Shown in pieces: positions 1 through 64,000 of a stretch of 64,000 nucleotides of DNA; the first letter of the stretch is position 1; the number at the start of each line of letters is the position of its first letter. The stretch is from assembly GCF_000244895.1 (NCBI RefSeq), contig NZ_CM001441.1, positions 3,678,226 to 3,742,225 on the forward strand. The letters are read 5' to 3'. Under the pieces are notes generated by a model. It was given only the letters and a program-made list of their open reading frames with translations, was not told where the DNA came from and ran no database searches. Source of the stretch: Desulfosporosinus youngiae DSM 17734 (GTDB taxonomy: Bacteria > Bacillota > Desulfitobacteriia > Desulfitobacteriales > Desulfitobacteriaceae). Both the position numbers and the translations under genes were made by a program.

Positions 1-624
1 ATTGGCACACTGAAAACAGATTTCCACCACTTCCCTGACATTGGGAGTAAGCCGGCATTTGGCATGCATTTCCAGAAATTCACGAACCGTCAGGTCCATG
101 ACGAAATTCATATTCTGGGAAAGCTGGGCCACCAGCTTCCCTTCCATCTCGAAGCGCTGAAGATCCTCCAGTTCGGCCCCATTGACCAGGATTCTCCGGC
201 CGGTGAGGGTATCTCCCTGGGCCAGGCACTCGATGTCATTAAGCAGCCGGCTTTTCCCTGAGCCGGTGGGCCCCACAATGCTGATGATTTCCCCGGCTGA
301 GATGGTAAGACTGACCGTTTCCGGTGCCTTGGCTTTATTCCAGCCGCCGATGATTGTCAGGGACTTTACCCCTTCCAGCACATTCTCTTTGGGGGTAAAC
401 TGCTCAAGAAATACACAAAAATCCTGTAAGGCCCCAAACCGGTCCAAGCCGAATTCAGCCAGGACTTCGTCGTCCACCTCCAGCAAGGCCTGGGAGAAAG
501 TCAGCTCTTTCGCTAAATTATTCAGCCGGAAATTCGCCAGGAAGTCCCGGCCGATGGGGTATTCCTGCAAAACCTCCTGCAGGGATTTACTGTCGAGGAG
601 GGTCATAAAATCTTGTGCCGTCAT
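1..624 (-). CDS. ABC-type ATP-binding protein with N-terminal extension (partial, runs off left edge)
   Basis: The reading frame is open from an ATG at 624 to the window edge, giving 208 residues of N-terminal sequence. Residues 1 to about 100 form a non-ABC extension rich in Leu and Glu. A typical ABC half then follows with Walker A GPTGSGKS near residue 120 and a Q-loop-like LSQNMNFVMDLTVREF. The signature motif and Walker B would lie beyond the window. The ATG overlaps the stop of the upstream GTPase gene by 4 bp (ATGA), so the two are translationally coupled. Substrate unknown. The N-terminal segment faintly recalls small DUF1858-type domains, but that is a guess. Confidence 0.85.
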   Translation of the reverse strand, partial: MTAQDFMTLLDSKSLQEVLQEYPIGRDFLANFRLNNLAKELTFSQALLEVDDEVLAEFGLDRFGALQDFCVFLEQFTPKENVLEGVKSLTIIGGWNKAKAPETVSLTISAGEIISIVGPTGSGKSRLLNDIECLAQGDTLTGRRILVNGAELEDLQRFEMEGKLVAQLSQNMNFVMDLTVREFLEMHAKCRLTPNVREVVEICFQCAN

Positions 625-1313
625 ACTTCTTTAAACTCCATCTTCTTCATCATTCCCATCTGATAAGGGGTTCCGATTTTAATTTCCCCGGTGCAATAAG
701 AGCAGATGGCGGCAGGGGTGGTGAAGCGCAGCTTCATATCCCTGAGACTCCGGATCTCTCCGGCCTCCTGCAGATATTTCGCCAGAATAAAGGCCCCCTG
801 CCCGGTTATCCCATTGACAAAAATCACCTTAGCCCCTGAATTCACCTGCCGGATATTGAAGGCAAAGACCTCCCGTTCTGCCTGAGAAACAATATCCCCT
901 TTGGTCACAACCACAATATCCGCATATTTGAGCATTGGACCGATTTTGCGGGGAGTATTGACTCCGGACAAATTATCAATCACACAGACCGCCGGAATCC
1001 TTTGAATATAAGGGGAACAGCGGTTGCAAAGACCTGCGCTCTCCGTAATGAGAAGCTCAAAACCAGACTGGACTCCCCATTGTACCGCATCTTCAATATT
1101 GCTTACGAAATAATGATCCGGACATACCTTTCCGGAAAACCCGGTTTGCACAGGGACTCCTGCCTCTTCATAGCTGAGATTGTCAAAGGAAGTCAGGCAG
1201 TCAAATTTCACCACCCCGATGCTGCCTCGGGCACGGTTCATACATTGGATCAGCTTAAGTATGACGGATGTCTTGCCTGAAGAAGGCGGACCCGCAACTG
1301 TGATCAGCTTCAT
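621..1313 (-). CDS. P-loop GTPase of the HypB/UreG/CobW-like type
   Basis: A 230-residue protein opening with MKLITVAGPPSSGKTS, a Walker A loop at residues 9-16. Later come a Walker-B-like ITESAGLC and the guanine-specificity-like VVTKGD. Two cysteine pairs (CNRC near residue 98 and CSYC near 205) could bind a metal or cluster. This is the architecture of SIMIBI-class GTPases that insert nickel or other metals or mature metalloenzymes. It is the first gene of a minus-strand pair with the ABC ATPase (4-bp overlap) and diverges from the metal-chelate importer at 1614. Role in metallocentre maturation is inferred from family and neighbours; the target enzyme is unknown. Confidence 0.8.
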   Translation of the reverse strand: MKLITVAGPPSSGKTSVILKLIQCMNRARGSIGVVKFDCLTSFDNLSYEEAGVPVQTGFSGKVCPDHYFVSNIEDAVQWGVQSGFELLITESAGLCNRCSPYIQRIPAVCVIDNLSGVNTPRKIGPMLKYADIVVVTKGDIVSQAEREVFAFNIRQVNSGAKVIFVNGITGQGAFILAKYLQEAGEIRSLRDMKLRFTTPAAICSYCTGEIKIGTPYQMGMMKKMEFKEV

Positions 1314-1343
1314 AACAACCTCCTGCCGTTTCCGTCAATTTAG

Positions 1344-1450
1344 TTATGTTTGTTTTTATTATGTCGTTATTCATTATATTTAATTTATACATTTATCAGC
1401 CCCATGTCCAGTTTATTTATATTTGTTTTTATTTGTTTATTTTTGTTTAT
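1344..1450. repeat. T-rich phased direct repeats in divergent promoter region
   Basis: The 300-bp divergent intergenic region holds a repeated T-rich motif, TTATRTTTGTTTTTAT, at 1344-1359 and 1417-1432. A run of related 5-6 base units (TTTAT, ATTTG, TTTTT, ATTTG) continues to 1450. The second block ends just upstream of the -35 element at 1466. It could be a regulator-binding array or an UP-element-like activating tract; nothing identifies the protein. Confidence 0.5.
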
Positions 1451-1465
1451 ATTTACTTATGTTGG

Positions 1466-1494
1466 TTGACAAAGTTTTCCTCCCCTTGTATAAT
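1466..1494 (+). promoter_or_regulatory. Consensus sigma-A promoter of the FecCD importer operon
   Basis: TTGACA at 1466-1471, a 17-base spacer and TATAAT at 1489-1494 exactly match the housekeeping consensus. The importer's first gene starts 119 bp downstream, leaving a leader of about 110 nt. A perfect promoter this close to a repeat array suggests that control is by repression. Confidence 0.85.
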
Positions 1495-1613
1495 TTTTAA
1501 CAAATCAGACGATCCCTTATCTTCAGCCGTCTTTCTTCTATAAGGACCCAATCCCTGCATGTTACTTTTGCATGTGCATTTTTAGAACAGATTTTTGAGA
1601 AGGCGGTAAACAT

Positions 1614-2627
1614 ATGGGGAAACTAAATCGGAATAACGTAGTGGTCTTGAGTCTGGGCATTCTGCTTATTTTCTCAATCATCATCTCCATTCGGCTTGGC
1701 CGCTACCCTATCCCTGTCCAGGAACTCCTGGGAATCCTGCTTTCGAAATTTTACCCCATAGAGAAATTTTGGCCCGAACAAGTTGAAATTGTTTTGCTCA
1801 ACATCAGGCTGCCGCGCATCCTTTTAGCCTGCCTGGTAGGCTGCTGTCTGTCCGCTGCGGGCGCAGCCTATCAAGGGGTTTTTCAAAACCCTATGGCGGC
1901 TCCGGATGTCTTGGGCGCCTCTCAGGGAGCTGCCTTTGGAGCTGCTTTGGCGATCCTCTGTTACGGCAACAGCACCCTTATTACCCTTAGCGCCTTTTTC
2001 TTCTCACTTTTGACGGTGGCTTTAGTGTATCTGATCAGTCAGCGTACCAGAGGAAAAACCATTCTGGCTTTAGTTCTGTCGGGGATCATGATCAGTTCAC
2101 TCTTCTCCGCAGGTACATCCTTTATCAAATTGGTGGCTGATCCTACCGATCAGCTTCCCGCCATCACCTATTGGCTGATGGGAAGCCTGGCAGGGGCAAA
2201 GTTCAGGGATGTTTTATTCTCCATAATCCCCATGAGTCTGGGGCTTATCCCTTTGCTTCTCTTGCGCTGGCGGCTGAATGTTCTCACTTTAGGGGACGAT
2301 GATGCCAGGACCATAGGCGTCAATGCCCGGAAAATCCGCCTGTTGATTATCATCTGCGCCACCTTTGTCACGGCAGCCAGCGTATCCGTAAGCGGCGTAA
2401 TCGGCTGGGTAGGCCTGGTCATCCCTCATTTGGCCAGAAAGCTGGTGGGAAACAATTTTAACCATCTTATGCCGGCCACCATGTTATTCGGCGCCATCTT
2501 CCTCTTGCTTGTGGATAATTTCTCAAGAAATCTCTTTACAACCGAAATTCCTCTGGGAATACTCACTGCTTTTATCGGGGCGCCCTTTTTCATCTATTTG
2601 ATTACCCGAAAGGGGGAAAGCTTTTGA
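1614..2627 (+). CDS. FecCD/BtuC-family ABC importer permease
   Basis: A 337-residue polytopic protein with about nine or ten hydrophobic segments, typical length for the family. The family hallmarks are visible: RLPRILLACLVGCCLSAAGA near residue 65, NPMAAPDVLGASQGAAFG near 95, and the cytoplasmic coupling region GLVIPHLARKLVG near 270. It would form the membrane channel for an iron-siderophore, cobalamin or molybdate-type substrate. The start is supported by GAAGGCGG seven bases upstream of the ATG. The ATPase gene overlaps its stop by 4 bp. Confidence 0.93.
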   Translation: MGKLNRNNVVVLSLGILLIFSIIISIRLGRYPIPVQELLGILLSKFYPIEKFWPEQVEIVLLNIRLPRILLACLVGCCLSAAGAAYQGVFQNPMAAPDVLGASQGAAFGAALAILCYGNSTLITLSAFFFSLLTVALVYLISQRTRGKTILALVLSGIMISSLFSAGTSFIKLVADPTDQLPAITYWLMGSLAGAKFRDVLFSIIPMSLGLIPLLLLRWRLNVLTLGDDDARTIGVNARKIRLLIIICATFVTAASVSVSGVIGWVGLVIPHLARKLVGNNFNHLMPATMLFGAIFLLLVDNFSRNLFTTEIPLGILTAFIGAPFFIYLITRKGESF

Positions 2628-3430
2628 GTATTGAAGTTGCCAATCTAAGTTTCAGCTACGGGGACCGGCTTATTCTCGATGGGATCAGCTTTGTTGCCAG
2701 GGACAAGGAATTATTATCTATCCTGGGGCCGAATGGTACAGGAAAAAGCACCCTGTTTCGTTGTATCCTCGGGTTGCTTAGCAAGTATCAAGGGCAAGCC
2801 CTTTTGAACGGCATTGATCTTCGCAGTTTTGGAATCAAGGAAATGGCCAAGGTCATTGCCTATATCCCCCAATCCCACTATCCTTCCTTTAACTATACGG
2901 TCCTGGATATGGTTCTCATGGGCACCACCGTTCAGGTATCCGCTATTTCCAGCCCCGGCAGCAAGCAGCGCAAACTTGCGGAGTCTGCCTTGGAACGCCT
3001 TGGCATCGCTCATTTAAAGGAGCGGGGCTACACCCGGATCAGCGGTGGAGAACGGCAGCTGGTTTTAATGGCCCGGGCCTTGGTCCAGGAAGCCAGAATT
3101 CTGATCCTGGATGAACCTACTGCCAATCTGGACTTCGGCAACCAAATCCGGGTCCTCACTCAGATAAAATCCTTGACTAAAGAAGGGTATACCATTATCC
3201 AATCCACTCATAATCCGGATCAGACCTTTTTATTTTCGGACAGAGTCATGGCGATGAAGGATGGCAGGATTCTGGCTCTGGGCCCCCCCTGCCAGGTGTT
3301 TACCCAGGAGCTGATTCAGCGGCTCTACGGAATAGAAGTTGAGCTGCAGAGCCTCTACGAAGACAAAGCCAGAGTCTGTATTCCCAAGAGCATTATCGCA
3401 GAGGATGATCAGCAGCGGTTTTGCTCTTAA
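2624..3430 (+). CDS. FecE/BtuD-type ABC importer ATPase
   Basis: A 268-residue ABC ATPase with Walker A GPNGTGKS (residues 37-44), signature ISGGERQLV, Walker B ILILDEPTANLD and an H-loop STH. It powers the permease encoded just upstream. Translation starts at TTG 2624, overlapping the permease stop (TTGA), with AGGGGG upstream as ribosome binding site. This coupling keeps the two subunits at matched levels. The C-terminal extension of about 40 residues after the H-loop region is ordinary for the family. Confidence 0.93.
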   Translation: MSIEVANLSFSYGDRLILDGISFVARDKELLSILGPNGTGKSTLFRCILGLLSKYQGQALLNGIDLRSFGIKEMAKVIAYIPQSHYPSFNYTVLDMVLMGTTVQVSAISSPGSKQRKLAESALERLGIAHLKERGYTRISGGERQLVLMARALVQEARILILDEPTANLDFGNQIRVLTQIKSLTKEGYTIIQSTHNPDQTFLFSDRVMAMKDGRILALGPPCQVFTQELIQRLYGIEVELQSLYEDKARVCIPKSIIAEDDQQRFCS

Positions 3431-3462
3431 CCTAAAAAAGTGAAGATTAAGGAGGACTTCCC

Positions 3463-4575
3463 ATGAAAAAGAAACTTGTCGCAATGCTTCTGGCTGTTTG
3501 TCTGACCCTGACCATGACAACCGCCTGCGGCAAACTCACCGGCGGGCCCAGCCAGCCAGCCTCCGCGCCCGTCAATGACGCTGAGGCTGATAAAGCAACG
3601 GTCATTTTTACGGATTCAGCCGGGCGGGTCGTTGAGATCCCTAAGAATATTACCCGCGTTGTCCCTTCCGGCTCTATGGCTCAAATCGTCCTTTTTGCCT
3701 TAGCCCCGGATATGTTTGTCGGGCTTTCCGGGAAATGGGCCCCGGCAGCCGAGCCCTATCTTGATACTCAATACTACAATCTTCCCGTTCTGGGCCAGCT
3801 GTACGGAAGCGAGGATCTGAATCTTGAGGAAATCGCCAAGGTTAATCCTCAGGTTATTATCGACGTGGGGGATCCCAAATCCACCATCGTGAAAGATATG
3901 GATGCTCTCACGAAACAGGTGGGCATTCCCGCCGTCCATATCACCGCAACTACAGAAACCATGGGCGATGCTTACCGGATGCTGGGCAAGCTGCTGGGCA
4001 GGGAGAAAGAAGCCGAAGTTCTTGCTCAGTACTGCGAAGAAATCAAGAAAAATACCGCTGATATTATGAAAAAGGTCGGGGAAGACGGCAAAGCCAATCT
4101 CATCTATTGTTTGGGTGACAAAGGACTTAATGTCCTGGCCAAAGACTCATTCCACGCCGAGATCCTTGATCAGATCAGCAACAATGTGGCAGTGGTAAAC
4201 GATATTTCCAGCAAAGGGACAGGAAATCCGGTGGATCTGGAACAGATCATCCTGTGGAACCCGGATGTGATCATCTTTGCTCCCGACAGCATTTACAGCA
4301 CTGTTGCCCAGGAAAAGTCCTGGCAGACATTAAAGGCAATCCAGAATGGCAAGTATTACGAAGTGCCCCTTGGACCTTATAACTGGATGGGCTTTCCTCC
4401 CTCAGTCAACCGCTATATGGGCATGATTTGGATTACTCAGCTGCTCTATCCCGAACAAGCCCAATATGATCTCTATAAAGAAGCGGCCCGTTATTATGAG
4501 TTATTCTATCACTCCAAATTGACGGAGGCTCAATACAAGGCTTTGGTGGCCAATTCGATTTTGGCTGCAAAATAA
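3463..4575 (+). CDS. Substrate-binding lipoprotein of the FecCD-type importer (possible MolA-like molybdate/tungstate binder)
   Basis: A 370-residue class III periplasmic-binding-protein fold. The signal peptide ends at TMTTAC, with Cys22 as the likely lipidation site. ITRVVPSGSMAQIVLFALAP and the metal-chelate-binding halves fit TroA/FecB-like folds. The C-terminal PLGPYNWMGFPPSVNRYMG resembles the MolA-like branch of this superfamily, which takes molybdate or tungstate. The neighbouring molybdoenzymes make that substrate plausible. That assignment is inference; a ferric chelate or corrinoid is also possible. A strong AAGGAGG precedes the ATG and the gene follows the ATPase by 32 bp. Confidence 0.88.
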   Translation: MKKKLVAMLLAVCLTLTMTTACGKLTGGPSQPASAPVNDAEADKATVIFTDSAGRVVEIPKNITRVVPSGSMAQIVLFALAPDMFVGLSGKWAPAAEPYLDTQYYNLPVLGQLYGSEDLNLEEIAKVNPQVIIDVGDPKSTIVKDMDALTKQVGIPAVHITATTETMGDAYRMLGKLLGREKEAEVLAQYCEEIKKNTADIMKKVGEDGKANLIYCLGDKGLNVLAKDSFHAEILDQISNNVAVVNDISSKGTGNPVDLEQIILWNPDVIIFAPDSIYSTVAQEKSWQTLKAIQNGKYYEVPLGPYNWMGFPPSVNRYMGMIWITQLLYPEQAQYDLYKEAARYYELFYHSKLTEAQYKALVANSILAAK

Positions 4576-4765
4576 GCCCTCCGGCTATGAAAGGCAAAGT
4601 TCGTTTTATAAAAACGTTATCGTTCCATAACCACAGCATCACAAAAATAGAGACATCACCGGCAACCTGAGCAATTGCCCGCATGCAATAATAACAGTTT
4701 GAGATGCCTTTACTCTTAATCTCTTCTTAAGTTGATGGTTGCGTTACCCCCTTCCCTAAATCGAA

Positions 4766-4790
4766 TGGCCAAGTGCTTAGCACTTGGCCA
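4766..4790 (-). terminator. Perfect inverted repeat overlapping the end of the PghP-like gene
   Basis: A 12-bp perfect inverted repeat (arms TGGCCAAGTGCT and AGCACTTGGCCA around one base) contains the stop codon of the minus-strand gene ending at 4777. It also lies downstream of the importer operon, so it could terminate both convergent transcripts. The U-tract is weak on either strand. Confidence 0.55.
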
Positions 4791-5382
4791 CTTTTGTACT
4801 TTGTTCCCAGGTTTTAATCATTGATTTGATCGTATCAATAAACCGAATTCTGCATTCCGTATCTTGGACGATTCTTTTTCTCAAGGCAAAACTAATTTCT
4901 AATTGTACACCTTTACCGGTACATCCTCTGTTACATATATTAGTGGCTCGTACACCACTATATTTTTGCTCACTTTCTTTTACCTGAAAACTGCTGCGTT
5001 GAAGTGCAATTCGCAATTCGTTACCTAATGTTAAATCTAAGCCGCCAATCATTATGAATTCGTCAATAGAATTTTTTAAGCCGTGAATAGTCAACACTAT
5101 TTGGGCTCGCCGCAAACCTTTTAGCAGCGAAGGTTCATCAAAGTTATGACTTGTAATGTGAAGTTTCCGAACACCTGCATCCTTAATGCCTTCAAAAGCA
5201 TACCACGCGAAATCATCCCCTGCTATCCATTGTGCAATTTCAGATGTATAGGGTTCAATGTTCCCGCCATGGGGAGCAATGATCAAGACTGAATGCCAAT
5301 TATCGCTGGTTTTTATCTGATAATCCCGTCCTTCTTGCTCATGCAAGTTCAACTCCTGAAAATTCAAATAGGTATCAGGCAT
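4777..5382 (-). CDS. Poly-gamma-glutamate hydrolase family protein (PghP-like)
   Basis: A 201-residue protein related to the zinc-dependent poly-gamma-glutamate hydrolases first known from Bacillus phages. Key blocks are IIAPHGGNIEP near residue 34, LTIHGLK near 97 and CNRGCTGKGVQLEIS near 153, which carry the His, Glu and Asn/Arg residues of the carboxypeptidase-like active site. It has no signal peptide, so it probably acts in the cytosol or is released by lysis. The start has AGGAGG nine bases upstream. The last codons sit in an inverted repeat. Likely role is degrading a glutamyl polymer; the true substrate here is unknown. Confidence 0.85.
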   Translation of the reverse strand: MPDTYLNFQELNLHEQEGRDYQIKTSDNWHSVLIIAPHGGNIEPYTSEIAQWIAGDDFAWYAFEGIKDAGVRKLHITSHNFDEPSLLKGLRRAQIVLTIHGLKNSIDEFIMIGGLDLTLGNELRIALQRSSFQVKESEQKYSGVRATNICNRGCTGKGVQLEISFALRKRIVQDTECRIRFIDTIKSMIKTWEQSTKVAKC

Positions 5383-5440
5383 TTATAGTCCTCCTAAAAC
5401 TTGTTGGTCCCTAGTCTTGTAATTCGTAAACCCCCACTCG

Positions 5441-7678
5441 TTACAAGTAGTTTGCCGTAATGGACTCCCGGCAGTTTCTCAAGTCTCCCGGCGGTCCTTC
5501 AAACAGAATCTGTCCGCCTTTGCTGCCGCCCTCAACCCCTACGTCAATAATCCAATCGGCATTGCGAATGACATCCAGGTTATGTTCTATGACAATCACG
5601 GTGTTGCCCTTGTCAACCAGACGGTCAATAATGGTCAAAATGCCGGTAATGTCGGACATATGCAGACCTGTTGTCGGCTCGTCCAGAATATAGATCCTGC
5701 CCTTTTTGCTTAACTCCTTGGCCAGCTTTAAGCGCTGGCACTCTCCGCCGGAAAGGGTGTCCAAAGGCTGCCCCAGGGTCATATAATGCAAGCCCACATC
5801 CACGATATACTTCAGCTTGTTTTTGATTTCTTTTTGGCTAAAAAACTCAACGGCTTCGGCAATGGTCATTGCCAGCACTTCAACAATAGACCCGTTATTG
5901 TACTTATACGCTGAAACCTCCTGCTTAAACCGTTTGCCGCCGCATTCCTCACAGGTGGTTGCGACTGAATCCATAAAGGAAAGATCGGTTTCTATATAAC
6001 CCCGCCCTTTACAGGCCTCACAGGCACCCTCCGAATTATAACTGAATAATCCGGCGCTGACCTTGTTTTCATCCGCAAATAATTTACGGATTTGATCCAT
6101 GATTCCCGTATAGGTCGCCGGATTGGAACGCAAATTGGCGCTGACCGCGGACTGGTCAACAATAACGGCCTCAGGATATTCTTTGGCAAAGACACCGTTG
6201 ACGAGGGTCGACTTGCCTGAACCGGCAACCCCTGTCACAACCGTGAAAATCCCTTTCGGTATTCTTAAACTGACGTTTTTCAAGTTGTGTAAAGTACTCT
6301 TTTGCGTTTCAAAGAAATCCTGGCTTCTCCTTGGCTTACTCTTAACCGGCAGGCTCCTGCCCATATATTCGCCTGTCAGGGTCTGGGATTTCAGCAAGTC
6401 GCTATAGCTGCCCTCAAACATGATCCTCCCGCCGTTTGTACCCGCTTTAGGCCCAACATCGACAATATAATCGGCAACCTTGATCACATCAGGGTCATGC
6501 TCAACCACAATCACCGTATTGCCCTTATCCCGCAATTTGACCAGCAGTTCGTTAAGCCTGTGCACATCTCTGGGGTGTAAGCCGATGCTTGGCTCATCAA
6601 AAATATACATAACATCCGTCAAGCTGCTGGTCAGATGCTTGACCATTTTAACCCGTTGGGATTCCCCGCCGGATAAGGTGGATGTTTCCCTATCCAGGCT
6701 GACATAATCAAGTCCGATTTGAATTAAATCATTCAGCCGCTCCGTTAGATTTTTGATAATCGGTTTTACCTTATGATCATTGATCGTTCGGATTAATTCC
6801 AGCAGCTCATCTACCTGCAGAGCTGTCAAATCGGCAATGGAATATCCCATGATTTTCGACGCTAACGTACTTTCGTTATAGCGTTTGCCCCCGCAGTCAT
6901 GGCATTGTTTTTCCGTTGTAAACGGTGCAATTTTCTTCTGTGATGCCTCGGATTTTTCATACTGGGTTTTGATATTCTGCCTGATAAACCGCTCGACCAG
7001 ACCTTCATAAGTGGTGTTCATTCCTTCAACGATGGCCGATTTGATTTTTTCCGGTTGATGATAGACCAGCTTGTGGTATTCCTCCGGCGAATAATCCTTA
7101 ATTTTTTTATCGCCATCAAAAAAGCCGGTTTCGGCATACATTTTCCACAGCCATGTACCGGGGGTAAAGCCCGGCAGCAAAATCGCTCCCTCGTTTAACG
7201 ACTTTTCTTGATCCAAGGCTTTGTCAAGATCCAGGGTAACCATCCTGCCGATACCCTCACAGGTCTTGCACATTCCATTGGGATCATTAAAGGAAAAATA
7301 ATGGGAAGGCCCTATCTGGGGCTCCCCGATTCGTGAAAACAGCAGCCTGAGCAAGGGATTAATATCCGTTATTGTGCCAAGGGTTGAGCGGGAGTTGCCG
7401 CCTATTCTCTTTTGATCCACAATAATCGCTAAGGATAGGTTTTCAATGGCATCAACATCGGGATGACCATACTTCGGCAAAAAACCCTGAATAAATTTGC
7501 TGAAGGTTTCATTCAATTGCCGGCCGGCTTCCTGGGCGATGGTTTCAAAGACAATGGATGACTTGCCCGAGCCTGACACGCCGGTAAAAATGCTTATCTT
7601 CTTTTTGGGAATTTTTAAACTGATATTCTTTAAGTTATTGGCACGAGCCCCGATGATTTCGATACACTCATGTTCCAT
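5441..7678 (-). CDS. Short UvrA paralogue (UvrA-like ABC ATPase, drug-resistance/repair type)
   Basis: A 745-residue tandem ABC ATPase with UvrA hallmarks: two Walker A loops (GVSGSGKS and GVAGSGKS), two signatures (LSGGESQRVKMV and LSGGECQRLKLA), and Zn-finger pairs CKTCEGIGR, CHDCGGKR, CEACKGRG and CEECGGKR. Housekeeping UvrA is about 940-960 residues, so this copy is shortened and probably lacks the UvrB-binding region. Such paralogues are linked to resistance to DNA-intercalating antibiotics. I chose ATG 7678 because AAGGAG lies just upstream; the frame is open further upstream but has no ribosome binding site there. Confidence 0.9.
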   Translation of the reverse strand: MEHECIEIIGARANNLKNISLKIPKKKISIFTGVSGSGKSSIVFETIAQEAGRQLNETFSKFIQGFLPKYGHPDVDAIENLSLAIIVDQKRIGGNSRSTLGTITDINPLLRLLFSRIGEPQIGPSHYFSFNDPNGMCKTCEGIGRMVTLDLDKALDQEKSLNEGAILLPGFTPGTWLWKMYAETGFFDGDKKIKDYSPEEYHKLVYHQPEKIKSAIVEGMNTTYEGLVERFIRQNIKTQYEKSEASQKKIAPFTTEKQCHDCGGKRYNESTLASKIMGYSIADLTALQVDELLELIRTINDHKVKPIIKNLTERLNDLIQIGLDYVSLDRETSTLSGGESQRVKMVKHLTSSLTDVMYIFDEPSIGLHPRDVHRLNELLVKLRDKGNTVIVVEHDPDVIKVADYIVDVGPKAGTNGGRIMFEGSYSDLLKSQTLTGEYMGRSLPVKSKPRRSQDFFETQKSTLHNLKNVSLRIPKGIFTVVTGVAGSGKSTLVNGVFAKEYPEAVIVDQSAVSANLRSNPATYTGIMDQIRKLFADENKVSAGLFSYNSEGACEACKGRGYIETDLSFMDSVATTCEECGGKRFKQEVSAYKYNNGSIVEVLAMTIAEAVEFFSQKEIKNKLKYIVDVGLHYMTLGQPLDTLSGGECQRLKLAKELSKKGRIYILDEPTTGLHMSDITGILTIIDRLVDKGNTVIVIEHNLDVIRNADWIIDVGVEGGSKGGQILFEGPPGDLRNCRESITANYL

Positions 7679-7769
7679 ATTCAGTCTCCTTAGATAGAAT
7701 TGGGAATCCTCTAATATTATGCCATATTTCAGGCAAAAAAACAGAAGGAATACCTCTGGATTATGCAAG

Positions 7770-7804
7770 AACAGGCATCCTTCATGCTGTGAAGGATGCC
7801 TGTT
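7770..7804 (-). promoter_or_regulatory. Strong hairpin in the UvrA-paralogue leader
   Basis: A 15-bp perfect stem (arms AACAGGCATCCTTCA and TGAAGGATGCCTGTT, 5-base loop) lies about 90 bp upstream of the uvrA-like start. On the gene's strand it has no U-run, so it may be a regulatory leader structure rather than a plain terminator. On the opposite strand it is followed by TTTTC. Confidence 0.5.
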
Positions 7805-7861
7805 TTCGTCACCCGGTGATTTCAATGTTTCGGTGGTTGTCAGCTGAGCAGGAAGAGAGCC

Positions 7862-7897
7862 TGGGTGTAAGTCAAATTCGACACTGGTGACGAATTT
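7862..7897. repeat. Short imperfect palindrome with shared flank (copy 1)
   Basis: The arms AAATTCGACACT and GGTGACGAATTT face each other at 7874-7897, preceded by TGGGTGTAAGTC. The same arrangement, TGGGTGTA, two bases, then TCAAATTCG with the CGAATTT counter-arm, recurs at 14795-14835. The 7826-8016 stretch shows nothing else recognisable. Confidence 0.4.
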
Positions 7898-8016
7898 AAA
7901 GCTTATAAACCTCTTTTGCCATACGAAGAGCCACCCAGCATCAAGGTTTGAATACCAAACTCCATGGCGAGGGCCTAATCCAGAGAATCCTCACCATCAC
8001 TTCCAGCTTCGTCCAT

Positions 8017-9912
8017 TCATTGATAAATTGGATTTGTTAGCTTCATGTGTTCTGTATGAGAACAATTCTTTAATATCTTATTGTTCAGCTGACTCATGAC
8101 CATCTCATAGTAGCGGCCCCGTTCCCTCATCAGGCTCTGATGATTGCCGGATTCAAGAATCTGTCCGTCCCCAATCACCAGGATGCGATCCGCATCCCGG
8201 ATCGTCGAGAGACGATGGGCGATCAGAAAACTGGTCCGGTTCTGCATGAGACTGACCAGAGCTTTCTGGATAGCTTTTTCCGTCTTGGTATCCACGCTGC
8301 TGGTGGCCTCATCCAGAATCAAGATCGGACTGTCACAGAGAACCGCCCGGGCAATGGCGATCAGCTGCCGCTGCCCCTGGCTTAAATTATCCGTGGCTGC
8401 CGAGATTTTAGTCTCATACCCTTGGGGGAGTTTAGCGATAAAATCATGGGCATGGGCAATTTTCGCCGCCTTAATCGCCTCTTCCTCTGTGGCGTCATCG
8501 TTTGAGTAACGGATATTGTCCATAATCGTTCCGCTGAACAGGCTGGTATCCTGAAGCACAACGGAGAAGAAGCTGCGCAGGCTGGCCCGTTTGATCCAGG
8601 TAATCGGCACCCCGTCAATCTTGATCTCCCCACTGTCCGCATCATAAAAGCGGGTTAACAGATTGACAATCGTGGTCTTTCCGGCGCCGGTCTCTCCCAC
8701 CAAGGCAATGACCTCACCGGGCTTGACCTGAAAGCTGACATTTTTCAGAATCGGTTGGGTCTTATCATAAGAAAAACTAACCTGGTGAAACTCAACCCCT
8801 CCGGCAGGATCTTTCATTGCCAGAGAATCTTCCTGATCCGCTGTTTCTTCTTCATAATCCAGAATTTCAAAAACCCGCTCAGCTCCCGCCAGAGCAGATT
8901 GGATGGTATTAAACATACTGGCCACGGAATTGAGGGGCTGAGCGAAATGCTTGGCATAACTTAAAAAACTGACCACGGTCCCTACGGTCAAGCCATTGCT
9001 GAGGGACAAGACCCCGCCGACGATGGCCACCACAGCAAAGATGAAATTATTGATGACATTCATCAACGGCATCATATAGCCGGACCATACCTGAGCTTTT
9101 TGGCTGCTTTCAGCTAAACCTCCGTTGATTTCCCCGAACTGCCGGATGACATCCTCTTGCCGGTTAAAGGCTTTCACCATTTTCAGACCCAAAATAGTCT
9201 CTTCAATGACCCCATTCAGGGCCCCGAGGCTTCTCTGCTGGGCCAAAAAGTAAGCCCGGCTTCGGGAGGCAATGGTTTTGCTTAATAAGGAAACCAGGGG
9301 CACACACAGCAAAACCACGAAAGTCAGGGGCAGATTCAGATGGATCATCACTGCCAGCGAACCCGCCAGAGTTAAGATACTGGAGATGAGCTGGGTGGTG
9401 GTCTGGGCGATGGTGGAACTGATATTATCCACGTCATTGGTAATTCTGCTCATAGTATCCCCATGGGAGCGGGTATCATAAAAGCCCAGGGGCAGCTTCT
9501 GCATCTTGGCGAAGAATTCCTGGCGCAGGGTATAAACCAGCTTCTGGGAGACCCGCAGCATCATGGCCCCGTTGATCAGATTGAGGAGCCAATTGCTCAG
9601 ATACAAACCCAGGATAATCAGCAGCAGGGAAACCAGTCTGTCCGTATCCACAGTTCTGGCTGAGATGTGGAAGGTATCGAAGGTTTTACCCACATAATAG
9701 GGAATCGCCACGACGACCAAGGAAGAGACGGCCGTGAGAAAAACCGCCGCGAAGATGGTTTTAGCCCAGCGCAGATAGATTTTAACAATCCGCAGCAGGG
9801 TTCTTTTGGCATTCTTGGGTTTGGCAGTCGGAGCGAAACGACTGCCTCCCGCTCCCGGCCGGTTAATCAGGGCCGGAGCTTTGGGCTGCCGACTGCGAAA
9901 TTGCTCTGCCAT
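8017..9912 (-). CDS. Heterodimeric ABC exporter, canonical-site half (BmrD/MsbA type)
   Basis: A 631-residue half-transporter: cytosolic N-terminal tail of about 45 residues, six transmembrane segments, then a nucleotide-binding domain. That domain has Walker A GETGAGKTT, signature LSQGQRQ, Walker B ILILDEATSSVD with the catalytic Glu, and H-loop AHRLST. It starts 3 bp after the stop of the partner half at 9916. GGGAGGG precedes the ATG. The C-terminus has about 20 extra polar residues. The pair should export drugs or lipids across the membrane. Confidence 0.93.
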   Translation of the reverse strand: MAEQFRSRQPKAPALINRPGAGGSRFAPTAKPKNAKRTLLRIVKIYLRWAKTIFAAVFLTAVSSLVVVAIPYYVGKTFDTFHISARTVDTDRLVSLLLIILGLYLSNWLLNLINGAMMLRVSQKLVYTLRQEFFAKMQKLPLGFYDTRSHGDTMSRITNDVDNISSTIAQTTTQLISSILTLAGSLAVMIHLNLPLTFVVLLCVPLVSLLSKTIASRSRAYFLAQQRSLGALNGVIEETILGLKMVKAFNRQEDVIRQFGEINGGLAESSQKAQVWSGYMMPLMNVINNFIFAVVAIVGGVLSLSNGLTVGTVVSFLSYAKHFAQPLNSVASMFNTIQSALAGAERVFEILDYEEETADQEDSLAMKDPAGGVEFHQVSFSYDKTQPILKNVSFQVKPGEVIALVGETGAGKTTIVNLLTRFYDADSGEIKIDGVPITWIKRASLRSFFSVVLQDTSLFSGTIMDNIRYSNDDATEEEAIKAAKIAHAHDFIAKLPQGYETKISAATDNLSQGQRQLIAIARAVLCDSPILILDEATSSVDTKTEKAIQKALVSLMQNRTSFLIAHRLSTIRDADRILVIGDGQILESGNHQSLMRERGRYYEMVMSQLNNKILKNCSHTEHMKLTNPIYQ

Positions 9913-9915
9913 AGC

Positions 9916-11634
9916 TTATCCCTCCCTGCTGCTTTCGATCTGGGTATGATAAATATCCTGATAAACTTCGCAGGACCTCAGCAATTCTTCGTGAGTTCCC
10001 CAGCCCACCTTCCGGCCATTCTCCATGACCAGAATCTGATCTGCGGACATGGCTGTTCCGCAGCGCTGGGTGATGATAATGACGGTCTGCTGATCCTCTT
10101 GATGCTTCAGGTTTTCCCGCACTTTGGCTTCGGTTACGGCATCCAAAGCACTGGTGGCATCATCTAAAATCAGGACCGGAGCTTTTTTCAAGATAGCCCT
10201 GGCCAGGGAAATCCGCTGTTTCTGGCCTCCCGATAAATTGACCCCTGCGCTGCCCAGCAGACTGTCATACCCCTCCGCCATCTCCACGATAAAGTCAGCC
10301 TGGGCTTTTTCTGCGGCCTGCTTAAGCTGATCCGGAGAGGCATGCTGATTCCCCCAGCGGAGATTTTCCGCCACAGAGCCGGAAAACAGCATGGGTTTCT
10401 GAGGAACTATGGCTATATTGCTGCGGATTACGTCGCTGCCCAGCTCTTTGAGATTAGAATTGTCCAGGATGATTGCACCGCTGTCCACATCGTAGAAGCG
10501 GAGCAGCAGCCAGGCAATGGTTGATTTGCCGCTTCCCGTCGGGCCGATAATCGCCAGGCTTTCTCCGGGATTCACCGTGAAGGAAAGCTCCCGGATTGCC
10601 GGAACTCCGCTGCCCTTGGGGTAAGCAAAGGTCACCTGATCAAAGGTGATCCGGCCCTGCAGTTTTCCGGTTGCCTGGCTGGGGGCGAAATCTTCCCCAC
10701 TGTCCAGGACTTCCCTGATGCGGGCCGTCGAAGCCTTGGTACGCACGAACATGGTAAAAACATTGGTGATCATAATCAGGGAGATCAGGATCTGAGCCAT
10801 ATAGATGGTAAAGGCCGTCATATCCCCAACATTGGCCAGGTCCCTCATAAACAATCTGCTGCCCAGATAGATCACTGCCGTGGTTCCGACCCCGACGACC
10901 AGGGTTAAAAAAGGCGTGATAAGGGTAATCACCATTTGAGAGGATATTCCCCGCTGCCTTAAGTTCCGATTCTCCTCGTCAAACTTTTCGATCTCCTTAC
11001 CGTAAGTACCAAAGGCCTTGACCAGCCGGACCCCGATTAAATATTCCTGCACCTTCAAATTGACCTGATCCATAGCCATTTGCAGTTGATAAAATCTGGG
11101 ATAGCTGAGTTTCATACTGATATAAATCAAGAGGGTAACCACAGCTACCACCCCATAGATAATCAGACTGAGCCGGAAGTTCAGCAAACTGGCCAGGATA
11201 ATACTGCCCAAGCCGGTCAGGGGGGCCTTCAGAAAAATACGCATAATGCCATTGACGAACTGGACGATTTGGGCAGTGTCATTGGTCATTCTGGTGATCA
11301 GGGAACCCGCTTCGATTTTATCCGCACTGTCTTCTGAAAAAGAGATGATTTTCTTGAATAAGTCTGACCGTAAATTCGCCCCCATTCTTTGGGAAACATG
11401 GCTGGCTAGAATATTTCTGGTCACGGCAAAACAAGCCCCGATCAAGGTTACAGCCAGCATCAGGGTGCCCCAGTGATAAACCCCGCTCAGAGAGCCTTGT
11501 TCAATTCCGTTGTTTACGATATGGGCCATCAGGGTAGGGCCCAGCAAATCGCAGACTGCTTCCAGGGTTACACACAAAACCCCTGCCAAAAAGGGCACTT
11601 TGTACCTTCTGAAATAATTACGGTATAACTTCAT
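9916..11634 (-). CDS. Heterodimeric ABC exporter, degenerate-site half (BmrC type)
   Basis: A 572-residue half-transporter with six transmembrane segments and a nucleotide-binding domain: Walker A GPTGSGKST, signature LSGGQKQR, Walker B VLILDDATSALD. The catalytic Glu is replaced by Asp, and the H-loop His by Gln (IITQRCGT). These substitutions mark the non-hydrolysing site of asymmetric exporters such as BmrCD and TM287/288. Its partner at 8017 keeps canonical residues. The ribosome binding site before ATG 11634 is weak (GCAGGTC), consistent with expression being tuned by the leader upstream. Confidence 0.93.
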   Translation of the reverse strand: MKLYRNYFRRYKVPFLAGVLCVTLEAVCDLLGPTLMAHIVNNGIEQGSLSGVYHWGTLMLAVTLIGACFAVTRNILASHVSQRMGANLRSDLFKKIISFSEDSADKIEAGSLITRMTNDTAQIVQFVNGIMRIFLKAPLTGLGSIILASLLNFRLSLIIYGVVAVVTLLIYISMKLSYPRFYQLQMAMDQVNLKVQEYLIGVRLVKAFGTYGKEIEKFDEENRNLRQRGISSQMVITLITPFLTLVVGVGTTAVIYLGSRLFMRDLANVGDMTAFTIYMAQILISLIMITNVFTMFVRTKASTARIREVLDSGEDFAPSQATGKLQGRITFDQVTFAYPKGSGVPAIRELSFTVNPGESLAIIGPTGSGKSTIAWLLLRFYDVDSGAIILDNSNLKELGSDVIRSNIAIVPQKPMLFSGSVAENLRWGNQHASPDQLKQAAEKAQADFIVEMAEGYDSLLGSAGVNLSGGQKQRISLARAILKKAPVLILDDATSALDAVTEAKVRENLKHQEDQQTVIIITQRCGTAMSADQILVMENGRKVGWGTHEELLRSCEVYQDIYHTQIESSREG

Positions 11635-11776
11635 TAGTTTGACCTGCTTCCGTCATGTCCTCAAAGGAAGTAGCTTTTCAATCCTCTTCTTTTATTATAT
11701 AGGAAATGAATACTGAAATCATGACTATTCCAAGGGTCCTGATTTCAGTATTGTAACCTAGCTTAAACAAAACAAA

Positions 11777-11809
11777 AACCTTCCCTAACAATAACGTTTC
11801 GGAAAGGTT
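11777..11809 (-). terminator. Intrinsic terminator or attenuator upstream of the ABC exporter pair
   Basis: On the minus strand the arms AACCTTTCC and GGGAAGGTT (one mismatch) are followed by TTTTTGTTTTG. It sits about 145 bp before the exporter start with no clear upstream gene on that strand, so it may be a leader attenuator, as in bmrCD of Bacillus. Confidence 0.6.
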
Positions 11810-11965
11810 ATAAGTTTTTGCTTTGTATCTTGCCAACTCAAGGGTTTTGATTCTCCGGATTTTCTCATTCCGCTGTCCCCGGATTCTCAATTCTTTGTGA
11901 AAAACAAACACTCTTCCCTTCTTCAGCATAATATAGACTATCAAAACAGAAGGGTAATTCTTAAA

Positions 11966-12400
11966 ATGATTGCTTTAAACGATAGAACCGCTATCAATAA
12001 ATTTGAGTTGGATTTAAGCTTGGTCAAAGATGAACGAATAAGCGATATTCTTTTTGTTATTGCTTCAATAATAGCCTTAATCTCAACTTACCAAGCTGAG
12101 AAGGAAATAATTGCTAAGGAATTTAATAAAGAATCCATAGCGGATAATTCTGCCTATACTATTGCTGCCTCAAGCTGGACATTCTTTATAGGAAGCATCA
12201 TTTTTACTTATGTGTCGGTCGCCAGGTACTGCCAAATTGCAACTGATGATCCTGATGTTTCTCCTTTAACATTAAAGGGCGGAAAATATTCTGTAGTTGG
12301 AAATATCATTAGCGTTATTGGCTTTTGCTTAGTCGCCATTGGCGACCAATTAAAGGCAAATGCTTCTTCTTCCAGTGGGCCGGCAACAATATCTCGATAA
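11966..12400 (+). CDS. Small membrane protein of unknown function
   Basis: A 144-residue protein with three predicted transmembrane helices: ILFVIASIIALISTY, SWTFFIGSIIFTYVSVA and VVGNIISVIGFCLVAIG. Between the first two helices is a charged loop with a QAEKEIIAKEF stretch. I chose ATG 11966 over a GTG at 11897 because a purine-rich AGAAGGG precedes it, although spacing is long. It is alone on the plus strand, between two minus-strand genes with which it is divergent (exporter) and convergent (chemotaxis receptor). No family recognised. Confidence 0.65.
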   Translation: MIALNDRTAINKFELDLSLVKDERISDILFVIASIIALISTYQAEKEIIAKEFNKESIADNSAYTIAASSWTFFIGSIIFTYVSVARYCQIATDDPDVSPLTLKGGKYSVVGNIISVIGFCLVAIGDQLKANASSSSGPATISR

Positions 12401-12420
12401 TTTCGGAATATTGGGGGTCG

Positions 12421-14415
12421 TCAAGCTACGGTGAATCTTTTTACCTTATTTTTAAGATCTTCCGCCGCATTATTCATCTGCCGGGCGTTGGCAGCTATTT
12501 CTTCCAGCGAGGATGTTTGCTCTTGTGTAGCTGCTGAAGCCTCTTGGGTAGAAGCGGCGCTCTCTTCCGCTACTTCGGCAACGCTGTTCATCGTCTGTAC
12601 CACGTTTTTAACTTCCCGGCCAAGCCCAATCGCGGCCAAAGAGATGCTGCCCGTTTCCGTCATAATCTTTTCGACGGCTCCTTGGATATCGCGAAGGGAA
12701 TCTTGGGTTTCATTAATCGCTGATTCCTGAGCGCTCACAGCTTGACTTGCCAGCAACACTTCCTGCTCGGTTTCAAAAATCCCTTTCAAGATTTCCTGGA
12801 TCAGACCGGCAATTTCCTGGGTAGCAACCGTGGACTTTTCCGCCAGTTTGCGCACTTCTTCGGCGACGACTGCGAAACCCCTTCCTTGCTCCCCTGCTCT
12901 GGCCGCCTCAATAGCCGCATTCAAGGCCAACAGATTAGTTTGAGAAGCAATATCGTTAATAACATTGACGATCTGTCCGATTTCATCGGATTTATTGGCC
13001 AAAGCATTAATTTTATTAACCACGCCCGTCGAAGCTTTTTTGTTTTCTTCCATGGCATCAAATTGGGTAGCAATGGCCTGGAATCCTGTTTCCATGGTTT
13101 TATGGGTTTCCCCGCTGACCTTAACCAGATGGCCCGTACTATTTTTTATCGCTATAATTGCCTTATTGATTGCTTCAATCATATCTGTTCCTTGTTTTAC
13201 GGACAAGGCCTGGGTATTGGCACCTTCGGCCAAACGAGAGATGGTTACAGCAATCTCTTCAGCAGCCCTGCTGGTTTGATCAGCATTAGCCGCCATCTGC
13301 TCTGTAAAAGCGCTTACTTGGCCTGTGGAGCTGCCAATGCTCTTAACCAATCCTTGCATTTCTCCTACAAACAGGTTAAAATATTTGCCCAATTCACCAA
13401 GTTCGTCTTTGGATTGCTCCTGAACTCTTATGGTAAGATCTCCTTTTCCTTCGGCTGCCCCTTTCAGAACAGCCAGTATCCCCCCGAGCGGCTTGATAAC
13501 CACTCTCCTGACAATCAAAGCCAGGGCAAGAATAAGGAAAACAGCTAAAACTAGAGAAGCCAGTCCTATTTTTTGGGTTGTCTCCCCTACCAGGCTATTG
13601 ATCAATCCGGTATTATCACCAATGAACATCATGCCGGCAATTTTATTGTCTACATCGACCACGGGCAGGTAAAGAGCACTATATTCGATGTCTCCGATAT
13701 TGGATTGACCATAATATATTTGTCCTTTCTTCAGCACCTGATCTGTTATTTGCTGGCTTTGCAGTCTGGTTCCAATAATCCGCTCCCCTTTTTCATCCAG
13801 CAATGTCGTCATTAACCTCTCATCACCACTGAAAACAGTAATTTCCGAATTAAACAATTTCTTGAACCTGTCGACAAAGGCTTCGCTGGCAAATACATAG
13901 CCGGTGGAAATAACTCCGGTAATGTCACCGTTGGCATTTCTAAGTGGACAACCCGCCCGGATAGAAAGCCCGACCTCTTTTCCTTCTTCGATCCCAACAT
14001 TTTTTTCTCCCCGGACGGCCTTCTGAATATTGATTTGACCGGCAATACTATCCCCGAATTTCTCCGGTTCATGAGCCCTGACAAAAACGTTGCCTTCTAA
14101 GTCCGTAATCAGAAAATAGTCCAGTCCGAAAGACTCCATTGCCAATTGTCCGAGTTCAATAGCCGTCTGGCGATCGTTCGCCTGATAGGCCTGGAGCAGA
14201 TCGGCGGAACTTTCAAACCAGTCCGCACCATTCAAGGCCTTTGTTTTCATTGTGTCTATTTCTGATTGAAAAGCATCTGCTTTTTTGTTTAAATTCTCCT
14301 GATAAAACCCGGAAAGGTTTCCATTAATACTTCCGTGAATGCTGTATCCTAGAAGAAAAACCACTGCAGCTACCACGGCAACCACGGGGATAATTATTTT
14401 TTTACTTAAACTCAT
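12421..14415 (-). CDS. Methyl-accepting chemotaxis protein with Cache sensor
   Basis: A 664-residue receptor. N-terminal helix (residues 5-26) and a second helix near 280-305 bracket an extracellular Cache-type domain ([32 protein letters not shown]). A HAMP segment and a long signalling domain follow. The hairpin tip [20 protein letters not shown] and [18 protein letters not shown] are diagnostic. It would relay ligand binding to CheA/CheW. ATG 14415 is chosen for its AAGGAG eight bases upstream. Upstream are a tiny ORF, a terminator and a Fur-box-like site, suggesting iron- and attenuation-dependent expression. Confidence 0.95.
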
Positions 14416-14458
14416 GTCACAACTCCTTATCTGCACTCCAATACTTCAAAGCCTGAAA

Positions 14459-14491
14459 AGCCGCCTGAAGGATTGTTCCCTTCAGGCGGCT
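14459..14491 (-). terminator. Terminator hairpin between leader ORF and chemotaxis receptor
   Basis: A 13-bp perfect stem (AGCCGCCTGAAGG / CCTTCAGGCGGCT, 7-base loop) followed by TTTTCAGG on the minus strand. It starts 8 bp after the stop of the 13-codon leader and lies 44 bp before the receptor's start codon, so receptor transcripts from the upstream promoter must read through it. Confidence 0.75.
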
Positions 14492-14499
14492 ATGCCTTT

Positions 14500-14541
14500 C
14501 TAAGTGACCATGTTATTCCAGCAAGTCAACTCTTCTTTCAT
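14500..14541 (-). CDS. Putative 13-residue leader peptide
   Basis: A tiny ORF, MKEELTCWNNMVT, ending in TAG. It has one of the best ribosome binding sites in the window (GGGGAGGAG, six bases before the ATG). A terminator follows directly, then the chemotaxis receptor gene. The position and strong initiation signal fit a regulatory leader whose translation affects terminator formation. No repeated codon that would reveal the signal is present, apart from single Cys and Trp codons. It could also be chance. Confidence 0.45.
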   Translation of the reverse strand: MKEELTCWNNMVT

Positions 14542-14643
14542 TCTTGTCTCCTCCCCATCGTTTCGATTACCTGAAATACTGTCCACGTTGATCTTTCCAG
14601 ACGGCTAGATGCCGTTTAAAGCAAACGACTATGTATAGTACTT

Positions 14644-14662
14644 GATTATGATTATCAATATC
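14644..14662 (-). promoter_or_regulatory. Fur-box-like operator
   Basis: On the minus strand GATATTGATAATCATAATC matches the classical 19-bp Fur box GATAATGATAATCATTATC at 17 of 19 positions. It lies about 105 bp upstream of the leader ORF start. This would make the leader and chemotaxis receptor iron-responsive. Confidence 0.6.
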
Positions 14663-14733
14663 ATTTAATAAGTAAATATTACCACTAGGTTTTTGTTCTT
14701 GTCAATATGTTTTTTCCTAATTTCAGGCAAACC

Positions 14734-14776
14734 AGGGGTGTCGCAAATCACTATCTAATAGCTTTGCGACACCCCT
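14734..14776. terminator. Terminator hairpin downstream of the diguanylate cyclase
   Basis: A 14-bp perfect inverted repeat (AGGGGTGTCGCAAA / TTTGCGACACCCCT) with a TTTT run on the plus strand and a weaker TGGTTTG on the minus strand. It separates the GGDEF gene from the receptor operon. Confidence 0.65.
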
Positions 14777-14801
14777 TTTAATTGTAAGCTATGCTGGGTG
14801 T

Positions 14802-14835
14802 AGCTCAAATTCGGAATCGATTCCGAATTTGAGCT
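14802..14835. repeat. 34-bp perfect palindrome
   Basis: Two 17-base arms (AGCTCAAATTCGGAATC and its exact complement) meet with no loop around ATCGAT. It stands between the GGDEF gene end and a terminator. Its flank, TGGGTGTA, and half-arms match the imperfect palindrome at 7862-7897. It may be a small interspersed palindromic repeat or a protein-binding site. Confidence 0.6.
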
Positions 14836-14860
14836 GTAATCAAGCAGTGATCCTCTATCA

Positions 14861-15901
14861 TCAGTTGATGATAGGCTGAGCTTTTTCATTTTTTACAGCA
14901 TACAACAAATGGTCTGCCGCAATCAGGGCCTCTGTTTCTGATTCAAAGTCGCTGAAGGAAACAATACTGGTACTGACTCCCGCAGATTCTTCATAGCGTT
15001 TGACATAAGTATAAAATAAAGCGCTGACATTATCTAAAAGGCCAACCAATTCATCTTTTGGACCAGAGTAAATAATTGCAAATTCATCCCCTCCCCAACG
15101 GCTGACCACCTGCCGGTTCAGATCAAAATGTTGTTTTAAAAGTCCGGACAATTCTACCAGCACTTCATCTCCTCTATGATGGCCATGATTGTCGTTGATT
15201 ATTTTAAAGTGATCGAGATCCAGCAGTACCAGGTAAGTGGGCTGGTCTCTGCATTCCATAGCCTTCTCCATCGCTTTATTGAACATTCTGCGATTGCATA
15301 AACCCGTCAGTTCGTCATAGTTGGCGAAAAAAACGAGTTTTTGGTTAACCCGTTCATATTCCTTGGCAAATCGAAGCAGAATCAAGAAGGAGGCAGAAAT
15401 CAACAGGGGGATCTGAAACATGCTGTCAATTAATTGACTTGAGTCGGCGTACACGGGAATCAAATCAGGAAAACAAAATTCCAGCATGTAAAGGCTTATA
15501 AATACTGTGATCAGCATAATTACCAGAAAAATACGTTTCCATCCCGAGAAAAGATAGGTGATGGAAATCAGCAGCAAAAAAATATAGCCAACAGCATTAT
15601 TCTTGCTGCCGCCTGAATCTATAAAGGCAAAAGGCAGGAAACAGCCAATTATAAATATGAACACTCCGAACATATGGCTCGTGTATTTTGGGCTCTTTGA
15701 AAATAAAAAAGCAATGGTACAGATCAAAAAAAGAAATACCCATTTATAATTGATGATCGCTGGGAAGCCCCCTATATAATTCCCAACAATACTAAAAATA
15801 GCTAAACCTGCACCTGCGGCAATAATCGTTCTATATAGACTCAGACGGATATCCAATGGTTGGGAGCCTCCTGCTTCGCTGTGCATATTTTCTTTAAGCA
15901 A
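14861..15901 (-). CDS. Membrane-bound diguanylate cyclase (GGDEF)
   Basis: A 346-residue protein. Residues 25-185 hold about six hydrophobic segments. The C-terminal GGDEF domain follows: FFANYDELTGLCNRRMF begins it, DLDHFKIINDNHGHHRGDEVL is the metal/substrate block, and RWGGDEFAII is the active-site loop with intact GGDEF. It should make cyclic di-GMP in response to a membrane signal. Translation probably starts at TTG 15901, which has AGGAGG eight bases upstream. No EAL domain is present. Confidence 0.92.
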   Translation of the reverse strand: MLKENMHSEAGGSQPLDIRLSLYRTIIAAGAGLAIFSIVGNYIGGFPAIINYKWVFLFLICTIAFLFSKSPKYTSHMFGVFIFIIGCFLPFAFIDSGGSKNNAVGYIFLLLISITYLFSGWKRIFLVIMLITVFISLYMLEFCFPDLIPVYADSSQLIDSMFQIPLLISASFLILLRFAKEYERVNQKLVFFANYDELTGLCNRRMFNKAMEKAMECRDQPTYLVLLDLDHFKIINDNHGHHRGDEVLVELSGLLKQHFDLNRQVVSRWGGDEFAIIYSGPKDELVGLLDNVSALFYTYVKRYEESAGVSTSIVSFSDFESETEALIAADHLLYAVKNEKAQPIIN

Positions 15902-16272
15902 TCGTTTTACCTCCTAACCAAAATCCTCTTGACGAAAAGCGGCAGGCTTCCCAGCTGCTCGTTCGCGAAAAAAGTGAAAATCTTTTGGGCTCCCCTGTGG
16001 GGAAGGGGCAGCAAGAACTGTTTCATGGCATACCCCGAAAAACGAATATTATTATTAGTTCGACATGATTTGATAAGTCCCCTTTGAAACATTGGGAAAT
16101 ATTTAGCTGCCCTTCATCCTCGACTTCAATGTTAATTTGCCTTGCAACCTCAGTGATATCTGGATAAAAGGTAAAGCTCTTTCTCTTATTCCTTTAGTGC
16201 TGATTTGCTGTGAAAAGTTACACGTGTACTCTTCTTTCTGCCATAAAAGAGAAAATTTTTATCCTCCCACTA
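15902..16272. other. Gene-poor region with GC-rich structured leader of the GGDEF gene
   Basis: About 370 bp without a credible gene. On the minus strand, 15930-16020 holds several short GC-rich stems (for example CCCCT facing AGGGG near 15990-16003) within the leader of the diguanylate cyclase. I compared it with known cyclic-di-GMP riboswitch signatures from memory and could not make them fit. The rest, 16100-16272, is unremarkable AT-rich sequence. Confidence 0.35.
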
Positions 16273-16301
16273 TTGTTTATTAAACAGTAGTTCTATATAC
16301 T
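16273..16301 (+). promoter_or_regulatory. Sigma-A-like promoter of the HAAS-RDD/PadR pair
   Basis: TTGTTT at 16273-16278, 17-base spacer and TATACT at 16296-16301 lie 48 bp before the first start codon. Two similar TTCTATA(TA)CTA boxes at 16291 and 16310 overlap it and could be the binding site of the PadR regulator encoded in the same operon. Confidence 0.55.
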
Positions 16302-16348
16302 AAACCTAATTCTATACTATTTAATAATCCGTAGAGGAGGGATTCACC

Positions 16349-17182
16349 ATGAAACAATCCGAATACCTGCGGGAGCTGAAGGAAAACCTTGAGGGGAAAC
16401 TGGCACCGGAAACAGTAAAGGACATTTTGGCTGATTACGAAAGTTTTTTCCTCGCCGGCAGAGAAGAGGGAAAAACGGATGATGAAATATCCGATGGACT
16501 TGGATCGCCTGCTTTTTTGGCGAAATCATTACTTGAGGGGCAAGCGGCAACTGAAAATGGACTGACGGTTAAGCCTGATAAACACATTGCCCATCCGGGC
16601 CGCCGCTTGTGTGCTTACTTGATTGATGCTGCCATCGCCTTCCTGCCGGTTCTGGTTCTCACATCTTTCTTAGGAAGCGCCATTATGTCCTTTTATATGT
16701 TTATTTTCTATCCCGCTCCCCTCTCCGGAGCCTCCGTTTTTTTGAGCTATGCCGCCTATGGCGAATATAAAACGACTGAGAGCTATCCTGTTGAAGTCCA
16801 AGTGCAACCGGAAACCAACCGGGAAATCGTCCGGGAAGGCGGCTCTAATCCTGAAAGGGTCCAAAAGGACTTCCCCAAACCTACTGCGGTTAAAATTGCC
16901 GCCGCCTGGTTTGCCCTGGCCTTTTATTTGCTTTATTCTTTGGTGGCCACTCTTCTCTTCCGAGGACAAACTGTCGGCAAAAAACTGCTGCGCCTTAAAG
17001 TACGCCGTTCGGATACCGGTCCGGTAAGCAGCGGCAGTATTTTTCTCCGCGAACTATTGATGAAAACTGTGATCAATTCCATTCCTCTGGTACCGCTGAT
17101 CTCGCTGGTGACGATTTTATATAGCGAAGAGCATAAAACGCTCCACGACATGCTGGCCGATACCATTGTCGTCAATGTCTAG
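16349..17182 (+). CDS. HAAS (DUF1700)-RDD fusion membrane protein
   Basis: A 277-residue protein. Residues 1-70 match the HAAS/DUF1700 helical signalling domain (LRELKENLEGKLAPETV, DYESFFLAGREEGKTDDEI). Residues about 85-275 form an RDD domain with PGRRLCAYLIDAAIAFLPV, three to four transmembrane helices and GQTVGKKLLRLKV. HAAS domains normally sit on membrane proteins controlled by PadR regulators, and a PadR gene follows 12 bp later. Function unknown; RDD proteins have been linked to ion or osmolyte transport. It ends with TAG. Confidence 0.85.
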   Translation: MKQSEYLRELKENLEGKLAPETVKDILADYESFFLAGREEGKTDDEISDGLGSPAFLAKSLLEGQAATENGLTVKPDKHIAHPGRRLCAYLIDAAIAFLPVLVLTSFLGSAIMSFYMFIFYPAPLSGASVFLSYAAYGEYKTTESYPVEVQVQPETNREIVREGGSNPERVQKDFPKPTAVKIAAAWFALAFYLLYSLVATLLFRGQTVGKKLLRLKVRRSDTGPVSSGSIFLRELLMKTVINSIPLVPLISLVTILYSEEHKTLHDMLADTIVVNV

Positions 17183-17194
17183 GAGGTCTGCACT

Positions 17195-17509
17195 ATGGAT
17201 ACCCAAATGAAAAAAGGGATACTGGAAATGTGCATCCTGTACCGGCTGAAAGATAAGGAGCTTTACGGGTACGAGCTGATGAAATCGATCCGTCAGGTTT
17301 TTCCTGATGTTTATGAGGGATCAATCTATACCATTCTCCGCCGCTTAAACGCCACAGGCCATACCCAAATTACCCCCAAAAAATCAGTAACCGGCCCGGA
17401 CCGCAAATACTACAGCCTCACCCCGGCGGGTTTGGAATATTTAGGCCAGATGCTGGCCGAGTGGAAAGAGATCCTGGACAGTGTATCTGCCTTGGGAATT
17501 CAGATTTGA
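17195..17509 (+). CDS. PadR-family transcriptional regulator
   Basis: A 104-residue winged-helix repressor of the short PadR subfamily: MKKGILEMCILYRLKDKEL, YGYELMKSIRQVF and YEGSIYTILRRL are the DNA-binding helices, and GPDRKYYSLTPAGLEYL the wing and dimer helix. It follows the HAAS-RDD gene by 12 bp with AGGAGG in between, so the pair is one operon that it likely autoregulates. Confidence 0.93.
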   Translation: MDTQMKKGILEMCILYRLKDKELYGYELMKSIRQVFPDVYEGSIYTILRRLNATGHTQITPKKSVTGPDRKYYSLTPAGLEYLGQMLAEWKEILDSVSALGIQI

Positions 17510-17593
17510 AATGAGGTTATCGCAGGTGCAAAAAAGTACCGGTTATATAGAAAAACAAAGGAAATTAAACGATATTATAGGGAGGCTGGGGAA

Positions 17594-18367
17594 TTGGAAA
17601 ACAAGCGAGCTTCGATAGTTTTTGTTCTATTGGGATGGGTGGGAATTCTAGATACGATTTTCGTTCTTGGATTTAATGGAGGTATCAATCTTGGAACCCT
17701 TTTGCCTGGTATCCTTGGCGCTGCCATGCTCTTGTGGAGATTTAAAGGAAACTATTTAAAGCGACATTTTCTTAAAGATCGCTTTATATGGCTTCGCCGG
17801 TTCGTTCGTTTGGGTATCTTGACTCTCCTTGCTTCGTTTCTTCTTATTGAGAGTTTGCTTCTGTATAATACCCAAGACCCGGTACCCAATCAAGTGGATT
17901 ACCTAATTATTCTTGGGGCGGGGCTAAATGGAGATAAACTCTCTTGGACTCTTTGGGAACGGGTTGATAGGGGTTTGAAAATTCTGCAGGATAATCGGGA
18001 TATGAGAGTTGTGGTTTCTGGCGGGAAGGGACCAGGAGAGTGGATAACAGAAGCCGAAGCTATGCAGCGCTACCTGGTTGAGCAGGGCATCGCCAAGGAA
18101 CGAATTATCAAGGAAGAACGGGCGACAAGCACGATGGAAAATTTCCGTTATTCGCGGGAGCTTCTTGGGCAACAGCCAGGTTATGAACCTGCTGAGCCTG
18201 TGCTGGTCATCACGAATGATTTCCATATGTTTCGTTCGAAGATTCTGGCCAAGCGCAATGGACTGAATCCCGTAGGCGTTCCTTCAGCGACTCCTTGGTA
18301 TTTAAGACCAAATGTTTACTTAAGGGAGTATTTTGCCGTTGTAAAGTCTTTGATCTTTGATCGGTAA
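17594..18367 (+). CDS. YdcF/SanA-like DUF218 membrane protein
   Basis: A 257-residue protein with about four N-terminal hydrophobic segments (residues 8-95) and a C-terminal DUF218 domain. Diagnostic pieces are DYLIILGAGLNGDKLS, RVVVSGGKGPGEWITEAEAM, KEERATSTMENFRYSRELL and VITNDFHMFRSKILA. DUF218 proteins act on envelope or lipid-linked substrates but lack a settled reaction. TTG 17594 is chosen as start because GGGAGG lies eight bases before it; the 84-bp gap after padR may hold its own promoter. Confidence 0.88.
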   Translation: MENKRASIVFVLLGWVGILDTIFVLGFNGGINLGTLLPGILGAAMLLWRFKGNYLKRHFLKDRFIWLRRFVRLGILTLLASFLLIESLLLYNTQDPVPNQVDYLIILGAGLNGDKLSWTLWERVDRGLKILQDNRDMRVVVSGGKGPGEWITEAEAMQRYLVEQGIAKERIIKEERATSTMENFRYSRELLGQQPGYEPAEPVLVITNDFHMFRSKILAKRNGLNPVGVPSATPWYLRPNVYLREYFAVVKSLIFDR

Positions 18368-18425
18368 TAGGTGTCCAGTGGACAAACCTTCTGGTGATTA
18401 TTACCGAACCCAATCCCATGAAACA

Positions 18426-18465
18426 CAGCACCACCTATCCAGTCAAAACCGGATAGATGGTGCTG
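18426..18465. terminator. Bidirectional terminator between convergent genes
   Basis: The 15-bp arms CAGCACCACCTATCC and GGATAGATGGTGCTG (one mismatch) lie between the plus-strand DUF218 gene and the minus-strand Uma2 gene. The flanking A/T-rich tails on both sides would allow termination in both directions. Confidence 0.75.
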
Positions 18466-18477
18466 TAATAAAAGGAT

Positions 18478-19248
18478 TTAAGGGAAAACCATAGCCCCTG
18501 CAATTTCCAAATCAGGAAACCAATACGACCGAACTGTTTCCTGCTTCCTGTAGATCCTAAAATGATCAATATCCAGATCTTTAAAACCATAAACCAGTAT
18601 AATCTCCTGATCAGGATCGACAATCCAAAACTCACTGACCCCGGAAATCATAAAGGTATTCAGCTTATCCACCATATCTTTGGACCTGGTGCTTGGCGAT
18701 AAGATCTCAACAACCAAAACCGGCGTGCCCATATACCGGCCTTTTTCATCGGTAGTCTCAGCCACATCACAAGCAACAAGCAGATCGGGCTGCATTACAT
18801 CAGGGTCTGGGAAGCCTTCTTTCCGGAAATGTACATCGAAAGGGGCATAAAATACCTTACATCCTTTCCCTTTGAGATACTCCTTGAATCCGACATATAA
18901 GTTTCCCGAGATTTCTTGATGGATAATGCTTGGCGAGCTTAACAGCACAATTTCACCGTTGATGAATTCCATGCGCAAATCGCTTTTTTCGTAGATTTCC
19001 CTAAATTCCTCATAGGAAACTATCTGGCCTCTGTACTGGTACTCCAAGGCCTTCTCCTTCATGAGAAAATAGCGATCGCTGTCTGTAATGTAAGGTGTAA
19101 GCCTCACTGCTTTTTTACCGTTTTTGGTAATAACCACTTCATTATTATTGATGACATAATCCAAATATGTCCCGAGATTGCTTTTAAGCTCGGTGGCTGT
19201 AATTATATTGTCCGGTTTTTGATGTTCTTTATGGTTTATATCGTTCAT
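18478..19248 (-). CDS. Phd/YefM antitoxin domain fused to Uma2-family nuclease domain
   Basis: A 256-residue fusion. Residues about 15-60 are a Phd/YefM-type domain (ITATELKSNLGTYLDYV, EVVITKNGKKAVRLTPY). Residues 85-250 are a Uma2/DUF820 domain of the PD-(D/E)XK superfamily: MEFINGEIVLLSSPSIIHQ, PDPDVMQPDLLVACD and TPVLVVEILSPSTRSKD carry the acidic and Lys-position residues. Uma2 proteins are predicted restriction-like nucleases of unknown target. ATG 19248 has GGAG upstream. An AT-rich near-palindrome (GATATAATATAATTATC) just upstream may be the antitoxin domain's operator. Confidence 0.85.
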   Translation of the reverse strand: MNDINHKEHQKPDNIITATELKSNLGTYLDYVINNNEVVITKNGKKAVRLTPYITDSDRYFLMKEKALEYQYRGQIVSYEEFREIYEKSDLRMEFINGEIVLLSSPSIIHQEISGNLYVGFKEYLKGKGCKVFYAPFDVHFRKEGFPDPDVMQPDLLVACDVAETTDEKGRYMGTPVLVVEILSPSTRSKDMVDKLNTFMISGVSEFWIVDPDQEIILVYGFKDLDIDHFRIYRKQETVRSYWFPDLEIAGAMVFP

Positions 19249-19533
19249 AATTCCAATCACTCCGTACGATAATTATATTATATCGAACGATGATTAGCAA
19301 TTCTTTTAGCACAATGGCCAGAATGGGAATCCAAGCGACTAATGGGAACACCTTATAATTCGTATCCAATTGTCTCAAGCCAATTTGCGACCTCTTCCGG
19401 TACAACAGCACCGTTTACAGCAATACCAGGTAGAATTATGGAATTGGAGCACTTTAACCCTCTGAATGCGGATTAAAATCGTACTGCAAACGGCCTGTTA
19501 ATCCGAAGGATGTTCAGAGCGACGTACTAAAAA

Positions 19534-19821
19534 TCACCTATTAAATAAAATCTGATTAAAGCTTTCCTGAATATGGACCCAAAGGTTTCGCAAAGGGAAC
19601 TGCTCGGAAAAATAGGATTCAACTTTAGCCTCATAACTGCCATTGAAGACTGTCTCAATATGAAAAACAGGCCATTGCGCTAAATAACGCCGCTCCTCTT
19701 GGGAAAAGATTTTATCCGGCAGGGCCAGATGCAATATAAACATAGCAAGTATCAATAAAAACGGCAACAGACCCCAGACATTCCGGATAACAGCCCAATA
19801 GTTTTGGTTATTGATTCCCAT
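19534..19821 (-). CDS. Shortened DHHW-family protein (N-terminal part only)
   Basis: A 95-residue protein: one membrane helix (LLPFLLILAMFILHLAL) followed by FSQEERRYLAQWPVF and a segment ending NLWVHIQESFNQILFNR. This is the typical N-terminus of DHHW proteins (usually about 350-400 residues), the AlgX/AlgJ-like partners of MBOAT acyltransferases. The catalytic part is missing and I found no continuation downstream in other frames. It starts 14 bp after the MBOAT gene with GGGGAGG. It is likely a decayed gene, though a short accessory form cannot be excluded. Confidence 0.7.
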   Translation of the reverse strand: MGINNQNYWAVIRNVWGLLPFLLILAMFILHLALPDKIFSQEERRYLAQWPVFHIETVFNGSYEAKVESYFSEQFPLRNLWVHIQESFNQILFNR

Positions 19822-19835
19822 ATCAATCCTCCCCG

Positions 19836-21224
19836 TTAAAATCGAAAATAGATAAAGGGGTTGTAGGTTGAAGCAACCATATAGGCGGTTGATAAAATGA
19901 TAATTGCACAATAGTACAAGTTTACTGCTAATCTGTAACTATAGCAGGCCATTCTCTTTAAGAATAATGGTGAAGCGGCAAGGATACAAACAACATATAA
20001 GTGAGCATAAGCTTGCAACTTCCCGATTCCTTGGTGATCCATAAGCATGTTCCCGCTCACTCCAAACATAATCCCTAAAAAACTCAGCCCATCCCATAGA
20101 TTGGCAAATTCAAAAAACACCCAGCCTATAACAACCAGCAGCAATACGTATATATGGCGGAGAGCCTTTGTCCAGCGTGCCATGCTTTTCTGCAAAAACA
20201 CTTTTTCTGCATAGATTAACGTTCCGAAATAAAGCCCCCATACAACAAAATTCCAGCTGGCACCATGCCAGAGCCCGGTGAGGAACCAGACGCCGAACAG
20301 GTTCCTCAGCAGTTTCCACTTGCCGGCCCGGCTCCCGCCCAAAGGTATATAGACATATTCCTTGAACCATGCACCCAGGGAGATATGCCACCGCCTCCAG
20401 AATTCCGAGATACTTTGAGAACTATAGGGATAGCGGAAGTTTTTCTTGAACCGGAAGCCAAACATTTTTCCCAAGCCGATGGCCATATCCGAATACCCGC
20501 TGAAATCGAAATAAATCTGCAAGGTAAAGGCCACAATCCCGGCCCAGGCCATGAGCACTGAAATTTCTGTCCCGGGCATGGCTTTGACTTCGGACCAGAG
20601 CAGGCCGATATTATTGGCAAGAAGCACTTTTTTCGCCAGACCGCACAGGAAACGCCTCAGCCCGGTGTAAAACTTTCTGAAAGTCATCCTCCGGTCCGCT
20701 AACTGGGATTCAATGTCTGCATAGTTGACAATCGGCCCGGCCACCAACTGGGGGAACATAGCAATATAAAGAGCAAAAAGAATCAGGCTTTTCTGCGCTT
20801 TTATGTTTCCCCGGTATACCTCAATCAGATAAGCCAGTGCCTGAAAAGTGTAAAAGGAAATTCCCAGGGGAAGGTCTGGTGTTCCCGCCTGCAAATTCCA
20901 GCCGCCCAGGGCTGCTATGGTAGTGATGATCATGCCCAAGTATTTAAAATAAGCGAGACAGCCTAAATTAAAAACCAGGCTTATGCTTAAAAGAAGCCGC
21001 CGGTTCCGTCTGCCGGCAGCATCCCTGCCTAAGAGAGTGCCCAGACAGTAATTAATCATGATAGAAACGCCCATCAATAACACATAAACAGGTTCTCCCC
21101 AGGCATAGAAAAACAGGCTGGCCGTAAGCAGGACAATATTCCTCAACTGCTTTCCTAAGCAATAATAGAGCATGACTGTGACCGGCAAAAAAGCAAAAGT
21201 AAAAAACAGGCTGCTGAAAACCAT
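19836..21224 (-). CDS. MBOAT-family O-acyltransferase (AlgI/DltB-like)
   Basis: A 462-residue polytopic membrane protein with about ten to eleven hydrophobic segments. MBOAT hallmarks include YYCLGKQLRNIVLLTASLFF, PQLVAGPIVNY near residue 160, IGLGKMFGFRFKKNFRYPY, SISEFWRRWHISLGAWFKEY and the catalytic-His block WFLTGLWHGASWNFVVWG. Such enzymes pass acetyl or other acyl groups across the membrane to surface polymers. It is followed by a DHHW fragment and preceded by an SGNH lipoprotein, which could be the extracytoplasmic transferase. Confidence 0.94.
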   Translation of the reverse strand: MVFSSLFFTFAFLPVTVMLYYCLGKQLRNIVLLTASLFFYAWGEPVYVLLMGVSIMINYCLGTLLGRDAAGRRNRRLLLSISLVFNLGCLAYFKYLGMIITTIAALGGWNLQAGTPDLPLGISFYTFQALAYLIEVYRGNIKAQKSLILFALYIAMFPQLVAGPIVNYADIESQLADRRMTFRKFYTGLRRFLCGLAKKVLLANNIGLLWSEVKAMPGTEISVLMAWAGIVAFTLQIYFDFSGYSDMAIGLGKMFGFRFKKNFRYPYSSQSISEFWRRWHISLGAWFKEYVYIPLGGSRAGKWKLLRNLFGVWFLTGLWHGASWNFVVWGLYFGTLIYAEKVFLQKSMARWTKALRHIYVLLLVVIGWVFFEFANLWDGLSFLGIMFGVSGNMLMDHQGIGKLQAYAHLYVVCILAASPLFLKRMACYSYRLAVNLYYCAIIILSTAYMVASTYNPFIYFRF

Positions 21225-21235
21225 AGGTCCCTCCG

Positions 21236-21841
21236 CTAAAATGATTCAGAGAGTTTCTTCAGCCACAGCCGGTAAAATTCTTTCTTAAAATGAACACCAT
21301 CTTCGGCAAATAAAGCAGGGTTTTCCTTGGCCAATACTCCAATGTCTGCATAATGAACGGATAATTTGCCCGCCAATTCCTGCAAAAGCTCGTTATATTT
21401 CTCTATTCCTGCATAGCGGGGTTCTCGTTGTAAGGCCTCCCGGGTTACAGGAGTTATGGATTGAAGATAGATTTCACAGCCAGGCAGCTCTTCCTTTATC
21501 TTGTTAATCAGTTTGGTTAAATCATGTCTGAATAATTCCTGAGGATCATCCACAGGCATGAGCATGTCATCTGATCCCAACATGATAAAGACCTTATCCG
21601 GTTTCTTGGCAGCCAAAGCACCAAGGTCATCATAGCTAAAACCAGCTGTGGCTCCCGCCCCAGCGATTACCCGTTCTTCCGGCAGGATTTCATGAACGGT
21701 AAAACCTCCGGTAATGGAATCTCCCATAAATACGCTGTTTTCAAACTTAAGTTTTACATCCTTTTCCGCGGTTGTATTCCCGCAGGCAGTCAGACCCACC
21801 AAAAGAATGCCGATCAGGAAACCCATCATTAATTTTTTCAT
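21236..21841 (-). CDS. SGNH/GDSL-family lipoprotein
   Basis: A 201-residue protein with a lipoprotein signal ending in LTAC (Cys20). SGNH blocks: FMGDSIT (nucleophile Ser, block I), AGATAGFSYDDLG (Gly, block II), IMLGSDDM (block III, Asp where the family usually has Asn) and DGVHF (catalytic Asp-His, block V). It probably hydrolyses or transfers acyl groups at the cell surface together with the MBOAT protein encoded 11 bp downstream. It ends with TAG. Confidence 0.88.
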   Translation of the reverse strand: MKKLMMGFLIGILLVGLTACGNTTAEKDVKLKFENSVFMGDSITGGFTVHEILPEERVIAGAGATAGFSYDDLGALAAKKPDKVFIMLGSDDMLMPVDDPQELFRHDLTKLINKIKEELPGCEIYLQSITPVTREALQREPRYAGIEKYNELLQELAGKLSVHYADIGVLAKENPALFAEDGVHFKKEFYRLWLKKLSESF

Positions 21842-21946
21842 CTAAACATGCCCCTTTTCTTGTTTGGATACACAGATATTACCCCAGCAAGATGCAGAAC
21901 AGGTGCAGACGAGATAAAGTTCGGATATTTGTTTTTGCAAAATTAA

Positions 21947-21970
21947 AGCCATGAAGTAACATTCATGGCT
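21947..21970 (-). terminator. Terminator of the methyltransferase cluster
   Basis: The arms AGCCATGAA and TTCATGGCT with a 6-base loop are followed on the minus strand by TTTAATTTTG. It lies about 60 bp after the HyuA-like gene, the last gene of the long minus-strand cluster. Confidence 0.7.
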
Positions 21971-22028
21971 GTTTCGCGGATAATTATTTAGGAAAAGAAT
22001 ACCATTTCACTTGTTTGGAACCTATAAT

Positions 22029-24005
22029 TTATGACCAAGCCGAAGTTCCGATTGCTGTAGCTTTAATCTTGCATTCAATAAAAAGAGGATGATCCGGAGA
22101 ATAATTGATATCAACGCAGATGTCTTCACGTTTTACCATAAGCTCGAAGTGACTGGCTCCGGCTTTTTCTGCTTCTCGCGCAGCCTGCTTCCGGGCTTCA
22201 TTTTCAGCATAATCAACCGCTTCCTCAAATTCATCGAAATGTTGGTGTCCTTTTGAAGAATAAACCACAAACCCGCCAAAATTTGATTCCGGCCGAATCA
22301 TTGACTCAACGTTTACAACAATTTTTCCAACGGCTGCTCCTACGGCATTTGCTACTTCAGCATGCTCGGGGACAAGCAATGGCGTATTTAAACGCTCAGC
22401 GACCTGGGGTAACCAGGCATGTGCCGGAGCACCAATTCCAATGATCGGCATACCCGCATGAAGCCGGCAATGAAGCAAACCATTCTCTTTAGGATGAAGG
22501 GCCTTATTTAAATAATACATAACCTGTTCATTGTTCAGAGGATTGCTGCTGTTGCCTTCATACATTTGGAGACTTTGGATTATTGTAAAACAAAGATTAT
22601 CAATGATCTTTTCAGAGGCTTCCTCCAAAAAATCGTCTAAAGATTTCCCCATTTTTCGAGCTAAAAGCTCGCATCCCAGCCTTGCAGTTTTATCATTCCA
22701 AGCTGTAAACGTTCCGCGTACATGGAGGATGTCTGTAGGTGTCAGAGTGACACGGGCAATCAGCCCGAGATTTATAAGTTTCTTAAGGTAGGACTCCGTA
22801 CTGAAAAGAAAGGGGTCTATTTCCATTTTCTCAGCTAAGTAGTAGAAAGAATGGGGACCCGCTTCCAGTAAGTCAAGCAATTTAAGCTCTGAAGGAGACA
22901 GCGTTTCACGGTTTTGACAAGGAAACGCTAAAAAGCAATCGACGGACTGAATTATTGAAGTGTTTTCTATTTTTGATGCATATTGAAGGAGCTCCCTTTC
23001 CAGATAAGGATATTGGGTAGCCACATAGCAAAGAGGAATGGCACGCCGGGGTCCCACGAGAAGCTTCCGGTCTTTAGTCATCTGAATCTGGCTATCCCCG
23101 CCTAGTCCATAAGTATTTATTTCTGCGGAATGGACACGAGTGAACCACCCGCCTACGACGGCCCCCTCTAGGGTTAAACGCGGAATACCTTCCTCGACAA
23201 GGGCGATATCGGTCGTTGTTCCCCCTATGTCAACGATTAAAGCATTATCCGCAGGCGTAAGATATGTGCCTCCAATAATACTTGAAGCCGGACCCGACAG
23301 AATTGTTTCGATGGGTTTCTCCCGAGCCACTTGTTCACCCATTAAACTGCCATCCCCTTTAACAATCATCACGGGAGCGTTTATCTCATATTCGGCAAGA
23401 ACCTTTTTAACGGATTGAATAAGTTCTGCGATGACCGGGAGAAGCCGGGCATTTAGTACCGCGGTCACAGTACGCTCATATAGACCTAGGGTTGTGGTCA
23501 ATTCATGGGCACACACAACAGGTATTTGAAGCACTTCTTGGACGAGTGCCCGAACTTGAAGTTCATGTTCGGGGTTACGTATACTAAGATATCCGGAAAC
23601 CGCAACGGCTTCAACCTTACCCTCAAAGGAAAGAAGCTGCTCCCGCAATAAGTCCAGGTCCAAATCCTCCAGGGGCCATCCCTTAATATCATGTCCGCCG
23701 GGAGTCAGGATGACGTGCTCAGTCGGCAGAATTCCGTCAGGTTTGCTGCCAACCTGGATTAGTCCAACTTCACAACCGCGGCCTTCAACAATTGTATTCG
23801 TAGCAAGAGTTGTTGAAAGAGAAACCATTGACAATGTCTTCAGGGCAGCTGCGCCTAAATTAGCCAGACAGTTGCGAATTCCAATGGTTAAGTCCTCACG
23901 TGTTGTAAGAGCTTTTGATTTAGCTATAATTTCCTTTGAAGCCGGATCGATAATAACTCCATCGGTATATGTTCCGCCAGTATCTATCCCTAAAATCCAC
24001 CCCAA
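22029..24005 (-). CDS. HyuA/oxoprolinase-like ASKHA ATPase in a methyltransferase cluster
   Basis: A 658-residue member of the hydantoinase A/oxoprolinase family. The phosphate-1 loop is GIDTGGTYTDGVI at residues 5-17 and phosphate-2 is VDIGGTTTDIALV near 258; the C-terminal half carries VPEHAEVANAVGAAVGKI. The usual HyuB partner is absent. In this cluster of corrinoid methyltransferases a role in ATP-dependent corrinoid reactivation is attractive, because RamA/RACo activators also use an ASKHA-type ATPase fold. Hydrolysis of a methylated ring compound is the alternative. It sits 53 bp after the MetH-activation-like gene. Confidence 0.85.
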   Translation of the reverse strand: MGWILGIDTGGTYTDGVIIDPASKEIIAKSKALTTREDLTIGIRNCLANLGAAALKTLSMVSLSTTLATNTIVEGRGCEVGLIQVGSKPDGILPTEHVILTPGGHDIKGWPLEDLDLDLLREQLLSFEGKVEAVAVSGYLSIRNPEHELQVRALVQEVLQIPVVCAHELTTTLGLYERTVTAVLNARLLPVIAELIQSVKKVLAEYEINAPVMIVKGDGSLMGEQVAREKPIETILSGPASSIIGGTYLTPADNALIVDIGGTTTDIALVEEGIPRLTLEGAVVGGWFTRVHSAEINTYGLGGDSQIQMTKDRKLLVGPRRAIPLCYVATQYPYLERELLQYASKIENTSIIQSVDCFLAFPCQNRETLSPSELKLLDLLEAGPHSFYYLAEKMEIDPFLFSTESYLKKLINLGLIARVTLTPTDILHVRGTFTAWNDKTARLGCELLARKMGKSLDDFLEEASEKIIDNLCFTIIQSLQMYEGNSSNPLNNEQVMYYLNKALHPKENGLLHCRLHAGMPIIGIGAPAHAWLPQVAERLNTPLLVPEHAEVANAVGAAVGKIVVNVESMIRPESNFGGFVVYSSKGHQHFDEFEEAVDYAENEARKQAAREAEKAGASHFELMVKREDICVDINYSPDHPLFIECKIKATAIGTSAWS

Positions 24006-24058
24006 TTTAATCCCTCCAATTAAAGTTGCCCTTATGCTTTCTGACAGTACAAAAAATC

Positions 24059-24733
24059 TTACTGATACTTTGCCTTAAGCTCCGGGTTATAAGGGGATTT
24101 TCGCCCGGGGCATTTTTCCCGTGGACAGAGCTGGCAATTTTCAAAGGTTCCTTCCTTAGGAAAACGAATCCCGGAAATGGATTTCACCGGCAGCAAAAGA
24201 AAACTTTCTGTGAGTTCCACACCGATTTGTTCTTTAACTTGACCGAGCAATTGGAAAAGAGGTTTTTGCTCGGTGATGGGCCAATCGGGCAACGAACCGG
24301 GATTCATATTCGAAGCTGACGCTAATCCGCATTCCTGATCAAGGATGCCCTTGAAATTTTCTGAAGCCGATTCAAGAATTATTTCCTGGATTGTATCAGC
24401 ACAGAAGTTTTCAAACATATCTGTAATTCCCTTTCCCCATGCTTCTAATTCCACACCACTAGTTACCACAAAGGGAAAGACCCGATGAATAGCTTCCAGG
24501 TTAACACTTAAAATCCGGCTTTTGAAGGTTATTCCATCGATAATAACCTTATGTTCATCATTTGAATCCACATAGGCATGCTTATAAATCACCTTAGGTG
24601 CAGCAATCTTTCTTGCTTCTTCTGCTAATTCCAGGACCCGATTCCGATAGGGATGACCTTCCTTTAAGCGAAGCTTTTCCATTAATTCTTCCTCTGAGAG
24701 TTCAAAAGGAAGATGAAGGATTACAGGTTCCAT
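24059..24733 (-). CDS. MetH-activation-domain-like protein (corrinoid reactivation candidate)
   Basis: A 224-residue protein resembling the AdoMet-binding activation domain of cobalamin-dependent methionine synthase, as found stand-alone in MtgB/MttB-type clusters. Recognisable parts are FVVTSGVELEAWGKG near residue 92, ASASNMNPGSLPDWP near 145 and ESFLLLPVKSISGI near 180. The C-terminus carries three Cys (CQLCPREKC), possibly a metal site. ATG 24733 is chosen because AAAGGAG lies ten bases upstream. It probably rescues cob(II)alamin formed by accidental oxidation of the corrinoid proteins at 27516 and 32926. Confidence 0.75.
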   Translation of the reverse strand: MEPVILHLPFELSEEELMEKLRLKEGHPYRNRVLELAEEARKIAAPKVIYKHAYVDSNDEHKVIIDGITFKSRILSVNLEAIHRVFPFVVTSGVELEAWGKGITDMFENFCADTIQEIILESASENFKGILDQECGLASASNMNPGSLPDWPITEQKPLFQLLGQVKEQIGVELTESFLLLPVKSISGIRFPKEGTFENCQLCPREKCPGRKSPYNPELKAKYQ

Positions 24734-24800
24734 TTCATACAGACTCCTTTCCGCTTGGGATATTAAGTAACCCGTTAATGACAGCCTTACATTTCTTACA

Positions 24801-26219
24801 TTATACCTTAAGTTTATCAGAGGGTAATGGTGTTTTAAGAGACACATCATCAATATCTTGCGGAACAGGATATTTAATTGCCGAATAAATGATGACCAGA
24901 TTAAGGACAGCAATTCCTATAATAAAGGTCCAGGCAATAGAAGCCGGTACCGAAGGCAAGAGCCATGCTTTAAAAAAGCCATAGGAAGCAAAAACTATAA
25001 ATCCCGGAGCAATATACTTAACCAGGACATTCCACCACCGGCCAACCGGAATCACCGCTCCATAATTCAAGACATTCCTTCTGACCCTATCAGCTCCCCA
25101 GGCCCAACCTACAAAGATTAAGATAAATAATCCGCCAAGGTCAATGCCATAAGTACCTATCGTCTGATCAAGCCAATCCAGTGTATTCTTGCTCAGACAG
25201 GAAGGGATGGCTGCCAAATTCCATAAGACAAAAACTGCTGAAATCACCTGCTTACGGCTGAATCCCCACTCTTCAATCAAGGGGGTGAGGATGGCTTCCA
25301 GGCAACCGATAGCCGCTCCCAGCCCCGACAAGGCTAATGCGCCGTAAAACAAAACCATATAGATTTGTCCATAGGCCATAGTCTTAAACATCTCCGGCAG
25401 AACCAAAAAGGAAAGACTGCTGCCCGAATTCAAAGGCACATTGAAAACCACAGTGGCAGGAATAATTGCCAGTCCGACCAGCCATGAGATGGCTCCATCC
25501 AATAAACCGGCCTGGGTTATTGTCGAAAAAGTATCTTCGCCTTTCTTCATATAACTGCCCATAGCGGTCATTATCCCCCAGCCAAAACAGCCCGACCAAA
25601 GTGCCTGGCCAATGGCCTGCATCCAGGTATCATATCTGAACAAATAGCTCCAATCCGGAACCAGATAATATTCCAGGCCTTTCCCGACACCTGGCAGAGT
25701 TAAGGTCTTCATTACCAGGGCCAGAATAACTAAAAATAAGACGGGTCCCATGACTTTAGCCGCCTTTTCAACTCCGTTGACAATACCAAACCAGCATACT
25801 CCGAAGGCAATGGCATTTACCAAAACGGCCCAAAAAATAACCTGGGGTGAATCAATAAACACATCGAAAAAAGCCTGGGGTGAGGCCGCCTGCCAAACTG
25901 CTCCGGAAAAACTGGTGAAGAAATAGCGGACAACCCAGGATATGATGACATTGTAATAAACGAGCACAACTACATTCAGGCATAGGATAATAATACCGCA
26001 AATCCGCCAGATCCGGCGCCGGCCAATGGCGGTGAAGGCACCAATAACTCCCCGCCGGGAAAATTTACCCATACAGATTTCACACTGATTTCCAATGTTA
26101 ACCACAAATACAATAGCCAGCAGATAAACGACAACAAAGGCAGCGCCTCCGTATTCAGCGCAGAGATAGGGAAAACGCCAGATGTTTCCTAATCCCAGAC
26201 TGGTCATGATTACCACCAT
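24801..26219 (-). CDS. Neurotransmitter:sodium symporter (NSS/SNF) family transporter
   Basis: A 472-residue transporter with about eleven helices; SLGLGNIWRFPYLCAEYGGAAF is the unwound TM1/TM2 substrate site of LeuT-type proteins. The first ATG (26219) cuts TM1 in half. Codons upstream of it stay open and encode EAFTSRIGGL, the expected start of TM1, back to about 26283. There a run of seven G separates this frame from an ATG at 26289. Translation may start at a non-AUG codon (ATA 26270 with AAAGGGGGGG six bases upstream), or the G-run hides a frameshift. It probably imports a methylated amine or amino acid with sodium. Confidence 0.88.
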   Translation of the reverse strand: MVVIMTSLGLGNIWRFPYLCAEYGGAAFVVVYLLAIVFVVNIGNQCEICMGKFSRRGVIGAFTAIGRRRIWRICGIIILCLNVVVLVYYNVIISWVVRYFFTSFSGAVWQAASPQAFFDVFIDSPQVIFWAVLVNAIAFGVCWFGIVNGVEKAAKVMGPVLFLVILALVMKTLTLPGVGKGLEYYLVPDWSYLFRYDTWMQAIGQALWSGCFGWGIMTAMGSYMKKGEDTFSTITQAGLLDGAISWLVGLAIIPATVVFNVPLNSGSSLSFLVLPEMFKTMAYGQIYMVLFYGALALSGLGAAIGCLEAILTPLIEEWGFSRKQVISAVFVLWNLAAIPSCLSKNTLDWLDQTIGTYGIDLGGLFILIFVGWAWGADRVRRNVLNYGAVIPVGRWWNVLVKYIAPGFIVFASYGFFKAWLLPSVPASIAWTFIIGIAVLNLVIIYSAIKYPVPQDIDDVSLKTPLPSDKLKV

Positions 26220-26331
26220 TAGGCCGCCAATGCGGGAAGTAAATGCCTCCCGCTCATGTTTATTGTCTATGGTAATCCCCCCCTTTCATATCCTGCAGAT
26301 AGTACAGAAAGTAATGAAAGCAAGTTTCGAA

Positions 26332-26574
26332 TTATTTCCAAGCCAATAGTCCTGCCTTGACACAGAACCAAATAACCCAGCTGGTCAATACACAGACTGA
26401 AGCAATGCTTAAGATTTCTTTCCGCTTTCCAAATTTTAAATGCTCATAGGGAACGCCTTGCCATTCCTCTTGACCAACGGGGTCCCGTTTTGGTTGGTAA
26501 AGAAATAGAGCAATAGGTACTACCCATAAGACAAGAATTACGACGAGCAACCAAAACCACGCACTGCCGGACAT
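26332..26574 (-). CDS. Small two-helix membrane protein beside the NSS transporter
   Basis: An 80-residue protein with two membrane helices (FWLLVVILVLWVVPIALFLY and EILSIASVCVLTSWVIWFCV) joined by a polar loop of about 30 residues. It precedes the NSS transporter in the same operon. Small membrane subunits that partner NSS carriers are known (MetS of Corynebacterium MetPS), so an accessory role is plausible, but it has no recognised family similarity that I can see. Confidence 0.7.
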   Translation of the reverse strand: MSGSAWFWLLVVILVLWVVPIALFLYQPKRDPVGQEEWQGVPYEHLKFGKRKEILSIASVCVLTSWVIWFCVKAGLLAWK

Positions 26575-26612
26575 CGAATCACCCCATTCAAAAATTTTAA
26601 GGAAGCAATACT

Positions 26613-26652
26613 AAACCACCAAAGAACCGCTCGATTTCTTTGGTGGTTTTTT
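26613..26652. terminator. Terminator-like hairpin within the methyltransferase cluster
   Basis: The 14-bp arms AAACCACCAAAGAA and TTCTTTGGTGGTTT around a 9-base loop. The plus-strand side ends in TTTTTT; on the minus strand it is followed by AGTATTG. On the cluster's strand it may partially terminate and so split expression of enzymes from transporter and activation genes. Confidence 0.6.
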
Positions 26653-26669
26653 CAATTTTAGATTGAGGT

Positions 26670-27467
26670 CTAGAATTCCATTAATCCCGCACGATGGGCC
26701 TTTAGATAGCTCATACAATAATCATCCCGGCCGTTCAAAGTTTCCGCAGTAATAAGGCTGGCCATCATTCGCTTATCCAAAGGATTAATAATCAGTCCAT
26801 CGAGGCCCTTGGCAACAGCCATAATAGCAAAGGCCTGGTTAATAAATTTACGATTGGGCAATCCATAAGAGATGTTCGATAATCCACACATGGTATGGAC
26901 CCCTTTAAATTGAGTAGAAATTGCTTCAATGGCATTGAGGAATTCAATTCCGAAATCTTTGTTAGTGGCAACGGGCTGAACTAGGGGATCAACGTAGATA
27001 TTGCCGATGGGAACATTGTTTTGCACTAATCCGTTAATAAGGCGGTCTGCAATCTTAAGCCGCTGATCCGCCGTTTCAGGCATTCCCTCATCACTCATAC
27101 AAAGGGCAATAACTTTAAGATCAGTTCCTGCGATAACAGGAAGCAACACATCGTAGCGAGCTTTTTCTAACGAAATGGAGTTAATCATTGCTGTGCCTTT
27201 GTGCACAGAAAGCGCGGCTTGAATCGCCGCCGGGTCCGGACTATCTAAGCAACAGGGAGCATCCGTAGCTTCTTGGACCGTTTGGACGAGCCACTGAAGG
27301 TATTCCGATTCTTTACCTACAAAAATACCGGCATTGACATCAATGAAATGTGCTCCGGCTTCGTGTTGGTCGATAGCGACTTTTTTAACAGCCTCAGCAT
27401 CTTGAACGCGTATAGCTTCTCCGATAGCCTTACGGCTTGCATTAATGAGTTCTCCAACAATTAACAT
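26670..27467 (-). CDS. Methylcobamide:tetrahydrofolate methyltransferase (MtgA-like, pterin-binding)
   Basis: A 265-residue TIM-barrel protein of the pterin-binding family shared with MetH and AcsE. Markers are MLIVGELINASRKAI, GAHFIDVNAG near residue 38, CCLDSPDPAAIQAAL near 70 and IYVDPLVQPVATNKDFG near 150. It should take the methyl group from the methylated corrinoid protein and give 5-methyltetrahydrofolate, as MtgA does in glycine betaine demethylation by Desulfitobacterium. ATG 27467 has GAGGAGG seven bases upstream. It lies directly after the corrinoid protein gene. Confidence 0.92.
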   Translation of the reverse strand: MLIVGELINASRKAIGEAIRVQDAEAVKKVAIDQHEAGAHFIDVNAGIFVGKESEYLQWLVQTVQEATDAPCCLDSPDPAAIQAALSVHKGTAMINSISLEKARYDVLLPVIAGTDLKVIALCMSDEGMPETADQRLKIADRLINGLVQNNVPIGNIYVDPLVQPVATNKDFGIEFLNAIEAISTQFKGVHTMCGLSNISYGLPNRKFINQAFAIMAVAKGLDGLIINPLDKRMMASLITAETLNGRDDYCMSYLKAHRAGLMEF

Positions 27468-27515
27468 AATTTTCCTCCTCACAATTATGCATCCTATTAG
27501 TTTTTGCGGTAAGTT

Positions 27516-28145
27516 TTACGCACTAAGTAATTCCTTGCAAAGGTCCACAGCCGAGGCGGCATCCGGTGCAAATCCATCGGCACCTATTTGGTTTGCATAA
27601 TCTTTAGAGATAGGAGCACCGCCAACAATGCATTTGACGTTTAATCCTTCTTCTTTCATGAGTTCGATCGTATCCTTCATTCCCGTCATGGTTGTGGTGA
27701 GCAGGGCTGACATCGCTACGATATCGGCTTTATGTTCTTTAACCGCTTGAACAAATCCTTCAGGAGCAATGTCAATTCCTAAATTTACAACCTTAAAACC
27801 GCCGCTTTCCAAGAGCATGCCCACTAAGTTCTTACCGATATCATGAAGGTCGCCTTTTACTGTCCCCAGCACAATCGTACCCATAGCAGGCAGATCAGTA
27901 TCCGTCATGAGAGGTTTTACAAGGGCAATGCCTGACGCCATTGCTTTAGCAGACATTAATACTTCCGGAACAAACATGTCTCCCGCTTTAAAGCGCGGAC
28001 CAACGATATTCATTCCGGCAATTAATCCTTGGTTGATAATATCCAAAGGTTCCGTGCCAGCCTTAATAAATTCTTGTACCTGTTCCTTAACTTGTGCCTC
28101 TTTTCCCGCAACAACATTTTGGGCCAGGGACTCAAAATTTGCCAT
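27516..28145 (-). CDS. Corrinoid protein of the MttC/MtgC family (copy 2)
   Basis: A 209-residue two-domain methyltransferase cognate corrinoid protein: N-terminal helical cap (residues 1-85) and C-terminal Rossmann-like B12 domain. GDLHDIGKNLVGMLLES carries the DxHxxG lower-ligand motif, with His the expected cobalt ligand; MSALLTTTM and VIVGGAPIS-like CIVGGAPISKDYANQIGADG complete the site. It shuttles the methyl group from an MttB-type enzyme to the MtgA-like protein encoded just downstream. The ribosome binding site is GGGGGAAG. Confidence 0.95.
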   Translation of the reverse strand: MANFESLAQNVVAGKEAQVKEQVQEFIKAGTEPLDIINQGLIAGMNIVGPRFKAGDMFVPEVLMSAKAMASGIALVKPLMTDTDLPAMGTIVLGTVKGDLHDIGKNLVGMLLESGGFKVVNLGIDIAPEGFVQAVKEHKADIVAMSALLTTTMTGMKDTIELMKEEGLNVKCIVGGAPISKDYANQIGADGFAPDAASAVDLCKELLSA

Positions 28146-28189
28146 GGTTTCTTCCCCCTATAAATTAGTTTAATTCTCCGCTCACATAG

Positions 28190-29455
28190 TTACATTTTAG
28201 TATCGACATTCGTAGTAACGTTCGCAGTAATATTTGAAAACGCTGTCTTTTTTAATTTTAGAATTCCCAAGGCAGCCGCCAGACCAACAACGGAAATAGC
28301 AATCAGGAAGGCAAACATGAAATTGTAGCCGTTATTGCCGTAAGTATCTAACCAATAACCAAATAAAGGTCCTAAAACGATGTCCGCTAAATAGCCGATG
28401 ATGGAGGCTGTGCCGATGGCCAAACCGGTGTAATATCGCGGAACTTTGGACTCCTCAACAGTGGACCACATAATACCCTTCATCCCGGCACCGACAAATG
28501 CTACCAATAGCATCAGGACGATTACTACACCTAAAGAAGGTTTTGCGGGTAAATTGAGAAAGATGAATAACATGACAATAATAAAAATATAACCTATGGT
28601 TAAGACTCTGCAGGGTGATTTCCATTTGTCAGCAATGAACCCGCCGACCGGGCCGCCCAGCAGTTTTACTCCGTAGGTTCTGATAATCGCCAGTGCCCCG
28701 GAGAAAGTAACTGTAATTCCCACAACGGCAGTTAAATACGGGGTCAGATAGGTTTGCCCGACATATAAGCCATAGGTAGTCATAATAACAAGAGCGATTA
28801 ACCAAACGATGGGCTGTTTTAAGACAAAGATCACGTCTTTCAGACCAACAACCGGTTTGTCTTCATTGGTTTCTACCATATATTCTTCATATAATAACCA
28901 GGTTAGAATACCCGCTAAGATACTAAAGCCCGAATAGATGAAAACAACCATTCTGAAGCCGGCTACGGGATCCATATATCGTCCGAAGATTCCCAAAGCA
29001 ATAAAACTAATGACCACTGTGGACAGGCCATACCCGGCTTCAAAGAAGCCATACATTTTTCCCTGGTCATTCTTATCGCCTAAGAGCCTGACACCCTTTA
29101 ATGCTGCTGCCCAATATGCAAAACAATTGGTAAAAGCAAACGCAACCCAGACGATCCAGCCTACTTTCATCGTCATATTTATACCGAACCAGGTCGTTAG
29201 GAGTCCCTGCGCTACCAAAGAAACAGAGATGGTCGTCCGGGCCGGAAACCTGTCCGCTACCCAGCCTCCGGGAATGAAGGTAAAAATACCGATTGTTACA
29301 TAGACGGAGACCATGGCACCCAGCTCGAAGTTCGTACACTGCAAGGCTGTCATCATTGGATCATAAAACACATATTTTGCATACGGAAGAGTAAACATTG
29401 ATGCATACCCAAAGGACAGAACAAATAAGGCCAGCCACTTTTTAAATGCGTTCAT
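28190..29455 (-). CDS. MFS transporter of the methyltransferase cluster
   Basis: A 421-residue major facilitator with about twelve helices. GGWVADRFPARTTI near residue 68 is the loop 2-3 signature, and GGFIADKWKSP near 260 the loop 8-9 repeat. ATG 29455 is chosen because AGGGAGG stands directly upstream; earlier codons of the frame run into a fragment of a corrinoid gene and are not part of this protein. It probably carries the methylated substrate or product; the exact cargo is unknown. Confidence 0.9.
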   Translation of the reverse strand: MNAFKKWLALFVLSFGYASMFTLPYAKYVFYDPMMTALQCTNFELGAMVSVYVTIGIFTFIPGGWVADRFPARTTISVSLVAQGLLTTWFGINMTMKVGWIVWVAFAFTNCFAYWAAALKGVRLLGDKNDQGKMYGFFEAGYGLSTVVISFIALGIFGRYMDPVAGFRMVVFIYSGFSILAGILTWLLYEEYMVETNEDKPVVGLKDVIFVLKQPIVWLIALVIMTTYGLYVGQTYLTPYLTAVVGITVTFSGALAIIRTYGVKLLGGPVGGFIADKWKSPCRVLTIGYIFIIVMLFIFLNLPAKPSLGVVIVLMLLVAFVGAGMKGIMWSTVEESKVPRYYTGLAIGTASIIGYLADIVLGPLFGYWLDTYGNNGYNFMFAFLIAISVVGLAAALGILKLKKTAFSNITANVTTNVDTKM

Positions 29456-29486
29456 AGACATCCTCCCTAATTTTAGGCATTTGATC

Positions 29487-29546
29487 CTGCTTGACAAGAT
29501 CCACTGTCGAGGCAGCATCCGGGGTGAACCCGTCAGCGCTGATGTC
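29487..29546 (-). pseudogene. 3' fragment of a corrinoid protein gene
   Basis: Read on the minus strand, 20 codons give DISADGFTPDAASTVDLVKQ. The intact protein at 27516 ends GADGFAPDAASAVDLCKELL, so this is the C-terminus of a third corrinoid protein, cut off from the rest of its gene. The interspersed repeat begins within about 50 bp of the break. Confidence 0.8.
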
Positions 29547-29590
29547 ATTTGTTAAGGGTTGAAGCAAGTTTTTTAAGCATAGCAGATTCT

Positions 29591-29866
29591 ATGCCGCTGT
29601 GCGGCACCACTGATGAGTGAAAATAGGTCTCTCGGGTCGGGCAGCTTCTCCCACATCCGTTCACTCAGCACTCCGAGGCTCACCCACTCGCCGGCGCGGG
29701 ACTCCGCCAAACCTCTGGGTAATACCTGATGTGAACCCGTGGCTCCGTTTCCCCGCACCGGCTTGTGGGCTTTTATCGCCTCTCCATGCGATGAGTTCAC
29801 TTCTGTGGGATAAGCTGCCTTCCTTTGAGGTCTACAGATTCTTTGAATGTTTTGGGGTTTTTTCAG
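29591..29866 (-). repeat. Long interspersed repeat, copy 1
   Basis: About 276 bp that recur, inverted, at 57624-58006. Shared blocks include TTCAAAGAATCTGTAGACC, GCATGGAGAGGCGATAAAAG, ACGGGTTCACATCAGGTATT and GTGGGAGAAGCTGCCCGACC. It is GC-rich, carries no convincing ORF and has no transposase. Copy 1 lies between the amber-containing mttB gene and the corrinoid fragment; the remaining 29867-29992 holds only a plus-oriented hairpin at 29907-29953. Confidence 0.85.
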
Positions 29867-29906
29867 AGATGAAAGTATAAGTCTGGGGGTGCATAAGGGC
29901 AGCCGA

Positions 29907-29953
29907 CGGCTTCGCCTCATTTGAGAGTATGCGTTTAAGGCATGGCGAAGCCG
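29907..29953 (+). terminator. Plus-oriented terminator-like hairpin
   Basis: The arms CGGCTTCGCC and GGCGAAGCCG enclose a 27-base loop, followed by GTTTTTCTC on the plus strand. No plus-strand gene ends here, so it may belong to the repeat or protect the minus-strand cluster from antisense transcription. Confidence 0.5.
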
Positions 29954-29992
29954 GTTTTTCTCTTTTGCCTGCTGCCTGATTGTTTTGGAGAC

Positions 29993-31462
29993 TTATTTTA
30001 AGCCATAGTCTGCTTCGGCGTTTGCTACAATTTCTTCCAGCGCTGCTTCCACTCCATTCGCTAGAGGATCGGGTTGGTACGTATTATAGAGATGCTGGGC
30101 TTCTTCATAAGCCCTCTCAGTAAAGTCCTTCGCACCTTTGTCCAGCCAGGATTGTCTCATAGAGCGATCGATTAACTTGTTTTGAGATTGTGCAGTTTTG
30201 AAATGACGGAATGTATGTTCCTGGGTTAAGAATTCACCAGCGGCACCTACCGACTGGATAATATCCACAGCCATAGTTTCATCATTCACATCAATTCCAC
30301 CAACTGCTTTTTTAATCATCCGGACCATTTCGTTATCCATTAATAACTTGGCATAATCAAAAGTAATACCTAACTCAAGCATGCCGAGCCCATAGATAAT
30401 ATTTGCTCCGGATAAAGAGGTAAGCAAAGCACTCAGAGTTGATTCATGAGCAGCCTGCCCATCAGGAAGTTTGCTGTCTGCCTATCCGCCGGCTACCCAG
30501 CTGGGCAGCAAGTAATATTGAGCAAGTTTTGCCACAGCGCCATTGATCATTCCCAGCTCCGGAGCTCCAACAGCTGCCGTAGTGCTTTTCATATCCATGA
30601 TGGTCGTCGAACTGCCATAAATGACGGGTGAACCTTTACAAGTCAATTGACTAAGGATGATTCCGCTCAGAACTTCCGCATTATGAGTAATCAGGGTTCC
30701 TGCCAAAGTTACGGGTGACGATCCGCCGGATAAGGCCATTGATAAAATGTTGCAGGTAATCCCGGCTCGTGCACTTTCAATAATGACTTCACAACATTCG
30801 GGAACTAACTGTAACGGACTTGTAGGACACACAATTGAGCTATAGATAGGGCGCTTTTTGAAGTTTTCCTTTCCAACCACTGCTTCTCCCATTTTGACCA
30901 GTGTCCGCAGGTTCTTTCCGTTGCCGCATCCCATGAAAAGGTGCTTTGAGGTATTTTTAAAGGCAACCTGGGCCTCATGAAGGGGAGCTACAAGGGGCGG
31001 AACGTCTTGTGCTGAAACCGCTCTCTCATAGACATCAATCTCACTCATGGCATCACACATACGTGCAGTGTCAGCGACGTCCTGCTTATTCGACGGCCGG
31101 TATTTTTTTGTAAAGAGGTCTATTATATTGATTCCTTCACCGAAATTCGTAAATCCGGTTCGATTACTCTCAATCACAAAATCATTCTTTGGGTTTCTGG
31201 CCGCTAATAATACGGTACTTGGCGCCGACTTAATAGCATCCTCAGCCACATAGGGCGGAATCCGAACCGTGTTGGTACTCCGTTCAACTATGGCACCGCC
31301 GGCATCAAAAATATCCTGAGCTTCTTTGCTGGTTATGCGGACTCCGGTATGCCATAAGACATCAAGGGTCGCACAATGAATGGCATAGAGTTCATCGTCT
31401 GATAACACATTGAGTCCAAATCCGCCGTACTGTCGAAATCCCGCACGCAAATTTCTCTTCAC
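29993..31462 (-). CDS. mttB: Trimethylamine-type methyltransferase MttB with in-frame amber (pyrrolysine) codon
   Basis: Reading through a single TAG at codon 327 gives a 489-residue protein, the usual MttB length. Before the TAG the sequence ends LLPSWVAGG; after it comes [15 protein letters not shown], which aligns with SKIADGQSGYEHL of the amber-free homologue at 31478. In methanogen MttB the UAG near residue 334 encodes pyrrolysine, which binds the methylamine. GTG 31462 has GGGGGG seven bases upstream. It should transfer a methyl group from trimethylamine or a related amine to the corrinoid protein. Function requires pyrrolysyl-tRNA machinery, which is not in this window. Confidence 0.92.
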
Positions 31463-31477
31463 CTGTATCCCCCCTTA

Positions 31478-32893
31478 TCAAGCTTGTTTATACACTTGTT
31501 CGATAATACGCTCAAATTCAGCGTTTACCTCTTGGCTTACGGGTTCGACTTGATGAGTTGATAACAGTTCTTTAGCAATACGTTTTGCTTTCTCTTCAAC
31601 CTTCTCACCCTTTAGTTCCCATTTTTCAAAAGGCTGTCTGTCACAAAGGGGCGGGACCCATAACTCTCCTGCTCTAAGAGCATTTCGTGTATGTTTGTGT
31701 TCAAGGAAATTACTTTTGCTTCGAATAACTTCATCAACAACAGCTACGGCTAGTTTTTCTTCCGTAATCTCGTTCTTTTTAATGGTTCTTTTTATCACAG
31801 ACGATAATTCATTATCCATTACCAGCATTGCGAAACACGAGGTCAGACAATTATCCAATGACCCGGCAGCTGCCAGAATATCGGTTCCAATGAGGGCCGG
31901 CATGAGAGCATTATAGAGATGCTCATACCCACTTTGTCCATCGGCAATTTTAGAAGCTCCGGAAAAACCGGTAGCTGTCGAGGGTATTCCATAATGCCTT
32001 GCCAATTGAGTTGAAGCCGCTGCAGCCAAACCCATTTCAGGCATAGCCCATAACCCGAGTCCGGACCGCATATCCATGAAGGTCACCCGTGGAGACATGA
32101 TAACTGGGTGTCCCGGCCGAATCATTTGACTGGCAACCACTCCGGCCAGGATTTCCGCATTATGCATTGCGACACAGCCGACTAAGGTCATCGGCCCCGT
32201 TGAGCCCATCATGGGGCAAGGAATAACTCCTAAAGGTAACCCGGCTTCTACAATATCCACCAGGGCTTCTGCCGGATGCAATCCATATTCCAGCGGGCTG
32301 ATGGAAGATACCTCGATATAGGCCAGGGGCTGCTCCTGCAGTTTTTCTTTCCCGCCTGCTGCTGTAACCAGAACCTCAATAATCGATTTCATCTCATGGC
32401 TTGACTCAGCACAAATCCTTAAAGGTTTTGTCGAATTGCGAAGCATGGTGATGGTTTCTATGGTTACGATTCCTTCCTGGGGAACATCTCTTGGGAAGAC
32501 GGGAGATATAAGATCAATATTCTCTAAAGCATCAGCCAGGCGGCAAAAGTCTTCAAGGTCTTTAAGCAGGCAATCCCGTTTTTTCCCGGTATCGAGATCC
32601 ATAATGGAGGGGGTTCCTACACAGGTTTGGGCATAAGCTTGGCGCGAACCCATCTCAACGACGTAACGGGGATCTCTTCCATAGATTTTGAACTGTTTTG
32701 GAACCGTCTTCAGCGCTTTCTCGATAACGTCCTGAGTAAATAGAATCCGGTCATTTTCTTCCTGGCATCCGTTGTCCAAAAGGACTTTTTTGAAGCGCTC
32801 AGAGATTGTATGAATCCCCGTGCGTTTTAACAGTTCCAGACTTGCTTCATGGACCTGAATCAGTTCTTCTTCTGAAAAATAATCCGAACGCAT
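31478..32893 (-). CDS. MttB-family methyltransferase without pyrrolysine (MtgB-like)
   Basis: A 471-residue TIM-barrel methyltransferase of the MttB superfamily. RTGIHTISERFKKVL starts the barrel; TCVGTPSIMDLDTGK, MLRNSTKPLRICAES and the C-terminal block around ATGFSGASKIADGQSGYEH are family features. No in-frame amber is present: Ser stands where the neighbouring mttB has TAG. Non-pyrrolysine members such as MtgB demethylate quaternary amines like glycine betaine. It lies between its likely corrinoid partner (32926) and the amber-containing paralogue, 15 bp upstream of the latter. Confidence 0.93.
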   Translation of the reverse strand: MRSDYFSEEELIQVHEASLELLKRTGIHTISERFKKVLLDNGCQEENDRILFTQDVIEKALKTVPKQFKIYGRDPRYVVEMGSRQAYAQTCVGTPSIMDLDTGKKRDCLLKDLEDFCRLADALENIDLISPVFPRDVPQEGIVTIETITMLRNSTKPLRICAESSHEMKSIIEVLVTAAGGKEKLQEQPLAYIEVSSISPLEYGLHPAEALVDIVEAGLPLGVIPCPMMGSTGPMTLVGCVAMHNAEILAGVVASQMIRPGHPVIMSPRVTFMDMRSGLGLWAMPEMGLAAAASTQLARHYGIPSTATGFSGASKIADGQSGYEHLYNALMPALIGTDILAAAGSLDNCLTSCFAMLVMDNELSSVIKRTIKKNEITEEKLAVAVVDEVIRSKSNFLEHKHTRNALRAGELWVPPLCDRQPFEKWELKGEKVEEKAKRIAKELLSTHQVEPVSQEVNAEFERIIEQVYKQA

Positions 32894-32925
32894 TTTTCTA
32901 TCCCTCTTTCTCTAAACCAATTAAA

Positions 32926-33564
32926 TCAGCAGATCAGACTTTTAGCGACTTTAACAGCGGTAATCGCATCTTCCGCGTATCCATCAGCCCCTATCTTATC
33001 TGCCCACGCTTGATTGATAGGAGCACCTCCAATGATGACCTTAATTTGATTTCTTAAGCCTTCTTCTTGGAGAATCTCAATAATTTCTTTTTGTTTGTCT
33101 ACGGTCGTTGTCAATAAGGCTGAAATACCGAGTATATTGGGTTTGAGTTCTTTGACCTTCTCAATGAATATTGCTGAAGGGACATCCACTCCCAGATCAA
33201 CAACCTCAAAGCCCGATGTTTTAAGCATCATGCCAACGATGTTTTTACCTATCTCATGTAAATCCCCTTGCACGGTTCCAATCAGCACTTTTCCGCTGGA
33301 CTCTTGTTGGACTCCATCAAGCAGGGGTTCTAAGATCTTAATTCCCGCATCCATAGCCTTAGCCCCTAAGAGAAGATCAGGAAGGAAAAACGTCCCTGCC
33401 CCAAAATTGTCACCTACGATTTGAATTCCCCGGGTAAGTCCTTCATTAATAATTACTAAGGGCTCTAATCCCTCCCCGACAGCCTGTTGAGTCAGCTCTT
33501 GTACCAGAACATTATCTCCCTCTACGACTGCTTCAGAAATCCTGGCTAAAATTCCCGTTTCCAT
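32926..33564 (-). CDS. Corrinoid protein of the MttC/MtgC family (copy 1, first gene of the cluster)
   Basis: A 212-residue corrinoid protein: helical cap, then B12-binding domain with GDLHEIGKNIVGMMLKTSGF (DxHxxG motif), ISALLTTTV and VIIGGAPINQAWADKIGADG. Being first behind the sigma-54 promoter and next to two MttB homologues, it is the likely methyl acceptor for one or both. AAGGAGG stands before ATG 33564. It differs clearly from the copy at 27516, so the cluster carries two distinct corrinoid proteins. Confidence 0.95.
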   Translation of the reverse strand: METGILARISEAVVEGDNVLVQELTQQAVGEGLEPLVIINEGLTRGIQIVGDNFGAGTFFLPDLLLGAKAMDAGIKILEPLLDGVQQESSGKVLIGTVQGDLHEIGKNIVGMMLKTSGFEVVDLGVDVPSAIFIEKVKELKPNILGISALLTTTVDKQKEIIEILQEEGLRNQIKVIIGGAPINQAWADKIGADGYAEDAITAVKVAKSLIC

Positions 33565-33610
33565 GGTTGAACCTCCTTACATTTATGCCCTGCGGCCTAT
33601 CTTTAGATTA

Positions 33611-33626
33611 AGCAAGATTAATGCCA
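33611..33626 (-). promoter_or_regulatory. Sigma-54 (-24/-12) promoter of the methyltransferase cluster
   Basis: On the minus strand TGGCATTAATCTTGCT matches the -24/-12 consensus TGGCAC-N5-TTGCW with GG and GC ten bases apart. It lies about 47 bp before the first start codon of the cluster and faces the divergent sigma-54 activator gene. Confidence 0.85.
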
Positions 33627-33756
33627 GGATCTATCTGACTATCCGAAGACACTAAGTCGAAATTGTTTGGAATCATAAGATTTTTTGTAGAAACATGTAG
33701 AAATAAAAAGAAATTCTTCTAAGTAAAAAGGCCATAATCCCTGGTTGATTTGGCCT

Positions 33757-33774
33757 TGTAAAAATTTTTTAACA
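33757..33774. promoter_or_regulatory. Upstream activator site 1
   Basis: TGTAAAAATTTTTTAACA, a near-palindrome, about 130 bp upstream of the -24 element. An almost identical site begins exactly 73 bp further on, about seven helical turns, a spacing typical of enhancer-like sites for sigma-54 activators. Confidence 0.7.
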
Positions 33775-33829
33775 TTGTAAAAAGATAATGGATTGGCCTT
33801 CCTTTATGGTTTAAGACCTAACTTGATTA

Positions 33830-33847
33830 TGTAAAAAATTTTTAACA
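33830..33847. promoter_or_regulatory. Upstream activator site 2
   Basis: TGTAAAAAATTTTTAACA differs from site 1 at one position. It sits about 110 bp upstream of the activator's start codon and may also allow autoregulation. Confidence 0.7.
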
Positions 33848-33956
33848 ACCACAACGAATACTCAATCTATTCTGACTTATTATTAGTTAACAAAGAAGGA
33901 ATTTGACGTTTGATGTGGAAAATTTCTTTATCTGGGCGAAAGGAGGCGGCGTTTCT

Positions 33957-35408
33957 GTGAATAATTTTGATCAGCATGATCTTAAAAGTCTAATGGAAGA
34001 AAATAAGTTATTGAAAAACGCCTTAAATAGTTTAGAGGACTATATAGAAATCATCGATACGACCGGAACGATTATTATTTCTTCCACCGGATTCGAAAAA
34101 ATAGATGGTTTCGACCGAAAATTCATCGTCGGCAGGGATATTCGTGAAGTATATGACTTAAATGATCAGAATTGCCAGATGTTAGCCTCCATTCGGGAAA
34201 AGGTCCCTAAGAAAAACTACTATATGAAATACTTTTCACGCAATGGAAAACATGTTCATGTCATGATGGATATTTTTCCAGTGTTTCCAGAGGGGAATTC
34301 AAATAAAGAGCCCATCGGTTCTATCGCAATATCACGAGATAATTCCAAAATTCAAGAACTCTCCAGCAAATTAATTGACCTGCAGCGGGAATTACTAACT
34401 GTGAAAAGTAAAAAGAAAAGCGGAACCCGCTATACTTTTGACGATATTTTAGGGCAAAGCAGATCCATTAACTCCCTGCGGGCAGCCGCACGTAAAATTT
34501 CATATTCGGATTCACGGGTGCTTATCCTCGGGGAAACAGGTACAGGCAAGGAAATGATAGCCCAAAGTATTCACAATCAGAGTATAAGAGCCAACGATCC
34601 CTTTGTGGCAATTAACTGCAGTGCTATACCCGAAACATTATTGGAAAGCATTTTCTTCGGTACGGCAAAAGGTTCTTATACCGGGGCAGAAGATAAATCG
34701 GGATTATTTGAAGAGGCCGGAAATGGAACTCTTTTTCTGGATGAAATCAACTCCATGAGTCTCCCCCTCCAGGCAAAAATCTTACGGGTTTTAGAAGATC
34801 AAACCTTTCGCCGAACCGGCAGTAATAAAGCAACCCCTTTCAAAGCACGAGTAATCAGTGCGATGAATCTTAGTCCTGATGAAGCCATCGAAAAAGGTCA
34901 GCTTCGAAGTGATCTCTTTTACCGCTTAGCCGCGGTAACTTTAGAATGTCCCCCACTTCGCGAACGTGAAAACGATCTGGACCTGCTGCTGATGTCATTT
35001 ATCGATCAATACAACAAATTATTGGGTAAGAACATCAGAACATTATCTTTGGAAGCTTCAGATATTTTACATAACCACTCCTGGCCGGGTAATATTCGAG
35101 AATTCAGGCATACCATTGAACATGCCATGAATCTTGCCGAAGCGACTGATACTGAATTATCGGCAATGTATCTCCCTCAACACTTAAAAAAACAGAACAA
35201 TAAAATGATTCCTCAAATTACCCATAATACAGATTTAAAAATGCTGCTTACTCAATATGAAAAAGAAATTGTTATCCAAAGCCTTAAAAAGAATAATGGG
35301 AATATTAATAAGGCGGCAAAGCACCTTAATGTTTCCCGCCAGAATCTTTTTTATAGAATTAAGCGTTTAAATATTAATATCTATCACCCTAATCCTGATA
35401 TTACTTAA
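33957..35408 (+). CDS. Sigma-54-dependent transcriptional activator (PAS-AAA-Fis)
   Basis: A 483-residue enhancer-binding protein. The N-terminal PAS-like sensor (residues 15-130; EIIDTTGTIIISSTGFEKIDG) is followed by the AAA+ domain: GETGTGKE Walker A, GTLFLDEI Walker B and GSYTGA, a variant of the sigma-54-contacting GAFTGA loop. A Fis-type helix-turn-helix ends it (NINKAAKHLNVSRQNLFYRI). GTG 33957 is preferred for its AAAGGAGG; a TTG at 33903 lacks good spacing. Divergent from the cluster, it should switch on the -24/-12 promoter when its PAS domain senses the substrate. Confidence 0.93.
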   Translation: MNNFDQHDLKSLMEENKLLKNALNSLEDYIEIIDTTGTIIISSTGFEKIDGFDRKFIVGRDIREVYDLNDQNCQMLASIREKVPKKNYYMKYFSRNGKHVHVMMDIFPVFPEGNSNKEPIGSIAISRDNSKIQELSSKLIDLQRELLTVKSKKKSGTRYTFDDILGQSRSINSLRAAARKISYSDSRVLILGETGTGKEMIAQSIHNQSIRANDPFVAINCSAIPETLLESIFFGTAKGSYTGAEDKSGLFEEAGNGTLFLDEINSMSLPLQAKILRVLEDQTFRRTGSNKATPFKARVISAMNLSPDEAIEKGQLRSDLFYRLAAVTLECPPLRERENDLDLLLMSFIDQYNKLLGKNIRTLSLEASDILHNHSWPGNIREFRHTIEHAMNLAEATDTELSAMYLPQHLKKQNNKMIPQITHNTDLKMLLTQYEKEIVIQSLKKNNGNINKAAKHLNVSRQNLFYRIKRLNINIYHPNPDIT

Positions 35409-35453
35409 GAACCTCAAAACGAATCATAGGGATTAAATCCCCCGCCTATTAAG

Positions 35454-35507
35454 AAACAAAGTATTATCCCGCTAGCTTCGATACACTAACGGGATAATAC
35501 TTTGTTT
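35454..35507. terminator. Bidirectional terminator between activator and ABC exporter genes
   Basis: Long perfect arms (17-18 bp, AACAAAGTATTATCCCG and complement) with an 18-base loop lie between the plus-strand activator end and the minus-strand permease end. T-rich sequence follows on the plus side (TTTTGTG). Confidence 0.85.
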
Positions 35508-35530
35508 TGTGTATGGTGATGCACGTTGCT

Positions 35531-36355
35531 TTACCTGTTTTTTTCCGAGCGGGCAAAAAGAAACGTACCAACGATCAGACAAATCACCGTTAAGGCGGCG
35601 ACGGCAATAAAGTTCACCGCCGGATTGAACAATACGACGCTGCTGTATTCCGGCGTTCCGGCGTAGACCACCGCCCGCGCCAGGTCAAGAGAGTATGTCA
35701 TCGGCATGGCATGGCTTAAGACATAGAGAACACCGCTGGAGTTGTTGATTGGAATGATCGCCCCGGAAAGAAACATCTGGGGCATGGTGATAAGCATCAT
35801 GGCAATATTGGCAGTCTTGTTGCTTTTGACAAGCCCGATAATGATCATGGCCAGCGCGCCCCCCGAAAGACACATGAGCGGCGACAGCGCGAGAATCATC
35901 AAGAGCTGCCCGGGACTTAGGGTAATTCCCATGATGAGCCCGACAATTAATGTGCCTGCCATACTGACAATCGCTCCAAAGGATGAACCGAAAATTTTGC
36001 CGATCACGATGGAATAGCGGGAGACGGGAGATACGAGCATCTCCTGGGTAAAGTCCGTGGTATGATCTTCAACCAGTGACGTCATCCCCATGGTCGTCAC
36101 CATAAAGAGCATATTGACCAACATGCCGACCAGCATAAATTTGCTGTAATCAAAACCGAGCCCGCCCGCCATATTCTGGGATAAGCTGCCGCCCAGCATC
36201 CCCATCATGATCAGGGGCATGGCAAAGCTCATGATGATTGATGCGGGCGACCGGAGGGAAATGGTAATGTCCCTTAGGGCTATGGTGATAACGGCGTTGA
36301 TTTCACGCCAAACTCTTGATTTTCCCTTTCCGGTTGACAATGCGATTTCACTCAT
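35531..36355 (-). CDS. ABC-2 type exporter permease (DrrB-like)
   Basis: A 274-residue permease with six hydrophobic segments, typical DrrB length. Markers are AVITIALRDITISLRSPASIIM at the start and MPQMFLSGAIIPINNSSGVLYVLSHAMPMTY near residue 200, the conserved ABC-2 signature region. Its ATG overlaps the ATPase stop by 4 bp. It would form the channel for a drug or lipid exporter whose operator probably answers to the two-component system at 40504-42254. Confidence 0.93.
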   Translation of the reverse strand: MSEIALSTGKGKSRVWREINAVITIALRDITISLRSPASIIMSFAMPLIMMGMLGGSLSQNMAGGLGFDYSKFMLVGMLVNMLFMVTTMGMTSLVEDHTTDFTQEMLVSPVSRYSIVIGKIFGSSFGAIVSMAGTLIVGLIMGITLSPGQLLMILALSPLMCLSGGALAMIIIGLVKSNKTANIAMMLITMPQMFLSGAIIPINNSSGVLYVLSHAMPMTYSLDLARAVVYAGTPEYSSVVLFNPAVNFIAVAALTVICLIVGTFLFARSEKNR

Positions 36356-37296
36356 GCCGCCGCGCCTCCCGTCTTGTTCAGGTATTCTACATAAGCGTCC
36401 TCCAGCGACGGCTGATTGATTTCCAGTACCGTCAGTTTAGTTTTAAGCCCGGCGATAATTTCCTGCGCCGTTCTGTCCTGATAAGGAACGATGATACGAG
36501 CCTCCTTTTTATGGAACAATCCCAGCTCCGAAAGTTCGCTCGTCAGGCCCTCCCGGTCTTCGGCATCCAGGATAAGTTCCTGGCCCAGCAGGTTTTTTTT
36601 CATTTCTTCCGGCGGGCAGCAGCTGGCAATCCGCCCCTGATTGATAATGCATACCTTGTCCACATGCTCGGCCTCGTCGATATAGTGGGTGGTCAAAAAC
36701 ACCGTTGTGCCGTGTTCTTTGCGGACATTATTAATGTATTCCCACAGGCTTCTGCGGCTCACAGCGTCCAGTCCCTGGGTCGGTTCGTCCAGAAACAAAA
36801 CGGACGGCATGTGCATCAGGCTGCGGATAATCTCCAGCTTGCGCTGCATGCCGCCCGACATTTTTTTGACCGGCTTGAATAGGACATCCTGGATACCGAC
36901 AATCTCAGCAAGCTCCATGACCCGGTTTTTATAGTCCGCGGACATAAGGCGAAAGGTCGGGCGGTAGCTGAACATCCCGTACAAGCAGGCATGAAAACGG
37001 ATATTTTCTTCCGCCGAGAGCTGCAAGTCGAGGCTGGGCTGCTGGAAGATAATCCCCACCTTCTCCCGCACCTGTTTTGCCTCCTTCTCAATGTCATAAC
37101 CCGCGATCGTGACCATACCGGAAGTTTTGGCCAGCGTAGTGGTCAGTATGGAGATGGTGGTGGTTTTGCCGGCTCCGTTGGGGCCGAGGAAAGCAAAAAA
37201 TTCTCCTTCGTTCACTGCAAAACTCACACCCTTGACGGAGGGAGTTTGGGCTTTGTCATATTGTTTTATCAGTTCTTCCACCTGAATGATCGGCAT
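36352..37296 (-). CDS. DrrA-type ABC exporter ATPase
   Basis: A 314-residue ATPase: Walker A GPNGAGKTT (residues 38-46), Q-loop IFQQPSLDLQLS, signature MSGGMQRKLEI, Walker B VLFLDEPTQGLD and H-loop TTHYIDEAEHVD. The C-terminal 80 residues are the regulatory tail seen in DrrA-like proteins. AGGAGG precedes the ATG. Upstream at 37346-37384 are four direct repeats with an 11-bp period that recur before the response regulator at 42254. Confidence 0.93.
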   Translation of the reverse strand: MPIIQVEELIKQYDKAQTPSVKGVSFAVNEGEFFAFLGPNGAGKTTTISILTTTLAKTSGMVTIAGYDIEKEAKQVREKVGIIFQQPSLDLQLSAEENIRFHACLYGMFSYRPTFRLMSADYKNRVMELAEIVGIQDVLFKPVKKMSGGMQRKLEIIRSLMHMPSVLFLDEPTQGLDAVSRRSLWEYINNVRKEHGTTVFLTTHYIDEAEHVDKVCIINQGRIASCCPPEEMKKNLLGQELILDAEDREGLTSELSELGLFHKKEARIIVPYQDRTAQEIIAGLKTKLTVLEINQPSLEDAYVEYLNKTGGAAA

Positions 37297-37345
37297 AATA
37301 ATAACCTCCTGTTTGTTTACTGCAGAATTAGTTTAACGCTGCAAT

Positions 37346-37384
37346 TTAAACGGAGGTTAAATGGAAGTTAAACACAATGTAAAC
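37346..37384. promoter_or_regulatory. OmpR-type direct-repeat operator of the DrrAB exporter
   Basis: Four hexamers TTAAAC, TTAAAT, TTAAAC and GTAAAC start at 37346, 37357, 37368 and 37379, exactly 11 bp apart, 50-88 bp upstream of the ATPase start. Eleven-bp spacing is typical of OmpR/PhoB-family binding. The same GTAAAC-GGAGA-TTAAAC pattern lies upstream of the response regulator at 42254. Confidence 0.7.
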
Positions 37385-37448
37385 GCCAACCACTGATTGC
37401 CTTCAAGTCGTTTTCCATTTGTTTTGTGAATAGTATTTTGTACTTCAT
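37368..37448 (-). pseudogene. Truncated RelE/YafQ-type toxin remnant
   Basis: An ATG overlapping the antitoxin stop (ATGA) opens a 26-codon frame. Its start, MKYKILFTKQMENDLK, matches the N-terminus of YafQ/RelE-family toxins (normally about 90 residues). After residue 16 the sequence no longer resembles a toxin and soon stops, running into the 11-bp operator repeats. The rest of the toxin gene appears deleted. Confidence 0.65.
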
Positions 37449-37750
37449 ATCCCGTAATTCTTGCGAATATCTGCGAAAACTTCTGATGCAGGCCTAACAT
37501 TACCTTGTATGAAATCAGCGTATCCTTTTTCTATTTCCGCATTTAATTCTTCTTTACTCATATTTGCTATACTTGGGATTTTTGCCTCCGGCAGCTTTAC
37601 ATCAAACGGTAAACCTCGCTGCATAACTACCTGTTTTAAAAAAATATTCACCGCATTTGATACCGGGATACCTAATTGTGCCAGAATAGCTTCGGCCTCT
37701 TCTTTAAGGCCAGGCTCAAGCCTGACATAAATATTCGTTATTTTCGCCAC
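37445..37750 (-). CDS. RelB/DinJ-family antitoxin (apparently orphaned)
   Basis: A 101-residue antitoxin: ribbon-helix-helix N-terminus (ITNIYVRLEPGLKEEAEAIL, VSNAVNIFLKQVV) and an acidic C-terminal tail (MSKEELNAEIEKGYADF) that would neutralise a toxin. The start is GTG 37750, with GGAGG seven bases upstream. The toxin gene that should overlap its stop is cut short after about 16 codons. It may persist as a repressor or as protection against related toxins elsewhere. Confidence 0.85.
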   Translation of the reverse strand: MAKITNIYVRLEPGLKEEAEAILAQLGIPVSNAVNIFLKQVVMQRGLPFDVKLPEAKIPSIANMSKEELNAEIEKGYADFIQGNVRPASEVFADIRKNYGI

Positions 37751-37805
37751 AGTAATCCCTCCAATAGAATTATTATAGGGTTTTGAGTCCGAGGGATGCA
37801 AAGAT

Positions 37806-37913
37806 ATGGCAGGCAAGGTATTCACTGATACATCCGTTGGTGTAACTCATGGTTTTATTACGGCTTGGGACGGGCGGGAATTTAAGCATATAGCATCAAT
37901 GCCTCTGGAATGA
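37806..37913 (+). other. Short ORF remnant of unknown origin
   Basis: A 35-codon frame from ATG 37806 reads MAGKVFTDTSVGVTHGFIT and ends with TGA at 37911. It lies between the antitoxin and the MerR gene. Composition looks coding-like, but no family is recognised and initiation signals are poor. It could be the decayed end of a gene lost together with the toxin. Confidence 0.25.
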
Positions 37914-37933
37914 ATATTTCCAAGAATGTTTGG

Positions 37934-38689
37934 TTACTGGTAGACATGCAAAATAGCTTCATATACAAATTCCGCAAGTCCCGGTGTCTTTTTATCCAAA
38001 TCTTCTTTATACCTCAAATACGCCTGTCCGATTTTGCGGAAAGCTTTATCGTCGCATGGAATCCAACTATTTATAAATTCTTTATAAGAAGCAACCGCTT
38101 CTTTTGCCGCTAAGCTGTCCGGGCCATCCTGCATGGCCTCGCAAAACTTTTGTATGACCTCCCCGCTAAGAGCAATAAGCTTGCCAAAATCCAAGTTCAT
38201 TATATTTGCGGCGTTTTTAACACTGGATACACCGCTCGGGAATATGCCGCTTTTCACTACCGGCAGAAAAAAATTGCTTTCCATTAACGCTCGGATTTCG
38301 TTTGCATATGTTTTCTTCATTGTTTCAATTCTATTTTTATCAAAATCTCTTAGCATTGAAATATCAAAATCGTCATTCAATATTCGGTCAACTGACAGTA
38401 TCATTTTTTGTAATCCAGATTGTTTTTCCAAGAGAATTTGTTTATGCTGCCGCATGATCTCTTTTTCCATTTCCTTTGGATTTTCAAGCAGCAACCGAAT
38501 GTCGTCAAGGGGAATGCCAAGCTCTTTATAAAATAAAATGCTCCACAATCGGCGCAAGCTCTCGTCGTCATATTGGCGGTAGCCCGATTTTTTTACCGCG
38601 CTGGGCGGCAATAAGCCGATTTCATCATAATATTGCAAGGTGCGGCGGCTTACGCCGGAGAGTTTGCTCACTTCATTTACACTTTTCAA
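37934..38689 (-). CDS. MerR-family regulator with TipAS-type drug-binding domain
   Basis: A 251-residue regulator. The winged helix is at residues 3-70 (VNEVSKLSGVSRRTLQYYDEIGLL, GYRQYDDESLRRLWSILFYKELG), a dimer coiled coil follows to about 115, and the C-terminal half resembles the TipAS/Mta antibiotic-binding domain (LDKKTPGLAEFVYEAI). It is divergent from a DHA2 exporter gene, the usual arrangement for a drug-sensing MerR activator and its pump. Confidence 0.93.
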   Translation of the reverse strand: MKSVNEVSKLSGVSRRTLQYYDEIGLLPPSAVKKSGYRQYDDESLRRLWSILFYKELGIPLDDIRLLLENPKEMEKEIMRQHKQILLEKQSGLQKMILSVDRILNDDFDISMLRDFDKNRIETMKKTYANEIRALMESNFFLPVVKSGIFPSGVSSVKNAANIMNLDFGKLIALSGEVIQKFCEAMQDGPDSLAAKEAVASYKEFINSWIPCDDKAFRKIGQAYLRYKEDLDKKTPGLAEFVYEAILHVYQ

Positions 38690-38762
38690 GTTTCATCCCT
38701 TCTTTTTATCTTTTCAATAGGTCGATAAACTATTTTTAAATATTTTTCAAAAAATCCTTTAC

Positions 38763-38790
38763 TCGAACGTAGCGTTATAGTTTATGCTTT
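38763..38790 (+). promoter_or_regulatory. Candidate MerR-type operator between regulator and exporter
   Basis: The divergent 180-bp spacer contains a near-palindromic AACGTAGCGTT core inside ACTCGAACGTAGCGTTATAG. MerR regulators bind such dyads between a -35 and a -10 with an overlong spacer. Exact promoter elements are uncertain. Confidence 0.4.
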
Positions 38791-38869
38791 TATTGTAAAC
38801 GAAATGCGGCGCTTTATAAAATGAAAAACGATGGACACGAACGCTGCACATAATGAGGAGGATTTATTT

Positions 38870-40291
38870 ATGATGAGTAAGAATGAAAAAGCTCCAGAAC
38901 TGGAGCCGATTCCAAAGAGCATCATGAACATTGCTTGGATTTTAGTGCTTGGAGCAGTTATGCCACTACTTGATTCCACAATGGTTAACATTGCCATCAA
39001 GCACTTGAGTCATGATTTCAATATCGGACTTGACTTAATTCAATGGGTCATTACAGGTTATGTGTTAGCCATGGCAATTTCAGTGCCCCTTGCTGGTTGG
39101 ATGGTTCAACGTTTCAACGGCAAATGGTTAATGATTGGCGCCAATATATTATTCTTAGCTGCTTCGATTGCTTCGGGATTTAGTTGGAGTATCAATTCAT
39201 TGATTATTTTCCGGATTGTTCAAGGTTTCAGTGCCGGCTTTATTATGACATTGGTGACTACTTTGTGTGTTGAAGTCGCCGGAAGAGAGCGAATGGGACG
39301 TCTGATGTCGACCATTGGTATTCCAACAATCTTAGGTCCAATCCTTGGTCCGGTTATTGGGGCTGTGATTGTCCAATTCTTATCATGGCGTTACATTTTC
39401 TTTGTCAACATTCCAATTGGTATTCTTGCCATCGCTTTGATGATTTTGAAGCTGCCTAACTTCACGCCAGCTAACATTAAAGCCAAATTCGACTTCATTG
39501 GTATCATTTTATTAGGTGCCAGTTCAGCCGCCTTGATTTATGGGATTACTAAAGCAGCGAAAAATGCTACATTTAACAACAGCACAACTATTGGTTATAT
39601 TGTTGCCGGGGTCGCAATTTTGGCCATCTACATGATTTACGCAGCTATCAAAAAGGAACAAGCAATTCTTCCATTACACTTGTTTAAGTCGAAAAATTTC
39701 AGCGCCGTCATGATTGGCTTGTTCCTTGCAGGGATAGCCACCAACGGTCCAATGTTGTTATTACCTTTGTTTTTCCAAAACATTAAGGGCTTCTCAGTTT
39801 TGAGCGCTGGATTGATCTTGATTCCACAAGGTATCGGTATGTTAGTTGCCCGTCCATTGATTGGTAGGCTAACTGATAAATTGGGTGCGCGTAATGTTGT
39901 CTTAGTAAGTTTGACATTAGCCATCGTTGGCACGATTCCATTTGTCTTCTTCAATGAGGCATCTTCACTCATTGTTGTGAGTGTTGCCTTGTTTGTTCGC
40001 GGTATAGGTATCGGTGGTGTCACCATTCCAATGATGACTGATGCATACACTGGTATGGTCAAACAAGAAATTGCGCAAGCCAGTGTCGGGACTCGTCTCA
40101 TGCAAAATGTTGGTGGTGCGTTTGGTTCAGCAGTGCTTGCAACGGTTGTTAGCCTTTCAATCCAAGGTAAAGTACCAACGATTCCCCTCATGACCACTGC
40201 TTACCACGATGGTTTCATGTTAGCTTTAGTCCTTAGCTTAGTATTGCTCATTCCAGCTTTGTTCTTAACTAACAAGAAATCTAAGAAATAA
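38870..40291 (+). CDS. DHA2-family (EmrB/QacA-type) multidrug MFS exporter
   Basis: A 473-residue transporter with about fourteen helices. MPLLDSTMVNIAIKHLSHD near residue 30 is the TM1 motif of the DHA2 family, WVITGYVLAMAISVPLAGWM TM2, and GPILGPVIGAVIV the antiporter motif C in TM5. ATG 38870 is chosen for its AGGAGG eight bases upstream. Third codon positions are more A/T-rich than in neighbouring genes, hinting at transfer from a lower-GC Firmicute. Expression is probably induced by drugs through the divergent MerR protein. Confidence 0.93.
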   Translation: MMSKNEKAPELEPIPKSIMNIAWILVLGAVMPLLDSTMVNIAIKHLSHDFNIGLDLIQWVITGYVLAMAISVPLAGWMVQRFNGKWLMIGANILFLAASIASGFSWSINSLIIFRIVQGFSAGFIMTLVTTLCVEVAGRERMGRLMSTIGIPTILGPILGPVIGAVIVQFLSWRYIFFVNIPIGILAIALMILKLPNFTPANIKAKFDFIGIILLGASSAALIYGITKAAKNATFNNSTTIGYIVAGVAILAIYMIYAAIKKEQAILPLHLFKSKNFSAVMIGLFLAGIATNGPMLLLPLFFQNIKGFSVLSAGLILIPQGIGMLVARPLIGRLTDKLGARNVVLVSLTLAIVGTIPFVFFNEASSLIVVSVALFVRGIGIGGVTIPMMTDAYTGMVKQEIAQASVGTRLMQNVGGAFGSAVLATVVSLSIQGKVPTIPLMTTAYHDGFMLALVLSLVLLIPALFLTNKKSKK

Positions 40292-40503
40292 TATATTCAA
40301 ATAAAATGTTTGCCTACCAAAGCTAAAGTAATAGTCCTGTTCGGCTCATACCCTCAAGCAACCCCGAAATGCCCTGCTGCTATAGAACGAGGGGGCACTG
40401 TTATGATAGACGAATACATGGCCGTAACGACGGTCAGCAAAGATGGCTCCGCCGAGTTTTTAATCGCCTCATTTGAGCTGCTGGTGATTCCCTAAAAAGA
40501 TCT

Positions 40504-41580
40504 TTAAGCGTTCTCAAAAATAATACCGTATCGCGGCAAGGTAACCGTAAAGGTTGTGCCTTTACCGATCTCGCTTTGCGGGGTAATATGACCGTCATGC
40601 AATTCCACGATTTTCTTGGCCAAGGAAAGTCCGAGCCCGTTGCCGCCAAGAGCCCTGTCGCGGGATTTATCCACTTTATAAAAGCGCTCAAATATATGGA
40701 TCTGATCTTCCGGCGCGATGCCGATACCGGTATCGGTGATCCGGCAGCACACATTGGTTTGATCTGATTTTAAACTAACACGGATCACGCCACCCTCCGG
40801 CGTGAATTTTACGGCATTATGGAGCAGATTCACCCAAACCTGGGACAGCAGCCCCTCATCCCCTTGGATCGTTAGTTTTTCTAAGTCCGCCTCCATTGCG
40901 ATATGCTTGGTGCCCCATTGCGGTTCCAGCATCAGGGCAACTTCTTCCAGCTGTTTGTCGAGCCTGTATTCTTTGCAGGCTAACGGCTCGCCGCCGGTCT
41001 CCAACGCCGACAGCTTCAGCAGATTGTCGCTTAAAGCGGACAGCCGTTTGCTTTCGGTTTCAATAATGCCGAGATAATGATTCCTCCGGTCGGCTGTCAG
41101 AGCATCGTTTTTTAATAATGCGGCAAATCCGCTGATGGAAGTCAGGGGCGACTGGATCTCGTGGGATACATTGGATATAAAATCCTGCCGCAGCTGTTCC
41201 ATCGAGCCAAGTTCTTGGGCGATTTTATTGATTCCCTTTGCAAAATCATCATGAAAAAAATCATCCTGCGTATCAATAAAGACATCGAAATCCCCTTTCG
41301 CAATTCGGGTCATGGCGTTCAGCAATTGACTGTGCATGCTTTGATGATGCCGGATACCTCTTGGATACCTGCTTGCGATTAATCTGGAGATCATGGCAGC
41401 ACATAGGATTAAAAGCATCCCCATAAGGCTGGAAAAAATATGCGCCCAGAATTCCGGGGGAGTACCGGTCCGCCGGTAAATTACAGACATAATACCGTAC
41501 CCTGCGGCAAAAAAGCAGCCAAAAGCAAGGATCGCCGCGAACAATACAATCACGGTATGAGGCCGTTCGCCCGGTTTCAC
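40504..41580 (-). CDS. Sensor histidine kinase (partner of the OmpR-type regulator)
   Basis: A 358-residue kinase: two membrane helices (residues 10-30 and 40-65) with almost no extracellular loop, then a HAMP-like linker. The H-box is SNVSHEIQSPLTSISGF with phospho-acceptor His near 140. The ATPase domain shows VWVNLLHNAVKFTPEGG (N-box), DTGIGIAPED (G1) and GGNGLGLSLAK (G2). The minimal extracellular loop suggests intramembrane sensing, as in kinases that react to envelope-active drugs. It overlaps the regulator stop by 4 bp. Confidence 0.94.
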   Translation of the reverse strand: MKPGERPHTVIVLFAAILAFGCFFAAGYGIMSVIYRRTGTPPEFWAHIFSSLMGMLLILCAAMISRLIASRYPRGIRHHQSMHSQLLNAMTRIAKGDFDVFIDTQDDFFHDDFAKGINKIAQELGSMEQLRQDFISNVSHEIQSPLTSISGFAALLKNDALTADRRNHYLGIIETESKRLSALSDNLLKLSALETGGEPLACKEYRLDKQLEEVALMLEPQWGTKHIAMEADLEKLTIQGDEGLLSQVWVNLLHNAVKFTPEGGVIRVSLKSDQTNVCCRITDTGIGIAPEDQIHIFERFYKVDKSRDRALGGNGLGLSLAKKIVELHDGHITPQSEIGKGTTFTVTLPRYGIIFENA

Positions 41581-42254
41581 CCAATCACCTCCAGCCTGTA
41601 ACCAAGTCCGCGGACGGTTGTAATTTTAAAACCGGCCTGTTCCTCCGGAAAACGGTCGCGCAGCCTGTTCACATGGACGTCCAGCGTCCGTTCGTTTCCC
41701 TCAAAGCCAACACCCCATATATCCTCAATCAACTGGTTGCGCGAAAAAGTTTTGCCGGGAAAACCCGCCAGCTTAAAGAGCAGTTCAAATTCCTTCATCG
41801 GAATATCCTCGCGCCCGCCGCACAGCGTGATGCTGTAGCTGTTCCTGTCGATCAGGACATTGCCGATCTGAATCACCTGGGAAGCCTCAATTTTATAACG
41901 CCGCAGCAGCGCCTGGATACGGACGATCAGCTCGTCGCCTTCAAAAGGCTTGGTCAGATAATCGTCAGCGCCAAGTCCGAAGCCTCTCACCTTGCTCTTA
42001 AGTTCCCCTTTAGCCGTCAGCATTAAGACCGGCAGGTTTTCGTAATAACGCCGCAAATGACGACAGAGCTCAAAGCCGTCCATATTCGGCATCATAATGT
42101 CGATGATCACCAGATCAGGATGATCGTCTGTCATTTTTTGCAGCGCGTCGCGCCCGTCTGCCGCTTCGCAGGCTTCAAAGCCGTTGTTTTGAAGCAGGGC
42201 GAGCACAAGCTCACGGATGTTCGGGTCGTCGTCCACAATCATAATTTTACTCAT
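41577..42254 (-). CDS. OmpR-family response regulator
   Basis: A 225-residue regulator: receiver domain with acidic pocket DDD (residues 8-10), phospho-acceptor Asp52 in IIDIMMPNMDG and Lys in LTKPFEGDEL, and a C-terminal winged helix (RNQLIEDIWGVGFEGNERTLDVHVNRLRDR) of the OmpR type. Upstream at 42290-42306 are hexamer repeats with 11-bp spacing like those before the DrrAB exporter at 37296, so it probably controls both its own operon and that exporter. Confidence 0.95.
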   Translation of the reverse strand: MSKIMIVDDDPNIRELVLALLQNNGFEACEAADGRDALQKMTDDHPDLVIIDIMMPNMDGFELCRHLRRYYENLPVLMLTAKGELKSKVRGFGLGADDYLTKPFEGDELIVRIQALLRRYKIEASQVIQIGNVLIDRNSYSITLCGGREDIPMKEFELLFKLAGFPGKTFSRNQLIEDIWGVGFEGNERTLDVHVNRLRDRFPEEQAGFKITTVRGLGYRLEVIG

Positions 42255-42289
42255 TTTTCATCACCTATGCTAAATTGTACTATGCCAAT

Positions 42290-42306
42290 GTAAACGGAGA
42301 TTAAAC
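42290..42306. promoter_or_regulatory. OmpR-type direct repeats upstream of the response regulator
   Basis: GTAAAC at 42290 and TTAAAC at 42301 are 11 bp apart, separated by GGAGA, in the same orientation relative to the gene as the four-repeat array at 37346-37384. This supports autoregulation and shared control. Confidence 0.6.
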
Positions 42307-42331
42307 AATTTACGTTTCAACATACATTATA

Positions 42332-42377
42332 ATAGGTCACCGTGGTCACACTGATTACGCCGACTACGATGACCTAT
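42332..42377. repeat. Long imperfect hairpin
   Basis: Sixteen-base arms ATAGGTCACCGTGGTC and GACTACGATGACCTAT pair at 14 of 16 positions around a 14-base loop. Without a clear U-run it may be a weak terminator of the VOC-protein gene or an interspersed palindrome. Confidence 0.5.
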
Positions 42378-42402
42378 CATTATAAACTTGAAAGTGAGGA
42401 TT

Positions 42403-42525
42403 ATGACGGAGTCTAGAGATGGTGTCAATAAAATGTCATTAGCAATACCACATTTCAATATGAAACCGGAAAAGGGCTCAACTATCTATTTAGGATTAGC
42501 TGTAGCCACAGGTACCGCTAAATAA
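42403..42525 (+). CDS. Possible 40-residue small protein
   Basis: A short frame from ATG 42403 with GTGAGG just upstream, beginning MTESRDGVNKMSLAIPHFN and ending in GTAK. It lies alone on the plus strand between two minus-strand genes. No family is recognised and spacing of the binding site is tight, so it may be chance. Confidence 0.25.
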   Translation: MTESRDGVNKMSLAIPHFNMKPEKGSTIYLGLAVATGTAK

Positions 42526-42577
42526 TAGCTGCTTCCTTAAAATTCAATACTGTATTAGAAATGAAGGAATATACCGT

Positions 42578-42982
42578 TTATTTCATAGCGGTAAACATCC
42601 AATTAATACCGAACTTATCCCGCAAAGAGCCGTGCAAAGTTGCGAAAAATGATGGGGCAAGCTCCATATAGATTTCACCGTCCTGCTTAAGCACGTCCCA
42701 CGCCTTTTGAACGAAAGCCGCATCCTTTGTCGTGATCGAAATATACATGTTATTGCCGCTCGTGCTTCTCTCTGAGCTGTCAGCACACATGATCTCCATA
42801 CCATCCAGTTGCAGCCGTGCATGTAAAACGAGATCTTTGTCGCTGTCGGGAATGGTGAAGGCTGGATTCGGCGGCATTTCGCCGTACTTTTGAATTTCAA
42901 TGGTTTTGGTGTCAAAAGCTTTTTCATAGGTCTTGATTGCTTCCACACAGTTTCTGTTGAACATCAAATAATGACCTAGCAT
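42578..42982 (-). CDS. VOC/PhnB-like (glyoxalase-fold) protein
   Basis: A 134-residue protein of the PhnB/YjdN type: LMFNRNCVEAIKTYEKAFD opens the first beta-alpha-beta unit, HARLQLDGMEIMCADSSE closes it, and GSLRDKFGINWMF is the conserved ending of the second. These proteins resemble demethylubiquinone-methyltransferase-like VOC folds; most lack a proven reaction. It stands alone between the two-component system and the SEDS gene. Confidence 0.88.
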   Translation of the reverse strand: MLGHYLMFNRNCVEAIKTYEKAFDTKTIEIQKYGEMPPNPAFTIPDSDKDLVLHARLQLDGMEIMCADSSERSTSGNNMYISITTKDAAFVQKAWDVLKQDGEIYMELAPSFFATLHGSLRDKFGINWMFTAMK

Positions 42983-43194
42983 ATGAGATCCTCCTGTTTT
43001 TATTTTTGCATCAGGAAAAAAATATAATCTGACTTTGGTAGTGTTTCCATCTGAACCGTAATTTATGGTTATGAAACTTATCTTTATATCCCTCTCCTTC
43101 TAGATTAATAGGGAGTTCTTTTAAGTAATTCTTAATTCGTATTTTTATTTGGGATTGGCTAGATTCTGGTGTCTTATACATAAATATCTACTGC

Positions 43195-44571
43195 TCATTT
43201 AATAAAGTCATTTTTCAAATCAATAATTATCTGCCCCTTATTAAATTGAATAAACTTTGCTGCCGATACCCTAGCTTTATCTCTCACCAAATCGCCTGTG
43301 CGAAATACTGAAAGTAAAAACCCAATCAGGAACATATTGATAACAAGAGCTCGGCCTCCATAAGAGATCAGTGGTAACGGCATTGGATCAAGTCGCCAAA
43401 AGCCTAAATTTGCAGCAATATAAACGAGAAACTGTAATGCAAATGTTGAGATAATCGCCAGTGAAACCAAAAATCCAAGCACACTTTTTTGCTTCTTACA
43501 AAGAATAATCGCACGCATAATAAAAACTGAGAATATCGCAATTATTCCGATAAGCACAATCCACCCAAATCTGTAAATCAAGCAAGTCAAAAGAAAATCC
43601 GTATTGGCTCCGGGCAAAATCCTGAATACAGAATAATCTACGTCAGCTATCGGCAAACCCTGACCTATTAACAGTGAATGAGATAAAAGACGTTGTATCA
43701 GAGAACTGATATATCCATATCCATCTGGATCAAGGGATGGATTCAAGGCGGCTAATAATTTGTCCCAAATATACTGTTTTCCTGCCATCTTCAGAATAAA
43801 TGGCGTACACAAAGCGGCGAGAATCTGGACAGCTAAAATAAGTGCGGCCAATAGTTTTCCTGCATTAAACCAGTTTTTCATAACAGCAGCCGTCAAAACA
43901 ATAAAGCAGGAAGTTAAAAGCAAAACGAGAACCGTTAAATTATTAATGATCACCGTTAAGTATACCGGAATTATAAATGCCGCCCCACAAAGAATAAGTC
44001 CGCTGCACCCTTTATTTCTAATACTATATACAAATCCGGCAAATGCGGTTGGAAACAGCAACAGCAGATAAATGGTAGATGTACCTCTGCCTCCTCCTGT
44101 AAACAAATATGAAGCTAAGGTTATTGTACAGAGCGCCAAAAAAACAAACTTAGGATACTTTCCAATGATTGTGAAGTCTAAGAAGTATGCAGCAAACATC
44201 AAAAGAAGTGAAATACCTGCCCAGACGATCTGTCTTCCAAACATCCAGGCACCGAGAGGAATGTGTGATCCTATAAAAAATTGAATAGCAAGTCCCAAAA
44301 GAAGCATAGTTGCTGTCATGAACAGTAGCGGCCAATCGGGTTTAGGCCGGTGTGTTCGGTCAAGTTCTTCCCCGACAACGATAGGGTCGCCCATCTCGGC
44401 AATTGCCATATTAGTTGCTTTTTCTTCATCGTACCCAGCAGTTATAAAGGCGTTCTTTTGGTCGGTTATGTGATTCTCAATTTCCTCTAAAACAGAAGCT
44501 TGCGCCCTTTTCCACCGTATTTGTTGACCCACAGTTTCCAAATACTCGGTAACCTTATCAGGCTTTTGCAA
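43195..44571 (-). CDS. HAAS-SEDS fusion (FtsW/RodA/SpoVE-like) membrane protein
   Basis: A 458-residue protein. Residues 1-75 form a HAAS/permease-associated helical domain (EEIENHITDQKNAFITAGYDEEKATNMA). Then come about ten helices of the SEDS family, whose members polymerise peptidoglycan strands: PLPLISYGGRALVINMFLIG near the C-terminus is the classic FtsW/RodA signature. TTG 44571 fits best, with GGGAGG eight bases upstream, inside the end of the padR gene. A SEDS domain tied to a PadR-type HAAS module suggests inducible cell-wall synthesis under stress. Confidence 0.85.
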   Translation of the reverse strand: MQKPDKVTEYLETVGQQIRWKRAQASVLEEIENHITDQKNAFITAGYDEEKATNMAIAEMGDPIVVGEELDRTHRPKPDWPLLFMTATMLLLGLAIQFFIGSHIPLGAWMFGRQIVWAGISLLLMFAAYFLDFTIIGKYPKFVFLALCTITLASYLFTGGGRGTSTIYLLLLFPTAFAGFVYSIRNKGCSGLILCGAAFIIPVYLTVIINNLTVLVLLLTSCFIVLTAAVMKNWFNAGKLLAALILAVQILAALCTPFILKMAGKQYIWDKLLAALNPSLDPDGYGYISSLIQRLLSHSLLIGQGLPIADVDYSVFRILPGANTDFLLTCLIYRFGWIVLIGIIAIFSVFIMRAIILCKKQKSVLGFLVSLAIISTFALQFLVYIAANLGFWRLDPMPLPLISYGGRALVINMFLIGFLLSVFRTGDLVRDKARVSAAKFIQFNKGQIIIDLKNDFIK

Positions 44572-44902
44572 AACCTGCACCTCCCAAAAGATCATTTACA
44601 GCTGTGGTATATGCTTTCCACTCCTTTTTTTTCTCGTGTAAATGCTTGCGTCCTTTTTTGGTGATCCTGTAGTACTTTCGTACCTTCCCATTATCAGCGA
44701 CCTTTTCGTAAGAAGTGAGCATTTCTTTTTGCTCTAAGCTGTGGAGCAATGGATATAAGGTCCCTGCTTTTAACTCAAAGACGTTGTTTGACTTTTTGCT
44801 AAGTACTTCAATCATTTGATAACCGTACATATCCATTTCATCAAGGAGCCTTAAGATAAGCATGGTAGTGCTTCCCGTTAAAAGACTTTTATCAACCGGC
44901 AT
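44558..44902 (-). CDS. PadR-family transcriptional regulator
   Basis: A 114-residue PadR repressor: TTMLILRLLDEMDMYGYQMIE and ELKAGTLYPLLHSLEQKEML make the winged helix; NGKVRKYYRITKKGRKHL is the wing. Its last codons overlap the downstream HAAS-SEDS gene, so both are made from one transcript. AT-rich sequence with ATATAGATTATCTATAT just upstream (about 44920-44965) is the likely autoregulatory site. Confidence 0.94.
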   Translation of the reverse strand: MPVDKSLLTGSTTMLILRLLDEMDMYGYQMIEVLSKKSNNVFELKAGTLYPLLHSLEQKEMLTSYEKVADNGKVRKYYRITKKGRKHLHEKKKEWKAYTTAVNDLLGGAGFAKA

Positions 44903-44987
44903 AGTTCAACCCCCAATTATATAGATTATCTATATACAATAGTATATTGATGATCTATATATGTCAATATGTAAGTATAAGCCTGTT

Positions 44988-46577
44988 TTAGCTCTTCTGC
45001 TCTACTTTCCGGAACAGGACAGCTCCTTTGTATGCTTTGGCAGCTAATGCGGTGTCCAATTTTCCCAGCTGGGCGTCAACGCCGGACAGCGGTGATACGG
45101 CACGCCGGGCTTCGCCGTTTCTCAATTCCATAATTCCATAGGAGACAGCTGAATCTACAGGTGCCAGCCCCTGAGCCCCTCCGCCGGTTCCAATGCTGAC
45201 GATTTCATATTTGCCGCCGCCCAGCGCTTTGATCCGGAACTGTCTGCCAACCTCAGGGCAAATGCCGCCTTTGCTCAGATCTTCAGGATCATTGGGAATT
45301 CCTTCCCCAACCAGAAAACCGCCCCCGTCTGTTTGCAGATATGATGTGATCCAGACGGCAAACTCTTGCTCATCACCGGCCATCAGTCTGCCGGAAAGGG
45401 GTTCGTATTTGGTCAGATGCCAGCGCTGCGGAACCTCCTCCGTCATAAACTGAGTATAGTAAAATGTCGCCGCATCACGACCGAGCTGTTCAAGGCCGGT
45501 ACTATCCGAAGCAAAGACCCTATCAACTACCGGGAAATCCTGTTCCGGCACATCCTGTATATCCTTGCCCGCCCCTGTAAATGTGCTGACTGCGCTGACC
45601 GTAATAAGCAGCAGGACGGCAGCCAGTGCGGGAACAACTGTTTTAGGTTTTTTGATAATCATATTCAGCCTTTCCTGAATCCTCCGCTTGCCGGAAGCCA
45701 TTGTGGTCGCAGCATTTATCAGGCCGGAAGGAGTTTCCCTGACGGCAATCATATCTATGAGCGTATGTCCGTAAGCGAAGCGGTTTTCTTCACCGATCGT
45801 TTTGATCACCGCTTCGTCGCAAGCCAGCTCGCTGTCGGTACGGGACAGGATCGCCGCCGTCCAGACCAGAGGATTCCACCACCAAACGGCGAGGCACAAC
45901 CCCCGCAGAACCGACCAGATATGGTCACCGTGACGGTAATGGCATAGTTCATGAGCGAGAACGTGGCAGGTGACACCTTCCCTGGCTGCAGCTTTCGGCG
46001 TCAAATAAACAGCCGGGTGAATCAGACCAAACAGGCAGGGTGAAGCTATCTGTTCAGTCACATAAACAGGCAGCGGGAAATGGTCAGTATCGGTACCCTC
46101 GGCACCGTATACCTGGCGCGTTTTTTGCATCTGCCTGGAAAATATCATGTTGGTAACCATAAACCATAACAAAAACGCAATGCTGCCGGTCAGCCAGATC
46201 AGGCTTAAGATCTCGCGGACGCTCATCTTCCCGGCATAACGGGTAATGGTTTCACCGTCACCGGATAATACTGGATAACCAAAGCTGTGGACATCCGCAA
46301 CGATGCGGTTGCTGTTGACCACGATGCCGTAAGCTTCGCCCACGGACTGTCTGGAAATCGGCAGAACGTGCACCTGCCGTTCAGCAAAACTGCTGTTCGG
46401 CAGGGCATTCATCACGCTGAACGAGCTTTCCGACAGGGAAAAAGGCATCAACAGCCTGATCATCACCAATCCCCACAACGCATATTGCAGCCGACGACTG
46501 ATTTTCCCCCGGAACAGAAAGCGCAGCGCGATCACAACCATAATCAAAACAGACGAAGTGATGATCCACTCGGTCAT
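44988..46577 (-). CDS. BlaR1/MecR1-like M56 metalloprotease sensor
   Basis: A 529-residue membrane protein: N-terminal helices (residues 5-55 and 115-140), zinc-protease block HVLAHELCHYRHGDH near 205-219 (HExxH) with ELACDEAVI further on, and one more helix near 320. The extracellular C-terminal region of about 190 residues is not an obvious penicillin-binding sensor domain, so the signal may not be a beta-lactam. It would cleave the BlaI-like repressor whose gene overlaps its start by 4 bp. Confidence 0.9.
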   Translation of the reverse strand: MTEWIITSSVLIMVVIALRFLFRGKISRRLQYALWGLVMIRLLMPFSLSESSFSVMNALPNSSFAERQVHVLPISRQSVGEAYGIVVNSNRIVADVHSFGYPVLSGDGETITRYAGKMSVREILSLIWLTGSIAFLLWFMVTNMIFSRQMQKTRQVYGAEGTDTDHFPLPVYVTEQIASPCLFGLIHPAVYLTPKAAAREGVTCHVLAHELCHYRHGDHIWSVLRGLCLAVWWWNPLVWTAAILSRTDSELACDEAVIKTIGEENRFAYGHTLIDMIAVRETPSGLINAATTMASGKRRIQERLNMIIKKPKTVVPALAAVLLLITVSAVSTFTGAGKDIQDVPEQDFPVVDRVFASDSTGLEQLGRDAATFYYTQFMTEEVPQRWHLTKYEPLSGRLMAGDEQEFAVWITSYLQTDGGGFLVGEGIPNDPEDLSKGGICPEVGRQFRIKALGGGKYEIVSIGTGGGAQGLAPVDSAVSYGIMELRNGEARRAVSPLSGVDAQLGKLDTALAAKAYKGAVLFRKVEQKS

Positions 46578-46960
46578 TGCCCTGCCTCCTTTTCCGCCTC
46601 CCGCAAAATGGCGTAAAGTTCATCAATATCCGTTTTGTTCAGTGCTTTCTGTCCGGCCATGGAGGCCACCATCAGCCCGACGCTGCCGCCGTAAACCTTA
46701 TTGAGAAAGCTCTCCGTTTCAAAGGAGGCAGCTTCCTCCTTTTTCAGGGCAGGATAAAAAAGCTTGGAACGCCCGCCTTCCTCAAAGCGAACTGCCCCTT
46801 TATCTTCCATTCGTGAGAGCATCATAAAAACGGTTCCTTTGGTCCAGCCTGTATCGTCCTTCAGCGCGGCAACCAGCTGCGCAATCGTACGGGGTGCTTC
46901 CTTCCACAACAGGTTCATCAGTTTCCATTCGCCGTTCGACAGAGCTATATTACACTTCAT
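46574..46960 (-). CDS. BlaI/MecI-family repressor
   Basis: A 128-residue repressor with the BlaI winged helix (LSNGEWKLMNLLWKEAPRTI, WTKGTVFMMLSRMEDKGAV) and the C-terminal dimer helices. It lies directly upstream of the M56 protease sensor (4-bp overlap), the standard two-gene module. The palindromic site at 47006-47039 upstream is its likely operator. Confidence 0.94.
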   Translation of the reverse strand: MKCNIALSNGEWKLMNLLWKEAPRTIAQLVAALKDDTGWTKGTVFMMLSRMEDKGAVRFEEGGRSKLFYPALKKEEAASFETESFLNKVYGGSVGLMVASMAGQKALNKTDIDELYAILREAEKEAGQ

Positions 46961-47005
46961 GGCAAGTCCTCCTGAATTTGGTTAACATTTATCGCCTTTA
47001 ATATA

Positions 47006-47039
47006 GCAGAAGAGGTTAACAAATGTCAACCTCTTCTGC
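47006..47039. promoter_or_regulatory. BlaI-type palindromic operator
   Basis: Twelve-base perfect arms GCAGAAGAGGTT / AACCTCTTCTGC enclose a GTTAACAAATGTCAAC dyad, resembling the ACA/TGT operators of BlaI-MecI repressors. A related half-site GGTTAACATTT lies at 46980-46990, nearer the start codon. Confidence 0.65.
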
Positions 47040-47179
47040 AACGATTGTTTTTACAGTTTTCATTAGTTTTACCAAGTACCGAATACCCCAAACTACTCGT
47101 ACTGAGGGCAAGTGATAATCTTCAGATGGAAAAAGAGAGGACTGCTAATTATCTAAAAGCCGCTAGGTACCGCTAAAAT

Positions 47180-47198
47180 AAGTGGCACAGGCCACTTT
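47180..47198. terminator. Hairpin downstream of the kinase-like gene
   Basis: AAGTGGC and GCCACTT flank a 4-base loop, with A-rich sequence before and TTTATT after, making a bidirectional terminator. It ends the minus-strand gene at 47239. Confidence 0.6.
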
Positions 47199-47238
47199 TA
47201 TTCAAAACACGACCGCTGTTCCGGCGGCTGCGTATACC

Positions 47239-48087
47239 CTACCTAAACTCGGCTGAATCCTGTCCCATCAATGGGGAGCGTCGCAGCAAATGCTTGATGG
47301 TCCACTCGTGCGTTAAAATGCCCTGTGCAAGATCCTTGCAGGCACCGCCAATGAGCCATGCCCACCATACTGGGGTGAGTAACTCCCATTCCTCAGGGTC
47401 AAGTGGTGAAACTTCATCGTACGCTCGGACAACCTCGTCATGCCTGCCCCGCCACGAAAGCGCAAAGTCGGCGACCCGATGATTCAAGTGCGCAAACTCG
47501 AAGTCAAGGATTCCTGAGAGACGCCCGTCTTTGAAGAGTAGATTCCACGGTGTGAAGTCGCCATGGATAACGATACTGGGGCGGGCCTGGGTCTTTAGTC
47601 CATCTACTCGCTGGCGAGCTCGTTCAAGGTGCCATCTCAGTATACGGGTTTCTTCCGGTTGCTTCCTCTCGTTCTTGGACAGCACACGTTCGAGGGTCGG
47701 GTCATTAAGGACCTTCTCACAGCGCTGCCAATCTCCACGCTGCCCGAACCCACTTAGTTTCTCGAGATCGGTGTGGAACTGAGCCAGAAGTCGTCCTCGA
47801 GCACGTTGTTCGGCAATCCGGTCAGCGACGGATGGCGGATCACCGGGAAGATAGGGAAACAAGCACCAAAATTGACCATCCAGATTGACCGGCCCCTCGA
47901 CAGCGGGAGCAACGGGCCACCCCAGAACAGAGATGCTTGTCAGCAGGCGTAACTCGTAGTCCATATCTTCAGGCGACTTGGACCACCAAAGGCGCAGAAC
48001 AAGCCGTTCCCCTCGAAGGTCTACAAGCCAGTGCTGATTGAGCCTTCCGCCCAGCGGAGCGACCACCCGGACTCCGAATTTCTCCAA
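47239..48087 (-). CDS. Aminoglycoside phosphotransferase/choline-kinase-like protein
   Basis: A 282-residue kinase-fold protein. GERLVLRLWWSK holds the ATP-binding lysine-equivalent region, SIVIHGDFTPWNLLF the catalytic HGD loop with downstream Asn, and SGILDFEFAHL the metal-binding Asp. It would phosphorylate a small hydroxylated compound; the substrate is unknown. The first standard start is TTG 48087 without a ribosome binding site, while the frame stays open upstream to GGAGGG at about 48140, so a longer N-terminus with an unusual start is possible. Base composition is more GC-rich than neighbours, hinting at transfer. Confidence 0.8.
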   Translation of the reverse strand: MEKFGVRVVAPLGGRLNQHWLVDLRGERLVLRLWWSKSPEDMDYELRLLTSISVLGWPVAPAVEGPVNLDGQFWCLFPYLPGDPPSVADRIAEQRARGRLLAQFHTDLEKLSGFGQRGDWQRCEKVLNDPTLERVLSKNERKQPEETRILRWHLERARQRVDGLKTQARPSIVIHGDFTPWNLLFKDGRLSGILDFEFAHLNHRVADFALSWRGRHDEVVRAYDEVSPLDPEEWELLTPVWWAWLIGGACKDLAQGILTHEWTIKHLLRRSPLMGQDSAEFR

Positions 48088-48376
48088 AACTTCGTCACTC
48101 GGTGATATCGACCCAAGTTTATTATTTATAAGGCATCTCCCTCCACATAAGAATTTCTAAACGTGCCCCTTTAACACCTCAGAAAAGAGTTAAGCCATCC
48201 TGACTCTCCACGCTTGCTTAACAAAATTTCCAAATATGCTCTCTCCCAACAGCTTTATTAAGGTGCGGATGTTCCGGAATCCCCCACTTCAACGAAATAG
48301 GGGAGATAGTTCAATTCATTATCAAGACCTAATTCGTAAAAAGTCATCTAAACTAGTATAAAGAGGTTGATACATA

Positions 48377-50116
48377 TTAGTCATGATGATGTACCGGCAG
48401 GGAAAAGAAAAAGCGGACGCCATCCCGGGTATTTTCCACACCATAAACCGCATGATGAAGCTCCAGTATTTCTCTGGATATGGCAAGTCCCAGACCTGTA
48501 CCTGCTTTGGAGGTCCTGGCCTCGACACGGTAGAATTGGTCCCATATCTTTTTCCTGTCCTCCTCTGCTATAGGCTTCCCCTGGTTTACAACGCTGATTT
48601 CTGCGGTCTGCCCTTTGCCACTGACAGCAATGACGATGGCATCACCATTCTCCGTATGCCGGATTGCATTACTGAGAAAATTAGTGATCACTCGGCTGAT
48701 CAGCCCTTTATGCCCCACGACCATCAGAGAGACAAGCCTCAAGCTAAAAGAGAGATTTTTCCCCTCTATTTCCCCTGCCAGGGACCTGCCTGCTTCTCTA
48801 ATCACCTTGTCGATTTCAAAAGGAGCCATTTCAGGCTTATAGGTACCTGATTCAAATTTAGCCAGATCCAGCATGTTGACCACCAGCAGGTCCATCCGCT
48901 GTATTTCCTCTTCCATGGCCTGAAAGTAATGTTCCCTTTTTTCAGCGGCTATTCCGTCTTTTAAAATGGACAGACAACTTTTCATAACCGCCAGAGGGGT
49001 TTTCAATTCATGAGAGACCCCGGCAATAAATTCCTTCCGGGTCTCTTCCAGCTGCTTCTCTTGATCCAGATCCTGTTTCAGCCGACCGATATACCCTTCT
49101 ATCTGGCTGGACAGGTCATTGATATTTGCGGACAACTGGCCTATTTCATCCTCGGAACCCATCGGCAGCTTTTCCGTAAAATCCAGGTTAGCTATTTTCC
49201 CGGTGATCCGGTTGATAGAGATCAGCGGTTTTGACAACCGCTTGGAAACAATAAAGGCTAAACCGATCACACACAGCAAGGCCAAGCCAAAAAAGTAAGG
49301 ATAGAATTGCCGCATAACCGCTATGGCTTCATCCACCGGCTGGAGAGAAGTCATAGCAAAAATATATCCTCTTGACCCATTTTCCCTAACCGGTTTAATG
49401 ATGATCTGGTACTGTGCAAAATTTTCTGTGGCCCTAAGTTCTTCTGTACTCTGAAGAGGTTTCTTATCAACCAGCAGACGGGCTTGGAATTCTTTGACCT
49501 GTTCCAAAAAATAAGTTTCCTGGTAAGGAAACACTATATCCTCCCCGCGTTCCGGAAATATAGTTTTCGTTATCCTTCCTCTATACAGGCCGGTTGCCAG
49601 CTGGCTATAGGCCGGGTCGGCCTGAGGACCATGCAGCTTGTTAGCAAGGTTTAGATTGATGACTCCCGTTGAATGAGTCTGGATATGATAAGGTATCCTT
49701 TCATCTGCGCTATTAACGGTATCAATAATCACCTCATCGCCAACCTTTAAGGAAGAGAGGACAGCGGAAGAAAATTCTCCTGCAAAAGAGTACATAGGTA
49801 TGCGCCAATTCCCCTGGGCTTCATTTTCCAATGTCACTTCGATATAGTAATTTTCCACATCCAAGATCCGTCCACAGTCATCCAGTTTGGTCATCCAGAC
49901 ATGATTATTCTTATAGAGTTGGACTGATGCTGCTTCGGCTCCCTTTTTCGCCGCCAGGCTTAAGTACTCGTTCATATCCATTTTGAGAGCATCCGCTTTC
50001 TTATTGAGATAATATCTCTCAAAAAAGTAATTCTGCGTGATGCCAATCACTAAAAACATGGCGGAGAACAATAGAGCTGTCAGCATAAACCACTTGAAAA
50101 CAATACTTTTTTTCAT
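48377..50116 (-). CDS. Sensor histidine kinase (VanS/BaeS-like)
   Basis: A 579-residue kinase: helix at residues 9-30, an extracellular domain of about 240 residues, a second helix near 275-295, HAMP, and H-box GVSHELKTPLAVMKSC. Catalytic boxes: TNFLSNAIRHTENG (N), DQFYRVEARTSKAGTGLGLAI (F/G2, split here). The large sensor resembles PDZ- or Cache-like extracellular domains of antibiotic-responsive kinases. Its start overlaps the response regulator stop by 4 bp. No obvious adjacent target gene is seen. Confidence 0.94.
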   Translation of the reverse strand: MKKSIVFKWFMLTALLFSAMFLVIGITQNYFFERYYLNKKADALKMDMNEYLSLAAKKGAEAASVQLYKNNHVWMTKLDDCGRILDVENYYIEVTLENEAQGNWRIPMYSFAGEFSSAVLSSLKVGDEVIIDTVNSADERIPYHIQTHSTGVINLNLANKLHGPQADPAYSQLATGLYRGRITKTIFPERGEDIVFPYQETYFLEQVKEFQARLLVDKKPLQSTEELRATENFAQYQIIIKPVRENGSRGYIFAMTSLQPVDEAIAVMRQFYPYFFGLALLCVIGLAFIVSKRLSKPLISINRITGKIANLDFTEKLPMGSEDEIGQLSANINDLSSQIEGYIGRLKQDLDQEKQLEETRKEFIAGVSHELKTPLAVMKSCLSILKDGIAAEKREHYFQAMEEEIQRMDLLVVNMLDLAKFESGTYKPEMAPFEIDKVIREAGRSLAGEIEGKNLSFSLRLVSLMVVGHKGLISRVITNFLSNAIRHTENGDAIVIAVSGKGQTAEISVVNQGKPIAEEDRKKIWDQFYRVEARTSKAGTGLGLAISREILELHHAVYGVENTRDGVRFFFSLPVHHHD

Positions 50117-50793
50117 ACCTGTTCCTCTATGAACTTATATCCTGAGCGGATCACTGTAACAATACAGCTGCCTTTACTACCCAGCTTGGCACGCAGGTTT
50201 CTGATATGGCTGTTCACGGTCTTTTCATCACCATAAAAATCATAGCCCCATAGTTTCGAGATTAATTGCTCTCTGGTAATGACAATCCCTTTATTTTGCA
50301 TTAAGTAAGCGAGAATTTCCAGTTCCGTATGTGTCAGATTAATGGTATGGCCATCTGCAGAAACCAGTCTTGACCCCATATTTATAACAATACCACCGGC
50401 AGATATCAGCCTTCCCTCCGCAATACCCGGGTGTCTTTCCAGAAACCGTTTCACTTTGGCCATTAGAACCCGAGGACTATAGGGTTTGATCAGATAATCA
50501 TCCGCACCCAGCTCATAGCCCAGCAGAGAATCATCCTCATCCGAACGGGCGGTTAAAATAATAATAGGGATACCGGAATGTTTCCGAATTCTGCGGCACA
50601 CTGACCAGCCGTCAATCTTGGGCAGAACTATATCTAAGATCACTAAATCAACAGCATTTGCTTGAAACAGCTCTAAAGCTTGTTCTCCATCTGCCGCCTC
50701 TAATACCTGATATCCATCCTCGATCAGATAGTCCATAATTACTTCACGCAAAATATTTTCATCTTCGACAACCAGTATTTTCTTCAATCCCAT
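50113..50793 (-). CDS. OmpR-family response regulator
   Basis: A 226-residue regulator with acidic pocket ED (residues 10-11), phospho-acceptor Asp54 in VILDIVLPKIDG, Lys in LIKPYSPRVLM, and a winged helix with TREQLISKLWGYDFYGDEKTVNSHIRNLRAKL. It is the first gene of the pair with the kinase at 48377. Confidence 0.95.
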   Translation of the reverse strand: MGLKKILVVEDENILREVIMDYLIEDGYQVLEAADGEQALELFQANAVDLVILDIVLPKIDGWSVCRRIRKHSGIPIIILTARSDEDDSLLGYELGADDYLIKPYSPRVLMAKVKRFLERHPGIAEGRLISAGGIVINMGSRLVSADGHTINLTHTELEILAYLMQNKGIVITREQLISKLWGYDFYGDEKTVNSHIRNLRAKLGSKGSCIVTVIRSGYKFIEEQV

Positions 50794-50840
50794 ACCTCCA
50801 CTATATTCTCGCCGCTTCCCCCTCTTCGTCCCTGGATGTT

Positions 50841-51161
50841 CTACAGTTTTTTCTTCTTAGGTTGTGGAATTGGAATAACCGGCTCCAATAAAGCGATGAC
50901 TTCTTTGCTGAATTTAGAATTGTCTATGTCTAATATATAATGTTCTTTTGCCCTGTCATAAGGAAAACCTCTCTCTGCCTCTTTCATCTTTTCACTGATA
51001 CAGTCAAGTATTTTCACAAAGACCATATTATCACAGACGAGAAGTATAGGCTTCTCATTCACATAAACCATATACTCTCCGAACATTTTCTTATATCTAA
51101 CAGCGCCAACACCGCTGATCTGTTCACAAACATAGTCTATATAATCTGCTGTTGTTGCCAT
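50841..51161 (-). CDS. TfoX N-terminal domain protein
   Basis: A 106-residue protein consisting of a TfoX/Sxy N-terminal domain: VCEQISGVGAVRYKKMFGEYMVYVNEKP, then VKILDCISEKMKEAERGFPYD, with a Lys-rich tail. In proteobacteria the domain belongs to a competence regulator; stand-alone copies in Firmicutes have no settled role. ATG 51161 is chosen because AAAGGTG lies seven bases before it. Confidence 0.85.
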   Translation of the reverse strand: MATTADYIDYVCEQISGVGAVRYKKMFGEYMVYVNEKPILLVCDNMVFVKILDCISEKMKEAERGFPYDRAKEHYILDIDNSKFSKEVIALLEPVIPIPQPKKKKL

Positions 51162-51226
51162 ACTATCACCTTTCTTCAGTCCCACAGTCCACTGTTTGCA
51201 TTGCTCGATTCGTTAACATTGGAGAT

Positions 51227-51793
51227 TCACGTACGTCTGCTTAGAAGACCAAAAGCAGCCCCGCAAATTTCTCCTAAAATATGAGCTATATGAGCGATTC
51301 CATCTTTTGATCCCACACTTATTATCTCGCCCCCCAGATAAATAATGATCACCAATATGAGAGTGAGGGGGATTTTCCCATCCTTCATGCCGGCAACGGA
51401 TGAAAGGACAATCATCATAAATACAATTCCGCTTGCCCCCAGCAATACGGTACTGGGAAATAAAATGACATGGAATAATCCGGACACCACTGCCGTGATG
51501 GCAATCATAATTAAAAGAACTTGAGACTTATACTTTTCTTCCAGTATAGGACCCAACACCAAAAAAAGCACCATATTGCCGGAGTAATGGCTCCAATCCA
51601 CATGGCCCAGCACATGGCCCAACAATCTGAAATATGCCAAAGGATCGCTCCAGGATGAACGGTATACCCCAAAAAGCAAATTCGTAGTTAATCCGCCCGT
51701 TAAATAACTTAACAGCAAGATAACTAAGGAAAGAAACGTAAAGGTCAGGGTAACCGGTGAATTATACTGGAGTTTTCCTAAAAATTCTTTCAT
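51227..51793 (-). CDS. Rhomboid-family intramembrane serine protease
   Basis: A 188-residue protein with six hydrophobic segments. The active site is visible: VLLGASGIVFMMI (nucleophile Ser in GASG) and IAHIAHILGEICG (catalytic His). HVDWSHYSGNMVLFLVLGP carries the conserved His/Asn of the oxyanion region. It cleaves membrane-spanning substrates in the bilayer. It is monocistronic as far as can be seen. Confidence 0.92.
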   Translation of the reverse strand: MKEFLGKLQYNSPVTLTFTFLSLVILLLSYLTGGLTTNLLFGVYRSSWSDPLAYFRLLGHVLGHVDWSHYSGNMVLFLVLGPILEEKYKSQVLLIMIAITAVVSGLFHVILFPSTVLLGASGIVFMMIVLSSVAGMKDGKIPLTLILVIIIYLGGEIISVGSKDGIAHIAHILGEICGAAFGLLSRRT

Positions 51794-51937
51794 GTAGTTC
51801 GTCCTCTCTTTAATCTATTGACGGTCATTTCCTATCATATCATATCTTCCTTGCAGCAAATTGCTTGAACTAAATTATCATTATATCTTTTCCTTTGCTT
51901 CTACTACAACGCAATACCTTGAATAGATAAAAAAGAT

Positions 51938-51967
51938 GCCGCTTGAGGCTGATAGCCTCTTAGCGGC
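51938..51967 (-). terminator. Intrinsic terminator of the small membrane protein gene
   Basis: The stem GCCGCTAAGAGGCT / AGCCTCAAGCGGC is followed on the minus strand by ATCTTTTTTATC, a good U-run. It lies 25 bp after the gene ending at 51993. Confidence 0.85.
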
Positions 51968-51992
51968 GGGGGGGTATTTCTTTAATTCCCGG

Positions 51993-52316
51993 TTAAGTGT
52001 GCTTAGGTTTTTGGATTATACTATAGACCAAAAACGTAATCAAATTTAAGGCAAGGGTGATGAATAGATAAACCGAGGACACAAATACCAGCGCATTCGT
52101 AGTATCCATAAGGGCTGACCAATCCTCTATATCTACCCGATGATCCAGAGATACTATTTGGATAAACAACGTGATAGCACAGGCACTGACGCTTATTATG
52201 GAAAAGGCGATCCAGCTTTTGTTTTCTGATTTTTTACGCCTTGCGAGATTTACTACGGGAAATACCCAGGCAACCAATGCCAAGCCAATGCTGCCAAGAC
52301 CAAGGAATACATCCAT
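51993..52316 (-). CDS. Small membrane protein of unknown function
   Basis: A 107-residue protein with three membrane helices (GLGSIGLALVAWVFPVVNL, WIAFSIISVSACAITLFI and FVSSVYLFITLALNLITFLV) separated by a Lys-rich cytoplasmic loop and an acidic loop. It has its own terminator. No family is recognised. Confidence 0.7.
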   Translation of the reverse strand: MDVFLGLGSIGLALVAWVFPVVNLARRKKSENKSWIAFSIISVSACAITLFIQIVSLDHRVDIEDWSALMDTTNALVFVSSVYLFITLALNLITFLVYSIIQKPKHT

Positions 52317-52435
52317 ACTAATGTCACTCCTCTAAGCTTAATTTTGCTTATGATTAACAATCCACTCTTTTAATTTCCACATTCCGCCTTCATATCCTCC
52401 CAAGATTGGAAATAATCCCTAAAAATTAAAATTAG

Positions 52436-52481
52436 CCAAAGGCCGGGAAATAACCTGTCAGGTTAAGTTCCCGGCCTTTGG
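52436..52481 (-). terminator. Terminator of the exported DMSO-reductase-like operon
   Basis: Fourteen-base arms CCAAAGGCCGGGAA / TTCCCGGCCTTTGG, followed on the minus strand by CTAATTTTAATTTTT, lie 30 bp after the anchor-subunit gene. Confidence 0.88.
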
Positions 52482-52511
52482 CCGCTGCTAACTCATAAAA
52501 GAGCTTCTTTT

Positions 52512-53384
52512 TTAGATTAGGGAATGTCCCGTAAAGATGGATACTGCAGCACCGTAGAATACATAACGTCCTATGAACTCCCCGGCCAAAACAAGAACCA
52601 AGGCCGTCAAAACCTGATTCGGGGAAAGAGGCGCCTGCTTTTTCAGGCCCAGGAATAAGAGAACCACGCCGGCCAGGGACAAAAGAGCACGGATGACGAT
52701 GGGTGCCAGATAGGTTCCGGAAAGCAATTGAGCAGAAGCTTGAGCCGCTGGAACTCCGGAACTCAAACCGGATATGAAGACCGGAAGATAAAGGAGAGGC
52801 ACCACAATCGCGGCTCCCAATACCAGGACGACGGTTTTCAAGATCTTGCGGGCCTGCTCCGAAGGCTTACCCTGGGCCGCCAGGCTCACAAGGGTAAGGG
52901 CACCGGCACTGCCTAAGGCAAAGGTGGCGCCATAGAAAGCGATATAAGTGTTCAGGCTGGTCCAGGCCGGACGGATTGAGGATGAGTAAATGCTTGCCAT
53001 ACAGAATATGGCGGCCAGTCCGATCAGGGATGTCACAATCCCCAAGCCTTTTCCTGATTTTCCTTTTCGAAAAGCCTGATAAGAGATGAGCCAGAAGACC
53101 AGAAATCCGCCGGCAGTAATAATTTCCCGGCTTAACCAGGAGGACCCCAGGTTTAAAATCGAGCGGACCGCTCCCAAGGGAGTGCCCAAATGGAACAGCG
53201 AGAAAACTAAGGCTGCCGCCATAACCGGCCCGGTCAGCATGAGACCTGATTTGGTCAGTTGAGAGGCTGAAGAAGCATTATCCTTGGCCAGCATCAGACG
53301 GATAAGGAATAGCATAATATAGGTTCCAATCGCCAATTGACTGAGTAAAGTGAACATCATAAGCGGCCATTCTTCTGCAAACAT
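52512..53384 (-). CDS. DmsC-family membrane anchor subunit
   Basis: A 290-residue protein with eight or nine membrane helices, the DmsC family size. EWPLMMFTLLSQLAIGTYIM starts it and FSLFHLGTPLGAVRSI carries the conserved His near residue 70 associated with quinol binding. It should pass electrons from menaquinol to the Fe-S subunit encoded upstream, at the outer face of the membrane. AAAGGAGG precedes the ATG. Confidence 0.93.
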   Translation of the reverse strand: MFAEEWPLMMFTLLSQLAIGTYIMLFLIRLMLAKDNASSASQLTKSGLMLTGPVMAAALVFSLFHLGTPLGAVRSILNLGSSWLSREIITAGGFLVFWLISYQAFRKGKSGKGLGIVTSLIGLAAIFCMASIYSSSIRPAWTSLNTYIAFYGATFALGSAGALTLVSLAAQGKPSEQARKILKTVVLVLGAAIVVPLLYLPVFISGLSSGVPAAQASAQLLSGTYLAPIVIRALLSLAGVVLLFLGLKKQAPLSPNQVLTALVLVLAGEFIGRYVFYGAAVSIFTGHSLI

Positions 53385-53406
53385 CTTGTTCCCTCCTTTT
53401 CTGAAA

Positions 53407-53946
53407 TTACTTCTTGGTGGTAATGGTCAGAGACGGATGCGTGATCCCTGAACTGGGCAGCCCTTCGCTATCTGCGGTATTTCCGTATTTCTTGCGCAGC
53501 TCATCGATCTCGCCCACATGAAGAGCTCTCATCACACAGGCAGACACGCAGGCCGGCTCTTCCCCCTTCTCCAGCAAGTCTGCACAAAGATCGCATTTTC
53601 CGACTTTACCTTCATGCTCTTTATACTGAGGTGCGCCGTAAGGGCAGGACCAGGTGCATAACCGGCAGCCAATACATTTCGCCTTGTCATGGAGAACGAT
53701 TCCGTCTGCCTCCCGTTTATGAAGTGCTCCGGTAGGACAGTTCTGCACACATTTGGGTTCCTTGCAGTGATTGCATCCCAGAGAGATGTGATCCAGCCGC
53801 GGATTCGGGTAAACGCCCTTTTCCATATCAAAGACCCGGCGGTATAATACCCCGACTTCCAGATCATTCTTATCTTTGCAGGCGATCTGACAGACCCTGC
53901 AGCCAATACAGACTGACATATCATAATGAAAACCAAGTTGCGCCAT
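53407..53946 (-). CDS. DmsB-like four-cluster ferredoxin subunit
   Basis: A 179-residue electron-transfer subunit with four Cys groups for [4Fe-4S] clusters: CIGCRVCQIACK (residues 12-23), CNHCKEPKCVQNCP (58-71), CIGCRLCTWSCP (91-102) and CDLCADLLEKGEEPACVSAC (118-137). It connects the molybdenum subunit with the membrane anchor. It is exported in complex with the A subunit, having no signal of its own. Confidence 0.95.
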   Translation of the reverse strand: MAQLGFHYDMSVCIGCRVCQIACKDKNDLEVGVLYRRVFDMEKGVYPNPRLDHISLGCNHCKEPKCVQNCPTGALHKREADGIVLHDKAKCIGCRLCTWSCPYGAPQYKEHEGKVGKCDLCADLLEKGEEPACVSACVMRALHVGEIDELRKKYGNTADSEGLPSSGITHPSLTITTKK

Positions 53947-53966
53947 TTCCGTTCACTCCTTCCTCT

Positions 53967-56534
53967 TTACAGCACAATTCTCTGAGGCCATTTAACATCC
54001 GGCTGGAGGGCTTCGCCGCTCCATTTCTCCATTTGGATATTGCAGGTATTCCAACCGCCTGTTCCTTGTCCTGTAGCAATAGGTCCGGTCAGGATGTTAT
54101 CCGCGCCCGCTTTATCAACACCGCTCTTCTCGTCCATTTCAACCCAGGCGCCATGAGGAAGTCCCACCACACCCGGCATCAGGCGCTCGCTAACCTGAGC
54201 GGTCCGCAAGGTCTTGCCATGGCGGCTGGTCAGTAAAACCGTATCTCCGGTACTGATTCCGCGCTCAGCAGCATCCTGGGAACTTACAAAGACCGGGTTG
54301 GGGAAAGCTTCCCGCAATTGAGGAATATTGTCGAAGATGCTGTGGGAACGTCTGAAATAGTGGGGATTAATCACTTGCAGAGGATAGTCACCCTTTTCCT
54401 TTTTGGCCCAATCCTTGAACGTATCTTCATAGCCTTCGGCAGCCTTGTTGTAGGTGGGAATCGGTTTAATTTCAGTGAAACCATAACCCTTGATCAATTC
54501 TGCCAGGGCCTTGGAGTGGATTTCCAGTTTTCCCGATTCTGTTTTGAGGGGATTGGCGGCCGGGTCCTTACGGAATTTTTCATAAGCAATACTGCCTAGT
54601 TTATCACCGGGTTTGCGCTCAACATGATACATGCCCGTTTCCCTGAATTCGTTTAAGGTAATGCGGCCCTGCTGCGGCTTTCCGGTAACTCCCATCCCGG
54701 CAATGTCTGCCTCGCTGATGGTTAAGAGGGGCTCCATTCCGGAACCGTCTGTCTTCATCACCGTTGCGCCGGCCAGTTGATTAAAGACCTGCTGCTTCTC
54801 GGAAATCGGATAAATATCTTTTTCCGCTAAGCCTAAGCGTTTGCCGATTTCGATGGCGATCCACTGGTCATGCTTTGCTTCAAACAAAGGCTCGGTTACC
54901 CGGGTATAGTAGATCAGGAGCTCACGGTTGCCTGTTCCGAATCCGCCTTCCCTCTCCCATTCTGTTGTAGCCGGAAGCACAATATCAGAATACTTGGCAT
55001 TGGTGGTGAGGAAGTGAGAATTACAGACCACGAATTCCAGCTTGCGGTGGGCTTCGATCCCTTTGCTCATAGCCGAGCGGGTCTGCAGAACGGCATTGTA
55101 GCCATGATAGACCATCTGCAGGTTGATATCTTTGGTCTTATTGTAGCCGGCGGTATACTTGCCGGTCAGGATAGCAGTCCACATTTCATTGTCATTGATC
55201 TTGTCCGCAACCGGATTTTTAATGGCCGGCAAACCGTTGCCGCCTGGTTTAACAAGAGCCGGGCCGCCGTTGCCGGTACCAAAGTGACAGCTTACTCCCG
55301 TCATCCGTCCACTTTCGCCCATGTGGCCGGTCATGGCTCCAAAGGCCATGAACATCTGAGGCCAGGAGTCGGCATTATTGATCCGGGCGGCGGCCCAAGC
55401 TGTAAATAAGGCGGCCTTTTTCGTGGTGGCAATTTCCAGGGCCAGCTCTTCGATGGTTTTGGCATCCACACCACAGATTTCCGAGGCCCATTGAGCCGTT
55501 TTCGGCACTCCATCAAAAGTTCCCAGAATATAATCTTTCAAATTTTCCTTGGGATCAGCGCCCTCAGGCATATGATCCGCATCAAAGCCAACGGTACAGC
55601 GATTTAAGAAATCCCAGTCAATCAAAGGGTTATTGGCGGGATCATCCTGTTTTAGCAGTGTATAAGCCATGCCCAGCACCATGGCATGGTCGGTTCCCGG
55701 ATGAATGGGAATCCATTGGGCACCGAGCACTTCCGCCGAATCCGTATAGATCGGATCGATAATGACGAATTTGGCCCCGGCTTGCTTGGCTTGAAGATAA
55801 TTGTAGGTCGGGCTTCCCCCTGCACTCCAGGCAGGGTTGCCTCCCCAAAGCACAATCAGCTGGGAATTCCTGAGATCCAGCCGGTCATTGATGCTGTGCT
55901 CAAAAAAACCTTCCGCCATACCAAACTTTTCAGGACCCCAGCGCCAGGTTCCCCAGGAAGTGGTCCCCCAGTGGGTGCTATGACCGCCGTAAAGACCGAG
56001 AGTGCGGGGCATTTCACTGCCGCCGGTCACCAGAATAGAGCTATTGCCGTGTTTTTCCCGAATCCGCTTGATTTCACCGGCGACCAGATCCAAGGCCTCG
56101 TCCCAGGAAATCCGGACCCACTCGTCTTTACCGCGGAGTTCTTTCTTGCCTCCGCCAGGTTCCCAGTTTTTACGCTTCATGGGATATTTGATGCGGTCGG
56201 CACCAAATACCTGATGCCGCTGGGAACGTCCGCGGGCACATCCTCTTTGCTGAGGATGATCGGGAGAGTCGGCATGGGTATCATCGGTTTTCTGACGAAC
56301 AACCACTCCATCAACCACATAGGCTTTATTCAGACATCTGCCGCCGCAGTTATGCCAGCAGGCTGCCGTGACCCACTTGCCTTCTTTTTGGGCCAGGGCC
56401 TCAGCGGTTGTGGCATCAACCTTGGCCAGACCACAGCCGGTTAGAGACACCGCTGCTGCCGCACCTGCGGTTACCCCGATAAAAGACCTCCGGCTCATCA
56501 CGAAACTTTGGGCTTTTTCAATGAGATTTGCCAT
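53967..56534 (-). CDS. DmsA-like molybdopterin oxidoreductase (Tat-exported)
   Basis: An 855-residue catalytic subunit. The Tat signal MSRRSFIGVTAGAAAAVSL (twin Arg at residues 14-15) is followed by an Fe-S motif CWHNCGGRC with a fourth Cys in GCARGRS, the arrangement of the DmsA branch. Molybdopterin-binding blocks include ILVTGGSEMPRTLG and LIVLWGGNPAWSAGG. The substrate (DMSO, another S- or N-oxide, or an oxoanion) cannot be read from sequence. ATG 56534 has GGAGGTGA eight bases upstream and overlaps the chaperone gene by 17 bp. Confidence 0.94.
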   Translation of the reverse strand: MANLIEKAQSFVMSRRSFIGVTAGAAAAVSLTGCGLAKVDATTAEALAQKEGKWVTAACWHNCGGRCLNKAYVVDGVVVRQKTDDTHADSPDHPQQRGCARGRSQRHQVFGADRIKYPMKRKNWEPGGGKKELRGKDEWVRISWDEALDLVAGEIKRIREKHGNSSILVTGGSEMPRTLGLYGGHSTHWGTTSWGTWRWGPEKFGMAEGFFEHSINDRLDLRNSQLIVLWGGNPAWSAGGSPTYNYLQAKQAGAKFVIIDPIYTDSAEVLGAQWIPIHPGTDHAMVLGMAYTLLKQDDPANNPLIDWDFLNRCTVGFDADHMPEGADPKENLKDYILGTFDGVPKTAQWASEICGVDAKTIEELALEIATTKKAALFTAWAAARINNADSWPQMFMAFGAMTGHMGESGRMTGVSCHFGTGNGGPALVKPGGNGLPAIKNPVADKINDNEMWTAILTGKYTAGYNKTKDINLQMVYHGYNAVLQTRSAMSKGIEAHRKLEFVVCNSHFLTTNAKYSDIVLPATTEWEREGGFGTGNRELLIYYTRVTEPLFEAKHDQWIAIEIGKRLGLAEKDIYPISEKQQVFNQLAGATVMKTDGSGMEPLLTISEADIAGMGVTGKPQQGRITLNEFRETGMYHVERKPGDKLGSIAYEKFRKDPAANPLKTESGKLEIHSKALAELIKGYGFTEIKPIPTYNKAAEGYEDTFKDWAKKEKGDYPLQVINPHYFRRSHSIFDNIPQLREAFPNPVFVSSQDAAERGISTGDTVLLTSRHGKTLRTAQVSERLMPGVVGLPHGAWVEMDEKSGVDKAGADNILTGPIATGQGTGGWNTCNIQMEKWSGEALQPDVKWPQRIVL

Positions 56535-57255
56535 GAGAATGTTCACCTCCAAAAAATTTGAACTTACATTCGATATCTAACAGCTCTTTAACAGCCCGGC
56601 CATCGATTTGGATAAACCCTTGAAGCATCCGGGCCATTCCTTGATAAAACCCGGTATTGGCACTCAACCTGACATTTTTGGCGAAAGCGGGCACCCAAAG
56701 GAGCAAGTGCTGTTCAAGAAAATCCGCCTGATCCTGAAGCAGCTCCTTAAATCCATCCAGGTCCCCAACAACCGCTTTTTCGACGGTCAAATTGGCCAGC
56801 TGATACATAAAATCCAACTCCAGACCCAGATGATCATCCGCTTCCTGCTGATAATGCTTGGGCAGGAAACCATATTTCAAATAGGCAAGCCTTACCCGGC
56901 GTGTCTCTTCTTGAAAGAGCAGTTTGTCCTTATTGAGATAAGCAGACTCCCAAGGGGGAGCCGGCAAACTGTACGGTCCGATGAAGAGACGGGTATAATC
57001 CCAGTGCAGCCTGTCATAGCCTTCGGCGGACAAAACGTCCTGAGTATTAAGGTAATCCTGAACCTTTGCCGTTCCTTCGGCAAGCTCCGGATCTTCTTCC
57101 TGAAAAGGAAATGCTGAGACAAGTTGATTTTCGCTTAAGCTCCGCAGATAATCCTGGCTTGGCTCCACTAGAAATGTCCGCCGCAAAAAATCATAGGCAA
57201 ACACCCGGGTTTCCAAGAGAGGTTTAATTGTGCTGAGCACTGCTTCTTGAATCAT
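56518..57255 (-). CDS. TorD/DmsD-family maturation chaperone
   Basis: A 245-residue all-helical chaperone. YDRLHWDYTRLFIGPYSLPAPPWESAYL near residue 80-107 is the family signature with conserved Tyr, Asp and Pro; LGLELDFMYQLANL near 143 is the second. It would bind the Tat signal and apo-form of the molybdenum subunit encoded just downstream until cofactor is loaded. First gene of the operon, with AGGAGG seven bases before ATG 57255. Confidence 0.92.
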   Translation of the reverse strand: MIQEAVLSTIKPLLETRVFAYDFLRRTFLVEPSQDYLRSLSENQLVSAFPFQEEDPELAEGTAKVQDYLNTQDVLSAEGYDRLHWDYTRLFIGPYSLPAPPWESAYLNKDKLLFQEETRRVRLAYLKYGFLPKHYQQEADDHLGLELDFMYQLANLTVEKAVVGDLDGFKELLQDQADFLEQHLLLWVPAFAKNVRLSANTGFYQGMARMLQGFIQIDGRAVKELLDIECKFKFFGGEHSHGKSH

Positions 57256-57347
57256 AGCGGCACCTCCTATAAAAAAAGAATAAATCTTCTTATCTCTGAG
57301 TATACGTTAATACTTTCACATCTTCTATTGTGTGGACTCACAGACTT

Positions 57348-57376
57348 CGACATTATTTTTTGTGTGCCGACACTAT
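57348..57376. promoter_or_regulatory. Direct repeats upstream of the DMSO-reductase-like operon
   Basis: CGACATTAT at 57348 and CGACACTAT at 57368 start exactly 20 bp apart, about 95-120 bp before the chaperone gene. Near them, TTGTGTGGACTCACAG has CRP/FNR-like symmetry with the wrong spacing. They may be binding sites of the operon's activator. Confidence 0.4.
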
Positions 57377-57460
57377 TCGATTTCTTTTAAAGCAAAATCA
57401 AATTTATAAGTAACGTTGATCTATAACTTGTCTTATGAAGCGTTAATTGCTTTCAAATAA

Positions 57461-57499
57461 AAAGAGATGCCACACTTTATCGTAATGTGGCATCTCTTT
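57461..57499 (-). terminator. Terminator between the two molybdoenzyme operons
   Basis: Fourteen-base perfect arms AAAGAGATGCCACA / TGTGGCATCTCTTT, followed on the minus strand by TTTATTTG, lie downstream of the repeat element and the cytosolic enzyme's operon. Confidence 0.85.
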
Positions 57500-57534
57500 A
57501 ACACTGTTGATCGCTGCAACTATTAAAGAAAACT

Positions 57535-57583
57535 TGGCTAGCGTGCGAAGACACTGTCTTCGCGCGTATTAGCCATCTTGCAG
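57535..57583. repeat. Small palindromic element A
   Basis: The core GCGAAGACACTGTCTTCGC is a perfect palindrome around one base, nested in longer TGGCTA / TTAGCCA arms and ending in TCTTGCAG. A partial copy in the same orientation lies at 57897-57934. Confidence 0.75.
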
Positions 57584-57591
57584 CATCATCT

Positions 57592-57621
57592 GATGGTGCT
57601 GCGTAGCGGCATGGGGGTCTG
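57592..57621 (+). repeat. Flanking direct repeat (left) of long repeat copy 2
   Basis: Thirty bases starting GATGGTGCTGCGTAGCGGCA match 57984-58013 at 23 of 30 positions in the same orientation, so copy 2 is bracketed by related ends. Confidence 0.6.
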
Positions 57622-57787
57622 CCCTGAAAAACACCCCAAAACCATTCAAAGAATCTGTAGACCACAAAGTCAGGCAGCTTCTCCCACAGGAGTGAACTCA
57701 TCGCATGGAGAGGCGATAAAAGCCCACAAACCGGTGCGGGGAAACGTAGCCACGGGTTCACATCAGGTATTACCCGGAGGTTTGGCA

Positions 57788-57847
57788 CGAAAGTGTCCGG
57801 TGGACAGTTTCGCCGAAGCGGCTATCTCCAAAGAATACTTATCCGCT
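57788..57847. repeat. Nested insertion with two hairpins
   Basis: CGAAAGTGTCCGGTGGACAG with TTTCG closes a hairpin at 57788-57812; AGCGG and CCGCT close a second one at 57817-57847. The sequence is absent from copy 1. A related TGTCCAGTGGACA stands at 18372-18384 after the DUF218 gene. Confidence 0.6.
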
Positions 57848-57896
57848 GAAGGTAGTCCCGCGCCGGTGAGTGGGCGAGCCTCGGAGTGCTGAGTGA

Positions 57897-57934
57897 CGAA
57901 GACACTGTCTTCGCACGAGTTAGCTTTCTTGCAG
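57897..57934. repeat. Small palindromic element B
   Basis: CGAAGACACTGTCTTCG followed by CACGAGTTAGCTTTCTTGCAG. It shares its core and right end with element A at 57535-57583 and interrupts the long repeat exactly where copy 1 reads TGAACGGATGTGG. Confidence 0.75.
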
Positions 57935-58046
57935 GATGTGGGAGAAGCTGCCCGACCCAAAGGGCCTATTTTCATTCATCAGTGGTGGTGCCGCACAGCG
58001 TCATAGGAGTCTGATAGTACAAAAAGCAGCTGACAGCCTTGATTCT

Positions 58047-58601
58047 TTATTCGCTGGCCTTGCCTTTATTCCAATAACGCTTTTTCTCTTTCAACGGATA
58101 GAACCTTATTGACGGACGGGTTAAGCGGATTTCCGCAAAGCCGGGAACTTCGGCAACAGTTCCGTTTCGGACTCCTTCACTCAGATCCGCGATTTTTAAC
58201 GCCCCGGTGTGACAGGCATTGACACAGGCCGGACTGAGACCTTTCTCCAGCCTGGAGACACAAAGGTTGCACTTACTGACCTTGTGGGTTTCAGGATCAT
58301 ATTGAGGGGCTTTAAAGGGGCAGGCATTGACACATGTCCGGCAGCCGTCACAGCGGTCGCTGTCAATCACAACGATGCCGTCCCTCCGTTTGCTGTAAGC
58401 CCGGTTGGGGCAAACCCGAAAACATTCCGGGCTTTCACAATGGTTGCAGGATAAGGAAAGGTAAGACTCCGGTGAGTTAGGGCTGACGCTGCGCCAGCGC
58501 ACCCGGACCGGGGTTTGGTTTTCACTCTTGCAGGCCAGTTCGCAGGCTTTGCACCCTACACAGCGATTGATATCCAATAAAAACCCATATTGCTTAGGCA
58601 T
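58047..58601 (-). CDS. Four-cluster ferredoxin subunit of the cytosolic molybdoenzyme
   Basis: A 184-residue DmsB/PhsB-type protein with Cys groups CVGCKACELACK, CNHCESPECFRVCP, CDGCRTCVNACP and CNLCVSRLEKGLSPACVNAC. The C-terminal tail is Lys-rich (LKEKKRYWNKGKASE). ATG 58601 has GGGGGG seven bases upstream and overlaps the end of the catalytic subunit gene by 8 bp. No membrane anchor gene follows, so electrons probably come from or go to a soluble partner. Confidence 0.93.
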   Translation of the reverse strand: MPKQYGFLLDINRCVGCKACELACKSENQTPVRVRWRSVSPNSPESYLSLSCNHCESPECFRVCPNRAYSKRRDGIVVIDSDRCDGCRTCVNACPFKAPQYDPETHKVSKCNLCVSRLEKGLSPACVNACHTGALKIADLSEGVRNGTVAEVPGFAEIRLTRPSIRFYPLKEKKRYWNKGKASE

Positions 58602-60651
58602 GTGCTTCCCCCCTGCTTTTCTCGATATTGACGAAAACATCGTAAAAAGCCAGCCCTGTGTTTCCTGTACTCTTGACTCCCATATCCGTAAAAAGCGCTG
58701 GAATCAGGGAATTGATCGGCTTTCCCCCGCCTTGATAGGCCATGACGACATTAACCGGGAGTGTGGGATTGAGCCGGGCCCGTAAAAGACCGGAACCGGT
58801 TTCATTATAAACTGAAACCCAATCTCCTTCAGTTATTCCTCTGGAGCCGGCCGTCCGGGGGTGGATTTCAATTGAGTTGCTTTCCTCATCCGGGTTCAAT
58901 GAGTCCAGGGTCGAATACTGGGAATGAATCCGGTTCAGGTGCTGAGGGGTCAGGAGCCGGAGGGGGTACTCCCCTGGCGCGGATAAGCTTTTGTAGCGCG
59001 GCAAGGCCGGGAAGTTCTTTGCTTTTCCTTCTTTTGTATAGAGAGAAAACTTCTTATCCCCGGTCTTAAATACCCGGTCCTGCCAGGGATTTAAGTGCAC
59101 CGGCAATTTGCGGGGAGCTTTTTTCAAGTCCTGCCAGGAGTCTATCCCCAGCAGCCGGAGAATTTCCGGAGTGAATTCCTGATCCAGCCAGTCTTCAGGA
59201 CTTAAGTGGCTGGGAAAAGCAGAAAAGCCCGGCGCCAATTCATTCAGCCTGGCAGTCAGCTCGCGGGCGATTTGCAGGTCACTCTTGGCTTCATAGAAAG
59301 GAGGAATAGCCGGCTCGTTGATTCCTACCCAGCGATGCCAAAAGCTTGTATTTAAATCGAGCTCTTCAAAATGGCTGGAAGCAGGCAGGACAATATCGGA
59401 TTTTTCCGCTGTCTGGCTCATAAATAAATCCACAGTCACAACCATTTCCAGCTGGGCAATCAGCTTTTCCCAGTTTTTAACCGCGGGGTCTTGAGAGAGC
59501 GGATTGCGGCTGGCAATCCAAAGAAACTTGAGGGGCGGGTCCTGTAATTTTAAGGCTTCCTGGGGAAAATGATTAAAGTTAATTAAGCGGTTGGGAACCG
59601 GACCCGCCACTTGACTGATAGTTTGCGCAAAGTTCTGACCGGCCAAATAACAGTAAAAAAGCCCTCCCCCTTTTACCCCGAGGTTTCCGGTCAGGGCTGT
59701 CAAGGCATTGACTGCACGTACCGTTTGCCCGCCGTTGGCATGCCGCTGCACACCAAAGCCCACCCAGTTTGCCGCCGGATGATGCCGGGCATAAAGAACC
59801 GCTAGCTCCCGGATTCCCGCCGCGTCTATGCCAATCTGCTCTGCAGCAGCCTCCAGGTCGATTTTAGCCATTAAGTAAGCTTCGAAGGGCTCCCAGCCCG
59901 AGATGTAGTCCCGAATCGCCGTCTGCTCAAGTTTCTCCTCTTCGTGCAGAATCTTGAGCACAGCTAGAGCCAGCAAGCCATCCGTTCCCGGTTGGATTTG
60001 CAGATAGAGATCCGCTTTGGCTGCAGTCGCTGTAAATAAGGGATCAATGACCACGACGGGAACGCCCCGGTCCCTGGCTTTCTCAATGAAATGCAATTGA
60101 TGCACGGCTGTCCAGGCCGGATTGACTCCCCAGATCACGATCAGTTCAGCCTCTGCCATGCTTTCCGGATCGGGTCCGGTTGCTTCCCCGCAATCATAGA
60201 CCAGCGCATCACTTCCGGCGGCCAGACATGGATCGCCAATAGCTTTGGTATGGGGACCAAAACTATTAAACATCCCCTCCACCGCCTGATGCAAAAAACC
60301 TAAATTGCCGGAAAACTTGTTATAACTTAAGGCCAGATTCGACCCGTAGCGGGTATTGAGTTCAAGTATTTTCTCACTGATCGCTGTCAGTGCTTCATCC
60401 CAGCTTATTCTTTGCCATTGCCCGGACCCTCTGGGATATTGCCTTAAGGGGTAGCGCAAACGCCGGGAATGATAAACGTATTCCGGATAGGCATAACCTT
60501 TCAGACAAAGCCGGCCTTTGGTATAGCCATGCTGGGGGTCCCCTTCCACCTTGATAAGCCTGCCGTCTTTAACATAGGAAAGCATACCGCAGGTTCCATA
60601 ACAGTTCCTTGGACAAATATTCCGAAAAACCAGCTCGCCATCGCCGGACAT
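58594..60651 (-). CDS. Cytosolic molybdopterin oxidoreductase (DMSO reductase superfamily)
   Basis: A 685-residue catalytic subunit without Tat signal. It starts FRNICPRNCYGTCGM, a CxxxCxxxC cluster motif completed by GRLCLKG. Other blocks are RISWDEALTAIS, LIVIWGVNPAWTAVHQLHF and VTVDLFMSQTAEKSDIVLPASSHFEE. It is shorter than DmsA (855 residues here at 53967). The substrate is unknown. GGGGGTG precedes the ATG; it follows the PucR-type regulator by 14 bp, so the three genes form one operon. Confidence 0.92.
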   Translation of the reverse strand: MSGDGELVFRNICPRNCYGTCGMLSYVKDGRLIKVEGDPQHGYTKGRLCLKGYAYPEYVYHSRRLRYPLRQYPRGSGQWQRISWDEALTAISEKILELNTRYGSNLALSYNKFSGNLGFLHQAVEGMFNSFGPHTKAIGDPCLAAGSDALVYDCGEATGPDPESMAEAELIVIWGVNPAWTAVHQLHFIEKARDRGVPVVVIDPLFTATAAKADLYLQIQPGTDGLLALAVLKILHEEEKLEQTAIRDYISGWEPFEAYLMAKIDLEAAAEQIGIDAAGIRELAVLYARHHPAANWVGFGVQRHANGGQTVRAVNALTALTGNLGVKGGGLFYCYLAGQNFAQTISQVAGPVPNRLINFNHFPQEALKLQDPPLKFLWIASRNPLSQDPAVKNWEKLIAQLEMVVTVDLFMSQTAEKSDIVLPASSHFEELDLNTSFWHRWVGINEPAIPPFYEAKSDLQIARELTARLNELAPGFSAFPSHLSPEDWLDQEFTPEILRLLGIDSWQDLKKAPRKLPVHLNPWQDRVFKTGDKKFSLYTKEGKAKNFPALPRYKSLSAPGEYPLRLLTPQHLNRIHSQYSTLDSLNPDEESNSIEIHPRTAGSRGITEGDWVSVYNETGSGLLRARLNPTLPVNVVMAYQGGGKPINSLIPALFTDMGVKSTGNTGLAFYDVFVNIEKSRGEAHA

Positions 60652-60665
60652 TGTTTCACCCCCTG

Positions 60666-61862
60666 CTATAGTTTCCTGAGGTATTTTGCCTTGAATGCCG
60701 TCATTAAATTTAAGCGAGTTTCAAAATCTTCGAGGTTGATCTGCAAGACTTTTTCGATCCTTTTCAGGCGGTAGCGCAGAGTGTTGGGATGGAGAAACAG
60801 ATCATTGGCCGTCACCCTTGAATCACATTGATTCTGAAAATATTGTTCCAAGGTAGCCATCAGGTTATTTCCTTGCTCCCGGTCAAAACTCTCCAGTGGT
60901 CCTAAGGTTTCCCAATAGAATTCCTTCAATTCCTGACGGTCATGATTATAGAGAATCCTGGCCAGGCCCAGATCGCTGAAGAAGGGGATTTCCCCTTTGA
61001 TCTCCATCAGCCGGCCCAGTTCCAAAGCAATCTTGGCCTCCTGAAAACTGCGGAAGATATCTTTGACGGATTCATAAACCCGGCCTACGCCAACATTTAA
61101 GGTTCGTTTGCTGGAGCGTTCCCGGGCGCTCTTTTGGATTTTCTCCACAAACTCTCTGGCGTTAGCAATGTTCCTCTGTTCCATATCTCCGGGAAGAAGG
61201 GCTATGATCTGACCTTTCATCTTCATGATGATGGGGTTTTCCAGTTCCTGCTGCAGGATCGTCTCCACGATTGCGTAGATTCCCTCCAGCAAATGGCTGT
61301 CCGCAGAAAAATCCTGATAATCCTCCAATTCAAAAACAATCACGCCATAGGGCCGGTTGAGATCCCAGCCCCAGATCTCCCCGCGGCTCATAATATCCCG
61401 GACAGATTCAATATTGCTGTACAATAGATCATAGATAAAGGCATCCTTATACTCTCTCTGAGCCTGGATCACATAATTCTGTTTTATCAGCTCCAAGGCA
61501 CACAGAGGCGCTGCCTGCTGAGCGATCTCCAAAACCCCCGCATCTTCGGTCAAAATATAGAGAAACCCAACCAGCCTGCTGTTCTGGCCGGTTATTCTTA
61601 AATAAACGGCCGGCCGCTTCTCATCATCCAGGATCAAAGTGCAATGAGGGACATTGGGGTCAAGCTCACAGTGGAACAACAAATTTCCTTCGAGTATGGC
61701 CAGGGCTTGGGCGGCACCCAACACCCGGTCATTCCGGTCAGTGATGATGACCGGACGTTCCAGCCTGCCGGACAACTGCTGGGCCAAACCGTGAAAACTT
61801 CGCCCGGCCAGCAGTTCATCCATTAAGAGCTTGTTTAATTTGAGAATCTCTTCTGGATTCAC
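60666..61862 (-). CDS. PucR/CdaR-family transcriptional regulator
   Basis: A 398-residue regulator. The N-terminal third (residues 1-140) is a sensor-like domain (RPVIITDRNDRVLGAAQALAI). A GGDEF-like degenerate domain sits in the middle (VGRVYESVKDIFRSFQEAKIAL), and the C-terminal PucR helix-turn-helix reads VTANDLFLHPNTLRYRLKRI. Such proteins activate purine, sugar-acid or other catabolic genes. First gene of the operon with the cytosolic molybdoenzyme, it likely senses that enzyme's substrate. Confidence 0.93.
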   Translation of the reverse strand: MNPEEILKLNKLLMDELLAGRSFHGLAQQLSGRLERPVIITDRNDRVLGAAQALAILEGNLLFHCELDPNVPHCTLILDDEKRPAVYLRITGQNSRLVGFLYILTEDAGVLEIAQQAAPLCALELIKQNYVIQAQREYKDAFIYDLLYSNIESVRDIMSRGEIWGWDLNRPYGVIVFELEDYQDFSADSHLLEGIYAIVETILQQELENPIIMKMKGQIIALLPGDMEQRNIANAREFVEKIQKSARERSSKRTLNVGVGRVYESVKDIFRSFQEAKIALELGRLMEIKGEIPFFSDLGLARILYNHDRQELKEFYWETLGPLESFDREQGNNLMATLEQYFQNQCDSRVTANDLFLHPNTLRYRLKRIEKVLQINLEDFETRLNLMTAFKAKYLRKL

Positions 61863-61979
61863 CGTACTTCACATCCGTATCCGCTTATGGCTTTCTTTAT
61901 ATCATTATACCCGCAAAACCGTAATTTTCCACGTGCCTAAAGGAGAGAAAAATGCTGCCATAAATCCGGCTCCAATTTG

Positions 61980-62042
61980 AAAAACCGGCTGTTTTGGGAT
62001 TAACTAATCTAGATTAGTAAGATCTCAAAACAGCCGGTTTTT
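61980..62042. terminator. Large bidirectional terminator hairpin
   Basis: Seventeen-base perfect arms AAAAACCGGCTGTTTTG and complement enclose a second palindrome, ACTAATCTAGATTAGT. A- and T-runs at both ends allow termination in both directions. It separates the dihydrolipoyl dehydrogenase gene from the PucR operon. The 61863-62215 gap holds nothing else recognisable. Confidence 0.85.
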
Positions 62043-62215
62043 GAATCACCCGCAGCTATATTAAATTGCGGTATTCTCTTCTTCCATCCACAATGGCATA
62101 GATAATAACTATTTCTCTTCTTTTAATTTATAAAACTCAGATGCCTCTCAACAATACTAACTCTATACCCCTGCTTTTTCAGAATTAAATACCTTGGTAA
62201 AAACAGCATAAATTC

Positions 62216-63631
62216 TTATAGCTTAGAAATGGGATCATTCTTTTCCCTATCAATTAATTTTACCGCTTCTTCAGCAGCCTCCAGCAGAGTTTCCGGAAGT
62301 GAGGGGTGGGCGTGAATTGTGTCTGCAATATCGTTAACCGCAGCTCCCAAATTAATGGCCAATGCTGCCTCAGAGATCAGGCTTGTGGCCTGGGCCCCAA
62401 GGATATGCACACCCAGTATTTTGCCGCTGACTGCCTCGGCAACGATTTTAACTAATCCTTTATTTTCTCCCATGGCCAGAGCTTTACCGCTCCCGGTGAA
62501 TTGAGACTTTCCGATAACAATCTTCAGGCCCCGGCTGACAGCCTGTTCTTCGCTAAGACCTACGCTGGCCAATTCCGGCGAGGTATAAATACAACTGGGT
62601 ACAACCTTATAATTCATGTGTTTTTGGCCGCCCATAGCATTTACTGCCGCCACTGTCCCTTCGGCGGAGGCGACATGGGCCAGCAAAATTCCCCCTGTTA
62701 CGTCCCCTATGGCATAAATGCCGGGAATATTTGTTTCCATTTTGGAATTAACTGCGATCTTCCCCTTTTCCACCGTGACGCCTATTTCCGGCAAACCCAA
62801 ACCTTCATATTCCGGACGCCGGCCGACTGCTACCAACACTTTATCCGTCTGAATCTCTTTAAGCCCTTTAGGAGTCTCCACGTTAACCAGTAAACCCTCT
62901 GCCGATTTTTGAATTCCGGCCACCTTAGATTCCGTTAAAACAACGATCTTCTCCCGTGCCATTAACTGTTTTAAAGCATCGCTGACCTCTCTGTCCGCAA
63001 AGGGTAAGATTCTGTCCATTGCTTCAACTAAGGTGACCTGCGCTCCAAGTTTCCGGTAGATGCTAGCGAATTCAACACCGATTGCTCCCCCGCCAATGAT
63101 TAAGAGTTTTTCTGGAATGCTTGTTAACATTAAGGCCTGGTCGCTGTTCATAATCCAATGTCCGTCCGGCTCCAGGCCCGGTATTGCAGCGGGCCTGGAG
63201 CCGGTGGCTATAATAATGTTTCGCGTTTTCAGAACAATTTGTTCGGAGGGGGTCGTTACGGTTACTTCATCGACTCCGGTAACTTTCCCTTCCCCCCTGA
63301 AAACTGTGATGTTATGACTCTTCATAAGAAATTCAACACCGGTATTGAGACGTTTAATAATCCCCTGTTTCCGGTTGAGGATCTTTTCCGGAGACACCTT
63401 TACTTCGCTGATATCCACGCCAAAATCTTTGGCCTTTTTAACGCTTTCCAGTACTTCAGTGGACTTCAGCAAGGTTTTGGTGGGGATACAGCCCAGATTC
63501 AAGCAGGTCCCCCCTAAAGCGCTTCTTTCCACAACCGCTGCCTTGCCACCCAGAGCACTGGCTTTGGCAGCGGCCGTATATCCTCCGGGTCCACCGCCGA
63601 TGACAATAACATCAAATCCTCCGTTTTGCAT
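62216..63631 (-). CDS. lpdA: Dihydrolipoyl dehydrogenase
   Basis: A 471-residue flavoprotein disulphide reductase: FAD-binding VIVIGGGPGGYTAAAKAS, redox-active disulphide GGTCLNLGCIPTK (Cys 43 and 48), NAD-binding LLIIGGGAIGVEFASIYRKLG, second FAD motif IPGIYAIGDVTGG, and catalytic His-Glu HAHPSLPETLLEA at the C-terminus. It reoxidises lipoyl groups of a 2-oxoacid dehydrogenase or the glycine cleavage system; neither is visible in this window, so the partner complex is unknown. Confidence 0.95.
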   Translation of the reverse strand: MQNGGFDVIVIGGGPGGYTAAAKASALGGKAAVVERSALGGTCLNLGCIPTKTLLKSTEVLESVKKAKDFGVDISEVKVSPEKILNRKQGIIKRLNTGVEFLMKSHNITVFRGEGKVTGVDEVTVTTPSEQIVLKTRNIIIATGSRPAAIPGLEPDGHWIMNSDQALMLTSIPEKLLIIGGGAIGVEFASIYRKLGAQVTLVEAMDRILPFADREVSDALKQLMAREKIVVLTESKVAGIQKSAEGLLVNVETPKGLKEIQTDKVLVAVGRRPEYEGLGLPEIGVTVEKGKIAVNSKMETNIPGIYAIGDVTGGILLAHVASAEGTVAAVNAMGGQKHMNYKVVPSCIYTSPELASVGLSEEQAVSRGLKIVIGKSQFTGSGKALAMGENKGLVKIVAEAVSGKILGVHILGAQATSLISEAALAINLGAAVNDIADTIHAHPSLPETLLEAAEEAVKLIDREKNDPISKL

Positions 63632-63677
63632 ATAAAACTTTGTCCTCCTTGATCTTAACTATTTTCGTTAAAGAATT

Positions 63678-63709
63678 AAGCTGGCAACGCATTGAACCAT
63701 TGCCAGCTT
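63678..63709. terminator. Hairpin between lpdA and the upstream membrane protein gene
   Basis: Ten-base perfect arms AAGCTGGCAA / TTGCCAGCTT with a 12-base loop; on the minus strand it is followed by AATTCTTTAA, a weak tail. Probably terminates the gene that ends at 63768. Confidence 0.6.
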
Positions 63710-63767
63710 ACCCCTCGTACACTTAAAACAACGGGCATTTACAGTTGCTTACAAATCCATTTGAACT

Positions 63768-64000
63768 TCAAGCTGCTTGTTCGGCAGCGGCCGTCTCTGA
63801 TGTTATGGGAACAATAAAGACCATCACATTCACAAAAATTGCCGTTACAATCAAGAAGAGATTTAAGCCAATCAAGCCTTTCTGGAAGAGCCAGTTAAAT
63901 TGGGTTAAGGCTGTAATTACAAAGATAACCATGGCTGCTGCGGATACAATCCCTAACGTCTTTCTGCCGGAGGACTGATCGAATTTGAATTTCCACTGTC
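63768..64000 (-). CDS. Membrane protein C-terminus (partial, runs off right edge)
   Basis: The minus frame is open from the right edge to a TGA at 63768, giving 77 codons. Two helices are visible (TLGIVSAAAMVIFVITAL and GLNLFLIVTAIFVNVMVFIV), with FDQSSGRKTL before and TSETAAAEQAA after. Codon use looks real. Too little remains to name a family; a secondary transporter is likely. Confidence 0.7.
   Translation of the reverse strand, partial: QWKFKFDQSSGRKTLGIVSAAAMVIFVITALTQFNWLFQKGLIGLNLFLIVTAIFVNVMVFIVPITSETAAAEQAA

Follow-up and report, generated by a model that had tools for sequence, protein, structure and literature searches.

We conclude that the mttB gene of Desulfosporosinus youngiae DSM 17734 almost certainly encodes a pyrrolysine-containing trimethylamine:corrinoid methyltransferase, in which the UAG at codon 327 would be read as pyrrolysine (Pyl). 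The gene lies in a stretch of 64,000 nucleotides of the genome, analysed here in full and called the window (Table 1). Positions 30482-30484 read CTA on the plus strand, i.e., TAG on the minus strand that carries mttB; when this codon is taken as a residue, window positions 31462 to 29993 form a single frame of 489 codons from GTG to TAA with one TAG. Under the standard code, the open reading frames (ORFs) flanking the TAG have 326 and 144 amino acids, the one on the 3' side with a TTG start. The joined protein matches NCBIfam profile TIGR02369 from position 1 to 469 of 469 (cut-off 525 bits). An earlier note on this DNA had rightly described the frame as unbroken on both sides of a single TAG at codon 327. 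The open stretch after the TAG spans 162 codons in mttB versus a median of 14 for the 63 ORF-based genes that end in TAG in a 464-kb sample of this genome, mttB included. The open frame and the profile and PDB matches of mttB are far beyond chance.

In the PDB comparison, MttB matches the Methanosarcina barkeri enzyme (7xcm, 7xcl), also represented by entry 7xcn, over residues 2-483. Codon 327 aligns opposite the X of 7xcl, which is residue 334 by its place in the chain, and the TAG therefore falls at the column of Pyl334, as expected in the earlier note, which had proposed this alignment as a check. The accessible part of the structural study places Gly110 and Tyr364 of M. barkeri MttB around the Pyl ring (PMC9842639); their equivalents in D. 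youngiae are Gly108 and Tyr357, whereas Thr111 of M. barkeri is replaced by Glu. Trimethylamine as the substrate is assigned by homology. The archaeal M. barkeri enzyme feeds methanogenesis, whereas the D. youngiae enzyme has an MtgA-like partner of the methyltetrahydrofolate type.

Table 1. Features of the mttB region (window positions) and composition of the pyl loci of the D. youngiae genome.
Feature	Position	Strand	Evidence or content
mttB, trimethylamine:corrinoid methyltransferase	29993..31462	-	489 codons, one in-frame TAG; TIGR02369 722.7 bits; 7xcm E 1.4e-123
In-frame TAG, codon 327	30482..30484	-	position of Pyl334 of M. barkeri MttB
Rfam PYLIS_3 (RF02510) match starting at UAG	30385..30484	-	78.6 bits, gathering 38
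TAG-free MttB-superfamily paralogue	31478..32893	-	Ser (TCC) at Pyl column; TIGR02369 367 bits, below cut-off
Methyltransferase cognate corrinoid protein, first gene of run	32926..33564	-	TIGR02370 230.1 bits, cut-off 215.3
Sigma-54-type promoter-like site upstream of first corrinoid gene	33612..33626	-	TGGCATTAATCTTGC
Divergent PAS/sigma-54 activator	33903..35408	+	PF00158 3.2e-61, PF13426, PF02954
Dispersed repeat between mttB and MFS gene, outside the system	29570..29866		
MFS transporter	28190..29548	-	PF07690, 5.3e-25
Second corrinoid protein	27516..28145	-	TIGR02370 205.9 bits, just below cut-off 215.3
Methyltetrahydrofolate:corrinoid methyltransferase (MtgA-like)	26670..27482	-	NF005719 346.6 vs 259 bits
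80-aa ORF	26332..26574	-	no Pfam match
Sodium:neurotransmitter-symporter-family (SNF) transporter	24801..26219	-	PF00209, 2.5e-50
pyl locus A			T, Sc, B, D, Sn
pyl locus B			B, C, D, Sn
pyl locus C			B, D, Sn
pyl locus D			T, C

An alignment of the MttB superfamily (74 frames, from 98 found minus near-copies) has TAG at the Pyl334 column in 45 frames. The clade of the window mttB in a quick tree comprises 52 rows; beyond the 45 TAG rows, it includes seven in which this column holds Q, V or I, two of the seven being the same gene of genome G040. The counterparts of Gly108 and Tyr357 are retained in 45/45 TAG rows and 7/7 Q/V/I rows; among the 22 distant TAG-free rows, Tyr357 is found in none and Gly108 in two. 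The closest relatives of the window MttB are other TAG-containing MttBs. The adjacent paralogue, to which the earlier note had likened the protein after the TAG, is indeed TAG-free; it is, however, a distant relative (29% identical) that scores below the TIGR02369 cut-off.

The TAG-free MttBs near the Pyl group carry Gln, as CAG or CAA (L137, L138, L139, L140), Val (L135) or Ile (L136). Since seven rows of the clade have no TAG, not every enzyme of MttB shape requires Pyl. The position of these proteins inside the Pyl clade of the quick tree makes Pyl loss possible. We do not claim secondary loss: when 63 of the 74 rows were analysed (ten loci, 11 rows, omitted as near-copies, fragments or long branches), an approximately unbiased (AU) test did not reject monophyly of the Pyl rows (p 0.443).

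Selection was estimated against the orthologue in the sister genome G018, which is 96% identical and keeps the TAG. On the 5' side of the TAG, 324 codons contain 8 amino acid differences (dN 0.012, dS 0.377); on the 3' side, 159 codons contain 12 (dN 0.036, dS 0.262). The same pattern, with dN much smaller than dS on the 3' side of the TAG, holds for the four further pairs of TAG genes with both values computable; in the two paralogue pairs, dS was saturated.

The D. youngiae genome holds four TAG-bearing MttBs versus nine TAG-free matches of the superfamily. The three others, with one TAG each (genome positions 1738799, 4392846 and 669682), lie in different places and are 53-61% identical to the window MttB. 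MtbB also has one in-frame TAG (genome 3492278; Pfam PF09505, 699.5 bits), and a search of the genome for MtmB gave no match at E <= 0.001. Five methyltransferase genes of this genome therefore look split under standard annotation.

All six components of the bacterial Pyl-encoding set (pylT, pylSc, pylSn, pylB, pylC and pylD) were found in the genome, a single contig of 5,660,978 bases, with tRNA-Pyl(CUA) present and PylSc, PylSn, PylB, PylC and PylD scoring above curated cut-offs; an absence of pyl genes would have spoken against the proposal of the earlier note. PylSc (genome 667835-668560; 412.7 bits, cut-off 178) is the sole match above its cut-off. A tRNA-Pyl(cta) lies at 667618-667689, and a second copy, alike at 71/72 bases, at 2896485. 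There are three PylSn (677609, 1672290 and 4388152), two PylC (2897559 and 1670205), and three PylB and three PylD, the last two as counted in the pyl loci that were read and all above cut-off. These genes are spread over four loci (Table 1), none of which is complete, unlike loci L060, L061, L062 and L064, where all pyl components form one cluster.

In a survey of 45 genomes of the family, mttB matches were accepted at E <= 1e-120. PylSn occurred in 29, PylSc in 27 and an mttB match in 26 genomes; of the 56 matches in the latter, 50 carried a single TAG and six lacked it, with at least one TAG copy per genome. TAG-bearing mttB was present in 23/27 genomes with PylSc versus 3/18 without it (Fisher p 7e-6, uncorrected for relatedness). 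PylSc thus occurred together with TAG-mttB in 23 genomes and alone, lacking an mttB match at this threshold, in four; mttB occurred alone in three, whose completeness is 76, 79 and 85%, and neither in 15. The gene set, the TAG at the Pyl334 column and the 45/74 frames support the view, put forward in the earlier note, that a bacterium makes a pyrrolysine-containing MttB.

Genes of this genome regularly end in TAG and the 144-amino-acid ORF has its own possible start codon, as would be expected if the TAG ended a broken gene or a functional 326-amino-acid protein, the ORF behind it being a remnant or a separate gene. Such a reading is highly improbable: dN/dS is low after the TAG, the catalytic Tyr357 lies beyond it on the 3' side, the same column holds TAG in 45 of the 52 clade rows (Q, V or I in the other seven), the pyl set is complete, and decay would not leave the same stop in place across four paralogues and the orthologues. 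We give just as little weight to read-through by an ordinary near-cognate tRNA or by some other suppressor. Near-cognate decoding of UAG can in principle occur to some extent, but the cell has a dedicated tRNA-Pyl(CUA) with PylSc and PylSn, and the residue coincides with Pyl334 while its Gly and Tyr partners are retained.

A third alternative is compatible with pyrrolysine at UAG 327 and would refine it: Pyl is inserted, and the window MttB demethylates a substrate other than trimethylamine. The four TAG copies are divergent and scattered in the genome, and therefore need not share one substrate; moreover, apart from G018, none of the 45 genomes has a match closer than 66% identity. Yet the score for the equivalog TIGR02369 is far above its cut-off and both Gly108 and Tyr357 are retained, which makes another substrate unlikely, if still worth keeping in mind.

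Reading of UAG 327 as pyrrolysine has to coexist with the use of TAG as an ordinary stop, which the earlier note had also pointed out. In a sample of 464 kb (the window plus 20 stretches; ORF-based genes of at least 120 amino acids, taken longest first), TAG ended 63/334 genes, the window mttB included, and the stops cited in that note, at 17182 and 21236, were confirmed. The fraction was 22/85 in the pyl-less congener G009 (Fisher p 0.17), a small control of 130 kb. A second stop followed within 10 codons in 43% of genes ending in TAG, 51% of those ending in TAA and 59% of those ending in TGA. By this comparison of 464 kb with 130 kb we found neither avoidance of TAG nor an excess of back-up stops. 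Because TAG is a frequent ordinary stop too, UAG suppression must be limited or tolerated and termination competes at UAG 327; the 326-amino-acid MttB product is likely made as well.

At least 60 open codons after the TAG were found in 7/63 TAG-ended genes, the window mttB among them. The stretches behind the TAGs of genes L168:12509 and L171:6829 look non-coding by codon use; the open frame is a separate gene, CbiJ, behind the TAG of an ABC transporter (L170), and a separate aminotransferase gene behind that of a polysaccharide gene (L172). Behind an RDD-family gene (window 16349) that ends in TAG at 17182, the frame continues into a separate PadR-family ORF (17195-17509), and read-through would fuse both. 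A PHP-domain protein at L171:10063-11334 (gene L171:10573) has 169 coding-like open codons behind its TAG, with no Pfam match there, and fits neither pattern. The sample covers 464 kb of 5.66 Mb, and the genome may hold more UAG genes.

TAG also ends some of the pyl genes themselves, namely pylD1, pylSn2 and pylSn3. In locus B (L029:8897-10075), pylD2 ends in TAG and continues in frame into pylSn2, so that read-through would yield a PylD-PylSn fusion. A similar in-frame passage from pylD to pylSn occurs in L037, and in L052 with two more TAGs between. TAG accounts for 9/44 pylD stops, a rough count since some matches start upstream of the start codon. By informal judgement, such in-frame passages from pylD to pylSn are no more than chance.

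The gene run containing mttB also encodes two corrinoid proteins, transporters and the MtgA-like protein, whose gene has an ordinary TAG end with another stop 3 codons later. The divergent PAS/sigma-54 activator is likely the regulator of this run. The sigma-54-type site upstream of the first corrinoid gene is weak evidence alone because the window holds 3 exact matches to TGGCAN6TTGC, this site included. The dispersed repeat of about 300 bases behind mttB recurs near 57624-58016 and has at least 42 matches in the genome (40 of 119 candidates scored); in the matching stretch of G018, only 32 bases of the repeat query were matched.

From these genes a pathway can be proposed, largely by homology. 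PylB, PylC and PylD would convert lysine into pyrrolysine, PylSc and PylSn would charge tRNA-Pyl(CUA), and the ribosome would insert Pyl at UAG 327, where termination competes with it. The imine of Pyl, beside Gly108 and Tyr357, is expected to bind the methylamine. A methyl group would pass from there to the corrinoid protein encoded in this run, and the MtgA-like protein would then transfer it to tetrahydrofolate. Expression of the run would probably be turned on by the sigma-54 activator.

The Rfam PYLIS_3 match suggested a decoding element, and we rejected this candidate. Compared with synonymous-codon shuffles, folding revealed no downstream RNA signal at the mttB UAG: the 34 codons starting at the UAG folded no more strongly than the shuffles (mean z -0.12), none of 23 representatives of the 45 TAG rows fell under z -2, and other offsets gave mean z values from -0.94 to +0.13. 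TAG-free rows folded much alike (27 rows, mean z -0.34). We judge the PYLIS_3 match at mttB to be protein conservation and not an RNA element. An earlier study likewise found no common structure in mttB (PMC3639795).

The pyl genes stem from more than one lineage. In the PylSc tree, lineage I unites D. youngiae with D. nitroreducens and UBA8487 and has Sporomusa malonica next to these, 17 rows of the genus Desulfosporosinus form lineage II, and G010, G016 and G020 form a distant lineage III. The PylB and PylSn trees (quick trees, PylSn being short and of low support) assign locus A to lineage I, and loci B and C to lineage II. D. youngiae thus has a PylSc of lineage I only, with one set of PylSn, PylB and PylD from lineage I and two from lineage II; no PylSc remnant was found in the stretches searched around loci B and C. 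The only PylSc of the sister G018 belongs to lineage II and sits in a full lineage II cassette, and its lineage I locus retains pylT, pylB, pylC and pylSn. Directly behind pylT, this locus carries a scrap of the pylSc 3' end (28 bases, 96%, E 2e-8; L151 near 10340-10370), and it is otherwise without PylSc. In the lineage III locus of G014, an ORF (L153:8608-9441) without a Pfam match starts like the PylSc of relatives and continues like the next downstream gene; it looks like a PylSc with its core deleted. The scrap in G018 and this ORF suggest that cassettes which used to be fuller have lost PylSc.

PylSn outnumbers PylSc in 9/29 genomes of the genus, one of which (G032) is 79% complete, and PylSc outnumbers PylSn in one genome of the family (G040), 78% complete; several surveyed genomes are drafts, and absences are surer in the one-contig genomes G000 (D. 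youngiae), G014 and G018. G016 has three PylSc, one per lineage, each with its own tRNA-Pyl (L142, L143, L144). TAG-bearing MtmB genes stand beside lineage III cassettes (L142:3656-5047 and L153:12171-13562; PF05369, 733 and 734 bits). We tentatively suggest, while regarding it as somewhat doubtful, that a single catalytic PylSc serves a mixed-lineage Pyl apparatus in D. youngiae, with PylSn acting across lineages or having a task apart from its own PylSc.

The window mttB belongs to a known type of gene, and the Pyl system has been reported earlier from Desulfosporosinus. In the accessible parts of the literature, PylRS is reported from Desulfosporosinus and Sporomusa (PMC4427996), and a table of organisms lists D. 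meridiei as well as D. orientis, whose tRNA-Pyl is verified (PMC3639795). Unlike in D. youngiae, no scattered mixed-lineage sets are described for Desulfosporosinus, Desulfitobacterium and Sporomusa in those parts (PMC3639795, PMC4427996). Strain DCMF, a relative in the Peptococcaceae, has 82 mttB copies, with Pyl in 23 of 96 methylamine methyltransferases, and the portion of its report at hand describes one pyl cluster (PMC6778437), in contrast to the four loci of D. youngiae. According to the part available, Methanomassiliicoccus luminyensis resembles D. youngiae in having more than one pyl cluster with separate pylC and pylT copies, but its two clusters are identically organised (PMC3941956), whereas in D. 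youngiae each cluster is incomplete and two lineages occur side by side. In a described case of more than one Pyl lineage in one cell, there are two mutually orthogonal pairs; D. youngiae, in contrast, has one PylSc and near-identical tRNA copies. The incomplete, scattered loci and mixed-lineage pyl sets are thus the less ordinary aspect of this genome, and we found no description of such a layout in the open-licence literature, as far as its text was accessible.

Collectively, these findings add a further bacterium in which UAG is very probably translated as pyrrolysine and at the same time remains a frequent stop. If a single PylSc does serve the mixed apparatus, repeated loss of PylSc with retention of PylSn would mean that PylSn functions across lineages or has a separate task, possibly the holding or dosing of tRNA-Pyl, with UAG suppression tracking each methylamine operon. 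The scattered mixed-lineage pyl genes of D. youngiae offer a chance to test the interchangeability of PylSn, a question that bears on tools for genetic code expansion.
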